A stretch of 64,000 bases of DNA. Source: Mesostigma viride (lineage: Eukaryota; Streptophyta; Mesostigmatophyceae; Mesostigmatales; Mesostigmataceae). The position numbers and the translations under genes were made by a program. Positions 1-64,000 of this stretch are shown piece by piece. The stretch is from positions 2,837,911-2,901,910 of the forward strand of contig RPFO01000065.1 in NCBI GenBank assembly GCA_009746045.1, in the 5' to 3' direction. The notes under the pieces were generated by a model that was not told the origin of the DNA, made no database searches, and was given only the letters and a program-made list of their open reading frames with translations. Each line of letters starts with the position of its first letter. Positions within the stretch are counted from its first letter, which is position 1.

Positions 1-285
1 ACAGTAGGACCACATTATTGTCGGCAGGGCCTACATCGATGGCGCACGCAGCAAGAAACGCCCCATGGGCTGCATACACGGGAACAGCCCCAACGATCAT
101 GTGTGGTCGGTCCGTTGTACGCCAAGCGCCCTTAACGAACAAAATCCCTGTTTTCTCACAAGCCCTAGCCGCACGCCAGCCAGCGCGGCATGCCACCTGT
201 CGGTATCCTCTCCGCCCGCACACCACACATGCGCATGCCCGCACACCTGGTATTGCCCACCCCACCCATGCCCTCGCGCACATAC

Positions 286-3200
286 CTGGTACTGGCCCAG
301 CCGCACGAACGCGTTGCCGATGTTGCGTATGATGCGGTAGCGCACGTCCTTGGCGGTGGCCGGCACCTGGTCGAGCGCCATGCGGTACATCTTGATCGCC
401 TGCGGGTACTTCTTCTGCTCGTAGTACACGTTGCCCATGTTGACGCGCAGGCGGCCCGGCTGGCTGAACGCCTTGTTCTTGATGATGGCCGTGTACGCGT
501 TCAGCGCCTCGGTGTACAGCTGCGCGCGGTGGTACTGGTGCGCCAGGTTGAAGCAGACCGCGTACGTGAGGTCGATGTTGTTCTGGTCGCCCTGTTGGGG
601 GGAGGACAGAGGGAAGAGAGCCGCCGGCACGCGAGGGGCCACAGGAGAGGGGTGGACAACAGGAGAGGGGCCACAGGAGAGGGGCCACAGGAGAGGGGCC
701 ACAGGAGAGGGGCCACAGGAGAGGGGCCACAGGAGAGGGGCCACAGGAGAGGGGCCACAGGAGAGGGGCCACAGGAGAGGGGCCACAGAAGAGAAGCAGG
801 GCACAGGCATATGCAAGGCAGGGCAAAGGGCAGAAGGTGAGGCCGAGAGGAGCCCAGAGGAGGGAGGAGAAGAGGAGGGAGGAGCAGGCCGCAGCAGCGG
901 GGAGGGCCCCCCGTGGGGCAGGGCACAAGGAAGGGGCATGCACAGCGGTTGCAGTGCCAAGCGGCCGCGTTGGGGAGATGGGGACCACTTGGGGGTGGGG
1001 CGGGAAGAGCATCCGCTGGGAGTGCCAGCGCCAGCAGGCACACGAGAGTGCTAGAGGGTACATCACACAAAGTGCATCTGTGTTGCGGGTGGATGTGGGA
1101 CACATGGGAAGGGCCGCAGCCAGGCAACCAAGCCAGTGTGCACAAGCCGACAACCGACATTCTAGCATATGTTCGCGGCCTTGCCATAGGTCCAACGGTT
1201 GCAGCCGCAGACGGGCGGCAAACGAGCAAAGGATGGTTGCGGCCACTGCTGGCGCGTGCAGCACAGCAGGCCCACGACTAGCTGCCACATGTCTCACGGA
1301 CTGTGTGCCATCCAGCAGCTGCGGTAATGACCGCCTTGAGGCCATACTGCCCACGGCAGGTGGCATATAAACATGACATCATGGTGCAATGTGAGCGGCC
1401 AGAAGGGAATATGACTCATGGACCATGAGGGGGGGGGGGGGGAGGACACACGGCGGGCAGACCATGCTCCCCTGCCAGGTGCGTTGCTACCGGATGAAGG
1501 CGAGACCGGTGGTGTCGCACGCCTGTCCCGATGACACGTGTGGCAAGGTACGGGGGCAGCAGTTGTAGAAAGGACAGCAAGGGTGTGTGCACGCACCAGG
1601 CCCGCCTGCTCCCTCTGCTTGCACAGCAGCCGCTCGCGCTTGCCGGCCTCCTTGGCCTTCTCCACAGCCGTGGTGAAGTCGCCCTGAGCACGCAACGCAC
1701 GATGCCATGCGCAGGGGCGCACGGAAGCCATCAAGCACATGAGCAGGCAGTTGGCCACCGTGAGACGTGTTAACAGCCGCACATGACCAAGCAAGCGCAC
1801 ATGACCAAGCAAGCGCGCATGAGCAAGCAAGCGCACATGACCAAGGGCAGATCGCCAAGCAGGGATCGCAAAGTGCACATGACGGAGAGACCAAGCGCCA
1901 AGGACCAAGCACAGGTGACCAAGCAAGCAAGGCTCATGCCGGCACGTTTCGGCCCCAAGCCCGGCCATGCCCTGATGCGCTCAAGCCTGGAAGAGCAACC
2001 CCCCCAGTTCTGTGTGGCCTGTTCTGGGTGGCCGCGTTTTATGGGGAGAGACGTTTTCAACTGATTGCGCCCCGCCCCCCCTGTGTACCCCAGCCACAAG
2101 TAGATTGTGACCTCTGTGGATACGAGAGAGCATCAGTCCTGTGACGTCACCGCTCCCCTTGTCCCGCCCATATCTGCACTCCCATGCCCCCTTACCCCCC
2201 AATCATCCTGCACAATACGCTTGTGCGTTGGCCCCATGCCTCCCTTTCCCCTCCTCACCATGACCCCTCCCTTCCCTCTCCCCCCCTTTCCTTCCTCTCT
2301 ACCCCTCACTCCCCTCTCCCCCCCTTTCCTTCCTCTCTACCCCTCCCTTTCCCTCTCCCCCCCTTTCCTTCCTCTCTACCCCTCCCTTCCCCTCTCCACC
2401 CCTTTCCTTCGTCTCTACCCCTCTCTTCCCTCTCCACCCCTTTCCTTTCCCTCTACCTCTCCCTTCGCCTCTCCCCCCCTTTCCTTCCTCTCTACCCCTC
2501 CCTTCCCTCTCCCCCCTTTCCTTCCTCTCCACCCCTTTCCTTCCTCTCCACCCCTTTCCTTCCTCTCCACCCCTTTCCTTACCCTCTCCACCCCTTTCCT
2601 TCCTCTCTACCCCACCCTCCCCTCTCTACCCCTTCCCCCTCCACCCCTTTCCTTCCTCTCTACCCCTCCGTTCCCCTCTCCACCCCTCGCTTACCGGCTA
2701 CCCCTTTCTACCCCTTTCTACCCCTCCCTTCCCCTCTCTCAACCCCTCTCTCAACCCCTCTTTCAACCCCTCTCTCTACCCCTCTCTCTACCTCTCCATC
2801 CCCTCCACGCCTGCCTTCCCTTCCCCCCCCTCACCTTGACCCCCGCGGCAGCGCTCTCCTCCAGCAGCGTGTTGACCTTGCGCTCCACCTCACGGCACTG
2901 CTCCTCGGGCGTGGCCTCGCTCTTCTTCTGAAGCGGAGGCGCTGCGCCTTTAGCCGCCTGGTTGAGCGGGTCAAAGTTGCGGCCCTGGGGGTAGGGGGGG
3001 GGGGGGGGGGGGTAGGAGACGGGGCGATGATTGCAGCAGGGAGACGCCAGCAAGTGCGCGCATCTTTCACCGGTTAGGGAGATAGCATGCCCATGATGCC
3101 CCCAAGGCGCAGGGCACGCTCGTTGTAGCACGCGCCTGGGGTAGAATGCGCCTGGGGTAGCAAGCGCCTGGCATAGCATGCGCCTGGCATAGCATGCGCC

Positions 3201-4542
3201 TGGTAACGCATGCGAGCATCCATAAATGCAGCGCCACAGCTTCTCGCCACGCGCCAGGGGGCATCCCCTCTCAGCGCAGGTCCTGCCCCTACCGATCCAG
3301 CAACCAGCGAAGGTCGTGCTTACCCCGCACAAGAGAGAGTTGTCGTTCCACCAACATATCGGCTCCCTCTCCATATGGCCCCCCCGTCCACTTGCCTCCA
3401 ATACACACGCACTTGCACACAATGTTTCACAAGCACGCCCACACGTGCCATTTTCCGGGGCATGAGAAAATACCAGAGGAGCGCACACACATACCATTTT
3501 CTGGGGCATCGACGAGTAGCCCGCCGCCTTGACGGACGTCATGGGCCGTGCTAGCGTGTCATCCCCAGGGACCCCCTGCGCGGTGCCGATGGCGGCTGTG
3601 CCCATGCGGAGCGCGGTGCCCAGCCGTCCGGGTGCCGCCGCACCCAGCTGCCCCGGTACCCGCGCGGTGGTGAGCCGTTGCGACTGGTGGCAGCAAGCAG
3701 TTACAGGGAACAGGAGGCGTGGGGTGCGCCCAGACCACGTGAGCGCATGACCAGGGTTGTAGGGCGGGATGATGTGTAGGTGGGAACCATGCTGTAAGCA
3801 TCCACCATAGTAGAGAATTCTGCAGTCCTGCTTGTAGCATGCAGGCAGCTGGGATGTGGCAGGTGCTGTTTGTTACGCTGATCAACCACAAACTGTTCAC
3901 ATAGGGGAATAATTCAGAATTACTACATAACTGTAAGACTTACAACTCTTTCTTTCTTATTGAAACAGAGGCCCCATACGAAAATGTATACACCGCCTCA
4001 ATAAGAGGTTCTTTCTCCAAACAGATATTGTAGAAATTTAAAGGTTTCGGCATTTCCAACAGACCGGATTTGCGACACTTCCATACCCGGAATACGTGTT
4101 TCTACCATACAGCGAGGCGCGGCTGTACGTACGTCATACGCAGGACCGCCAAGAAGCCCTCCTTCGTATGGTCCGCCAAACGGGTTATTGCTATAGTCGT
4201 CCTGAAGCGCGTCCAGGAAAACGGAAACATGTAAAAGACATTGCACTCGATACCGTGAATGCGATCAGAAATTAGCATTACACGGCATCACCGAGCTGCA
4301 AAACAGAGCTCAAGCGGGCGAGACGTAGCGTCAAGATGGAACTTGTGTAATCTAGCGACATTTCCGCGACAAAGCTGTAGACATCGCAGAAGATTGCAAA
4401 ATACAAGTACCTCAGCAGGATCTACGTAGTATGCGTCATCATTTGCCGTGTCATTATAACCACTGTAGATATCATCTTCATCCTCCTCTGGTATGCCGAC
4501 CCCGCTCCCAACCATAGAATTAAGGCCCGACCGATAAGCCAT
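286..4542 (-). CDS. IFT88: Intraflagellar transport protein IFT88 (TPR protein of IFT-B), N-terminal six exons
   Basis: IFT88 is a tetratricopeptide scaffold of the IFT-B train needed to build flagella. Six exons are visible on the minus strand: 4542-4411, 4201-4133, 3683-3495, 2984-2835, 1683-1597 and 591-286. All junctions are phase 0 with GT-AG borders, giving 311 codons. The ATG at 4542 starts MAYRSG and is followed by the family's acidic box EDEDDIYSGYND, close to EDDLYSGYND in animal IFT88. Exon 3 has ARPMTSVKAAGYSS, exon 4 FDPLNQ and a charged helix, and exon 5 KAKEAGKRERLLCKQREQ. Exon 6 opens the TPR array with NNIDLTYAVCFNLAHQY and YRMALDQVP. The gene runs off the left edge, so about 500 residues are missing by comparison with the usual length of roughly 800. 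Introns are rich in simple repeats. The start lies 971 bp from the divergent kinesin start. The family assignment is secure; the exon 3 acceptor is the least certain border. Confidence 0.93.
640..790. repeat. 14-bp minisatellite in an IFT88 intron
   Basis: About nine near-identical copies of a 14-bp purine-rich unit (ggccacaggagagg) lie just upstream of the acceptor of IFT88 exon 6. The array creates long open frames on both strands that are not genes. Confidence 0.9.
1767..1850. repeat. 18-bp tandem repeat, about four copies
   Basis: Repeats of gcacatgaccaagcaagc with small variations, inside the IFT88 intron between exons 4 and 5. Confidence 0.85.
2240..2830. repeat. 590-bp polypyrimidine tract with 33-36-bp subrepeats
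   Basis: Nearly pure C+T on the plus strand, built of imperfect units such as cccctttccttcctctctac. It lies in the IFT88 intron directly downstream of the exon 4 donor; in the sense of the gene it is a long purine tract. Apparent proline/serine-rich reading frames here are by-products of composition. Confidence 0.92.
3122..3206. repeat. Short tandem repeat (about 16 bp) in an IFT88 intron
   Basis: Four to five imperfect copies of a unit like agcatgcgcctggcat, between IFT88 exons 3 and 4. Confidence 0.8.
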
Positions 4543-5513
4543 TGTAAGGGCCAACTACATGCAAGGTGCGGCAATGCTTCACTCTCAGTTGTGACCTATG
4601 CGCGCGCTCCCGACCAAAATGGAGGGCTCAACGACATTCTTTGTAGGCAGCACGCCATGGTCAGGGAACTGCTCAAAGAAAGTTCTTTATTCCCACTTGT
4701 CGATCGAGGCAGCCCCTTTGGACTTCTAGGGCACCACCTTGCTCTGCCTACCAGCCATAGCCTCCCGATTTAGTTTCGGCAAACCATGCATTGACCGGGT
4801 GCAACGTTGGTAAACGCACAGCACGTTAACTTACCCCTGGATCATCTCAATTCTCAAGCTTTGATTCGTGAATAGGAAAGTCCAAGTAGATATTATAATC
4901 AGATGTCCATTTATCCGACTTTGCCTATTGCTAATTAGCCAGGTCATCGCCAACAAGACTTTGGGTGGTGTGGGGTCAGGTTGGGGTCAGTACTGTACAA
5001 TGTGTCATGCCGACTATCATGCCGACTAAGAATAGCTTCAACCATCCGTATCCCATACAGTAAGATACGGTCATGACAAGTAGTGTGCTGCATTGATGCG
5101 ACTGGCGAGACGGTTCAGCTCCAGGGTCGTATGCAGAAGAAAATTGAGGTCCGCCCCTGGTCCGCCAGGGTCCGCACGAGTACAGTACTCTACAGTACAG
5201 TAGAGGTGCATACGTTTGACGTGTGCGGACAGGGCGGGGGGATTCGGAGTGCAAAATGAGCCCAGACGGGTTTATGAACGTGTTTTCACACCAAAAGTTT
5301 AATTTGGAGCTCGCCTCGGTATAACGGGCGCAAACCTGGCTATGACAGACATGCCCAGAAAAAAATGAAGCACCACTGGTATTTACGTCCGTCTCTGTGC
5401 GAATGTATATTTCCAAGGCATATCATATAGTGTAAGCAGATGCATCGTTGGAATGTAAATGGCCAAATGTCGACAAAGTAGCACAGCGTAAGACAACGGG
5501 AGCGCGCAGCAAA
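4543..5513. promoter_or_regulatory. Shared 971-bp spacer between divergent IFT88 and kinesin genes
   Basis: The two start codons face away from each other, so both 5' UTRs and promoters must lie here. I see no convincing TATA box or known cilia-gene motif. The middle part (about 4970-5260) holds small inverted and direct repeats such as repeated cagtac and tcatgccgacta, which may be the remains of a short transposable element. The regulatory role is inferred from gene position only. Confidence 0.5.
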
Positions 5514-8500
5514 ATGGGAGATGGAGGAGATGGCGGCAAAGGAGACACAAATTCTCCGACGGAGCGCGTGCAGGTAGTGGTGCGGGTGAGACCCCAAACA
5601 GATGATGAGGCGTCCGAAAAGCCCGCTGTGACTGTCGAAAAAGGGTCCAAGAGGGTGCTGGTACGTTTGGCTCTAGGAACCTGTTGTTATGTGAATGTGG
5701 CTTTGCTTTCGATCCTCGTTCAGCACATTACCACAGGCGTCGTATAATGCACCTTGAAGCTGTACGCTCGTATATTCCAAAATACTCCGCGTTCATGTTC
5801 GGCAGGAAGCTACTGGCACGTCAAAAAACATAGCCCAAGATGAGCAATCGTATTACTTAGTTTCACACAACATTTTTTCGTAGTAATGCGACATGCAAGT
5901 ATTGTCGGCTTTGGGGCCCTGTCCCCTTGCTTTTGCACATTTTAAAGCTTCCCCAATTGGTCGCGACCTAACGAGACCAAGCGTTGATGATGGGCACCCT
6001 TCTTCGGTGTGCTTGTTAGGATTATCACGCGGTTCAATGGACGATAGCACACTGCGCGGAATGCTATGGCAACGGTCGCGCAGAACCTTGAACAACTTAT
6101 CACTACCAGTGAGGCAGGTTTTCTAAAACAAAAGTTATGTGGCGTTCATTATTCAAGAGCCACATATTAGCTTGTTTTCAGTTTATAGTGCTCCACAGGA
6201 AAGTGGGCGGCCATTGCGCATTCTCTGCCGCTCTTCTCAATTGCTACCACGCTAATGGACTCTGTCTTTGCTCATATTCTGCCCCACGCGGAGTTTGCAA
6301 GCCCTGTCAGTCTGTCGCCCCTATAGATTACACCATGGGGAAGGCTCCCCAGCCTTGTTCCTTGTGTCTTGGTCAGTACATCAGTAATTTCTTTTGTACA
6401 TCCATGAACACGAGGCCCAGAAAAAGGTTAGTAAGGACATGTGAGGGGCCAGGGAGGGAAGTAAAGCAGACTTCCTGTCTACCGCTACCTACAGTATTGC
6501 CCTATGACTGGCATCCACGTTCCTCATGCTTCATCATGTTTAGCATCTTCCCATCCCATCATGCGGGAAGTTTGCCACCACCTGACTCTGGCGCCCATCA
6601 GCCAATCAAATCAAGCCCCGGCAAGCAGCTCTGCGACAACTCCTCCCTGACATCGCTGTTTAATGCGCATGTTCCTCCTTGATGTACATTTTCCTTGGAT
6701 CACCCCTCCACGTGTGCTGCCTGCAGGTCTCCGCGCAGAAGGATGGCGGCAAGGCCAGCTTGCCGGATATCACCGGCGCTGCCAGGGCACCTGCGGTGGT
6801 GGCCAAAGCATTCAACTTTGACGCCTGCCTTGATGGCAGCTGCACGCAGGCAAGTGACGTGCGTGACGGCATCAGTGGGCCTGGAAGGGCCGCCGGCTCG
6901 TTCATGACGTGGCTTATGGCGGTCCCGTGCGTGTTTGCCACCAACACAGCTGCTTGCCAGGTTTGTAATGGGCTCCGCGCACGGTGGCCCCTGCTGTCGT
7001 GGGTTGTGGGCTTCAGCCATTTCATCTTCTTTCCTGCTGCCCCAGTGTATGTGTATAATGTCCATGCACAAGGGCCCACGCGCTCACGTCCGCGCACTGG
7101 AGTCCATCGGCGCATGACTCGGCCGATTGCCAGCGCGCACGCGACCCCCTGCTTTTGCTCGCACTGATGCTGGTTCCACACGCCGTGCCTCGCAGCTCCC
7201 CCCGTGCAGGTTTGCTCATGTTGGTTGCTGGTTTGCTCACGTTGTTTGCTGTTTTTCTCACGCCCGTCCTGCCCCGTGTCTGTGGCCATGTGTCTGCACC
7301 TTCCGTCGCCAGGTGGACGTGTTTGCGGCGTGCGACCTGCCCGCCCTCATCCGCGCGGCCATGGATGGCTTCGCAGTCACCGTGTTCGCATTTGGGCAGG
7401 TGAGCTGGCGCGCATTCGGGCAGATGGGGCATTGGCTGGTGTTCACGTTTGGGTAGCAGGGGATTTGCTGGGGTTATTGTTAGGATATGTGGGGCTCTAC
7501 CTGTCACAAAACAAGCAATTGTCAACAACAGCTTATGCTTTTGCGCGGAGCTGAGGCGGTCACTGTCTTTTCGTTTTGGACCCGTTGGGTGGTCACATAG
7601 GACCAGAAGCACCACCTGTCATTGGGCAGGGGATGGCTAATAGGGTTGTCTGCTAGCGTGGGCAGGTAAGGGCGGGGAAGGAGGCGGCATGTTTGGTTCT
7701 GTTACATTCACCGAGGGCAAGCATCAGCCATGAAGCATTCATCGCAATGATTAGCCGCTACCGCTGGGCATGCAGCAATGACCCGCAAGGCGTGTAATGG
7801 GCTCGTCTCGCGGACGTCACTGCTGTGAACCTGGCATGTCATTCCGACATTTGCACGTGATTACGACAGTTCCATGTGCCTGTGCACGCCCTGGCAAGGA
7901 GAATGGGGTGCTGTGCCTGGTAAGTGGCTGTCTACAACTCTACAACGGATTGGGGGTAGGCATTGGCCGGGCGTGCTCTGTGGCTCACAAGGGAGGTTGG
8001 CCATGAGGGAGATGTCCAGGATGCGGGACTGCGCTGCCATTCACTGCCTGCTTCTAACAAACGGGGCCATCGGGGTGCCCTCGGCCCTCTAAGCAACCCA
8101 CGCTGCATGTCTGCATGGCACCCAACGCTGTTTGCCCACCCATCCACCAGCATGGGCACCGGCTGGCTTGTCCCATCTTCCTGGCTGCTGGTTCCTGCTG
8201 TGCTGGCGCATGGAGTGCTGGTTTGGCCAACGGGCAGGGCCAGCATTCCTTCACGCGGCCCCTTGTTCGGTTGGCCCTAATCTAGCACACATTTGTTGCG
8301 CCATTTCGTTTCTCTTGCCGCCTCCATCACCACCAAAACTCACACCCACGTTCGGATGACAAACCGAACCATCTCTTAGCCCTCCCACCACCAGCTGGAA
8401 GCACATGAGTACTGCAAGGGCTGGGCTGATGTCTGCACGTTGGCACAGGCATGAGACGCCTCATGCCCCCATGATGTGTGGAAGGATGGTTCTCCCCCCC

Positions 8501-11500
8501 CCCCCCCCCCCCCCAACGCACCCACATCTCACCATACCACCCACGTGTGCTCCAGACGGGGGCCGGCAAGACATACACGGTGACTGGCCCCGCAGGCACC
8601 GCCTTCCCCTCCAACGTGGACGCGGGCACATTGCCATTGGACGCGGGGCTGGTGGCGCGCTCGCTGGTGCACGTGTATGGCCAGGTGGCGGCGCGCAAGG
8701 ACGCCGAGTTCAAGATGACGGCCTCGTACAATGAGATCTACAACGAGAGGGTATGGATGTGTAAAATGGTGATCTGGTACGGAGCAGACTTGGAATGGTG
8801 TTAGCATAAGGATGAAGAACGGTGATGGAGCGGTGCTAGCATAGGGGTGAAGAACGGTGATGGAGCGGTGCTAGCATAGGGGTGAAGAACGGTGATGGAG
8901 CGGTGCTAGCATAAGGGTGAAGAACGGTGATGGAGCGGTGCTAGCATAGGGGTGAAGAACGGTGATGGAGCGGTGCTAGCATAGGGGTGAAGAACGGTGA
9001 TGGAGCGGTGCTAGCATAAGGGTGAAGAACGGTGATGGAGCGGTGCTAGCATAAGGGTGAAGAACGGTGATGGAGCGGTGCTAGCATAAGGGTGAAGAAC
9101 GGTGATGGAGCGGTGCTAGCATAGGGGTGAAGAACGGTGATGGAGCGGTGCTAGCATAGGGGTGAAGAACGGTGATGGAGCGGTGCTAGCATAGGGGTGA
9201 AGAACGGTGATGGAGCGGTGCTAGCATAAGGGTGAAGAACGGTGATGGAGCGGTGCTAGCATAGGGGTAAAGAACGGTGATGGAGCGGTGCTAGCATAGG
9301 GGTGAAGAACGGTGATGGAGCGGTGCTAGCATAAGGATATCGGCGTGGTACAGAACGGTGATGGAGTGGTGCGTGATCGCATGTCGGTGTGCCGATACAA
9401 AGATGCTCAGGGAGCGTGTGAGCGGCGACGTTGGATACTTGGCTGGGGAGGTGAGCCGTGGTACGCGGTGACCATTCAAGTCGATGGCATACGTGCATGG
9501 CTCCTGTGTCCATGCCGCTACGCTCCCCCGTCCTCCCCCCAGTTAGTGTTGGGGTGATGTGGAAGGGTGGGGTTCCAGGTTGTGCGTCCCTGCCACGCAA
9601 ACAGGAGGCCGCTGCTTGCGAAGCATGGTATGGACCACGGTGTGCACGCCATGCGTGGTGTTGGCAGCCTCGTTCTGGTCAGGTCCTAGTCGTTGAACGT
9701 CTCCCAGCACGCAGGATGCAGCCGTCTTGGGTCATGGTACCCATGGGCCATTCCCACAGGCACGCCCTGCATGCAAGGCAGAGCTGAGCAGGGCAAACAG
9801 AGGAATACTGCACGCCACCGCACGGGTGCCACATAACGTATGGCCACTCATGGCGGCCAACGCGCATGTGTCGGGCACCGCGGGATGTGCGTCAAGCATG
9901 GCTGAACCCTGAACCCAAACATGGGTGGGTGGGCATGCGTGGAGGATACTGGGCCTGGGCACGCGACACGCCGCTGGGTGGGCACGCAGTTGTGAGGGAC
10001 GGGTTCACCTGCGGTTTGGCTCCCCCAGTAATCCCTTCCCAAATGGTTCGGTCAACCGTTTGGCCTCTGCCTGCTACCTTGTCCCCTGCGCCCCTGCGTC
10101 CCTGGCAGGTGACCGACCTGCTGGTCCCCCCCCCCTCGGCCTCACTGGCGGTGCGCCACAGCCCGCAGCGGGGCTTCTACGTGGAGGGCCTCACCAGTGT
10201 CGCATGCCCCACGCTGGCCGATGCACTGACCGTGCTTAACGATGGTGCGTGCGTAGCCCGCGTACTTACGAGCTAAGTGCCACCCAAGGTCCAACCATAG
10301 TAGACGGGGTTGGCCATCACCGCCATGGCCACCCCCAACCTGGGCTTCCCCTGCGTCAGTCCTCACCCATATGCTCATTTTGCCCTGGAAGCCACGGTTG
10401 AACCAGGCAGCATGCGGCGTAGGGCCGCTGCGCGTATTGTCGACACCGAGCTACCCCGTTTGTCTTATTGCTATTCTCATAGTAGTAGTAACACCCCGGT
10501 GCTGCCATCTATTCTTGTACTTGTATGGACCGCTCGGCATGGAACCCTCTTGCCCTCCTGTATATGCTGACCGATGGCACGGATTGTTTGGCATGAGTAC
10601 CGCAGTCCTCAGCCTCCTGTGAGACGTGCTCTTGCCCTCGTCCGCCTAACCAGCCGTATTGCATGTCATGATCAGCCGTGGCCAACTGTTCCCCGCTTCC
10701 CTTGCCACACCGCGATATCCCCCATCCCTCCCCAGGCCTAACGCGGCGGCGCGTGGGCGCCCACTTGATGAACCGTTCGTCTAGCCGCAGCCACAGCATG
10801 ATGACGCTGTACCTGGACTGCAAGGAGAAGCCGCAGCTGCAGGCCGACGGGGTGGGGGAGGATGACATCCTCAACCGGCCAGGGCGGGATGTTTGGAGGT
10901 AAGTTTATGAACGGCCAGGATGCAACGTGGGGAGGTGGGTGGCTGTACTCGGTGGGTGGGTGCACTGGTTGGCAAACAGCCCAGTGGTGGATGGACTGCG
11001 AAAGCCCGCATTGAGCGACATGTCTGCATGCAAGGGGGAGCTGGCATGGTTGCATGCAAGGGGGAGCTGGCATGGTTGCATGCAAGGGGGAGCTGGCATG
11101 GTTGCAGGCGCGTGTCGCTGCAAACGGCCGTATGCCAGCAGCAGAGGCCAGCAGCGCAGGGTGAGCACAAAGCAGGTGCCCTCGAGCGCTTACCACGGCT
11201 GCCAGGGCCTTCAACCCAATTGAGGATGACTTCCGTCCTCCACCCTGTCGTCAGTGTGGTTTCTATTCGTTTAAGCTGTGGTTGTTGCATTTCCAACATG
11301 TAGTTGCTTCCCTGCCTGACATGTGTCGGCTCGTGATCTGGTGGGGACAACCCCGTTGGCCCTGTCTTCCTGTGCGCGTATCCCCCCCCCCGACCAGGTT
11401 TGGCAAGATTGTGTTTGTGGACCTGGCGGGCAGTGAGCGACTCGCGGACACGGGCAACACGACAGACAAGTCAATCAAGGAAGCCGGAAACATCAACCGC

Positions 11501-14500
11501 AGCTTGTTCGCGCTTGGGAAGGTGGGCAGGGCGGGGCCACCGGCCATTCAAAATGTCTTATAAACATCACCAACAGAGTTTACAGTAATGACAATAATGC
11601 CAACCCCTGCTACAAACTCCGCAGCCCCTACGCTACACGTTTTGGTTTGTAATGTGATGTGGGAGCTAACACTCCTGTAACGATTACAACTTCTGGGTTG
11701 TATTGTAATGTGGGAGATACCGTTCCTATACTGCTAGCTAATGACAACTTCTGGGTTGTATTGTAATGTGGGAGATACTGATCCTATACTGCTAGCTAAT
11801 TACAACTTCTGGGTTGTATTGTAATGTGGGAGATACCGTTCCTATACTGCTAGCTAATGACAACTTCTGGGTTGTATTGAAATGTGGGAGATACTGTTCC
11901 TATATGTACTGCTAGCTAATGACAACTTCTGGGTTGTATTGAAATGTGGGAGATACTGTTCCTATATGTACTGCTAGCTAATGACAACTTCTGGGTTGTA
12001 TTGAAATGTGGGAGATGCCGTTCCTATACTGCTAGCTGATGCTGTGAATGTTCCTTCCATGCTAGGCAATGGGGGAACATTGCAACCACCTGGGCATGCT
12101 TCTGAGAACCAAGGGCGTGTCTCGTGAGAAATAAGCCCCTCGCCACTGAACGGGAAGGTACATAAAGCATGTCGGCTCTGCCTCTGCGTTGCAGCGCCAT
12201 GCTGGCGTTATGCCCGCATGCTGACATTGTTCCCATTGTCGCCTTGTCTCGCTGGCCCGCGCCTGCAGTTTAGAGCCCGCAAGTCTACCTGTTCGAACCC
12301 CCTGCTCAACCAAGAAGTTGATGGCTTGTTCCCATGGCCTCGTCCTCTGGCTTGACGATTGCCACTAGACTCGTTGCTTTCTCGCTGTCCTTTCTTGCTC
12401 AAGTTGCCATCTTGACCGTGGTGAGTACCACTTGGGCGCATGCGTGCGTGCATGCATGTCTGTGCATGCGTATGCAGGTGATTGCGGCGCTGAGCGAGCG
12501 CGGGGGACACAAGGGGGGCACGCACGTGCCCTTTCGGGACAGCAAGCTCACACAGGTACTTGTGTGCAGCCGTGTCGCGTGGGGGCGAGCTCACGAATGG
12601 CAGGAAGGGGAGGCGGGGGTCTTTCCCTACCGCCGCCCCTTGCTGCGCTTGTTCACCCCATGCGGGATGGTGGGGAGGGGATGTTGTGCCTACATATGTG
12701 TGTGCACGCTCCTGGAGTAAATAGGAGTATATGGGCAAGGGATGCATTGGGCCTTGCCCAAGGTGCTGCGGTCTGTCCCTCTAATCCCATCTTCAGCAAC
12801 CGAGATGTGGGCGGGCCACAGAGGCGCCTTGGCAGGACGACCGTGGCATGCACCACACCGCTCCGCACACAGGAGGGTCGGGCGGTAGCGTGGGGAGAGC
12901 TCAGAGCTGTTTCATGACGCTGCGCTTACACCTTTACCGGTTCCCTGCCCGTGGTACGTGCGTCCCCGTGCCGTGTGGCCTTTGCCCCCTTCTTATTCGG
13001 CCGCAGCTCCTCATCGACAGCCTGCAAGGGTCGGGTCGCGCACTTATGCTGGCATGCTGCTCGCCCCAGGCCAGGCACGCCGAGGAGACCATCAACACGC
13101 TGCACTTTGCCAGGTAATAACCCACGTGTGCATCCTTCACCTTGCCAGGTGATAACCCACGTGTGCAAGGTGCACTTTGCCAGGTTATAAACCACGTGTG
13201 CACACTGCACTTTACCAGGCAAGAAACCGCTTGTGCACGCTGCACTTTGCCAGGGAAGAGTGCACTTGTGCAGGCTGCACTTTGCCAGGGAAGAGTGCAC
13301 TTGTGCACGCTGCACTTTGCCAGGTAATAAACCACTTTGTGAACATTTACCAGGGAAGCAGGTGCCTGTACGTGGCTGCTCTTGTGATGGGCCTGCCCTG
13401 GGATCTGTTGGTCGTGTCTTTTCTCTTTGTCTCGCTGAGTGCACAGCACAGCCTGCTTGCATGGGGCTGTTCTTGGGCCACCAAGAGGGTGCCAGTGGGC
13501 CAGGAGATCCCACAATTGCAACCACCCGCGTTGCTTTGTGTGCATTCACGAGCATGGCATGGGGTGGCATGGGATGGCATGGGGCACTGGGAAGTGGGAC
13601 CATCCTGTGCTTGTCCAGCGCACGAGGATTCTCATAAGCACCCAGGGTCCAGCGTGTGGGGTGCGATACAGTGCTATCCACGGAATAGCAAGGAAAAGCA
13701 GCGGCGATGGCGGGGCGGGGCCACGTGCTGATCGCTTCAGAAGATGGAACGTGCGGCCTCTTGGGCGTCGAACTTACCTACTCACTGTCGATAATGTGTA
13801 TAGTGACTGAAGGACCCCCGCTCACTCGATTGTCATGGGAGGCATTTCCTCATGCATGGCGATGAGTGCAGCTGCACGCGGCCTTTTTTTTTTTTTTTTT
13901 TTGAATGTTTCCAACCGGCCCGCCCGTCTGCTTGCCCACCCCTCTCCCTGCGTGGCCCCTCGGTTCCTGCCTCCCCATGTGCATGGCGGTGCATGGCTGT
14001 CTTGCCATGGTGCAGCCTGGCGCTGCATGTGCGCAGCAAGCCGGTTGTGATCCTGGATCCTCACGACCAGCTGGTGATTGACCTGCGCAAGACGATCATC
14101 AGCCTGCGAAACGTACGTGCCCATCTAGCAACACTTAAGCGTGGGGGTAGAGCAGATCAGGGGAGCCGGCGACCTTTGGCCCATTTGGCTAGTATCCTAT
14201 TAGACGCCTGATGTGTGTCTTTGTGGTGTCAGCGCGACGAGATGAGCTGGCAGCAGTGGGAGGTGGCCCAGCCAGGTGTCCTTGCTTTGCCACGCCATGA
14301 AATGCCTTTGTGGGCCGGTAATGTGTGCCCGCCTGTTGTCTATCACATGGCTGTGGTGGTTGCCACTCGTCGCACATGCTACCGCCAACACACGCTCTGT
14401 GCATTGCTCCACGCATGGTGTCGGTTCTAGTCCCAGCGACACTTGTCTTCTCATGTCAACCTGCCCAGACCTGCTCAGGGATGTACCCGTGGCGCCTGCC

Positions 14501-17500
14501 ATCCCAATGTGCATTCGGTGTGGCGTGCCACCGTGTCTCCTGGTCCCCTTGCCCTCCTGCCCTCGTGCGCTGTCTGGTGGTTGTGTTGCCTTGCCCGTGG
14601 GCTGCCCTGCCCATGATTGTGTTTCCTTGTCAGCGTGTTGTCGATGTGCTGCCTCACCGGGGGCTGTGTGGCCTCATCCATGCACTGCCTTGTGCATGTG
14701 TTCCTTTGTCCACGTTCCCCCTTGTCCACGCCCCGCAGGAGAACAAGAAGCTCCTGGGTCGCCTGGACGAGCTGGCCATGGCAGAGACGCGCCGCGGACC
14801 ACTCTCACCGGGGGGGGGCTCTGGCAACGACACGGGGGGCAACAGCTCATCATCGTCGGAGACTGAAGACAACCTGCGGTCACCGGCCAAGGGGGGGGCG
14901 GCCACGGGGGAAGGCTCGGCCGCCAGTCGAGGCGGAGGCAGCGGGTCATCAGGTGGTTCGTCGTCAGGGGGCGAGGACAGCAGCAGCCACCGCGGCCGCA
15001 GCCAGGATAATAATGCCGGCGACGCAGGGGACCTGATATCCCCTACCGCGTCCGATGGGAGGGAGGCGTTGTCGGACGCCAGCTCCTCGGGCCGCCACTC
15101 GCCCTTGTCCCATGGCGGTGACGGGCGCACGCCCAAGTCACTCCCCCGCCGTGCCAGCCGGCTGAGCAGCAGTACCACTGCGGCCGACATGCCCCCCAGC
15201 AGCCCATCCACCGACGTGCAGGGCGGGCGGGTCGCGCCAGGGTCACGTGCCGGCCGCCCCTTTGCGAAGAGCAGCCGCGGGTCCTCGCGCTCGTCCGAGT
15301 CAGGCCAGCGCCAGAAGAAGCAGTCCGGGAAGAAGGGAGGCAAGCCCGGCATGAATGGTGGCTACAAGGCTGGCTCGGGCGCCGCGGTGGCACCCTCCAT
15401 GTCGGCACGTGACTTCCAAGAATTTCCTGAGCTTGCGGCGCTCGAGCAGGCGTTCCAAGCCAACCTGATGAGCGCACGCGTGGCGGCACCCCCCCCACCG
15501 CCCCCACCCGCAGCGCTGGCCCCCTTCCCTGAGCTAGCTGAGTTGGAGGCCGAGTTCCACCGCCGCATGAGCGAGGCGCGCGCGGGCGGCGCCGTGCAGA
15601 GCCGTGAGGGTGACGCGCAGCTGCGAGATGGGGAGGGATCGGGGGCCCCTGCCACCACCACCCCCACGGGCCAGCCCGCGTACCGCTACCCGTTCTACAC
15701 GCCCATGCCTAGCGCGGGGTACCCTGCGGCAGTGGCCTCCTTTTTGCCCAGCTACGTCGGGTCACCCCCCGCGCCCAAGCCCAAGCCCAAAGCCAAGAAA
15801 GCGCGGCCGAGCTCTGCAAAGGGTGGTGACAAGGATAAGGGCGGCGATAAAGGCAAGGGCGCCAAGAGCACGGGGGAGAAGCTGCCAAGTATCCGCAGCA
15901 CGGCGCCACCCACCAAGATCCCCAAGCCGCCAGTAAAGCTAACACCGGAACAGAAAGCGGCGCGGTGGGCAGAAGTCAACAAGTGGTTTGGCATGGATGC
16001 GGAGATGACCGAGTTTGCGTACAGTGTCCACGACCGTATAGTGACCGAGGAGAACATGGACCCGACCAGCGACGAGTACTACGCAGGTACGTGCGTTGGA
16101 GGGGCTAGGGGGGGGTAGGGAGGTGATGTGTGTGGCGCAAGGGAGGGGGGGGTGGGGCGGGGAACATGTGGGGTGCATGATGATGCCGGCAGCGTGCGGC
16201 ACAAGGGGGTCAGCGTACCTAGGGGCATGGGGCACTCCGTTTGTGGCGATGATAATGGGGGAGGCGGCACCGAGCCTATGGGATGCAGCTTGCTGGCTTG
16301 AACGGGTCGCGTTGGGCTCAACTCCGACAGCAGCCGCCGCACGCCTTGCAGGAGTCAACCGTGCAATACCACCACGCAGTTTGATAGGTGCTGCTGACCC
16401 CTGTCCACATCATGGGATTGTGGAGTTGAGGAGTTTGCTATAAAGTACTGTGACGTGACCTTGCTGACCAGTCCTCACTAACCAGAGTGACTCGCGTGGA
16501 CCCAGATTGCAGCATGCCCGTAGCCGAGTGGTTCCAAAGAAAAATACGTGAGAATAAATACGAGCATGAAAATCTGTGCATGGCGGACGTGCCTAGCGTA
16601 TTCTGCGCTGTCTGCAGTGGATGCAGGCAGAACTTTGTGGCACCACCGTCCTACCTTTAGCAAGGACTGCATGCAGGCAGAATGCAGTGCATGAACAAGC
16701 GCTTCTTACAGGCATTTATTCTGCATCTTTGCTCATGCATTTGTCTGGTTGCATCCCTCCACGCCCTATCTATACTGCAAATGCCGCTCATGCGTCGCCT
16801 ACCATGTGTTTATGTGTATGTATGTGTGGGTGCATGTGGTCCACCAGAGATTGAGAAGCAAGTACGTGCCGCCTTCCCTGACGGCTGGGCGCTCTACATG
16901 GAGATGGCGGACGCGCAGGCGCCAGCAGAAGAGGACAACAAGTCAGATAGGGACCAGGCACATGGTGCAAGTGGGGCAGAGGACCGTGCAGTGTCGGCGG
17001 GCAGTGGCGACGGCGGTGGCGACCAGGGTATGGACACGTCCTGCGACGCAAACGAGACGGCGTCCCCGAAACCAAAGAAGGTGGTGAAGAAAAAGCCCAA
17101 GGAAGCTGCCCCTGCTCCTGTGGCCCAGACGCGGGAACAGTCCCTGGACATGTAAGGCAGTGTCGTTGCATGGATGTAGGCACAAACAACGCGGTCGCAT
17201 GCTTTGGTGTGGTGAGGGTTTGGGGGGGTCGTGCTGGCAGCTGACGGCATGATGAAGTGGTAAAAAATGTTTGTTTGTGTAGCATGGCCATAGGACAAGA
17301 GTTTAAAAACAGGGTGAATCGATGAGCATGCAGGAGGATTGCATGCTGCCTGGGAATATGGACCGCGTGCCGATGCAGATGCCAGTACAACCAGGTGCGG
17401 TTTGTGTGCGGGTTTGGGATGCCCGAGGCTACTTGGGGGAGGGCCAAAACCGCGTGAGGGTCAGACACGTGTGGTGGAACGCGTTTCCATATCAGCGCAT

Positions 17501-18705
17501 GTCTAGCAGCTAGCATGTCTGATCGGCCCGTTCCCTCCATGCCCGTGGCCCCCTCTCCCCATGTGCATCCCATCCTGCAGGGAGTTCCGCCAGCTACTCA
17601 AGCGGCCGCCCGCCTACCGCCGCTCCTACTCGGTGCTCACGCACACGCTCACGCCCACCAGCGGCGGGGGTTCACCGCTGTCGCCGCCACTGGCGAGCAG
17701 CGCGCTGCCCACGGGGGCGTCCCCTTGGCCGGTGCAGCCGCGCCAGACGTCCGCGCCGCACACGCTCGGGGATAGCCCGCTGAGCCCCCCCAGCGTGGGC
17801 CATGGCTTGGTGCACCGGTCTGCCAGCAGTAGCGGCCGGCTGGTGGGGTCGTCGCTGACGGACCTGAACGGGCCGCGGCTGACGGACACCCTGTCAGGAC
17901 CACAGCTGTACACGCTGCGCACGCTTACATCCAGCAGCGGCAAGAAGCCACCGTTTGACTCGTCGCCCTCCGGGTCAGCCTCGGGTGCGCGCGAATCAAG
18001 GCCCAGTTTCGACAACAGCAGCGTCAACTTCAACAGCTACAGCGGCGGCGGAATGGCGCAGGTCGCCACAGGTATGCTCATGGGGTAGGGCAAATAGGGC
18101 GTGCTGAGTCAGCAAAAGGAACGAGGTGTGCCGTGGGATGTGGATGATTGTCATCTTGTCATGGGCATCGGCAGGCAAGCATTTGCCCGCATAGGCTTGC
18201 TGGGTCATTCTAGCTTGATGGGTCATTATAGCAGCATGCCGGCAGCGTCCACACTTGACACTTCCTTGGCTAACGGCGGGCAGGTGCATGCTGGCCGCTC
18301 GAGATGATTTCTACAGGACATTCTTCATGCATGTTCCTTGCATGGTTGTCTTTGTCACAGCAGGAATGCATACTGGCCATGCCGATGGCTCAAGCGTGGA
18401 ACTTCTTCGTACTGTCCAGATGTCTGATCACATTGGTTTCCCTCTTCAGTGCGGCAACTCACACATGCATTGCCCTGGCGCACGGCCATCCCTGCACCTG
18501 CCTGGCCCCTGTGTCTGCAGATGCCGACAGCTTTGCGCGACGGCGCGACGCGCTGGTGGCGGAGCTGGAACAGGTCAAGCATGAGGCGGAGCGCGAGCGG
18601 CAGAAGATCATGCGCCAGATCAAGAAGAAGCTGGTCAAAGCGCAGAAGCGGGGCATGGCCGACGGGCCGGCTCTCCGGTCGCCGTCAGGGAAGTGGGAAA
18701 GGTGA
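5514..18705 (+). CDS. Kinesin motor protein, N-terminal motor, possibly kinesin-12/KIF12-like
   Basis: This is a microtubule motor ATPase of about 1,194 residues. Its 14 exons are 5514-5660, 6727-6849, 7313-7399, 8556-8750, 10109-10244, 10736-10898, 11398-11521, 12478-12555, 13007-13113, 14016-14112, 14739-16086, 16848-17151, 17581-18071 and 18521-18705. All phases agree. Motor landmarks are VQVVVRVRP near residue 18, the P-loop GQTGAGKT split exactly between exons 3 and 4, EIYNER, switch [10 protein letters not shown], switch [20 protein letters not shown] and [11 protein letters not shown]. After the motor come SKPVVILDP and a neck helix ([20 protein letters not shown]). A 449-residue exon 11 follows, low in complexity and rich in Ser/Gly/Pro, then a charged C-terminal helix with [16 protein letters not shown] and a TGA stop. 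The intron after exon 2 uses a GC donor (CAG|GCAAGT). The motor is certain; the subfamily is a guess from the neck sequence. Confidence 0.92.
8805..9345. repeat. 35-bp minisatellite, about 15 copies, kinesin intron 4
   Basis: Near-identical tandem units beginning ataggggtgaagaacggtga, differing mainly at one position (ataggggt or ataagggt). The high identity suggests recent expansion, so the array is probably length-variable between strains. Confidence 0.95.
11028..11108. repeat. 26-bp tandem repeat, three copies, kinesin intron 6
   Basis: Three consecutive copies of a unit like gcatgcaagggggagctggc followed by atggtt. Confidence 0.88.
11640..12045. repeat. 58-62-bp minisatellite, about six and a half copies, kinesin intron 7
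   Basis: Units contain tgctagctaatgacaacttc and gtgggagatac. Two copies carry a 4-bp insertion (tatatgtact in place of tatact). The array is more AT-rich than the flanking exons. Confidence 0.92.
13095..13335. repeat. Tandem copies of the exon 9 splice-donor junction in kinesin intron 9
   Basis: About seven copies of a 34-36-bp unit. Each contains the last coding bases of exon 9 (ctgcactttgccag) followed by donor-like variants gtaata, gtgata, gttata, gcaaga or ggaaga. The first copy is the real exon end at 13113; the others lie in the intron as potential decoy donors. Confidence 0.85.
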
Positions 18706-19429
18706 CACCGGGCTTGGTGACGCTTGACACCAGCACTTGGGAACAGCAGCCAGGCTCATGCTATGGGAAAACCCGTGCAGGCATGGCATGTTTACCCAAC
18801 CATATTTACAGTATTTCTGTCAATGCACTCGGTTATCTGCGGACAGTTGGCTTTGCCAGTGTCGCGCTACGCACAGCAAGTGCTCAGCCATACAATTCAT
18901 TGTCTGCGACAAGCAAAGATTTGTGTGGTGCTGAACCACACACAGAGGGAGGCCAACCCATCGATAGCGTTTTTCCAGATTGCTGCATGACATGAAACCC
19001 AGCGTGCGCTGTGTCTGTAGCGCCCCAATGAATGGATGGGGGCCCGCAAATCGACGCAAATCGAGACGAGTGCCCCATGCAAAACCATATAGAGGGGGGA
19101 GCGCAATGAGACACGTGGATTTAAATATAATTTTAAAATCAAGCTGCTGATCGAATGCTTCACACTACATGGACGGCCGGCCGGCACACACTATCCATGT
19201 CTGCATGTCCGTAATCATGTCCATGCATCCACAGCCATCCACCACCTCGTTTATTAAGTGAGACAAACAGTCCTGTCCAGATGCATGGTGATCCAACATC
19301 GTGGAAGGACTAGGGTAGTCATCTCCTAGAGGAACTTGACGCAAAGAACGTGGGCCGGCCGGAGCCGCGTGGCTATCTGTAGCTAGGAAGACCTGCATGG
19401 CCGGAGGGAGACAGATTAAAAATATAATG
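18706..19429. other. Kinesin 3' flank, no gene seen
   Basis: This should contain the kinesin 3' UTR. I see no coding signal and no clear polyadenylation motif. From about 19400 the sequence becomes AT-rich and joins the retrotransposon block. Confidence 0.5.
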
Positions 19430-19495
19430 ATTAGGAATCATTAATTATTAGGAACATAACTCCGTTGGGAGTGTCTGTAGCACATAGCCCAGAGC
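19430..19495 (-). mobile_element. 3'-end stub of the 2-kb ORF1-only retroelement
   Basis: About 65 bp reading ttaggaacataactccgttg and gtagcacata on the plus strand. It matches the 3' ends of the copies at 21.49 and 29.85 kb and is cut off right at the 5' end of copy A. Extreme 5' truncation fits LINE-type insertion. Confidence 0.7.
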
Positions 19496-21478
19496 ACGAG
19501 CCACGAGGTAGCCATGGCTGACGGCGGAGCTCATAACTTTCACGTTTGAGCACCGAATTTAGTCGTGAATATCACAATCGCTTCGTCTTTCTAAGACGCA
19601 CATGCTGATATAATTTTCCGACGCTATTACGCAATATACGATGAGCAAACGCCCATCGACGCAACGCAGCCTGGCGGCTGCGCTTGGCCATGAAAATCCG
19701 CCCGCAGCCTCGGCTGCAGCTTCGCCCACCGGCCCAGAAGGCAGCGGCGCCGCTAGCCAAGCTCTAGTGGTCGTCCAGCCCCCTGCTGCGCCCGCATCGC
19801 CAGCAGCGTCGCCCGAACCCAAGCGCAGTCGCTCTGACGGGCTGCTGGATGAGTAAGACTTTGACGCCAGCCAGCCCGGCTATTTTGACAAGCTTACACC
19901 CGATCGCATCCTGGGCCATGTGTTTTTCGGGACGCATGCCTCTCTTCTAGAGCTGTGCAAGCAGCTTTCCCACCAAGATCGCCTTGTCAATGCCCGCCTC
20001 AAGAGGCGCAATTTCGGCAAAGACGTCCTCAACGCACGCCGCCCCCACCTCCAGCAATTCGCCCTCTTTTCCCTCCTTGGACGCTCCATCGAGGAGCTTT
20101 GGCCCCCAAAGCCCCTCACCACCACCTTAACCGAATCCTCCATCCGCTCACTCCTCAAGGAGGCCCTCGAGCAGCACGTGGCCCCCATCGCTGCAGATGT
20201 GGCGGCCATGGGCAGCACGCTGGCTGCCGAGCTCCCCCTCCTCTCCACCATCTCCACCGCCACCTCCACTCTCCTCGCCTCCTCCACCGCCACCACCCCC
20301 ACCTCCGGCGCCGCCATCACCGCCCAGCTCCGTGACATCGACCAGCGTCTTAAGGACAACGCCATCGCTATCGAGGTCCTGCAGAACACCGCCGGCCTCA
20401 CCGCCCAGGCGGTGAAGGACATTGCCGCCAAGCCAGCCCCTGCTGGCCTGGCCGGCGATGCTCCTCCCCTCACGACCTGGGCGGACATGCTTAAGCAGCA
20501 CACCACCTCCACCACCTCCGCCGTCGCAGCACAGCTCCAGCGGCAGACGCTTGACCTCCGCGAGGAGGCCGAGCTCGCCAAGCGCAGCCTCAACGTCATT
20601 GTCAAGAATCTCAAGATGGAGGAAGGTGAGAATTCCGAGAAGCTTGCGCGTGCTTTTGAGAGAGAAATCCTTGATCGCATGGGCCTTATACTGGTGAGAT
20701 CGAGCTGGCCGCCCACCGCCTTCCCCGCGCGCGGGGTAAGGCAGGGCCGCCCCCGCTCCTTCTCACCTTTAAGACCCCGGCGGACAAGATTTCTTTTCTC
20801 AGACGCCGCAAGCGGCTCGAGAAGACTCTCTTCACCCTTGATGACGACTTGACCCTGGCGCAGCAACAACGCGACGGCGACGGGAGCTATGGCCGACCTA
20901 CCTCCAGCTCCGGCAGACCAAGGCGGGGCAGCCGGTGAACTGGAAGGGGGCGGCCATCTACGTCGGCCACAAGCCCTGGCAGGCGACCCCCGCGGCCCCA
21001 GCGACTCCAGACGCCCCAGCTTAGGGGAATACAGCAGTAGTAGTGTAGAATAGATAGACCGTGGCCATGTACATGTTATGTACGCCTCCTAGAGGCCCTA
21101 TTCCAGCTAAGCCACGCGCTTTATTTAATCATGTACATGTGTGCCTATGATGAGCCACACTCCAGACGATGCCTAGTTTTATTTAGTAATGCTGTGCCCA
21201 TGCAGAGAGCTGCTCTCTGCTGAGATGCCACGCTCTAGTTTTTGTATAGCCATGAGGATCTTCCCCCTCACAGGCATGCTCCCCCCTTACCCGGGCATAG
21301 CGTGATAGACCATTAGGGTGCGAGTTCCCTGGTGCACCTAGAGCAGGGGTAGCTTACATTCCCACCCTTGCATGAAGTAGCCTAGAATGTATTAAAAGCC
21401 ATATGCCCCTTCTCAGGGCTATGCATGTGCTACATTTACTCCCAACGGAGTGATGTTGATAATTATAATAGCCCAGAG
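19496..21478 (+). pseudogene. Copy A of a LINE ORF1-only retroelement (broken ORF1p)
   Basis: ORF1 starts at 19641 (MSKRPSTQRS) and would give about 460 residues. It has a Pro/Ala-rich start, a long helical middle, and a C-terminal domain like the RNA-binding module of L1-type ORF1 proteins: SLNVIVKNL, AAHRLPRARGKAG, LLLTFKTPADK, TLDDDLT, then a tryptophan-rich end (NWKGAAIYVGHKPW) and a stop near 21022. It is broken by an in-frame TAA at 19854-19856 and by frameshifts near 20690 and 20870. No reverse transcriptase or endonuclease follows, only about 450 bp of 3' UTR ending in a small hairpin (actcc-caac-ggagt) and an AT-rich tail. The 5' end starts with gagccacgaggtagccatgg, shared with two other copies. 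Confidence 0.8.
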
Positions 21479-21486
21479 AGGGGGCA

Positions 21487-24062
21487 TTAATTAACTAATT
21501 AGAAACATAACTCCATTGGGAGTACATGTAGCACTACATATCCCTGAGAAGGGGCCTATGGCTTTTAATACATTCTAGGCTACTTCCTGCAAGGGTGGGA
21601 ATGTAAGCTACCCGTGCTCTAGGTGCACCAGGGCACCTGCACCCTCACATGAACTTCACACTATGCCCAGCTAAGGGGGATTATGTCATGTGGGGGAAGA
21701 TCATCATGGCTATACAAGAGCTAGGGCATGGCTTCTCGACACAGAGCATTTCTCTGCATGGCATAGCATGGCTAAATTCTTAATGCAACATCCATGGGGT
21801 CCCATTATAGGCAGGGCGTGGCTAAATTCTGAAGGCATCATCCATGGGGGCCGGCCGGCCATTATGGGCGCACATGCGCGTAGGCCACATGCTAGGCTAA
21901 GCCTGACTAATCTACACTACTGGTATATATTCCCTAGTCTGAGGTGGCAGGGGGGGCCTGCCAGGGCTTGTGGTCAACGTGGATGACCGCCCCCCTCCAG
22001 TATACCGGCTTCCCCCTTGCGCTCTGCCGCAGCTGAAGGTAGGTCGGCCATATATAGCTCGCGTCGCCGCTGTTGCTGGGCCAGGGTCAAGCGATCGTCG
22101 TCCAGCGTGAAGCGAGTCTCCGAGAGCTTCTTGCGGCATTTAAGGGGAGGGTCCGCCGCTACGACACTGAGCTTGTCCGCCATGTGTGAGGAGCACGGGT
22201 GCCGGGCCAGCCTTCCCCCGCGCGCGGGGGAGGCGGACAGCCGACATGTCCAGCTCACCAGTGAGTCGCATGGGGGCAAAAATGTCGCGCTTAAATGCCT
22301 CAAGAAGGCTCGTGGAGGTCTCACCTGCCCGGCAGCCGGTCGAAGTGCTTGACGATGACATTGTGGCTGCGCCGGGCGATGTCGGCTTCCTCGCGAAGGT
22401 CGAGGGCTTGTTGCTTGAGTTGTGGGCCGTGATGGTGGAGGTGGTGGAGGTGGTGTGCTGCTTTAGCAAGTCCGCCCATGCAGGTGGAGGGAGCATTGCC
22501 GGCCGGGCCATGCAGCCTGGGCGCCGGCTGGGCGGCGATGTCCTTCACCGCCTGGGCGGTGAGGCCGGCGGTGTCATGCAAGCTCTCAAGGGCGGTGGCG
22601 GTGGCTTGAAGGCGTTGGTCGAGGTTGAGGAGCTGGGCTTTGATGTCGGCAGTGGAGGCGGAAATGGCAGTGCAGGTGGCGGTGAGGTGAGGAAGTTCAG
22701 CAGCCATGCAGCGGGCCACCCATTGCTACGACGTCAGCAGCAAGGGGGGTCACGTGCTGCTGAAAGGCTTCCATTGATGAGGATGGAACGGAGGGTGGGG
22801 GCGGAGATGGATGGAGCCCAGATCTCGCCGTCAGAGCGTTGGAGAAGGGAGTTGAGGATGGCGTGCTGGAGACGGGCACTACATTTCGCCACCGCGGAAA
22901 CCCAATTTATGCGAGAATGTGGTTCCGTCAATACGGCGGGGGTTACAAAATCAATTTCGAAGTTCGGCACCGTCGGATACCAGTAAAGCAACACTTGTTA
23001 TCTAGAATTGCGCCATTTGGCATCAATTGGCCAGTTCTGAAAATTCGATGAAATCTCTAGTCCTTGGTCGAATATTTCCTCCGATTCCGATGACGAAATT
23101 TGAGTACGAATTTCTTAGTACAGTCCACCGTTTTGTTCAGTTCAGTATATTCCCACGCCGCTTGCTGACCTGACGGAGGCCGAATTCGTACTGAAAACTA
23201 GCGCAAGTGCGCTCGATACTAAAAATTGCTACTTCCTAGATGTCTGACGGAATTCCTGCTAGGTCCATGCTATGGTACTGGACGGATGCTGAAATTCACT
23301 GTGGCTCTGTCCGAACGAGGAAAATTGTCAGAAATCTACTCTCGATACGAACGTAACGAAATTTCCAAGTATCTGACGCTCGGAGACCTGCCACCGTTTT
23401 CCCCTACTTGACCGAACCACATTCCCCGCTAAAAAAGGTGTCCTAGGCGGCGAAATGTAGTGGGGGGCGGGGGATCGAGCCGAAAACCATGCTGACGTTG
23501 TGCCAGCGGTTGCCGTCGGTGCAGAGGAGGCGGCCGGTGGCGTGGAGATGGCTCAGGCACAGGTCGTAAAGCGAGGCGTAGTCCCCGTAGAAGATGCAGT
23601 GCATAGCAGCGTCCGGGGACATGTTGGTCCAGTCGCCGATCATCGACCTGGAAAGGTTGGAGCCGAAAGCGCGGTTCCGAGGGGCGTGAAGACCCTGAGT
23701 CCTGTTTTGTCGGCGGAGCGGGCGCGTTTAGGGTCAGGCGATGCCGATGGCGAGGCATTGAGCCCGGGAGGTTGCTGGGCGACCACCATGCAGTGCACGA
23801 CTGGTGTCACCGCTAGTAACCTGCCGGATCTGGCGAGGCTGCATGCAGCCTCAGCTGCCGCATTTTCATGGGGCGAGCGCATCCGCCAAACTGCGTTGCG
23901 TCGACAGGCGTTTGCTCGTCATATATCGCGTTTTAGATTCGGAAAATTATATCAGCATGTGCGTCTTAGAAAGACGAAGCGATAGCGATATTCACGGCTA
24001 AATTCGGTGCTCAAACGTGAAAGTTATGAGCTCCGCCGTCAGCCATGGCGACCTCGTGGCTC
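21487..24062 (-). pseudogene. Copy B of the ORF1-only retroelement, split by a nested DNA transposon
   Basis: Read on the minus strand from 24062 to 21487, this is the same 2-kb unit as copy A, interrupted at 22877-23462. Before the insertion it encodes MSPDAAMHCIFYGDYASLYD; after it, GEIWAPSISAPTLRSIL, a coiled-coil-like middle, and the ORF1 C-terminal domain (RLPRARGKAGPAPVLLT, TLDDDRLTLAQQQRRREL). Several frameshifts separate these blocks. Its 3' end faces that of copy A tail to tail, around 21480. Removing the insertion restores continuous homology to the copy at 29.8-31.9 kb, which shows the insertion is younger. Confidence 0.8.
22877..23462. mobile_element. 586-bp non-autonomous CACTA-type (EnSpm/CMC) DNA transposon
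   Basis: The ends are inverted repeats: the left begins cactacatttcgccaccgcg and the reverse complement of the right begins cactacatttcgccgcctag. A 3-bp direct duplication GGG flanks the element. CACTA termini and a 3-bp target duplication are the standard marks of this superfamily. There is no long reading frame, so it would depend on a transposase elsewhere. Its interior resembles the element at 61443-61921. Confidence 0.8.
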
Positions 24063-24109
24063 GTGGTTGTCAGTGATAATAACATCGGACTCCGTTTTAA
24101 AGGAGAATC

Positions 24110-24400
24110 ATGTATAGCACGTATTCCATTGCTGATGCATGGGTACGTGAGGGTGAGCGGCCGGAGCCGCGAAAACTAACTAAGCTAACTCTAAGCTATT
24201 ATGCCAATCTAAGCTACCAAAATTATCCCAGCTACTCTACTCAGCAAAGGGGGACCCTTCCTCCTGGGGGTGCTCGCCCACAGGGGCGCGCTGGCGTGTG
24301 CATGGGCAGGCCTGGACAATGGTCTGCCACCTCTTCTTGCATGTGTCCTGCATATAGCAGTTCGATCAAGCAAGAGAGGGGGAGGAAATTAATTAATCAA
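24110..24400. repeat. Dispersed repeat also present at 42.55-42.79 kb
   Basis: Shares blocks such as gcctggacaat, ccacctcttcttg and caagcaagagag, in the same order, with 42545-42790. The nature of the repeat is unknown; it may be LINE-derived, since ORF2 remains follow immediately. Confidence 0.6.
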
Positions 24401-24620
24401 TTACACATATCGAGACGATGCGTTGGGAGCATGCATATGCCGGCTCTAGCTGGGAGGACCGCCTGGACCTGGAGGGTCAGCGGGCCCCTTGGTCGGCGCG
24501 GACCTGGACGTCGTACTGGCGCCAGCGCCTTTCGGTAGCGATTACCCCGGCTATGGCTGACACCTTGCTCCGCCGCACATGGGCTGACTTAATTTGCGGC
24601 GCATGGCACGTTTATTTGGC
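24400..24620 (+). pseudogene. Fragment of LINE ORF2 C-terminus
   Basis: Encodes EDRLDLEGQRAPWSARTW and SYWRQRLSVAITPAMAD. The same protein end is found on the minus strand near 29.1 kb, and the stretch just before it near 32.9 kb. It matches the end of algal LINE reverse-transcriptase proteins as I know the family. It is isolated, with no RT core. Confidence 0.65.
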
Positions 24621-24729
24621 TATTTTAATTACTTCATTCCGCGGTGTTGAGTGTCCCATGCCGGCTAGTCATGTAGTTATTGTGTCGTGGTATCTCTTGT
24701 TAGTGTTGGCTTAGTTCATGAATAATTAA

Positions 24730-26101
24730 TTGGGCCAACATCCGCGCCCCAGCCCAGCCTGCGCAGCCGACAGCCACATCGGCTTCCTCCCTCTGCAAGG
24801 ATGACATCCGAGCAGTGCTGGAGGAGCACGTGACCTGGCCGTTGGCCAAGAAGCTGACCTCGCTGAACACGACGCTCAACACGGTGGAAGCCCGGGTCTC
24901 CAACGTGGAAACCAAGGTCGTCCACAAGCTACAACCCCAGTTCACGGCGCTACACACCGCGGCGCAGGCTTCGGAAACGCATGCTGCACTTGTCTCTCGC
25001 CTTAACCAGGTGGAGGGCAAGTGTGGCGTGCTCCTGAAGAAGCTTGAGGCCATCACCGCCCACACCGAGGCCCTGGCCACACAGGTCCCCAAGATAGCGG
25101 AGCAGACGGCCACCATTGCATCCCAGCCACCCCGGCAGGATGCTGGCGACCTCCCGCCGCTCTCCTACGCGGACCTGCTGCGGTCAGCGACCGCCTCCAC
25201 CACCGACGCCATCGCCACAAAGCTCCAGGAGCTGGAGGACCACCGCCAAGCCCAGCAACGTACGGGAGGTCACCGACCGCGCTCGCCGCGAGTGCCGAGT
25301 GGTGCTACGTCGCTTCCCCCAGAAGCCAGGTGAGACGTCAACCTCTCTTGCTGACGAGCTCAAGAACCAGCTTCTTACCCTCATGGGCCTGGTAGGTGAG
25401 GTAGAACTGCGTGGGTGCCACCGCCTTCCCCACTCACGGGACAAGGCGGCTCCCCCACCAGTCCTACTCACCTTCCCCTCCCCTGAGGATAAGCAGCGGT
25501 TCCTCTCTCGCCGCAAGCGGTTGCACGACCTCACCTGGACGCTGGATGACGACCTCACCCCCGCTCAGCAACAGCAGCGACGCGACCTGTGGCCGGAATA
25601 CCTCCGCCATAAGCAGGACCCCCAGAAGCCCAAGGTGTACTGGAGGGGCGGGGACCTGATGATCAACCACAAGATGTGGACGCCCCCAGCGGGCTAGAAT
25701 AGCAATAGCCCTAGCTTGTAACCAAGGCAGCCATGCCTAGAATGTTGCCTAGCTGTGCCAACACACCTAGTCACGTGCCGCCAACGCACGGTACAAAACC
25801 AGCCATAGCCTTAGCCTAGTCCTAGTACAGCCATGCTACGCCCTGGCTATGTTCAGATTACTTGCCCACGCTCCTTGCTATGATATGCTCACATGGGTCT
25901 TATTGCACCCACAGTTTGCCGGATCGTTAGCCTGTCCTTTTAGCTAGCCGCGCCCGATTGCAGCTGTGGCATGCCTTTGGCATGAAGGAGACTGGGGGTC
26001 TCTGCCCTTTCTCCTGTAGTGCACACACAGGGATTAAAAGCACTTCGGTGCTCCGTGACTCCCCAACGGGAGCACGAGTTTAATTAATTAATTAATTAAT
26101 T
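24730..26101 (+). pseudogene. Copy D: second ORF1-only subfamily with coiled coil and ORF1 C-terminal domain
   Basis: From about 24795 the frame gives a heptad-rich coiled coil (LEEHVTWPLAKKL, LNTTLNTVEARVSNVETKV), then PPLSYADLL. After one single-base frameshift near 25256 comes the ORF1-type domain: REVTDRARRECRVVLRRF, GETSTSLADEL, DDLTPAQQQQRRDLWPEYL, VYWRGGDLMIN, stop at 25695-25697. The 3' UTR ends with gattaaaagcac and a hairpin (gtgctcc ... gggagcac), then a (TTAA)n tail at about 26080-26101. The protein is clearly related to copies A and B but diverged, and the 3' end is different. Confidence 0.75.
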
Positions 26102-26330
26102 GGGTCACTCTGACTGTAAGTAATTATAATTTTTAAAGCATGCATGTGTAACCCATGTCCCTGAGAAGGGGCATATGATTTTTGATACATTTTGAGCTAC
26201 AACCTGCAGGTGGGGGGTGTAACCACCACCTGGGTACTCTGGGTGCACAAGGAGGAAATGCGGTGTCCAAACTGGGATAGCTGGGACCACTGAGGTCGGC
26301 CAACGACTGATCTCAAGGAGACAACCATGC
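26102..26330 (-). mobile_element. 3'-end fragment of the ORF1-only element
   Basis: Plus-strand blocks such as atgtccctgagaaggggcat and gatacatttt match the inverted 3' UTR of copies B and F. It is 5'-truncated and has no coding part. Confidence 0.6.
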
Positions 26331-26499
26331 AGCGCAGGCCAGAACTCGCCCGCGAGATTAACCGGACCACGCCGTGGTAGAGCTCTCGAGCCTGCCGTTA
26401 TCATTTCTGCATTGTCGAGTCGTTCAGGATGCATATGCATATGAATGGAGATCTGATGGAAATGTGTAGCCTTGTTATTGATATATTATGGCTGGCTTA

Positions 26500-27652
26500 C
26501 GTACGTGCCCAGCCGGCATCTGCCGGCCCGGCCAGCGATGCTCCCTCCACCTGGGCGGACCTGCTTAGTAGATTGGTTACAATGTTGATTAGTCATATTT
26601 TAAAAGAAGGAAAAAAATCTTTTAAGCACCACACCACCTCCACCACCTCCACAAATTATCGCGGCACAGGCTGCTCAAGCAACATGCACTCTACCTTCGT
26701 GAGGATCGAGGCCGAGCTCGACAAGCGCAGCCACCATGTCATCGTCAAGCACTTCGACCAGCCGGCAGATGAGACCCCGACGAGTCTTCTCACGGCATTC
26801 AAGCGCGACATTCTTGCCCCCATGCTACTCACAGGTGAGCTGCGGATGTCGGCTGTCCGCCTCCCCCGCGCACGGGGTAAGGCTGGCCCGGCACCCGTGC
26901 TCCTCACCTTTAAGTACATGGCGGACAAGCTGTCGTTCCTTAAATGCCGCAAGAAGCTCTTGGAGACTCGCTTCACGCTGCATGGACGACGACTTGACCC
27001 TGGCCCAGCAACAGCGGCGACGCGAGCTTAATTAATGGCCGACCTACCTTCGATCAGCTCCGGCAGAGCGCAGGGGCCGGGGAAGCCGGTATACTGGAGG
27101 GGGGCGGTCATCCACGTTGACCATAAGCCCTGGCAGGCCCCTCGATCCTGCCGCCCCATGCGCCTTAGTCTAGGAAATATATACCAGTATAGTGTAGATT
27201 AGTCAGGCTTAGCCTAGCTAGCATGTGGCCTACGCGCATGTGCGCCCATAATGGCCCCCATGGATGCATGATGCCTTCAGAATTAAATAGCCAATTAGCC
27301 ATGCCTATAATGGGATCGACCCCCCATGGATGTTGCATGATGAATTTAGCCCTGCTATATGCCTATGCAGAGAGTCGCTCTCTGTTGAGAAGCCATGCCC
27401 TAGCTCTTGCATAGTAGCCATGGTGATCTTCCTCCCCCATGACAGGCTGAGTCCCCTTATAGCAGGGTTGACCTTGATAGATCGTACGTGGTGGTGCAGG
27501 TGCCCTTGGTGCACCTATAGAGAGCAAGTGTTGTTTACATTCCCACCCTTGCAGGAAGTAGCTCAGAATGTATTGAAAGCCATATGCCCCGGCCTGGCTC
27601 TGGGATATATGCTACATACACTCCCCGAACGGAGTTATGTTCCTAATTAATG
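26500..27652 (+). pseudogene. Copy E: 5'-truncated, decayed ORF1-only element
   Basis: Contains ASDAPSTWADLL, then an AT-rich insertion at about 26565-26620, then the ORF1 C-terminal domain (RSHHVIVKHFDQPADETPTS, RLPRARGKAGPAPVLLT), a frameshift near 26990, VYWRGAVIHVDHKPW and the common 3' UTR. It ends with the hairpin near 27625-27640 and a short taattaat tail. Confidence 0.72.
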
Positions 27653-28750
27653 ACGTACGTACGTGAAGAGCGACTATAGATGACCGAGACGGTGGGGCCG
27701 GAAACAGCTAATGCTTGATCAGCTGGGCGTGTGTTTCGATCGAGCCTAACTGGCCGGGATCGAGTGTCTATTGGTAGGCACCATTAATTGCTGCGATCAC
27801 TCTCCCACCATTTACGAGGAAATACCCGCAAATTATGGAAAACCACTGAAAAGGTCTATATGGCTAGTCAGTCATTACGTTATAGGCAAGACATGTTTCC
27901 AAACGTCCAAGAACTCAGTGCACACGGTGCAAAGGCAAAAATCCGGAGGACACTGGTCACTTTCAAATGTGCATTAATGCAGCGTGCTGCGTGAACCAAA
28001 AGCCCACGTACCTTGCCAGAAAACATCATGTCAGTCGTACTGTAGCGACGCCGGCGACGGTACGTGTGGATGTCAACAAAGCCAGCGCCAAGCTCGGAAC
28101 GGCCGCAATTAAGGAGATCGGGCATCACAGCCCACAGGGTCAGAATTCAGATACGCGGAGATACTACGCGATCCAGCCGGTCGACCGGTCAACGACCTGT
28201 TTGTAGCTCTAGCTTGTGCCAAGGGGCAGCACCGAACAGATGTGGGTGATGTTGCAAAAAAACACCGGACTTGACGGAGCGCATCATGTCTCGTTCATAG
28301 TCTTTGACCAGCAAACGATGCTTAATCTTGAGTTCAACAAGAGTCTTGATGAAAACGACACGATATAAGAACACAGGTCTACATGGAAAACGCGATGCAG
28401 CTGTCATGCAGACTAAGAACACGCCGAACACCATCTTTTGCCGTGTGGGGGAGAGTGTGAATATAATGAAGATCTGTACATACTGATCTATACATAAAGT
28501 TAATCTGTACACTGAACTGATCTGTACATAAGTTAATCTACTAACTCCTACACACAGATCTCGAGTGATTTATCTAGTACCAAATCCGAAAGGCTTGCAT
28601 CACTCCCCGGACAGGAGAACTTTTGCGGATGACTGTAGGTGTAAGTTGGCGATGCCATGGTAACCGGAGACGTCCGTCCTATAGTCAGCAAAATTGGTGC
28701 GAGAGGTCCCCATGCAGTTCGATTCCGGTCGGATTCATTTGTAGATCGCG
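27653..28750. other. Unassigned 1.1 kb between retroelement copies
   Basis: There is no recognisable gene. On the minus strand, 28128-28017 could be an exon (ELGAGFVDIHTYRRRRRYST) ending at a good donor (GGCAAG|GTACGT), with another open stretch at 28500-28190, but no family match supports it. Direct repeats of tgatctgtacata and ttaatct lie at 28475-28560. Confidence 0.35.
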
Positions 28751-28751
28751 T

Positions 28752-28820
28752 TTTCCGCGTTTTCCGCGGCCCGGCACTGAACGCAAAGGTTTTCACCTTT
28801 GCGGAGTGCCTGATCAGAAT
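28752..28820 (+). repeat. 69-bp dispersed repeat, inverted near-identical copy at 42181-42250
   Basis: The block includes ttttccgcggcccggcactg and tttgcggagtgcctgatcag. The reverse complement of 42181-42250 matches with about one base of difference, so the two copies are recent or conserved. Confidence 0.85.
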
Positions 28821-28889
28821 AAGTTAATGGCAGGTATACTGCCGGGTATGCACCCTGACTGCCCCTAAAAAACCTCAGGCTTCGGGCGA

Positions 28890-29255
28890 AGCCTTTATAT
28901 ATATTTTAAAAATATAATTACTTACAGCAGAGTAAAATCACTCAAACCAAAGCAAACGCCCAGCTATAAACCTATATACAGAGCCATGTCAAAGCTCTAT
29001 ACTACGATAAGACCAATGGAAACGCCTAACGGGAGGAACCTAATAGCCCTGCTGCACCGCAAAATCAGCCCGCGTACGGCGGAGCATGATGTCAGCCATG
29101 GCCCGAGTCAGCGCCACCGACAAGCGCTGACGCCAATATGACGTCCAGGTCCGCGCCGACCATGGGGCCCGCTGGCCCTCCAGGTCCAGCCGGTCCTCCC
29201 GGAGCCGGCAACACTCCTTGAAGAAGGCGGAGGTCAGGGGCCTTTATATATATTC
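28890..29255 (-). pseudogene. LINE ORF2 C-terminal fragment with 3' UTR
   Basis: On the minus strand, degenerate codons match the same protein end as at 24.4-24.6 kb (EDRLDLEGQ-like, then a stop near 29040). It is followed by about 150 bp of AT-rich sequence ending in a small hairpin, aggcttcgggcgaagcct on the plus strand at about 28876-28893. Confidence 0.55.
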
Positions 29256-29394
29256 TCCTGTGCATGAGTCCCGGGCTATCGGGGGTTCGAATGCAACCTA
29301 TACCAGGCCCACACCCATGCACGGGTCATCATGGCCGAGCGTACAGTCGTCTCAGTTGGGTAGTCCGAATGCCACGGATCCGTTGCTATCTGCG

Positions 29395-29545
29395 ACTATT
29401 AATTAAACCCGTGCTCCCGTTGGGGAGTCACGGAGCACCGGAGTGCTTTTAATCCCTGTATGTGCACAACAGGAAGAAAGGACAGAGACCCCCTTTCTCC
29501 TTGGAACATGCCAGAGGCATGCCATGTCAGCAGCAATCGCACACG
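29395..29545 (-). mobile_element. 3'-end fragment of the copy D subfamily
   Basis: The plus strand reads gtgctcccgttggggagtca then ttttaatccctg, the reverse complement of the end of copy D. A short taattaa tail adjoins at 29397-29404. Only about 150 bp remain, which fits 5' truncation. Confidence 0.75.
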
Positions 29546-29845
29546 ATCAACGATCCGGCAAATTCTGTGGGTGCGATAAGACCCCGTGTGAGGATATCAT
29601 GTCAAGGAGACAATTACCAGCGCATGCCAGAAATCGGCCGGAGAATCCGGACCATGGTAGCTCGAGCCTGCCGTGCGATATCATCATGTATTAACAAGAA
29701 GCGTGGGCACGTAATCTGATCATATAGCCAGGATGTATAGCATGGCTGTACAACTTAGGGCTAAGCTAAGCCGGCTATCAACCTAGGAGACAACCAGCGC
29801 AGTACGTTGTGTACCGTCGGTGTGTTAGCGGTGCCGCACGTGACT
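29546..29845. other. No gene seen
   Basis: A mixed remnant sequence between two retroelement ends. I see no coding frame or structured element. Confidence 0.4.
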
Positions 29846-31935
29846 ATTAATTAATTAGGAACATAACTCCGTTGGGAGTATAGTATGTAGCACATATCCC
29901 TGAGAAGGGGCATATGGCTTAAAATACATTCTGGGCTACTTCCTGCAAGGGTGGGATGTAAACAACACTTGCTCTAGGTGCACCAAGGGCACCTGCACCA
30001 CCATGCTGTCTCGGGCTCGACCCAACTAAGTGGTGCCTGGCATGGGGGTGGAAGATCATCATCGCTATGCAAGAGCTAGCTAGGGCATGGCTTCTCAACA
30101 TGCAGAGAGCGTCTCTCTGCATAGGCATAGCATTATTAGCTAAATTCTTATAATGCAAGTTATGCAACATCCATGGGAGGTCCAGTATACATAGGCATGG
30201 CTTGCATGGCTAAATTCTGAAGGCATCATCCATGGGGGCCATTATGGGCGCACATGCGCGTGGGCCACATGCTAGGCTAAGCCTGACTAATAATCTACAC
30301 TAATAGTACCTTATCTATATATTCCCTAGTCTGAGGTGGCAGGAGGGGCCTGCCAGGGCTTGTGGTCAACGTGGATGACCGCCCCCCTCCAGTATACCGG
30401 CTTCCCCCCTGCGCTCTGCCGGAGCTGAAGGTAGGTCGATCGGCCATAGCTCGCGTCCCCGCTGTTGCTGGGCCAGGGTCAAGTCGTCGTCCATGGCGTG
30501 AAGCCAGACCCCGAGAGCTAGCTTCTTGCGGCATTCAAGGAATTTACAGCTTGTCCGCCATGTACTTAAAGGTGAGGAGCATGTGCAGGTGCCGCGGGCC
30601 AGCCTTGCCCCGCGCGCGCGGGGGAGGCGGACAGCCGACCTCCCCAGCTCACCAGTGAGTTGCATGGGGACATTAAGATCGAACGTCGCGCTTAAATGCC
30701 GCGAGAAGAGTCGTCAAGGTCTCACCTGCCGGCTGGTCGAAGTGCTTGACGATGACATTGTGGCTGCGCTGGGTGATGTCGGCCTCCTCGTGAAGGTCGA
30801 GGGCTTGTTGCCTTGCTTGAGCTGTGCCGCGATGGTGGAGGTGGTGGAGGTGGTCATGATGAGTCCGCCCAGGTCAGAGGGAGCATCACTGGCCGGGCCA
30901 GCAGATGCCGGCTGGGGAGCGATTTCCTTCACCGCCTGGGCGGTGAGGCCTGCGGTGTCATGCAAGCGCTCAATTAACTAAGGGCGGTGGCGGTGGCTTG
31001 GAGGCGCTGGTCGAGGTCGAGGAGCTCCGTCGAAGAGCGCCGAGGGCCGTGATGTCGGCAGTGGAGGCGGAAATGGTGGTGGAGGCGGAGCTAGCTAGGC
31101 GACGGTGGTGGAAAGGTAAGGAAGCTCAGCACGGCCAGCATGCCGCCCATGCAATGCTGCCACATCGGTAGCAAGCGGGGTCACGTGCTACTGGAAGGCT
31201 TCCGTAAGGATGGAACGGAGTGTGGGGGCGGAGATGGATGGAGCCCAGATCTCGCCGGTCAGATCGAGCGCATGAGAAGGGAGTTGAGAATGGTGTGCTA
31301 GCTGGAGCATGGGGCGGGTGCACCCGAGCAGAACGTCGGTGTTATACCACCATTTGCCGTCCGGGGTGATGAGGCGGTTGATGTCGTGGAGATGGAGGCA
31401 CAGGTCGTAAAGCGAGGCGTAGTCCCCGTAGAAGAGGCAATGCAGGGCAGTTGCCGGGGACATACTGATGTTGGTCCAGTCGATCGTGATCGTCGACCTT
31501 GAAAGGTTCGGGCCGAAAGCGCGGTTCTGTGGGGCGCAAAAACCCTCCTGTTTTGTCGGCTGGGCGGCTGCGTTTAGGATTGATCAGGCGATGCAGATGG
31601 CAAGGCATTAAGCCCGGGAGGGTTCGGAGCGACCACCAGTGCGCGACTAGTGTCACCGCTGCCTGCCGGGCCTGTAGGCGAAGCTGCAGCCGGAGCTGCA
31701 GACGTATTTTCATGGCCGGAGCGCAGTCGCCAGGCTGCGTTGCGTCGAGGAGCGTTTGCTCGTCATATATTGCTTATAATAGCTTCGGAAAATTATATCA
31801 GCATGTGCGTCTTAGAAAGACGAAGCGATAGTGATATTCACAGCCGAATTCGGTGCTCAAACGTGAAAGTTATGAGCTCCGCCGTCAACCATGGCTACCT
31901 CGTGGCTCGTGGCTCGTGGCTCGTGGCTCGATTGG
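29846..31935 (-). pseudogene. Copy F: nearly full-length ORF1-only retroelement
   Basis: The 5' end lies at about 31935 on the minus strand with four copies of the 7-bp unit gtggctc (on the plus strand), and the 3' end at 29846 with the hairpin and a taattaat tail. In between are pieces of the ORF1 frame: NPKRSRPADKTG, SPATALHCLFYGDYASLYDL, GEIWAPSISAPTLRSIL and a decayed ORF1 C-terminal domain, separated by frameshifts. At 2.09 kb it fixes the length of the unit and shows that no ORF2 belongs to it. Confidence 0.78.
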
Positions 31936-32099
31936 CCGGATAATAAGGTTATGCACGTGACTATGGACAGCGACTATGGACAGACCTGGCCCCAAGTGAG
32001 TCGCACGCCACTTGCCTTCGCGCGGATGAAGTATCCGCGTAGAAACGTAGAAACGTACTCTGTGGCATTCCTTCATTTAAGGTACTTTAATAACTTATG

Positions 32100-32680
32100 G
32101 CAGGTCTACCCTCTCTGCGGGGCTTGTCCAATAATTGGGGCCATGCCAGGATATGCCGCCCAGTGGCTTGCATGCCAAGCCCCTGGGGGCCGGCCAGACT
32201 ATACTAAATGTGTCCGGGCGGCGGTGTCTGGCAGTCTACCTGCATGACTGGCCGGAATTCGAGCAAGATGTCCTACAAAATCTATTCTACGCAGGGAGAC
32301 AGATGGTATGCAGCTACCGGAGACAGATGACCTAACAAACAAAAAAGTTTGTAGAAAAAACTAAACTAAGAAGGAAATTAAGAGACTGTGCTTAACTGGG
32401 TGCTAAGTCACTCTGATGTACAAGTATTTATAACTTTTAATATATATTTATTAACCCATGAATGATAAATAACGGGGGTGAGATTGGCATGTGACACAAG
32501 GAAAACCCCGAAAAGAAGAAGAACCCTTAAGAAATTAATAGCTAGTAATCTGACACGGGCATGCAAGCTAGGATCACGCCAGCTGCACAAGGTACAACTA
32601 ACTAAATCACAAAACTATACGACACACAGCAACATCGCTGCCGGCCCACCACGCCTGGGATCAAGGGATCTAGACCGCAT
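32100..32680 (+). repeat. Dispersed repeat also present at 42.84-43.19 kb
   Basis: Shares ordered blocks with 42840-43190: ccaggatatgccgccc, gagcaagatgtcctac, accccgaaaagaagaa, atctgacacgggcatgcaag and cacaaggtac. The class is unknown; it borders the ORF2 fragment on its right. Confidence 0.7.
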
Positions 32681-32779
32681 GCATGGGTATTGGGCCGGTC
32701 GCGACATTATTAGTCGGCCCGGCGGGTGCGGCGGAATAACACATCAGCCACGTTGCGAGTGAAGGCAAGTGCATGACAG

Positions 32780-33370
32780 GCGCTGCCGCCAATACGAGGA
32801 CCACGTGCGGCCGGCAGACCACGGGGCGGTCTGACCCTCGAGGTCGCCGACGGTCTTCACGGCGCTAGCTGGCAGCACTCGTGGAAAAACTTCGCCGTCT
32901 TGGGGCCCGTTGCCCCGAACTCCTCAAGGACAAAGGGAATGACCAGGTGGGGCCCCACATTGCCGTAAGAGGCAAACTTGTCGCGCGCTCAGCCGGCCAC
33001 AGCGGCTGCAGCGCCGGCATCCACAGCCGCCCGGAGGTCGTGGCGACCGGAGAGCGGCCGAGCGCCATGTGGAGACATCGATGAGCAGGTGGCAACCCTG
33101 CCCATCGTAGTCATGCAAGCACGGTAACGTCGGGGCGCGGTGATTGGGTGAGTAGAGGGCAGCCCCATATCCGAGTCCTCGCACTTGATGGTGGAGTGGG
33201 GAAAGACCGACCGAACCATGGCACACACCGCGGCCCCGGAGGAGAGCGGTATGGAGATAGAGTCCTGAACCAGTTCTTGTTCTCCTGGCCACCCATGCAC
33301 GCGATGTAGTGCGTCCCACTATCGAGAGCAAGCCCGCAGCTGCCGCAGGACGCACCCGCTGTGATGAGAC
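32780..33370 (-). pseudogene. LINE ORF2 (reverse transcriptase protein) C-terminal fragment
   Basis: The minus strand encodes, in shifting frames, YIACMGGQENKNWFRTLS, CHLLIDVSTWRSAALRS, an alanine-rich stretch, then RDKFASYGNVGPHLVIPF and VLEEFGATGPKTAKFFHECC. Order and content fit the region C-terminal to the RT domain in plant and algal LINEs (a nuclease-like 'DVS...FVPFV' segment), by family knowledge. Stops and frameshifts make it a relic. It is the best evidence here for an autonomous LINE partner. Confidence 0.68.
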
Positions 33371-34197
33371 GTTGCGGGGCAAACAGCTGGTGGCGGATCG
33401 AGGGTGATGGCGTTAAGGGGCGGAACCTGCGTGAACAAAGGGTTCATGGGGAGGGCCGGCGCGCGGGAATGCGGCCCCCACGCTCCCCTCATGCAAGGGA
33501 AACGGAGTGAAGCCAAGCCTTCCCCTGATCGCTATATGATATCCGCCGGCTCCATCCATGCCAGTCCTATTACATGCAGGGCAGCACGCGATACCGCTTC
33601 CGGCCGCGCGCGCGTGCCTTAATTGTCTCGATCGGCCCAGCTAGGCAACTACCGACTAGTCCTTACAAGCTAGCGATGTACGTGGAAAATGCCATGTGCG
33701 TCCAGGAACATGCAGTTGTCTCTAGAGGGACCATCATGCACTGAAATCGATCCGATACGCGTACACTCATATACGAGCTAGCATGTGCAGCATGCACCTA
33801 CTAGTTACTAATAATCATAAGGTGCGATCGCTCAATCCATATCACATGGAGAACGTACTGTACATGTCCAACCCAATTAACTGCGCAGGAAATTGGATGC
33901 ATGACTTTCACATTGCAATTTATATTTTTAAAGGATAGGAAAGCGAGACAACAAACAGGCTGTCCCACCACAGCCAGCCATGCCCAACACCCAACACTGG
34001 CGTCTACATCCTGGGCTGTGGTCAAGCAACGGAGAATGGCATTGTTCATGGGGTTGCACTCTCTCAAAATATGTTGGCATTATGTTTACTTTTGTCCGCT
34101 GGCTTTTACAAGCCTAATTGCGGTGAAGTGTGTCTGCCCTATCAAGCTGGAAGATATGGCACCCCATTGCCACTATAGCCACAGATGTGGCACACGC
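33371..34197. other. No gene seen
   Basis: Intergenic sequence between the retroelement block and the cupin gene stop. It may include the cupin 3' UTR. I see nothing else I can support. Confidence 0.45.
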
Positions 34198-35175
34198 TCA
34201 GCCAAACTTGAAGTGCTTGTCCACCGTCTCCTTGACGTCCCAAACACAGCCCATCCCTGCCGGGAAGATGACGAGGTCCTTGGCCTTGATGTGCACGTCC
34301 TCCCCGCCATCTGGGGTCACGATGACGTCACCCTTGAGCACTGGCCCCCCACGTACCGAGCATAGCATGGGTGGCGTCATGGGGGAGAGTAAGGAGGGTA
34401 AGGAGGAGAGTAGTTCATTCAGTTACCACGAAACACACCAGAACCGTCTATTGGACAGCATTTCGGAAAAGAAAGGGATAAAACACAGAACAATTTGTGC
34501 TGCCCAGAGACAGTACTAGTGATGCACAGGCCGGTCAAGCACAAAGGGGGGGCAGCACGCAAAGCACACAACGATACACATTCAATAAGCGGAATGCTGG
34601 GAATGCTCCTGAGAGCATCGCGAAATTAAAGCGTTGGATAACGTCAGGCATAACGTTGCAAAACCGAGAAAGTAGCCTGTCGATAACTTTGTTGCACATA
34701 CTCACAGTAGCACGTCTCCTTGTCCGAGTACGTCCAGGGAAACTTGCTAGGGCCGCAGCCCCACTTCCCCCAGGATCGTACCCCCAACTCTTTCAGCCTG
34801 CAACAACACAGCCAAGGAGTGATCATGTGCGTATTACAAATATTATAAGCTAACCTAAAGGCATCACACGTTTCCATGACCACAAGCATTAATTTGGTTG
34901 CCTTGTCTGAGCCGGACCACGTGAAAAGTTCCGATTTCGAACCTGGACTCCGGAGGATCACGCTCGACAATAACGCCCGATTTCTCAAACTTCTCCCCAG
35001 CCATGGCCATGGGAATGAGCCTAGACGGTTGAGAAAACTGAAACTTTCGTGACGGCCGAAGCACAAGTGGCGCGGGCCTCAACCCTGAAGCCTTGACGTG
35101 CGGCAAGCTGCTAATGCCGCCGGCCGCTGCAACTGGCGATTCCAGCGAGGCAATAGAGCGGCTACTGCACACCAT
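34198..35175 (-). CDS. Cupin-domain protein (cupin_3/DUF861 type), probably plastid-targeted
   Basis: Three exons (35175-34943, 34797-34706, 34340-34198) with matching phases encode 155 residues. The first half of exon 1 (MVCSSRSIASLESPVAAAGG) is rich in Ser, Ala and basic residues like a plastid transit peptide. The mature part begins near KFEKSGVIVERDPPES. The cupin core follows: LGVRSWGKWGCGPSKFPWTY, DKETCYLLKGDVIVTPDGGE and KDLVIFPAGMGCVWDV, ending HFKFG. This matches the short single-cupin family of plants and algae related to EutQ/ureidoglycine aminohydrolase-type cupins. Its reaction is not known from sequence. The donor of exon 1 (AG|GTTCGA) is weak but gives perfect family alignment. 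Upstream in-frame codons continue to about 35469, so the start is uncertain. It is divergent from the NFKBIL1-like gene. Confidence 0.85.
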
Positions 35176-35806
35176 TAAAAGCGACCGCGATTGTAATTTG
35201 GACTTTCCTAGCAGGATATGGAGCACACCTTGATGGGCGTGGTGCGTGACGAGAGACGGCAATGTGAAGATGATTGCTGGGAATTGGGAACGGCATGGCA
35301 GTGCAGGATAGAAGCTTCCACGTGGCAACCTGCGACGGCTTTGAGCAGATACTAGGGGGATTTCAGCTGTGACTACCGGCAGCATGATTGTGGCGCGGGC
35401 AAGGGCAACAACAACAACCGGCAGCATAAACGCCGGGGTGATCCGGTTCACGCCATGCCATCTGGTCACGCCTTCTTACTTGGCCAAGGCGTGCCACCTC
35501 GCGCAGGAACTGGATCGTGTGTCTTGCGTAGTTCCAGCTTCCCCCCATTATTACCCACCTCCTGCCCACCTTAATGTTGATCACTGTCCAGATTCCAACG
35601 TTAGCGTTGCAGCAGACGCGCAATTAAATGATTGGAACGGCCGTAAGTGCCGAAATTGCGGTGGTTGACTTGGCTACCGCAACTGATTGTAAAATTTTGA
35701 AGGCAGTATCAGTGGGCGTCCAATTAAGAGTTATTAGAGGGCATTCGTTTCTTCTGGAAACGCATGGTTATGCCATTGGGCCCCGGCTTTGTCTCCCAAA
35801 GCAGAT
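35176..35806. promoter_or_regulatory. 631-bp spacer between divergent cupin and NFKBIL1-like genes
   Basis: Holds both 5' regions. No specific promoter element is recognisable. Part of it may be the 5' coding end of the cupin gene if a more upstream start is used. Confidence 0.4.
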
Positions 35807-38800
35807 ATGAGCAAGGAACGGAAGAGGAGAGAGCGAAAATTGCTGCATGCTGCAGCTGCGGGCCGCCTGAAAAAAGTAGAGAAATATATCTTGAAAGATA
35901 CGAAGGTGTCCAAGTCTGCTCGAGTGAAAACCCGCAGCAAAAAAGCTGACAAGTTAAAAGATGTGAAGCTAAACGTAAACTGTGTCGATTGGGAGGGACG
36001 CACTCCTCTCCACCTGGCATGTGAGGCCGGATCTGCCGACGTTGTTCGCTTTCTCATTGGCCATGGTGCCATCCCGTTCGCCGTGGACTCGAAAGGCCGG
36101 TGCCCCCTGCATGAAGCCGCCCGCAAAGGCCATACCGATATCCTGTCCTTGCTGGTTGCGTCGGGGGCTGACATGGAAGCACCGGACGAGCATGGTGTCA
36201 CCCCCAAAGCGCTACTGGCCGAGCATGACGCGCGACAGGAGGAGAAGCGGCGCCAGGCGGCCCGCGTGCACCTCGAAGACGATCCGCCCCCTCTCTCCTG
36301 GCACGACCGGCTGGCGGAGGAGTGCGGCTTGTTCCCCAACGGTGACGCCTTCTTTGGCGGCTGGTCTTGTGGCGACGAGGCAGCCGCGGAGCACCACCTG
36401 GCAGATGACCTGTTTGAGCGGCTGGCCAAGGAGATGCTGCGGCGGCGCGCACGCTACATGGACGAGCCGCCCCGGGCGCCCAAGCAGGCCAAGCAGAGGC
36501 CGATCGGGCCGCAACCGCGCGCTGGGGGTGCCGCTTCTGCCGGCGCCCACCCCCTCGATGATGGTGCCTTCCATGACACACAGAGAGAGCTGGGGGCGGA
36601 GGGGGCGAGGGCACGGGAGCAAGGGTTGGCGTCACTGCGGCAGCGCAGAGCGGGGTACCTGGCCAACTGGGAGCGCATGGCTGACATCAGCGCGACGAGG
36701 GAGCTGACGTACGATGACATTGCGTTCCCTGTGCCTGAGGGGCAGGAGGCGGAGCTGGCGGCGGTGCTGCTAGTGGACGTGGGGCCGGAGGAGGAGAAGA
36801 AGGAGGTTAAGGCGCACGTGGTGCGCTGGCATCCAGGTACGGCAGGCACGCGCGGGTGGAGCCACGCTCTCAGGCCATGCCCTTGCGCCATGCCCTTGCG
36901 CCATGCCCTTGCGCCATGCCCTTGCGCCATGCCCTTGCGCCATGCCCTTGCGCCATGCCCTTGCGCCCTCATGTCGTGACTTTGTGCCATGGCCATGCTC
37001 CATGTTTGCTCACGTCGATATGGTAATGAAATGCTCACACGGGTCATATTGCACACACAGGGGATGCCGGATCGTTCCGACGGGGCCGATTGTGCACCCT
37101 GTTGCATGCCTGTCTCTGCCCCCCTGCCCGGCGACCGCTATGCACACTCAGTGATTAAAAGCACTCTGGTGCTCCGTGACTCCCCCATGGGAGCACGTGT
37201 TTAATTAAGGGGAGGGGACATGCCTAAAGTGCACTTTTCTGGAAACCACACCTATGCATGAGGTAAAAATCCAATGATGATTGGGGACCATAAATATGAT
37301 TAAAAAAAAAAAAATCCAACCAGTTTGGGGTGGTACTAGCCCCCATTACACACCGGTAACGCGCTAAAAACGGAAAATGTCGCTATTTTAGTCACATTTT
37401 CCCTAGGGCAGTGGGCAAACACATTGGGACCAAACCACACATTTCCATATAGTTCCCTGACTTTTGAGAAATTCTGCCTAATTGGGACCAAGAAATAAGC
37501 ATGGATGCACAAGTTATTAATTTTCCCGCAAAAAAGGGTCCTTTTTTCACACACGCACAAAAAACAAATCATAAACACTTCCAAAAATGCCATACCACAT
37601 ATTTTCAAATACTAGAGGTTGGGGGGCATGCAACGCCAAATTTTGAGGTCTTTCTGACAACCACAGCTCAACTTATTGACGTTCACAGGTTGTCACCAGT
37701 GACGAAGCTAAGGGAGGTTTTAGCCAGTATTTAACCACACTAACACCCCTTGATACATCAAAGCCACGTGAAAACTGGCCAAACCACATACTACCATCCT
37801 CTGCACGTATGGTACCTCCTATGTTCAAGGTTTGACGACATTCTGACAAGAACTGCCCAAGTTACAACCATTCCAAGACGGCCACCCATGTAGACACTAC
37901 AAGGAAATTAGAGTAACCATTTAGCCACACTAGCACCTCCTTCATCAACGACAACTGCAAACTGACCAAAGCACACATAATTCTTGCACGCTGATGGCAA
38001 TGCATGCTCAATGTGGGGGGTCATTGTGACAAGAACTACTCAAGTTGATGGGTTTCCTATATGACCACCTGACAAGGCGCTAAGGACCACTCAGTAAGTT
38101 AGTAACCCCACAGTGCCACTTCATATGCCATCCAACATGCACCAAAACCATGCTGAGTATGTTTACAATGTACAAAGGGGTGGCCACGCACCTCATACGT
38201 CTTCATCGTCCCTCGAGCATGGCCAGCCTTGTAAATATGCGCATAGCCTTGACAATGGTAGCCCCAACATGCCTAAGCAGCATTTCCTATGTTTCTCCCA
38301 GGTTAGAGTGTAAGGTTGATGCCAACCAAGCTAATCAACACAACAACACCCCCTAAACTGTCCTCCCCGGCATGGATGACAAACTAGGACTATGGAGGGC
38401 AAGGAACCAAGTAGGAACATGGTAATAATAGCTTGCATGCAATCATGCATGTCAACCATGGTTGGCTCAGCACATTGTAGTGTTGTCACATCATCATAAC
38501 AAAGGAAAGCTCAAACAACCAATGGTGGCAGCTATCTACATGCAGTCACACAAATGCAATATCTCCAACATCATCATCACAAAAACACTTCCATCCCTGC
38601 ACGATAAAATGCAAAGAAACCATTGGCGGCCCTTCAGCGCATTAGCGCTGTGATGCCGCTGCGGCCTGCGAAGAGAGGGTGCATCACTCTCACACAACAA
38701 GAAGCGTCCATGCGCACAACATCCTTGCCAGAACACGTTTTATGAAATGCCTTCTTCCTTCCCGAAGAGCTATAGGCTGCGACTGAAGCGGCCCTGATCA

Positions 38801-40326
38801 CGACATCAACGAAAACAATCTAAAGCTGCCATGTATTCGACAACACAATGGCAAGCGACGGCGAGCTAGCTGGCGGAAACTGCCCAAAAAGGAGGCAAAA
38901 AACTTCGAACGATGAGCTCATAGAAGAAAGCACTGATCGCAGATAACATTCGCGACAAATCTGTACCTTGCCCTCATAAATCCCTCGCCCAGGCGCGCAA
39001 GAACAGCCGTTCTTCCATGGACAGGTCAGACACGCACTGCGCAGGCGGCAGGTCTGAACAATTACTTACCGATAATGGCCGAAAATCTGGCAAAAAGCAC
39101 CAGCTCGGTTTAGAATTCGATGCAACCATTATTGATGCCTGCTTCACTGTCAGAACAACCCCCAAAACCTCGAATGTACTGCCGCTATCATGAATTATAT
39201 TTCATTCCGCTCGACCAAAAAATTCAGATTACCCCCCATGCCGATGGCATTGAAAAACAACAGCGCTACTGTAAACCAGCTGATTTCCGCCACAAACCAA
39301 CATCATAAACTCATCGCCTTTAAGATTCGAGTTTCTGTGTTGCATTTCGCTTGCCCTATTGTTGTAGTTTCGCCTGAACGCAGTCGCCATGGCCTCTTCC
39401 GCAAGGGGTGCACGCACCGTGCACGTGAAATTTGTGACCTTCGGTACCGGCGCGATTTTTTGGCGCCAAAAAAATTGCGCATGTCCTGTCCCCTTAATTA
39501 ATTAGTTAATTAATTAATTAATTAATTAATTAATTAATTAATTAATTAATTAATTAATTAATTAATTAATTAATTAATTAATTAATTAATTAATGTTTCC
39601 TCGCTGGTGCACGTCCCCATCGCTCGCTTGCCCAGTGGCCGCTGCTAGTATCGTGCGAACATTGCGGTAGTCAATGGCCTGCACAAGCCCAAGTCCAACT
39701 GTGTTATCCATGCGGGTTTGTTCTTACGCACCTTCACGGGCCACCGCGGTGACTTGGGCCCGCTTGCCGGTGGAGCGATGATGGATCCGTGCGTGAACCG
39801 GCATGCCCTATCGCTGGCTTGCCTGGCACATGCCTGCCTTTGATGATGTTGGTGGGTGCCGCCAAGTGTGCGCTCCTCCTTCGTTCGCCCACCGCCCACG
39901 TGCCTGGTGTGCTCACATGCCTGCTATGCATGCTCACGTGGGGTGGGGTGGGCGCACCACCCCACCCCACCCTACTGGGTTGGGCAAGCACTGGGTGCAA
40001 ACACCTGTTATCAGCCGCGCAGATCTGGTACCAAAAGCCACCGCAGTGGCGGGGGTTGGTTGCCTAACGAGCTCTTTGCCGCCTCTGACCCATGCCCTTG
40101 CATGTGTGCTTGCTTGTGCATGTGCTTGCGTCCATGTACGTGTGCAGACAAGTTCGGGCAAAAGTGGGGCCGCCATCTGGCGCCCTCCCATTCGCGCCGC
40201 ATCCTCGCGCGCGTGCAGGCCATATCCCAGGCGCTGCACGCGCTCTACTCCACCCTGTCCCTGCCAGCTGGCGGCGCCCACAGCAGCGGTTCTCACGCGC
40301 ACGCATCCTCGTCACGGCCAGGCTAG
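35807..40326 (+). CDS. NFKBIL1: NF-kappa-B inhibitor-like protein 1 (NFKBIL1/IkBL) homologue, ankyrin-repeat protein
   Basis: Two exons, 35807-36836 and 40148-40326 (phase 1), give 402 residues, close to the human length of 381. The start MSKERKRRERKLLHAAAAG resembles the basic start of NFKBIL1. Two ankyrin repeats follow at about residues 60-135 (EGRTPLHLACEAGSADVVRF and GRCPLHEAARKGHTDILSLL), then a charged helical region with SWHDRLAEECGLF and YLANWERM. The C-terminal J-domain-like motif VRWHPDKFGQKWG is rebuilt exactly across the splice. The vertebrate protein has been linked to pre-mRNA splicing and inflammation; in an alga a splicing role is more plausible, which is inference. The 3.3-kb intron is packed with repeats. 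The exon 1 frame stays open into the intron through a 13-bp repeat. Confidence 0.88.
36878..36968. repeat. 13-bp tandem repeat, about seven copies
   Basis: Unit gcgccatgccctt, just inside the NFKBIL1-like intron. It keeps the exon 1 frame open for about 48 codons past the donor, ending at a TGA at 36977-36979. Confidence 0.9.
37015..37208 (+). mobile_element. 5'-truncated 3' end of the copy D LINE subfamily
   Basis: Matches copy D from about 25880 to its end, including gattaaaagcac, the hairpin gtgctcc...gggagcac, and the start of a ttaattaa tail. It lies in the NFKBIL1-like intron. Confidence 0.78.
37209..39493. mobile_element. 2.3-kb non-autonomous DNA element with TIRs, inserted in a (TTAA)n tail
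   Basis: The left end is ggggaggggacatgc; the reverse complement of the right end is ggggacaggacatgc (13 of 15 identical). Both ends are flanked by ttaattaa. The interior is AT-rich compared with the host exons and has no frame of more than about 100 codons. A 31-bp imperfect palindrome (gcgcgattttttggcgccaa...) lies at about 39450-39480 near the right end. A TTAA target suggests a piggyBac-like element, but the target sits in a TTAA microsatellite, so the true duplication length is ambiguous. Confidence 0.6.
39494..39595. repeat. (TTAA)n microsatellite, about 100 bp
   Basis: Almost pure ttaa repeats with one interruption (ttag). Best explained as the continuation of the LINE tail that starts at 37201, now split by the 2.3-kb element. 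Confidence 0.92.
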
Positions 40327-42180
40327 GTGTTGCGAGCTATGGCCCGGTCTAGGAAGTTGATGGAAGGGAAGTCGGGGCGCAGAGCTGTGCGGAACCCTGT
40401 GCCCTTTGGAAGGGGCGGAGGTGGAGTCTCCATGCCTCGCTGTGCGACATGTGGCACCCATCTATACGCCGTGCCGGGATACGCTACTGAGGTCTGAGTA
40501 CCCATGACGGTCGCTGCTTTCTCGTGCAGGGCACACATGCTGGCACAGCCGCGTGGAGGCATCCGCACTTGTGTTTGTGGCGTGGCTTGCTGCTGCCTGC
40601 TGTGCACCGTGCATGTGGGTCGGCTCTTGTGGCAGACAGGGCCCAGCAGTGGCCTGGCCCGTTACTAAGCCAGCCATCCCAGCCAACCAGCGCAGCCGAC
40701 CAAAGCATTCCTGTTCAGCGGCGATGCAGCGAGCCAGAACCCACTTACCACCTGTGTCTGGGTTGTGGCTGCCAAGCGCATGGCCAGTCTCCGGAAGCCA
40801 GAACAAACCATGGCCTATTGGTACGGCAGCCGTTTGAATGGCGTGTGCGTTTGTGGGCGGTGTCCTACGGGAGGCCCTTCTCACAAACAACCAGCCACCA
40901 CACGCGATGTTGGTTGGGGGCGTGGGCAGATACTGTTCCAGGTGTCATCAGGCTTGGTAGCAGAAGCCAGGGATGATCGTCTCTGGACGTCCACAGTGGC
41001 AGGAGGGTCTCCTGGCACCCAGCGCCCCTGCCTGCGAGGGCTCAGGGTGGCCCCACTCGCGCCCGTGTGTAACTCCCATGAAGCAGGTTGCTGGGTGTGC
41101 CATGCGTGGTGGAGGAAGCAAGCGGCAGTTGTGGCGGCGTCGCCCATAAAATGCGGTCGTGGGAAATCCCTGTGTTTGACGCTGCTCGTACCTCTACTGC
41201 CCGCGTGTCAGGTGCTGCTTGTGTTTGTGCATAACCTTATGCAGGCAGCCCATGCCACGTGGTGCCATGTTTTCTCTTGGTTGGCGACTGTTCGCTGTTG
41301 GGCGTTTTCTATGTTGATCCTTTCTGCTGGATGCCCATGTTAATGGTGGCAGGTGGAATGTGTATGGATAAAGGTGGTCTGGGTGGGGCTGAACAGGTGC
41401 ATTTGCCCCCAAGCATGGGACTAGTGGCAATTACCTTGGGCTTATGCACCAAAATTAATTAGCAGTTGTCAAGCTCAGAGTGGCTGTCAAGCTCACTCAA
41501 GCAAGGGCGGCTTTGCCGCTTTGGTGCACATCCGTGCCCCAACGTGATTGTTGTGCCATATCTTTATCCGTTGTGCCACATATCCACTTTCACTCATTTC
41601 CATCATGCTGACCGAGTCGACAAACACGGATAAGATAACAGCTGTCTTGAGTTTTATGGTCCGGATGATCAGGGATCGTGTCGTCTCTATGCGCATCTAA
41701 ACCACTGGTGCCTGCTCACCTTTGGCGAACTTCCACATCACGTGCGCAATTTTTTTCCAGTCGCCGCCACACGTGGCGTCTTTTCCGGCAGTACTGTCTG
41801 CGCTGCAGGCTGTTAGCTCATGCTGACCGTAGTACCGTGCTGCAATATCTGTTTTTTGTATTTGCACTGTGTGCAGCTTTTCTTGGACATTTGGAAGCAT
41901 GGCCGGGCTGGTCAATGTAATGACTGACATGACCTATTGATGGTAGCTCCATTGAGGGTGATTCCTCGTGCTAAATGAGGTATTTATTTCCATGGAGGTT
42001 GATTCCTCGTGTTAAATGGCGGAAGAGCAATCGCAGAAGTGGTGCTTACAACTGGACACTCCTGGCCTCGAGGAACACCTGCCCTGATCACGGCAGGTTG
42101 TTTTTTGCTAAACCATCTAGGTCTCAATGAACGTTAGCCAGCCATATATAATTCTTAATGTCCACGGAGCCCTAGTGTAC

Positions 42181-42250
42181 ATTCTGATCAGGCACTCCGC
42201 AAAGGTGAAAACCATTTGCGTTCAGTGCCGGGCCGCGGAAAACGCGGAAA
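42181..42250 (-). repeat. Inverted copy of the 69-bp repeat at 28752-28820
   Basis: Plus strand reads attctgatcaggcactccgc and so on; near-identical in reverse complement to the 28.75-kb copy. Confidence 0.85.
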
Positions 42251-42544
42251 AACCCTAGTGTACATATCCAGGAATAGTTGTCTCACTTATAATCACATTA
42301 GTTGTCTCACCTATAATATATCCACCTCCATTCATTTATTATAGGGCCATGCGCGCTAACTGCATGCATATTGGTATTAAGATAACGGCAGGCTCGAGCT
42401 ACCATGGTCCGGATTCTCCCGATTTCTGGCCTGCGCTGGTTATTGTCTCCTTGATATTGGTATTAAGTGTGCACAGACAACGTTATCTATTCCCGGACGT
42501 GCATTATATTAAATTAAATGATAACGTGCATGACTCGTTGGGAG

Positions 42545-43190
42545 ATCATGTAGCACATATTCCCTTAATGGATGGATGGAGGTGGGCGAAGCCGCGAAAC
42601 CGAACTAGTCTAATTCTAAGCTAATCTAGTCTAGTCTAGAAAACCCTAACTACTTTTCTCAGCAAAGCGCCGGCCCCTTCCTCTTGGGGGGCGGGGGCTG
42701 GCGTGTGGGCCTGGACAATCGTCTTCCACCTCTTCTTGTTCTGCACAGCAGTCCAAGCAAGAGAGAGGGATTGAATGCGCTGTTCAAATGGGGCTGGGAC
42801 CACTAGGTCGGCCAGCACTGTGTGTATACGTCATGGCATGTTTACCCATCTTTCTAGGGATGTCCTTGGGGCCAGGATATGCCGCCCTGGCTGGCCAAGC
42901 CGCTGGGGGCGGACCAGACCGAGGTCGGTGTCTACCTGACTGGTGAGAGCAAGATGTCCTATACGAATGCTATCCTACGCGGACGTGCATGCATGCATAT
43001 TATCATTGAGAATGATATATTGCGGAGGTGAGAGTGGCATATATGCAACAGAAGGAATATTGAATGAAACCCCGAAAAGAAGAACCCTAAAGACAATAGC
43101 AAGAATCTGACACGGGCATGCAAGGATCAAGCCTGGCAGCACAAGGTACATGCAACTAACTGCGACACGCAGCAATACCACTGACGGCAC
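42545..43190 (+). repeat. Two adjoining dispersed-repeat fragments
   Basis: 42545-42790 matches 24110-24400, and 42840-43190 matches 32100-32680, all in the same orientation. This suggests one larger repeat family of which 24.1 and 32.1 kb hold different parts. Confidence 0.62.
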
Positions 43191-43799
43191 ACCAGGCAGG
43201 CTGGGGAAGTGACCAACACCGCCTGGGTCGCAACAAAGTCACATTAATGCTCTTTCGGCATCGCTTTCTATTAAGGGTTACAACTGTTGCGAACAAGCTC
43301 ATTAAGCTGCAGTTTGCTGGCTGGCCCCTACCAGGAAGATGTCAGCCAAAGAACAGAATCAGGAGCAAGTAGTTACAAATGGCCTTGCTTGAGAAAACTG
43401 CATGGCAGTCAATATATACTTCAAATTTCTGGCCTGCGCTGTTTGTCTCTTGATGTACTTATTTATGAGATGAATAACTCCATGCACCAGGAAACCTGAA
43501 TAACAGGCAACCTTACCACGTGCTTTACTACGGTACCAGGAAAGCGGACATCCATCGGGAGCAACTCGTCGCGTCCCCCGCAGCCCTGTGCCCCGTGGCC
43601 CATACCACACGGATATGTCGGAGTCCCTCATTGGCTACAGGCTTGCAAAAACGCAAGATTGGAACTGTCTTGCAAAACCACAGAACTTTCTGGCAGAATA
43701 ATCCACTCCACTTTGGGTTTATGCGCATGTTACACCCAAAGTTGCAGGAGGGACACATGCAAAACTGCATATCTGCCTACGGGCACCCAGGGACCTTGT

Positions 43800-44432
43800 T
43801 CACCTCAAGGTGAATTGGGATGTGATTTTCTTCAACAGATCCACTGCTCCAAGGTCAAGCGATTCACCGTCGCCTTGTGCTCCATTCCCTTGGTAGTAAT
43901 CTTTACTTGAAATGGCACTGGCACCGTCAAAACGGTGAAGCCGTTCTTTCCTCTCCTGCACCTCGTTCGCTGTTTCTTCACTTCGAAAGAAAGCATCAGA
44001 TGAAATGGACTTGGCCGTCCCGAATTTTTTCTGCGCCATTCCGTTATCCTCCACGGCTTTGGGCTTCCCCGGCGCTTTGGTACTTGATCCGGATCCCGTT
44101 CTGAAGTCGGCAAAAAAATCGGAGCCGTCTGACGGCGCGGCAATGTGTCCACTTGGCAACGTTTGCGCCGCAGCTCCGCCATCTTGCAAAGCATCGTATT
44201 GAAATCTCGAGCCACCCTTGGGCGACGAGCCTCCTTTCGTAGAATGTGCGTGCGTTTCAGCGAAATTCTCGGCTGGCGCCTGCGAGAAGAGACTCTCATC
44301 AACGGGAGTGGTAAGTTTTTTTACGGCAAGACTTCCGGTCTTCTGACCGGCCTTGCCTTGAGACGGTTTGCGAGCGATTACCGAGCGGGGTTTTGGCGCT
44401 TTGGCCTTCGAGTCAGCGGCCTCCGAATCCAT
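43800..44432 (-). CDS. ArfGAP2/3-type protein, C-terminal part only
   Basis: One frame, starting at the ATG at 44432 (MDSEAADSKAKAPKP), gives 210 residues and ends ITSQFTLR with a stop, or continues through a possible donor (TTGAG|GTGAAC). Family marks of ArfGAP2/3-class coat regulators are KKFGTAKSISSDAFF, then a charged helix ETANEVQERKERLHRFDG and a second copy SAISSKDYY, and LLKKITSQ at the end. The N-terminal ArfGAP zinc finger (CxxC...CxxC with an arginine finger), which carries the GTPase-activating function, is not seen upstream. A tgtag acceptor-like site precedes the ATG, so missing 5' exons are possible. Either the upstream exons were displaced by the mobile block beginning near 45 kb, or this is a truncated copy. 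Confidence 0.72.
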   Translation of the reverse strand: MDSEAADSKAKAPKPRSVIARKPSQGKAGQKTGSLAVKKLTTPVDESLFSQAPAENFAETHAHSTKGGSSPKGGSRFQYDALQDGGAAAQTLPSGHIAAPSDGSDFFADFRTGSGSSTKAPGKPKAVEDNGMAQKKFGTAKSISSDAFFRSEETANEVQERKERLHRFDGASAISSKDYYQGNGAQGDGESLDLGAVDLLKKITSQFTLR

Positions 44433-45760
44433 CGTTCTACACAATTCGCAACAAAATCCCTTGGTCACGCACCCATAACGATCAGATCAGGGTCAGCTAA
44501 ACCTAGCCTCCACGAAGACCACCGATCACGGCTTCTGGTTTATTAGCAAAAAAAGTTGCGACCGCTAGAATAGTACCTCCTATCTGACAGCCTGAAATAA
44601 CAGCACGTGTTTATTGGCGATCAGCAAACGATCCAGCTACTATAGCCGCTCCGGCCGCGGGCAAGGGCACGTACTCTCTGATCTATGGCGGGCTTCCAAC
44701 GCGCATCCCGCGTACATGTATTCCTTTTAGCGTTCCATAATCCAGGTCACGCAGCGTCATCACGACGCAGGCCACCAGCAGGTTCGGTACAGTAGTAACC
44801 ATGTAGAATATTTCTATGCCCAGCTGGCGCACACCAAAATGCCATTTTGGGCGGAATGCTGTGAGAAAACTACCACCAGGTAGATCACGTAGGGGCACTG
44901 GCTCCAAATGTAGCGCATGTTGGCCTGGTGTGTTTCGATGAATCCTGTAAGATACTTACAGCCCAAGTTCAGTTCAGTTCAGTTGTTTCCCACGCGGCAC
45001 AAGCATAGCCCAAGTACAGCCGTAGAGACAGCCCAAGTACAGCCAGCAAATTTACATAATTATGCTCACAACAGGCTCACAACCGCTTCACTGTTGTCAA
45101 GATCAGGCATGCTCCCCTGGCACTAGGAAAGCGTACAGGAAAACGACACCTGTGATGTTGGCCGGTTCTAGGAAAAACTAGGCGCCACGCCAGCCAAAGT
45201 CTGCCTACTGTAGTCGTTCGGATTTCAAACGCAGACATTTTCCGTACGTGCTGGCATAATTGGCAAATGCCCGCGCAGTAATCTGCAGTAATTATGTTAC
45301 TGACGCCAGTAGAGGTTCTGTACGGCGCGGCCGCGGTTCTTGTGCCCACTTCTTGGCGCGGGAAAAAAAGAAAAAACTCCACCCCGACTCCACTTCGTGG
45401 CATGGCGAGTGTGCCCAACTTCCAGTGTGGTACTTGGCAAACCACGTCCTCGGGGAAATTGAACAGAACTGAACTGTCAACTGTCGTCGACTGCCAACTG
45501 ATAGCCCATACTGTAGCTCAGAAAGAGCGCGGCTGACGCATAATTATGCATTCGGACCTATCTGGCTTCCGTGCCGGCGGGTATACTGTAGCGAGGCTCC
45601 GTTTTAGCCACTGACATCTTGATACCCTAGGCTCAACAGGGGGCCGGGTAACCGTATTGGATATATTTGGAATAAACGTACACCTATTTATCTGGAATTA
45701 TGCATCTGGACCTGATCTAGTGGATACAACTGACTCTATAGTCGTGTACAACGAATCTCT

Positions 45761-45848
45761 GCCCGTGTTGTTGTTGTTGGTGTTGTTGGTGTTGTTGGTG
45801 TTGTTGGTGTTGTTGGTGTTGTTGGTGTTGTTGGTGTTGTTGGTGTTC
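45761..45848. repeat. 9-bp microsatellite-like array (ttggtgttg)n
   Basis: About nine copies. Another TTG array lies at 62109-62137, on the other side of the Helitron-like element. Confidence 0.9.
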
Positions 45849-46136
45849 CACCGTCCAGTGTTCCACGTCCAGTGTTGTTGTTCCACCGTCGTGAAATTTG
45901 TTCCACCGCGCCTGGCCGCCCCCACCCACCGCCGGTGGCTTGCGCCACCTTTACCCTTGTCAACCCGTCGCCCCTCGGGTTGGGGACAACGCCTCCACCA
46001 TCCCTGCTGCTCCGCCCCCGAACCCCCGCTACTTGGCAGATTCTGTGCCTCAACGGCTTTTTGTGCCTCAACGGCGAGTACCAGCACAGCCGTACACTCC
46101 CGCTTACACAGCCCGCCCACTAGCAAGACAGCCGAA

Positions 46137-46460
46137 CCTGTACGGCCGGCCACAGCCTGTGATCCCCTGGATTACGCCACGATTCCATGCAAACTCATGG
46201 TGCCGGACGGTTTGTTGACAGATTCCGTGCACTGAAATGCACGTGGCGGCTGCCCATATACCAACCTACGACGATCGTCGTAGGTTGGTCCATGGGCAGC
46301 CGCCACGTGCAGGGGAATAACTTCACCCGAACCTGTCCGGCCGGCCACAGCCTGTGATTACGACACGATTCCATGCATATTCATTGTGCCGGACGGTTTG
46401 TTGACAGATTCCGTGCTCTGAAATGCACGTGGCGGCTGCCCATAAACCACGTGCAGGGAA
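46137..46460. repeat. Duplicated 110-bp block with a 72-bp palindrome
   Basis: The palindrome spans 46239-46310. A 28-bp perfect core at 46261-46288 is flanked by two 3-bp mismatches and then 19-bp perfect arms (gcacgtggcggctgcccat and its complement). The preceding block (ggccggccacagcctgtgat ... tttgttgacagattccgtgc) is repeated at 46333-46432, followed by a collapsed hairpin with only the outer arms (46426-46452). Confidence 0.9.
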
Positions 46461-46976
46461 ATAACTTCAGCATGACGTATGATTTGTAGGGATCTTCCCA
46501 GACTGCGCGCCAGATGGCAAACCATGAATGTTGCTAATATATATTCGATTGTCTTCGCCAAGTGGCACTTGCTAAACATTTTGGGTCTACATTCCCAAAC
46601 ACGGACAAGTGTGCGATTGCCACTTGGAGGTCGTGTGTTTGCGTGTGAAACTGACCCTCGAATCTTAGATTCTTCAACAAACTATAAAAGCAGCCCAACT
46701 TTTCATTCCAAGTACCCGCATTCCAAGCACCCCACCAACAACAACCGATTCCAAGTACCCCACCAACAATCACCACCTCCACCCCGATTCCAAGTACCCC
46801 AAGGTATTACTTCCAAGTCGCATGCCTTATTCATATTCCATTTGTAGGCCGGTGGACAGGTGTATTTCCTACATCATCCGCTTTTACATTTTGCATTTTG
46901 ATGTGTGCTTAACTAACTTGTTTGCCTTTTGTTGTGTTTGTTTTGGTTGCATCAATATTCTTGTTTCACAGGTCCC

Positions 46977-48465
46977 ATGGCGACACCGGCATCGCAGATC
47001 TACCGGCTCGCTGGCAAGATCATGCACGTCGGCATGTATACTCCCCCCTCAGGCCGCAACTTGCACGCATACCACATCATCGTTGTGGACAAAAACGGGA
47101 AGGCCCACACCGTCATTGCCAACGTGGATGACTTTCGTCGCCAGAACGGGCTGGACGTTGGCAAGGAGACCTTCCCCGTGGGCCAGCATGCTCAGTTTGT
47201 GACCAACACGCGGACACCATGTACTTGGAGTGCTTCTGGGTAGGTAGCAATCCCAAATCGCATTCCTTGTTCTTCATATACAGCTTGTGCATCACTATCT
47301 CAAGGAGACGACCAACATATATCTATTTCTTTGCCTTCTTGACTAACTTATTCTCGTTATTGTGTGCATTGTTGTTCTTGGGCGCAGGTTTACACTCCAC
47401 TTGCGGAATGGCAACAACATGCGTCTGGTTGACACGCCCATCGATGGAGGCAACTTCACGATGCCGTTCGACTTCACGCCGTTCAAAGCGCTGGAAAAGA
47501 AGATCCCGGTCGCCAATGGCCACGTTAAGGCCTCCGTGGATGTCTTTGGTCTGGTGAACGCCATTTACCGACCGAAGGCATCGGCCAAGACGTCGCGGAC
47601 ACGCATCATCCTTGCGGACTCTTCCACGGCTGCGACGGCCGCCACCATTTCGGTCATGCTGTTCGACGACGCCCAACAGGCGGTGGTCGACAACGCGCAC
47701 GCAGGCGCCACGCTGGTCATCGCCATCAAAGGCGCCAAGCTCGGGTATTACCAGGGGAATGTGACCCTGGCTGCGGGAAACACCGCTTACGTCACCACCA
47801 GCGACGTGGTGGGCGGCGACGCAGCAACTTTGAAGGCCGATGCCCTCAAAGATGACAAGTACAAAGGAATCGCCATCGTCGACGAATCTCCGGTCATGTC
47901 GTTGGTGGACATCAGCGCCAAGGCGTGGAGCGACCTCAAAGCGGGCTCCTTTTCTGCGACGTGCGAGGCTCAGCTCACCCCCGCCGAGCACTATAATGAC
48001 CCAAAGCGGTGCATTTACTATGGCTGTGTGCAAAAGGCGCGGTCGTCAAACCGCACGTGTCGCAAGGCCCTCGTCGACGGGGTGTGCACTGACCACCCCG
48101 GGGTACACCAGAAGGGCAGCCCGTTTTTCCACGGGGGATGCTACATTCGAGATCCCAACCACTTCATCAAGGTGTCCCTGTTCACGGACGGAGTGTCGTC
48201 CATGCTTCGCGACCCGCCCGTCACGCCAACCGAGTGGCTTGACATGGACCCGAAGGAGCGCGCCCAGCTGTGGGAAAACTTCTTTTCGTCCAACCGATGG
48301 ACGAACCTCCACCTGCGTGTCCGCCCGGCGCAGTTCGCGTCCGCCGCCCCCGGGTCCAAGGAAGGGCCCCAGTACCTCCTGGTCGCGAAGGACTACTTCT
48401 TCCCTGATCTCGACAAGCAGGCCCAGGACATCAAGTGGGATGATTTTGATTGGTCCTCTGTTTGA
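46977..48465 (+). CDS. RPA70-like single-strand DNA-binding protein encoded by the Helitron-like element
   Basis: Two exons, 46977-47239 and 47388-48465 (phase 2), encode 446 residues. The start MATPASQIYRLAGKIMHVGM sits 6 bp after a likely 5' UTR splice acceptor. The protein looks like a chain of OB folds of replication protein A large subunit: an N-terminal fold with YHIIVVDKNGKAHTVIAN, then VDVFGLVNAIYRP with RTRIILADSS and ISVMLFDDAQQAVV, typical of RPA DBD-A/B. A cysteine cluster like the DBD-C zinc ribbon follows: CIYYGC, RTCRKALVDGVCTDH and GGCYIRD. RPA-like genes are known passengers of autonomous Helitrons in plants and other eukaryotes. The gene points towards the RepHel gene, whose stop is 584 bp away. 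Its probable role is to coat single strands during rolling-circle transposition. The frame is intact. Confidence 0.75.
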
Positions 48466-49049
48466 TTTAGCATCGCAGGCACCCCGACGCGTGCACTACA
48501 GTTAGGTCTTTTGCATCCATAATGGATGCTCCATTGCCTTGTGAGTTGTTTTTGGCTGCACCTGTAGCCTGCCTTGTTGGCCATATGAGAGGAATGGGTG
48601 TCTCACCTCTCCTTGCTATGTAGCTCGCATAGACTTTTTTTGCTTTTGCTTTGCAGTCGCTGTCACGTGTCTATTAATGGGTTAATGAATAAATGATTGA
48701 ATGCGTACATTGGCATTTAGCAGACCATTGTTACATTAATGATGTATTGTTATGCTCTATGCCACCCCAATTGAAACACGAGTTAAATTAATTAATTAAT
48801 GGGAGGATGTCCTTATTAAATCATATGTTGTCTCCTTGAAAAATATACAATCATATATACAAGCATTAGAAATAGTACACAATGAGGCATTATAATTAAT
48901 TAATATACAATCACACATATAAAAAATAAAAAATATATACATTATAAATACAATTAAATATATATACATCAAAATCAATGAATATTATATACATAAAAAA
49001 TCAATGAATATATATACAGTATAAATATAAATATAAATATATACAAGTA
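48466..49049. other. AT-rich spacer between convergent element genes
   Basis: Holds the 3' ends of the RPA-like and RepHel transcripts. From about 48780 it is very AT-rich, with ttaattaatt and runs of atataaatata. aataaa-like sequences suitable for polyadenylation occur on both strands. No gene is seen. Confidence 0.55.
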
Positions 49050-52000
49050 TCACTCATCAATGGTCACGCGGTACAAGCATGCCACTGTGCTCTTTGCCAA
49101 GCTCACGAGGTCCATTCTCCCACCATATGGATATTGTTTGGGACAGTTGGGGTGGGCGTGCGCCTTGTAGGGGTCAACCTCCTCCCAATCATCATCACCA
49201 TTAAACCTACGGAGATACACAAAGTGGTTGGGACGATACTCAAGAACCCCGTACAAGTGTGCTACGATTGCAACCGGCCGGCAAGCGCGACCCACCCAGA
49301 TGGACATCCGGAAGGTGGTCGGTAGCCCTTCACCGGCGTAATTACGAACAGGCAAAGCGACCGTATTGCCATGTACATTCCCAAACACCAGCACACGGGG
49401 CACGTTATCAAAGTAACGCAAAGGTGTGCAACCGACGCAGCCACAGTTATATGGACAAGGGGCGTGGTCGGGCCGGCGTGTACAGGCTATGATCATGCGT
49501 TCTTTGATATCTATGTTTTCACCCAATTCCAACGCTATGGATATTGGGTGCACTAATTCTCCGTCAGTACCAAAAGGTTGGCGGCACATGAAATCGCCTT
49601 GGCGCAATCGCGCATACTTGAATCGCTGCATGAAATGGTATAGGTTATGGCGCGCGTCTCCAACCGCATGGTTAGCGCGGTCTGCCGTGGCATCTAATGG
49701 TGTACGTAAGAGGCGCCTCGCAGCGTTCATGTCAGAAACATTGCCAAAAGCATGCGCATGGATGTACTCAACCATGCGCACACCGATGGCACACGAGGCT
49801 CTATGCCTGTCATTCAGGCGATTGCACTGCAGTACATCTAATAACACAAGCGTGCCAACTAGAAGTGTTAAGGCCACGCTATCATAGAAAAGATGCCATG
49901 CGGCATCGACATGGCAACTATTTCCGACCCAATCAGCCATGAGAAGACGTCGCATGGGCAACGGCCCTGAGCGAAAGCGTCCTACTAAGCCTGAGAAGTC
50001 GTTGCAATGGGCCGTACTTGGAGTTGACTCGGCCCGCGCTGGAGTGTACACCCATGACGCGGGTGGGTTAGGAACGCAAAAATCATCTGTATCGTGCACG
50101 TGGTCGTCACCCACCGCTTGCGCGGCCTGGCGTGAGTCATGTGATGACCTCGGAACTGCGGATACAACGTAACAGCACGCAATGGTGTCCCACGCCAAGT
50201 GCTGCATGTCTTTTGCAGAACAAGGCAAGACGCAGTCATTGCGCTTGTTGCCGTCCACCAGTGCCCACGGGGTATCCACGCCGGCCCGACGTAGCAGTTG
50301 AAAATGGGCCCCGCCGGACCTACGCAACACCCCGCTGAGCCACGCATTCACGCGAACCTGTTCACGCGCGTCGCCGACCGAGACGACCATTTGTAGAGAT
50401 TCTGGCAACCCTGGCGATGCGTTGCGCCCCCGATCCAAATGCATCTGCCAAATGCCACCGAATGCAAGGAACGGGGGCACTTCCGGAAGATACACCTTTT
50501 GTTTGCAGTTGGACCTGGCAGTGCAATCAACCTCAGGGCACCTTACAACCTTAAACTCCTGGTACGCAGATGCCATATGCGCAGCCAAGGTTGTGTGATC
50601 GTCGCGGTCATAAAGCATCAATGGCAGCGTAACGGCGCCAAAGTCAAAGAACGGTGGGACATGGCACGAACGCTCCCCAAGCCGTGGATGGCCTCGAGAC
50701 ACGTACCCCATCATGTGCTCCACGTCCTCTAGGGCGCATTGCATGGACCCCGCTTGACGAGCCATCGTTGGATCAAGGAGCTTGCGCAGTTTCTCCCTCG
50801 CCGCCGTCATCCCAATGCCGTCCTCGCGCGCGGCGGCGGCCATCGCGTTGAACAGCTCGACCCCGATTTTGCATGCCGCACCGTGGGCAACACCCGCCGG
50901 ACGCGACAGCAAAGAACGCAGCCCGGAGCGCGTGGCAGTTTGCGTTGCAAGCAATAGCACGTACAAAAACTCAAGGGCAGCGTCGTAGTGGCAGCTATTG
51001 CGCGCCCACGTGAACGTGACTTGGCGGCCTACAGGCAGCAGCAAATCGCCGCACGCACCCACCAGGTCCTCGAAAATGGCGCAGTCCTTGCACCCGCACG
51101 AACTCGCTGCGCCATCATCGCCAGGCCGCGCGGCAGACGTGGTCCGTGCACCGGTTGTTTGCCGCGAGCTGTTCGGACGCGATGCAGCTGCAACGTCCCG
51201 TGGCGCGCCAGTCGCCGTTTGTTGGTCGCCCCTTGTCCGCGAATCATCTTGCGTGGCGACCGGTGTCGCCGGAACCGCTGCCGCCGCACTTTTGGCCGCG
51301 GACTCCGCAAGGCCTCTCGCCCGCATTTCCGCGTCCAGATCGCGTAGGTTCTTCTTTAACTCGACTAGGTGAGACATGTCGAGCACCGGCGCGCCGATCG
51401 ATAGTTGCGACCCCCAGCTGACCTGAGACGACGCGACATCGCTGCGCGCGTCGACCTGCAGAAAGCCATGTGAGGGCGACACGCAAAAACGGCACATCGG
51501 CGAGATGGCTAAGTTGTCCGACATGCATGCAATATCAAATTCATAAAGCATGAAGGAAACACGGAACCGCATGCAAGACTCGACACGTACCATCCTATCG
51601 CTCCCAAGGTCAAGGTTGTCCCAAACGCTTGAACCCACGGAATCGCGATTGCCCTCGCTGCCACCAGGCGATGCGCCGCCCCACACGGAAGATGCCTGCG
51701 TCACCGTGATGTCCACGCAATCGCCACCACGCAGCAGACAAAAATTAGAGCCCCAATAATGCAAGATCTGAAACACAATACCACAGCACGCAACACATCC
51801 AAATGCTGCTATCGTACCTCGTCGTCATCCGCCACGCTCACGTCGGATCCCGATGGCCACTCAGGCTCAGACCCGAGTTCCTCGTCAGACCCGCTGCACG
51901 TATTCCCAAAGTCGTCGTCATTCACAAAGTCCTCTGGATATTTATCCCTCATGAACCTTCCCCACATCGGTTCCTCGTAGTCCATGAACCACTCCCTTTC

Positions 52001-55000
52001 ACGCACCGCCTCGTCCAACCCATCGTGACAGTGATCAGTGGCCAAGCCGCCCTGCGGCGGCAAGACTCCATCGTCATCACCGTCTTCCCCATACGTCTTG
52101 TAGTCGTCAACCACGTCACCGTCACCCTCCTCGCCCTCCACCACAGCATCCACCTCCCTCTGGGCGTACAGCTCCTGCAACTCTGCAAACAACGGGTCCG
52201 GCATGTCACCTTGTTTGAACAGCTTTGCCCCTTCCAAGATGGTGCGGTGCACAACGTTCGGGCTACAGCCAACCCCATCCAACTCGTGCGCGAACAGCCC
52301 GCGAATCAAATCCTTGCCACCGACGCGGCTCAGCGCCGTGTACAACATGCCGTGGCTAAACATGTCCGTGCGCAAGTCCAGCCCAACACGTTGTAGAGTC
52401 TGCCCCTGGCACTTGTGCACGGTAACACCGTATGCGAGCTGCACAACGATCCACAGACACGAATCACACGAGCACACGCACGATTTAAGTTAAGAACAAA
52501 TTTTGGGCACAGAAAATTAAAAACGCAGTGGCAAAGCAAACAAAATACTTAGCTTGCACGTACCTCTAGTGGGAACATCCTCCGTCGCACCGGGTAGCCC
52601 TTCATGAAGAAGTTGATGCGTGGGATGAGGTGCTCCTTCTCATCCAAGGTATGCACGACCATAAACTTGTCCGTCGCCCCTTTGATCACGACCCGCGTGC
52701 CGTTCAAGAGGCCATCCTTGTGCGACAAATTCCGTGTAATAATGGCGATGGCGTTCTTCTTCCACTTGAGCTCATGCTGGGGCACGCCGCTCTCCCACGC
52801 GTCGTTCAGGAACTCTTGCGGGATGCGCGCCTTGTTGTGGGGATCATTGGTGGAGTCGTGCTTCTCGCGGTGTGCGTCTCCCCAGGCAGCCTTGCCAATA
52901 CCGCTGCGTTGATGGCGTGCCGCGCGGCATTCGTGCCCGTCACGATTGATGAGCGCATGCACGCACCAGTATCGTTGACGTCCGGGAACGTGAACTCGAT
53001 GAGCTCATCCACGTCCGCCACCTTCTCGACCATCTTCAACGGCACCATTGCCTCCAACCGGCCCGTCTTCTTGTTCTCAACCTTGATGCGCCGCATCCGA
53101 TCCGTGCCCACGTCCAACAACATCTGACTGTAAACCTCCTCATTGCAACGAAAGTTGCGAGTCAAGGCGAGCTTCCTGACGCCCACCCACAGGTCCGAAC
53201 GCACCACGCTCGCCGCGCACGCCCGCGTGCTGTCCCCCACAGGCGGAGCCACTTGGCGGAAGTCCCCAGCAAACACCATCACCTTCCCACCAAAGGGCTC
53301 ATCCTTGGAGCCTAACAGGTCCCGCAACAGCGCGTCCAACAACTGCAAGTGCACCTTGTGGACCATGCTGATCTCATCGTAGATGATGACGTCCGCATCA
53401 ATCAGCACTTTTGCTTTGGCGGAACCGAAGCGCACCCCGCACCCGGCTTCCGTGTCCAGCTCCAGCGGAAACCCTGCAAAGTGGTGCGACGTGCGACCCC
53501 CCCGCACCTGCGTCGCCGCCACGCCCGTGAACGCCATCGCCACCACATTGCGCCCCTCGTGATTGCACTGCTGCACAACCGCGTTCAGCACGCGCGTCTT
53601 CCCTGTACCCGCTGGACCGTCCACAAAAAAACGCCGGTGCGAGATCTCCCCTCTTACAGCATGCATGATGGTCTGAAACGAGAGGGTTTGTTCCATGGAA
53701 AAGTCGCCCACAAACGCCCGCGGCCCGCGGTGCGGTCGTGGCTGCTCGAACGCGAACACGTCCTCCCCCGCGTCACGCCGCGCCTTGAGCTGCGGGTCCA
53801 ACGCCCACACGTCCACGCCCCGATCGCACAACCGCTTGTCCAAATAATCCATCAAGCGCGCCAGTGCGCGCTGTCGGTCCGCAAATGTGATTCCTTCCGG
53901 CCGCGCCGCATCCCCGCAACGCTTGGCGTACTCGTTGTCGACGTAATCAACGCACATGTCGTCGCGGAACTTCCAAAGCTGTTCGGGTGTCGCCATGTTT
54001 TGCAGAAGCAGCACGCAGAACAATCGTCGCAACGAAGGTGGCGCGCTCTTCCTTTCCACCGCTTGGCGCATGGCCTCCACCGCCTCGTTATCATCCTCCA
54101 GCAAATGTAACCGCTGGCATGCCTCCTCATACGTCAGCACCTCGCCATCCACCGTGCACAAGTCCTGCCACGACCGGCCCGCGCGCTTCAACAACAACGT
54201 GCGCAGAAAAAATAACTGCGGCTTCCTCAGGTCCGCGATGTAGATGCGCGCGTAATGCCGCTTCTTGCGCAGCTTCAAGTAGTAGCGTGGCGGGGGCGGC
54301 GGGTCTCCTGACTCGCTCTCCGTGTCGGCACGCTGGGTGTCCACGACGCAGAAGATGACCTGCAGTGCAGTCATCGTTCGCACAATTGTTAGCACACCGT
54401 TAGCAGACCCCCGCGGTTCACACATGCGCACAAATAACAACCTATCCAATCAAGCATAAACAAAGTCGTTGCTCGCCATACAACACCCTAAACAAATTCG
54501 TACCTCGCCATTAGCATTCCTTAGCGCGTCCTTTGGCACTTTGATCTCCTTGCCCTTTCTCCTCGCATCCTGCCATGTGTGCGTACACACGTACGGCCAC
54601 ACGGACAGAATAGAAGAAAACACAAACATCATACAAACCATGCAACCCACCATAGCTTCCGCACCGCAAGGGTGGTGAAAAAAATTCAGCATAGCTTCCC
54701 CACCACAAGGGTGTTAAAAAAAATTCAGCATAGCTTCCACAACGCGAGGGTGGTGAAAAAAATTCAGCATAGCTTCCGCACCCCAAGGGTGGTGAACAAA
54801 ATTTTAGCATAGCTTCCGCACCCCAAGCGTGGTGAAAAAAATTCAGCACAGCTTCCGCACCACAAGGGTGGTAAAAAAAATTCACCATAGCTTCCGCACC
54901 CCAAGGGTGGTGAAGAAAATTTCAGCATAGCTTCCGCACCTCAAGAGTGGTGAAAAAAATTCAGCATAGCTCCCGCACCGCAAGGGTGGTGAAAAAAATT

Positions 55001-58000
55001 CAGCATAGCTTCCGCACCCCAAGGGTGGTGAAGAAAATTTCAGCATAGCTTCCGCACCGCAAGGGTGGTGAAAAAAATTCAGCATAGCTTCCGCACCGCA
55101 AGGGTGGTGAAAAAAATTCAGCATAGCTTCCGCACCCCAAGGGTGGTGAAAAAAATTCAGCATAGCTTCCGCACCCCAAGGGTGGTGAAGAAAATTTCAG
55201 CATAGCTTCCGCACCGCAAGGGTGGTGAAAAAAATTCAGCATAGCTTCCGCACCCCAAGGGTGGTGAAAAAAATTCAGCATAGCTTCCGCACCGCAAGAG
55301 TGGTGAAAAAAATTCAGCATAGCTCCCGCACCGCAAGGGTGGTGAAGAAAATTTCAGCATAGCTTCCGCACCGCAAGAGTGGTGAAAAAAATTCAGCATA
55401 GCTTCCGCACCCCAAGGGTGGTGAAAAAAATTCAGCATAGCTTCCGCACCCCAAGGGTGGTGAAGAAAATTTCAGCATAGCTTCCGCACCGCAAGGGTGG
55501 TGAAAAAAATTCAGCATAGCTTCCGCACCGCAAGGGTGGTTAAAAAAATTCAGCATAGCTTCCGCACCCCAAGGGTGGTGAAAAAAATTCAGCATAGCTT
55601 CCGCACCGCAAGGGTGGTGAAGAAAATTTCAGCATAGCTTCCCCACCACAAGGGTGGTGAAAAAAATTCAGCATAGCTTCCGCACCCCAAGGGTGGTGAA
55701 CAAAATTTTAGCATAGCTTCCGCACCCCAAGCGTGGTGAAAAAAATTCAGCACAGCTTCCGCACCACAAGGGTGGTAAAAAAAATTCACCATAGCTTCCG
55801 CACCCCAAGGGTGGTGAAGAAAATTTCAGCATAGCTTCCGCACCGCAAGAGTGGTGAAAAAAATTCAGCATAGCTCCCGCACCGCAAGGGTGGTGAAAAA
55901 AATTCAGCATAGCTCCCGCACCGCAAGGGTGGTGAAGAAAATTTCAGCATAGCTTCCGCACCGCAAGAGTGGTGAAAAAAATTCAGCATAGCTTCCGCAC
56001 CCCAAGGGTGGTGAAAAAATTCAGCATATCTTCCGCACCCCAAGGGTGGTGAAGAAAATTTCAGCATAGCTTCCGCACCCCAAGGGTGGTGAACAAAATT
56101 CAGCATAGCTCCCGCACCGCAAGGGTGGTGAAAAAAATTCAGCATAGCTTCCGCACCCCAAGGGTGGTGAAAAAAATTCAGCATAGCTTCCGCACCGCAA
56201 GAGTGGTGAAAAAAATTCAGCATAGCTCCCGCACCGCAAGGGTGGTGAAGAAAATTTCAGCATAGCTTCCGCACCGCAAGAGTGGTGAAAAAAATTCAGC
56301 ATAGCTTCCGCACCCCAAGGGTGGTGAAAAAAATTCAGCATAGCTTCCGCACCCCAAGGGTGGTGAAGAAAATTTCAGCATAGCTTCCGCACCGCAAGAG
56401 TGGTGAAAAAAATTCAGCATATCTCCCGCACCGCAAGGGTGGTGAAAAAAATTCAGCATAGCTTCCGCACCCCAAGGGTGGTGAAGAAAATTTCAGCATA
56501 GCTTCCGCACCGCAAGGGTGGTGAAGAAAATTTCAGCATAGCTTCCGCACCGCAAGGGTGGTTAAAAAAATTCAGCATAGCTTCCGCACCGCAAGGGTGG
56601 TGAAAAAAATTCAGCATAGCTTCCGCACCCCAAGGGTGGTGAAAAAAATTCAGCATAGCTTCCGCACCGCAAGGGTGGTGAAAAAAATTCAGCATAGCTC
56701 CCGCACCGCAGAGTGGTGAAAAAAATTCAGCATAGCTTCCGCACCCCAAGGGTGGTGAAAAAAATTCAGCATAGCTTCCGCACCGCAAGAGTGGTGAAAA
56801 AAATTCAGCATAGCTCCCGCACCGCAAGGGTGGTGAAGAAAATTTCAGCATAGCTTCCGCACCGCAAGAGTGGTGAAAAAAATTCAGCATAGCTTCCGCA
56901 CCCCAAGGGTGGTGAAAAAAATTCAGCATAGCTTCCGCACCCCAAGGGTGGTGAAAAAAATTCAGCATAGCTTTCGCACCCCAGAGTGTTAAAAAAAATT
57001 CAGCATAGCTTCCGCACCACAAGGGTGGTAAAAAAAATTGGCTTGCGTGTGGGGGAAAGCTGCCATGCATGTACATGTAGATGAGGGTGGCTGCCATGCT
57101 TGCGTGGGTAAAGGGGGCGCCTGGTATGCATGGGTGTGCGTGGGTGTGGTGGCCATGCATGCATGTGGGGGGGGAGAGGCTGCCATGCATCACAAGCACT
57201 GACACGACACACACCTATTGCCCCCACCAACACCCTCCTTCTTACCATCTCCTCATCCTCCGACTTGGCCTTGTGCACAGAGTACGTGCGGTAGAACTTG
57301 ATATACTTCATCGCATCCATGCCCGGAAGGTCCTCCTCGGAGGGGCGCCCAAAGTAGACCTGAAGCTCCGTGTGTGACCGCTCCCGCAACGCCTTTTCCA
57401 TGCTCCCCTTGACATTCTCCACATACGCGATCTCGTTCTCCTTGGGCACGTGCAGCGGCAACAACGAACATCCCGGACGCATGAAATGCTCGTGGAAACC
57501 CATCAACACCCACTCTGCCCGCGACGCCGACACCTGCACCCAACCACCGCAACCACAATCGCAAAGCACGCATCAACACCAACGCTACCGTCAAGCAACA
57601 TGATTACCGTCGCATACACAGCAAGCATTCCACCGAGTGCCACATAGATTTAGAACCCACCCATGCAAACGACCACGCCAAGACTCACCCGCCTAGCGGC
57701 AAGGTAGTCCGCGATCTCATCATTGCCGTCGCTCGTCACCTTGACGTCCGCCGTCTCGTCAGACTTGTTCATATACTTGTTCAAATACTCGACGATGTGG
57801 ATGCTGGCGACGATCTCCACATTGATGTGACAATCGAGCAGTAGCAAAAACACGGGATTATATGGCACAATCCACCTATTCAGCTTGCACAAGGGCCGCC
57901 GGCGATACTGCATGTACCCGCGCGCGTCCACATACGTCCTCCCCACGTACGCCTTGGGGAACTTCTTTTGGCAAACCGGCCACGTTACATTCGCGTCGCA

Positions 58001-61000
58001 CTCCTCCAAATCTGGCAGACCCTCGTCGTACTCCTTCCTCGCCGCCTCTTCCGCCCGCACGTCGGCAGCCCTCGCTGCCATCCTGGGAGGCTGCTCCACC
58101 TCCTTCCGCCTACCCTGCATGCACTTGGTGCCGCGATGATGATTGTGCACCATATGCGTTAAAACCTTCTCGCGCAACTCGGGCATCTCGACCGGGGGCA
58201 GCTCAGCCCATACGTGCTGATCCACCAACCCGTTCTCGTTCGTAGGGTGGCATACCTTGGGGAGCCGGTAGATGATATGAGCATGCGGCAATCCCCGGGT
58301 CTGATATTCTATAACGTATGTCAGATACACCGGCTTGCGCCCAAAGACCACCCCAGATGTAATCAAGGAGATGAGGAACCGCAACTTCAGTTTGAACACC
58401 CGATCCACGATATCGGGATGCTCTAGCGGCTCTTTGGTCCCATCCGGTTTTGCCGGCACGTTATCCAAGATCTCTTTCCATCGAGGATTGCAAGTCATCG
58501 TCACAAAGTGACTCGGCTCGCCATCCGTGACAATCGCCGCCAACTGATCCTGGATACGGCTGGCGCGCGCTCGAACCCCAAAACCCACGCCTGCTGGAAT
58601 GATGACCTTCTTGCCCACGCGCAGCTCATCAAGGACCTCATCCCCCGCATCCACCGCATCGTAGTCAATGTCCTCCTCCTTCTCGCGCTGCTCCAACTGC
58701 CGCAACGCATCCTCGGCCTCACGCACCGTCGCAGTGCGCAGCTGCACGTCCTCCTGCATGCTACGCACATATGACAACCGGTTGTCTTGCACGCACGAAA
58801 ATGCGTGCAGCGCAAACAATTGCCTCAAGGTGCCCTTGTTGCGAAACCGCTCGTCCGAGTACAGGCAATACTTCAGAATCTTGCCCAGTTTTTCCGACCT
58901 TGAACCATCCTTGGACGCGCCACGCCCGTACCACCACAAGCCGACCCCCTCGGAAAACAGCACAGGGAACGCTAGGGGCATGTACCTCTGGTCCCCCATC
59001 ACCAACCTCCGGCGGTACCGCTGCTCCCCATCCGCGTTTCGCTTGACAAAATCCACACGGAACTCGGCCGGTTCCGCCGTCCGCGTGTCCCTGCACACGT
59101 CAAAAATATGAAAATCCATTGACAAATGAATAAGTTTCCCTCTGTTTACACATCAATCACCCATTCATACTTTGAAGAACAACGCACCTGCCAAAACATC
59201 TTCCATTCATCACTTCCACCCACAATCTCACTTACGCAGGGAAGATGAAGATCTCTTGCGCATCCACCTCAGCCTTGTCTTTCTCCGCGACCTCCATCTT
59301 CCCTTCCCTCACGTCCGCCAACACCGTCTCCGCTTGGTGCACGAAATTCTGCAACAGCTCGTTGTAATCGCTAAAGTACTTTTCCATCTCCGCCAACAGG
59401 TTGCCTGACTGCCCCTCCCTCAAGTCAAGCCTGCAAGCAAACATACATTGCAACACAAGAACTTGTTGAGGTCATGCTGCCATGTACACCTCCATGCAAT
59501 AGTAACAAAACTACGATATTCTAGGCAGGAAATAACGCGACAAACACGCACTTTCCCCACTCACTTTGCTGTCACCGATGCCAACGCTTGGGACTTCTCC
59601 GCCCCGCCCAGCAACATGTACATGGTGTTGTTGCTCTGCTTGCCATCAATCACGAGCGGGTCCACCATCTCGACCGTCTGACCATGCAACTCAAGTACGC
59701 TCGCGCCACGGCCCTCCGCAGCGTGCCCTATTGGCTTGGAAGCCACCACGTGTGCCACCGCAAAATACCTATTAATGCTCCGGCCGTAGGCCATCCACTG
59801 CCTCACATTGTCGGGATCGCAATGGATGCTACGCAACGCCTCCTCCTGCGGTGTCAACAAGTACTGGGCACGCTCCTCGGCGGTCCCCCTGCCCTCCGCC
59901 ACCATCTCCTCCCACGTGCGCCGCTTCAGCATCACGTCCCGCAAATTGGGTTCGAGCCCCTTGCCCACCATTTTCCCATTAGAGCAGCACGGACTTGTAT
60001 CGCGTCGCTCCTCCTTGAACAGCGGTGCGCCACACTTGCGGCAAACGCACGTGCGATGACCAAACAGGTCATACGGCCTTTGTTCATCCGGGACATCGGC
60101 AATAGGTCTCAAACAGTACTCCCTAACCTTGTCAAAGCCAGCAAAGTCACCAGTAACGCGTGAAGCCATGAGCCTCCTCGCGTCGCTGCCGGTAATCCCA
60201 AACTCGTTACGCTCCTTTCGCTCCTACACCACGTGAAGCAAGTGCGCACATGCAAAAGACACAATGCACAAAATGCATCGGCTCAGAGCTAGCATGCGCA
60301 TGTCGGTTTGTGGAGTGGCTGGCATCCATCATTGCGTGGGGGGGGGGCTGGCATGCGAGCGTGGGCTTGTGGGGCGAATGCCATGCTTGCTTGGGTGTGT
60401 GGGAGGCTGGCATGCGTGCTTGGGTGTGTGGAGGGGCTGGCATGCGTGCGGGCATGGGAGGTAAAGCTGCCACGCATGCCTATGTGTGGGGGGGGCTGGC
60501 ATGCGTGTGTTCCTGTGGGGGGGCCTAGGCATAGAAAAACAAACCACTAAACCTTACCCTCACGACTCGCTGTCCGGACGTCTCATTGCGCCACCGTGCT
60601 TCAATCGGGTCAATGAAAGCAACAGGAGACGCAGTCGAGTCAAAGTCCGGCCACGGTTCCGGGATCAAGCCATCACTTGGGGTCGACGGTTCAGTCTTGT
60701 ACCCATCACTTCCAGCCCCGTAGCCTGCTTCATCCTCATTAGCACCCCCAATGTCACCAGGGTCACTCGAGCCTCCATCGCCATCATCCGGACTCCGCCT
60801 CCTTCGCCGCGCCGTACATCGACGTCCCGGCTGCTCATCCTTCCGCAGTGTTCGGTCTGCTCTCCTCCGTGCTGCATTCGCTTGCCCCGCCTCGGCTGCC
60901 TGATTCACATTCGTCTCCCCTATATTGACGCTCGCCTGCCCATTCCTCATAGCAGGGCCTTCCTGCTGCGACCTTTTATTTAACAGCGACCTTCTGTAGC

Positions 61001-61549
61001 TGATCATGTTCCTCAACGACTTGATCTGCACACACAATAGCACAACCAAATAACACGCCACACACACCATACACATAACACATTAGCTCAATGCAAACAC
61101 GCTACTACCATCAAGGACAAATTCATTCATTTATTTCCAAGGACTTGAACAAACACAATCTAAATAACGCACTTGCAAACACACTCATCACAACTCACCA
61201 CTGGGCCTTTGATATTCTCAGCGATGTTGTCGCGTCCTTCCAGTGCTTGCTTTAACTCGATCAGTTTGTCAATTTTCTGCTCGATCGTGAGCCCAGGATT
61301 TCCAACCACGTCCTTCGCTGCATCACTGCATCGGTGCACCACTTCTTGTGCACGCACCGCATCCAAGTCTTCATCGTCAAAAGGCAGAGGCACAAAGCGT
61401 CGCTTCGCTGGACGCTGCTGTACAACTCCGCCGGATGGTGGGCCCTGCAATACGGTTCGTAGGAGACGCGAAATGAGTGAGAATGTTACCCGAGCGGTAA
61501 CGAGGATTCGCACCGTTGATTTTAACATATGTTTCTTTTTTTGCGCCAT
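49050..61549 (-). CDS. Helitron RepHel transposase fused to two USP-like cysteine peptidase modules
   Basis: Ten exons: 61549-61199, 61025-60558, 60223-59565, 59430-59236, 59090-57689, 57533-57246, 54569-54504, 54359-52564, 52438-51818 and 51767-49050. Phases fit throughout and give about 2,854 residues. Exon 3 has a zinc-binding CRKCG...PCCSNGK box. Exon 5 holds the Rep nuclease: FVTMTCNPRW, the HUH motif GLPHAHIIYRLP and the two-tyrosine motif EYLNKYMNKSD. Exon 8 is the PIF1 helicase: DGPAGTGKT, IIYDEISM, FAGDFRQVAPP, RNFRC; exon 9 adds VHKCQGQTLQRV and ALSRV. Exon 10 (905 codons) carries two peptidase-like modules, each with NSCHxDA (near 50990 and 49910) and a later His...Trp...Asp region. 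Exon 8 is one base short of a full frame near 52861-52875, so this copy may be inactive. The first codons come from a small inserted element. Confidence 0.88.
54656..57040. repeat. 39-bp minisatellite, about 61 copies, filling RepHel intron 6
   Basis: Units read gcatagcttccgcaccgcaa then gggtggtgaaaaaaattca, with variants (ccgcaag, ccccaag, cacaag; a 40-bp form with gaagaaaatttca). The pattern of variants is itself repeated in blocks of about 157 bp (four units), pointing to higher-order amplification. Because 39 is a multiple of three and the unit has no stop on the minus strand, it shows long open frames of a 13-residue repeat (MLNFFHHPCGAEA). Confidence 0.97.
60280..60530. repeat. Degenerate G-rich repeat in RepHel intron 2
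   Basis: Imperfect units of about 30 bp containing gctggcatgcgtg and tgtgggg. Related sequence (ggctgccatgcatg, tgggtgtg) lies at 57040-57190 in intron 6. Confidence 0.75.
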
Positions 61550-61921
61550 TTGGCGAGCATCGACTGGAGCCTGAACCTAGCGGGGGAATCGTGCGGGGGA
61601 ATCTTGAGGGGGAATCTTGCGGGGAAAAATTCCGAACGTGATTTTAGCGAAGTCCTACTACATTTTGCTTGGGTACACGGTACTACAGTTTCGTCACTGA
61701 AAATTTTCTGTAGTTGCGTTGGTGTTTCGTACGTTCCGCTGAAATTTTCGTGTTCAGTGCCCAGATCACAATTTGATCCGGGCGCAAAATGATTGGCTGT
61801 ACGGTACGAACCAAAAACGAAATTTTAGTATCTAAGTTCCGCAGCGCTTGCTGAATTTGCCCCGGAAGCCCGGGGGCACTTTCCCCGCTGAAAAAGGTGT
61901 CCGCGGAAGCGTATTGTAGTG
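61443..61921. mobile_element. 479-bp degenerate CACTA-type element at the 5' end of the RepHel gene
   Basis: The right end (reverse complement cactacaatacgcttccgcg) and the left end (ccctgcaatacggttcgtag) are inverted repeats with about 18 of 26 matching positions. The flanks are GGG and GGC, or tgggccc if counted more widely. The right-hand subterminal sequence (ccccgctgaaaaaggtgtcc) matches the element at 23.4 kb (ccccgctaaaaaaggtgtcc). It contains the ATG at 61549 now opening the RepHel frame, and its left edge reads TTGCAG on the minus strand, a usable splice acceptor. Confidence 0.6.
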
Positions 61922-61933
61922 GGCCCCAATCCC

Positions 61934-62040
61934 TCGCGTCGCGTCTATGTGGTTTGTCGGATACATCTGTGCGGTTTTTCGGCTACATCTGTGCGGATTT
62001 CGGCTACATCTGTGCGGTTCTCGGGTGTACCTGTCCGTCC
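61934..62040. repeat. 20-bp tandem repeat, three copies
   Basis: Copies of tcggctacatctgtgcggat-type sequence, followed by a short (gtcc)n run (cgtccgtccgtcagattc). Confidence 0.85.
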
Positions 62041-62105
62041 GTCCGTCAGATTCACCCATCTGACGGTCGTAAAACGTTGGGAGAGTAAATGGGTGGGATA
62101 GATGT

Positions 62106-62108
<3 letters not shown>

Positions 62109-62136
<28 letters not shown>

Positions 62137-62226
62137 GTCAGCGCCACGGCGCACATGGGCCAAAGTTTTCCACGCCGCACATGGGCAGCAGAGAATCTTT
62201 AGTGGCCGAGGGGTGCCCATGTGCGG
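62109..62226. repeat. (TTG)n array followed by an inverted repeat
   Basis: A trinucleotide array at 62109-62137, then three occurrences of gcacatgggc. Two of these form an inverted repeat with 13-bp arms (ccgcacatgggca at 62175-62187 and its complement at 62214-62226) and a 26-nt loop. It could be near the right end of the Helitron-like element. Confidence 0.75.
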
Positions 62227-62769
62227 CCTGGGACAACAACAAAAACGATCGTGTACGACGAGGTGTACGATTTGACCGGCCTATCGAATGACATCCTCCG
62301 TTTTCTGTCAAAGGCCAGTTTTTATTTCGGTCCACCTGGCGTGAGGGTTGAGGACTTGAGATCACCTTCCCGTCGTCGAGTGGCTTTGTAGGATATGACA
62401 AGACAGGCGGTAATTTTGAAGAATGTCGATTCGACGCAGGAGGTCGTTCATTTGAAATGTCACCATCCTGCGCTGCCATTTCCTATGTGCTGAGTTTATC
62501 CCACAAGAGACATCTGTCTTGTTTCCCGGATTGGACTGCGTTCCTGTGGAGTCCAGTTCACAAAAAGGTCATGGGCAGCACACGTTATTTTTGCCGCGTC
62601 CTCCGCACAAGAGGACCGCGTCGACTTCGGTGCCTCGCCTTCGTGCAGGCCATTTTGGAGGCCCTATTACGGCTTTCTCCTCCTCTTTGCAGGATTCATT
62701 GCCAAACCGCATTTTGCAGACGGGCTATTTGCATTGCATCGACCGGCAGCCTTGCCGCGCTCGTGAAAG
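62227..62769. promoter_or_regulatory. 5' flank of the membrane-protein gene
   Basis: No coding signal on either strand that I trust. It must hold the promoter and 5' UTR of the gene starting at 62770. No motif was recognised. Confidence 0.35.
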
Positions 62770-63855
62770 ATGGGTGCCAGGGTATGCTCCACGCCCGTTT
62801 TGATCCTGCTGATATGTGTCGCTGTTCTCGGGGGCGCTCATTTGTTCGGCCTGACGCCAAGCACCATACGCGTGCTCAAGGATGACGACGCTTTGCGCGA
62901 CCAGACGGACTACATTTACTCGCAATGGGCATGGCTGGCGGTCATGGCCCGCGACATCCGCGTCACCTTCATATCCCCAATCCTGCAAGTGCGTGTAGTT
63001 TCTTCCTTTTAACGCGCACCTCTGAACATTTTGAGTCATTTTCCCGCAGCTAGCATGTACGGCACTTTGTAACCAGGAGTGCTGAGGTGTAAGAAATCTG
63101 GTACGCTTCGTCACACTGCCACCTTACTCCCATCCACTGGACACCTTGCGCCCGCAGTGTTGAATTCACGTAGTTTTGGCTCCTCAAGCACACCATAGTG
63201 CATGTGACAATGCCTCCCACTTGCAGCTAAGGTGGATCCTAGAACTGAAAACAGCACCCTGTACACAACCACCGGTCAGCCGGTGCGGCAAGTGTCATGA
63301 TGTGGCTCCTCTCTGCTGCCCTCTGCGTAGCCATCTGCCAAGCCTGCAACCTCGCCGATGTGTACATGATGACGCCTGCCCTACAGAGCTGCAACTGGAT
63401 GCGTAGCTCTCTCTGCCAGTAAGAATCTCACTGATACCCCATCAATCCTCCGCCACAGTACCCACTGCCCCTGCAACAGCCTCCGTTGTCTAGGTCACAC
63501 CATCGCCAGCATGGCCCCACGTGCGCAAGCATGTAGCAGCCCTCCTCCTCATCATCCCCGTCCCTCCTCTGTATCTCGTGGGCTTTGCCCTCATGTACCT
63601 GCTGACCTGTGCCCACTATGGCACGCCCCCCTCCTTTCTTCTCAGCAATGCCCCGTCCCCACCCTTTCATGGCCGATACCTTCTCACGTACCCTTCCCTC
63701 CCTTCCCCCCCCCCCCCCCCCCGCCCACACACACAACACAAAACAATCATACGCACACCAAACACCAAGCACCAAACACCAAGCACACAACAAACACACA
63801 TCCACCCAACACATGCACACTCACACGCATACTCACACAACAACCACACATGAAT

Positions 63856-63890
<35 letters not shown>

Positions 63891-64000
63891 AGGCGCTGGT
63901 TGGGTTCAGCGCGTTCCTGTCCGCCCTAGTCGCGGCCGACCGCCTCTTCCACTTTTACCTCGCCTTTTACTGGAAAAAGTGTGCGCCGGTGCGGCCCGAG
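62770..64000 (+). CDS. Membrane protein, 5' end; possible GT2 cellulose-synthase-like (CslA/C-type) glycosyltransferase
   Basis: Exon 1 at 62770-62988 (73 codons) starts MGARVCSTPVLILLICVAVL, a signal anchor or first membrane segment. It ends DIRVTFISPILQ at a donor CAA|GTGCGT in phase 0. The next confident exon starts at 63891 after a (CA)n-rich acceptor: ALVGFSAFLSALVAADRLFH, then FYLAFYWKKCAPVRPE, running off the window. Joined, this gives a hydrophobic segment followed by a basic stretch and a proline-rich turn. That arrangement resembles the region just before the catalytic GT-A domain of plant CslA-type glucomannan synthases. A further hydrophobic stretch at about 63525-63610 (LLLIIPVPPLYLVGFALMYL) could be an extra exon, but its borders are not convincing. 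The catalytic D and QxxRW motifs would lie outside the window, so the enzyme call is tentative. Confidence 0.5.
63849..63890. repeat. (CA)n dinucleotide repeat at a splice acceptor
   Basis: About 20 CA units run directly into the acceptor CACCAG|GCG of the exon at 63891. A polyC run at about 63706-63722 lies in the same intron. Confidence 0.9.

What the first reader, a model, noticed from the sequence alone, without database searches (positions are those of the whole stretch)
49050..51767. Helitron transposase with two tandem USP-like cysteine peptidase modules as its C-terminus
The 905-codon last exon joins the helicase in frame: the 50-bp intron 51768-51817 has a stop inside, GT-AG borders and phase 0 on both sides. 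Each half has an Asn-Ser-Cys-His-x-Asp-Ala box (near 50990 and 49910), a Cys cluster (RCPEVDCTARSNC; CPYNCGCVGC), and a late His plus Trp/Asp segment (GAHFQLLRR...WALVDG; NHFVYLRR...DDWEEVD). That order matches the Cys box, finger and His/Asp boxes of ubiquitin-specific proteases (peptidase family C19). OTU-type proteases are known in some Helitrons; a doubled USP-like module is not something I know. It could act on ubiquitin or related modifiers on replication or repair proteins, or process the polyprotein.
Basis: partly seen in the sequence, partly recalled or inferred. Interest (0 to 1): 0.87.

Follow-up and report, generated by a model that had tools for sequence, protein, structure and literature searches.

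The report
Helitron tail of tandem peptidase modules
A jumping gene in this eukaryotic genome ends in a row of protein modules that look like distant ubiquitin-removing enzymes, some intact and, in sister elements, some disabled, which would give this class of jumping genes a third kind of tool for tampering with the cell's ubiquitin tags.

Summary
The window carries a Helitron (Rep, Pif1 helicase, convergent RPA-like ORF) whose last exons encode two homologous ~320-aa modules (29% identity, E=1e-19). The tail also follows the helicase in divergent Helitrons of the same genome, where it has up to five modules, intact and disabled mixed. Of 22 modules with the Cys box, 22 keep His and 21 Asp (one is cut short); of 13 readable modules without it, 1 keeps His and 13 Asp. 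Pfam, PROSITE-type patterns and PDB sequence searches do not recognise USPs here. Profile comparison favours USP over UCH and OTU and puts the triad in register. AlphaFold models were unusable, so the fold is unproven. Helitrons with other deubiquitinase classes (VTD, OTU) are known (PMC9741609). Best reading: a third, USP-like class that strips ubiquitin or a relative from the transposase or replication/repair proteins; activity untested.

The parts
57689..59090 (-). Rep (HUH) exon of the Helitron
   Evidence: PF14214 Helitron_like_N E=1.5e-31; exon ends read by eye from GT/AG borders
52564..54359 (-). Pif1-type helicase exon; frameshifted in this copy near 52865
   Evidence: PF05970 PIF1 8.2e-46 and PF21530 Pif1_2B_dom 7.8e-09 in two different frames; one frame in copies L026 and L027
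51818..52438 (-). last helicase exon with acidic linker
   Evidence: UvrD_C_2 0.0017, below Pfam's cut-off; 40-64% identity to the same exon in six other loci
51696..51817 (-). revised intron, 122 nt, phase 0 (124 nt in two other copies)
51591..51695 (-). small exon, 35 codons
   Evidence: GTACGT..GCAG; 8 substitutions between copies; length divisible by three, so the ORF stayed open
49050..51455 (-). last exon: linker, modules A and B, stop
50151..51119 (-). module A, USP-like; Cys 50991-50993, His 50304-50306, Asp 50253-50255
   Evidence: module HMM match; catalytic register to USPs; codons
49053..50042 (-). module B, USP-like; Cys 49914-49916, His 49224-49226, Asp 49173-49175
   Evidence: module HMM match; catalytic register to USPs; codons
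47347..48465 (+). RPA-like ORF, convergent, beside the tail in other copies too
   Evidence: REPA_OB_2 0.00086, below Pfam's cut-off; present next to the tail in L026, L027 and, at 45% identity, L004

Best explanation
The tail is a tandem array of USP-like thiol isopeptidase modules fused to the C-terminus of a Helitron RepHel transposase. Each intact module uses a Cys-His-Asp triad, with an Asn two residues before the Cys as the likely oxyanion-hole residue, to remove ubiquitin or a ubiquitin-like modifier. The most likely target is the transposase itself or host replication and repair proteins at the rolling-circle intermediate, sparing them from the proteasome or resetting repair signals. 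In sister families the disabled modules are kept as non-catalytic modules, probably for binding the modifier or positioning the chain. Shown: the modules, their homology, the residue pattern, the position after the helicase, selection in most comparisons. Inferred: fold, enzyme activity, substrate, role of the disabled modules.
For: Two homologous modules in the window. Helicase found in the fetched DNA at 9 of 11 tail loci (the window plus 10 loci with 17-20 kb each), Rep at 8 of 11. In-frame exon chains from helicase to tail in the window family and in L013 (three small exons of 78, 75 and 120 nt, GT-AG borders). Of 39 non-identical module sequences covering at least 60% of the model, 22 have the N-x-C box (this is how I sorted them); of these 22 of 22 keep His and 21 of 22 Asp, the other being cut short. 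Sixteen lack the box; of the 13 readable there, 1 keeps His and 13 keep Asp. The last of the 39 is an A-type module cut before the Cys. Loss of His together with Cys is what a catalytic pair predicts. Module-USP score 29.4 against 15.9 for UCH-USP and 15.7 for OTU-USP by the same method. Triad in register for A-only, B-only and joint profiles. His-to-Asp distance 17 in both window modules (positions), 15-17 in seven USPs. dN/dS below 0.75 in 75 of 79 module pairs compared.
Against: No USP family among Pfam hits: the best E-value for any family over 16 modules is 0.01 (Herpes_heli_pri, 5 members), and module A's only hit is Peptidase_C71 at 0.16; none of 32 PF00443 matches in the genome falls on a listed tail locus. 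No PDB sequence hit better than E=0.07, to designed proteins. AlphaFold pLDDT 38.5 and 36.0. hhalign probabilities are low (8.4% joint, 22% A-only, 0.3% B-only). Single-sequence tests do not favour USP2 over papain or UCHL1, though USP7 scores 26.8. The helicase decoy scores 22.6 against the modules. Cys-to-His distance (229-230) is shorter than in all seven USPs (241-321). dN/dS is 0.95-1.02 in 4 of 79 pairs, all with L024. No transcript or protein evidence.
Confidence: 0.68

Rival explanations
1. The modules are thiol isopeptidases of another papain-like class (UCH, OTU, VTD or an unnamed one) that resembles USPs in spacing only.
For: UCH scores 20.7, reached by only 2 of 200 shuffles; the NSC box and the HF...VDG stretch resemble UCHL1 (recalled sequence). 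Helitrons are known to carry VTD and OTU domains (PMC9741609, passages).
Against: The 7-USP profile scores higher and its low-threshold alignment runs end to end through the finger region, though the UCH and OTU profiles hold only three and two sequences. Cys-to-His distance is 229-230 here, 241-321 in seven USPs, 71 in UCHL1. VTDs need Asp-x-His; two before the His the window modules have Gly and Pro, and the only Asp-x-His seen is in one disabled module of L012.
Confidence: 0.17
2. The modules are not enzymes but zinc-binding structural or DNA-binding modules; the Cys and His bind metal.
For: Several invariant Cys in each module.
Against: In modules without the Cys box the late His is usually gone too while the CxxC of the finger region mostly stays.
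Confidence: 0.12
3. The tail is a separate gene next to the helicase, not part of the transposase.
For: Without splicing, the helicase frame stops three codons after the exon; no transcripts were available.
Against: In-frame splice chains in the window family (3 of 3 copies) and in L013; tail exons begin at or near AG acceptors with acidic linkers.
Confidence: 0.12
4. The modules cut the transposase protein itself rather than ubiquitin.
For: The modules sit in a very long protein; self-processing is a common use of thiol peptidases (general knowledge).
Against: The resemblance is to isopeptidases, and tested Helitron VTD domains cleave ubiquitin (PMC9741609).
Confidence: 0.08

Closest known systems
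VTD-carrying Helentrons (PMC9741609; abstract and passages read)
   Same: Helitron protein with extra thiol deubiquitinase modules, in zebrafish DrT1 two active ones; inactive repeated copies occur in insect genes.
   Different: VTDs have Asp-x-His and sit with an AP-type endonuclease; here the Asp lies 17 residues after the His, and Pfam showed no endonuclease in the exons I scanned (not every exon).
OTU-carrying Helitrons and Ginger1 transposases (PMC2836005, passages read)
   Same: Transposon protein with a ubiquitin-type thiol peptidase; the authors suggest a role in transposition and repair.
   Different: The OTU profile scores no better than many shuffles (33 of 200 reach it).
Trichomonas vaginalis transposase_11 plus Peptidase C19 protein (as told in PMC2836005)
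   Same: USP-family domain attached to a transposase.
   Different: A different transposase; a domain recognised as C19; no tandem array described in the passage I saw.
Ubiquitin-specific proteases, peptidase family C19 (PF00443)
   Same: Order Cys box, finger region, His, W-x3-D; catalytic residues in register.
   Different: Not recognised by Pfam or by recalled PROSITE-type patterns; most Cys boxes have H or P after the Cys and D or N three after it; no GHY; Cys-to-His distance slightly shorter.

Membership tests
Helitron (RepHel) | HUH Rep domain followed by Pif1 helicase | tested here: met
   PF14214 1.5e-31, PF05970 8.2e-46
Helitron (RepHel) | terminal sequences (5' TC, 3' hairpin and CTRR; recalled) | tested here: inconclusive
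   Homology between copies ends near 46009 and 61427; no significant hairpin at the window's 46-kb edge (z 0.59)
USP / peptidase C19 | Pfam PF00443 or PF13423 match | tested here: not met
   yardstick: six recalled human USPs pass both models, and recalled USP2 is 335/335 identical to PDB 3nhe_A
USP / peptidase C19 | PROSITE-type Cys-box and His-box patterns (recalled) | tested here: not met
   0 of 39 modules; 7 of 7 USPs match both
USP / peptidase C19 | Cys, His and Asp/Asn in USP order and register | tested here: met
   for A-only, B-only and joint profiles, in low-threshold full-length alignments; spacing
USP / peptidase C19 | profile similarity beyond chance | tested here: inconclusive
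   score 29.4, 1 of 2000 shuffles reach it, but hhalign probability only 8.4% and B-only 0.3%
USP / peptidase C19 | palm-thumb-finger fold | tested here: inconclusive
   AlphaFold pLDDT 38.5 and 36.0 with two-sequence alignments
USP / peptidase C19 | deubiquitinase activity | not testable with these tools
   needs a bench assay
VTD deubiquitinase | Asp-x-His active-site motif (PMC9741609) | tested here: not met
   Gly and Pro two before the invariant His in the window modules
OTU | similarity to OTU profile (two recalled sequences) | tested here: not met
   score 14.9, 33 of 200 shuffles reach it
UCH (C12) | similarity to UCH profile (three recalled sequences) | tested here: inconclusive
   score 20.7, 2 of 200 shuffles reach it; Cys-to-His distance far shorter in UCHL1

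The most novel reading that the evidence does not exclude
A previously undescribed family of Helitron-borne isopeptidases, related to but outside the USP family, that forms arrays of two to five modules in which catalytic and catalytically dead copies are combined. The whole array would act as one chain-reading enzyme for ubiquitin or another modifier, with modules swapped between Helitron families by recombination at module borders.
Probability: 0.4. Interest if true: 0.78.

Novelty: new variant of a known kind. Interest (0 to 1): 0.66.

Why it matters
Two deubiquitinase classes (VTD, OTU) are already reported in Helitrons. A third class in another set of elements would argue that removing ubiquitin or a relative is a general need of rolling-circle transposition, and would make that testable. 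The mix of intact and disabled modules would also be a natural set for studying how pseudo-deubiquitinases work.

Tried and rejected
Chance or junk: rejected, because the modules recur in divergent families with invariant key residues. Protein database: none of the 7991 candidates scored reached E<=10; could not be made (database switched off), so distribution outside this genome is unknown. Viral contigs: searches confirmed no relative; could not run. Literature: searches were answered (5, 1, 6, 1 and 0 papers listed); none of the listed papers, by title, abstract start or the passages I read in three of them, describes a USP-like domain in a Helitron. The library is open-access only. Some searches failed; PMC4224331 was not held. 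Searches were rechecks for this report.

Full report
What is there. The minus strand of the window from about 61.4 kb down to 46 kb is a Helitron. Its Rep exon matches Helitron_like_N (1.5e-31) and its helicase exon matches PIF1 (8.2e-46). A convergent RPA-like ORF lies at 47347-48465 (REPA_OB_2 0.00086, under Pfam's cut-off). It sits beside the tail in copies L026 and L027 and, at 45% identity, in L004. The frame 49050-51767 is open and has two halves that are homologous to each other: 29% identity over 329 aligned columns, E=1e-19.

Splicing. Two near-identical copies elsewhere in the genome (L026, L027; tails 99% identical) have a 1-nt insertion inside that intron and another just after its acceptor; they share these changes, so they are not independent of each other. 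With an acceptor at 51696 (intron 122 nt here, 124 nt there) and a second 135-nt intron at 51456-51590, both read through to the tail end, and so does the window. Between the copies the second intron has 8 substitutions in 135 nt, the exon before it 0 in 105 nt, and 456 nt of the exon after it 5. I therefore replace one exon by two and keep the conclusion that the tail is joined to the helicase in frame. In the divergent family L013 the helicase also joins the tail in frame through three small exons of 78, 75 and 120 nt with GT-AG borders; for the third a second donor (66 nt) would also keep the frame.

A family, not a single oddity. The window's genome (440 Mb, 2243 contigs) gave 61 tail matches with 50 of 451 candidates scored; I group them by hand into 32 places. 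One search, with a disabled module as query, adds four contigs. I fetched 17-20 kb at ten of the places. Counting the window, 9 of 11 have the helicase in the fetched DNA and 8 of 11 have Rep; C1106 (5.63 Mb) and C723 show neither, and C1690 shows helicase only. In the divergent families Rep is 42-47% identical to the window's, the main helicase piece 48-50%, and the modules 32-38% apart from one 44% fragment.

Module number. An iterated profile of the modules finds two in the window family, four in one open frame in L012 and L014, and pieces in several frames that add up to four in L018, L019, L024 and L030. L015 shows three (disabled, A, B), L022 two, and L009 five, one of them split over different frames. 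In the four-module tails the order is disabled, A, disabled, B; in L009 two disabled ones lie between A and B. Of 39 non-identical module sequences that cover at least 60% of the model, 22 have the N-x-C box, which is how I sorted them. All 22 keep the His and 21 keep the Asp; the remaining one is cut off. Sixteen lack the box; of the 13 readable at the later columns, 1 keeps the His (L012) and 13 keep the Asp. One is an A-type module cut before the Cys. These sequences are related, so the counts are not independent events. Modules with and without the box are clearly homologous (hhalign probability 99.94%, E=2.8e-37; the second set includes the cut A-type module).

Selection. Of 79 module pairs with at least 60% identity, 120 codons and 8 differences, 46 have dN/dS below 0.5 and 75 below 0.75; four lie at 0.95-1.02, all with the disabled modules of L024. 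Low values occur for disabled modules too: L014/L018 D1 0.08, L012/L019 D2 0.26, L009/L014 D1 0.44, L009/L012 D2 0.51. Many pairs share sequences, so these are not independent.

Which peptidase class. The tail as a whole has no Pfam hit. Over 16 modules the best E-value for any family is 0.01 (Herpes_heli_pri, 5 members), and no USP family is listed; module A's only hit is Peptidase_C71 at 0.16. PDB sequence searches give nothing better than 0.07, to designed proteins. Scores were 29.4, 20.7 and 14.9. Column-shuffled module profiles reached the USP score in 0 of 200 and 1 of 1800 trials, the UCH score in 2 of 200 and the OTU score in 33 of 200. The USP profile is the largest, which may favour it. 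UCH against USP and OTU against USP, accepted fold relatives (general knowledge), score only 15.9 and 15.7 by the same method; the Helitron's own Rep and helicase profiles score 16.2 and 18.5 against USPs, and the helicase scores 22.6 against the modules. The reversed USP profile scores 19.7. Single sequences discriminate poorly: USP2 18.5, papain 19.7, UCHL1 18.8, USP7 26.8. A-type modules alone score 33.3 (E=0.00096), B-type alone only 17.7. In A-only, B-only and joint profiles the full-length, low-threshold alignment places Cys on Cys, His on His and Asp on the USP Asn/Asp. The His-Asp distance is 17 in both window modules (positions) and 15-17 in the seven USPs, each with a Trp four before the Asp/Asn. 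The Cys-His distance is 229-230 here, 241-321 in the seven USPs and 71 in UCHL1. 0 of 39 modules match the recalled PROSITE-type patterns that all seven USPs match. So these look as if they work like USPs, but I cannot file them as members.

Structure. Two AlphaFold runs with the two window modules gave mean pLDDT 38.5 and 36.0. I did not interpret them or search folds with them.

Mechanism. The best-supported reading is an isopeptidase array that removes ubiquitin or a related modifier from the transposase or nearby replication and repair proteins. The analogy is direct: zebrafish Helitron VTD domains react with ubiquitin probes, those of DrT1 also with NEDD8, DrT1 has two active copies, and the authors suggest such domains protect proteins needed for transposition (PMC9741609, abstract and passages). 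Earlier authors proposed a link between transposase OTU/Ulp1 domains and repair and mention a Trichomonas transposase with a C19 domain (PMC2836005, passages). Neither substrate nor activity is shown here.

Novelty. Deubiquitinase modules in Helitrons are known; a USP-like class in arrays of two to five with pseudo-enzymes was not described in what I saw of the papers listed. I call it a new variant of a known kind.

Noticed in passing
window 52806-53004: The helicase frame shifts by one base near 52865 in the window copy; copies L026 and L027 read one frame there, so this copy is probably not autonomous.
   Followed up: partly
window 54651-57039: A 39-bp minisatellite of about 61 copies lies in what looks like an intron of the transposase gene; other families (L011-L014) carry roughly 185-bp tandem repeats (spacing seen).
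   Followed up: partly
L022:3143-3148: Mosaic element: L012-type DNA (98.3%) switches to L009-type DNA (94.1%) between modules A and B, leaving a two-module tail; L015 likewise has an L012-type A and an L009-type B.
   Followed up: partly
L012 and L014: Their A modules are strongly diverged while their B modules are 94% identical with dS 0.05, which suggests exchange of modules or 3' ends between Helitron families.
   Followed up: partly
L027:4210-4568: Module B of the third copy is interrupted by about 357 nt.
   Followed up: no
window 46009-46222 and L032: A stretch of about 209-214 bp at the element edge recurs at about 738-bp spacing beyond the element in C1435 and C180, as if element ends were arrayed in tandem.
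   Followed up: no
window 61427: Homology with copy L028 ends here although L028 continues with coding-like sequence, so the window copy seems truncated or interrupted at its 5' end.
   Followed up: no
window 35789-36979: ORF with strong ankyrin repeats (PF00023 5.9e-19).
   Followed up: no
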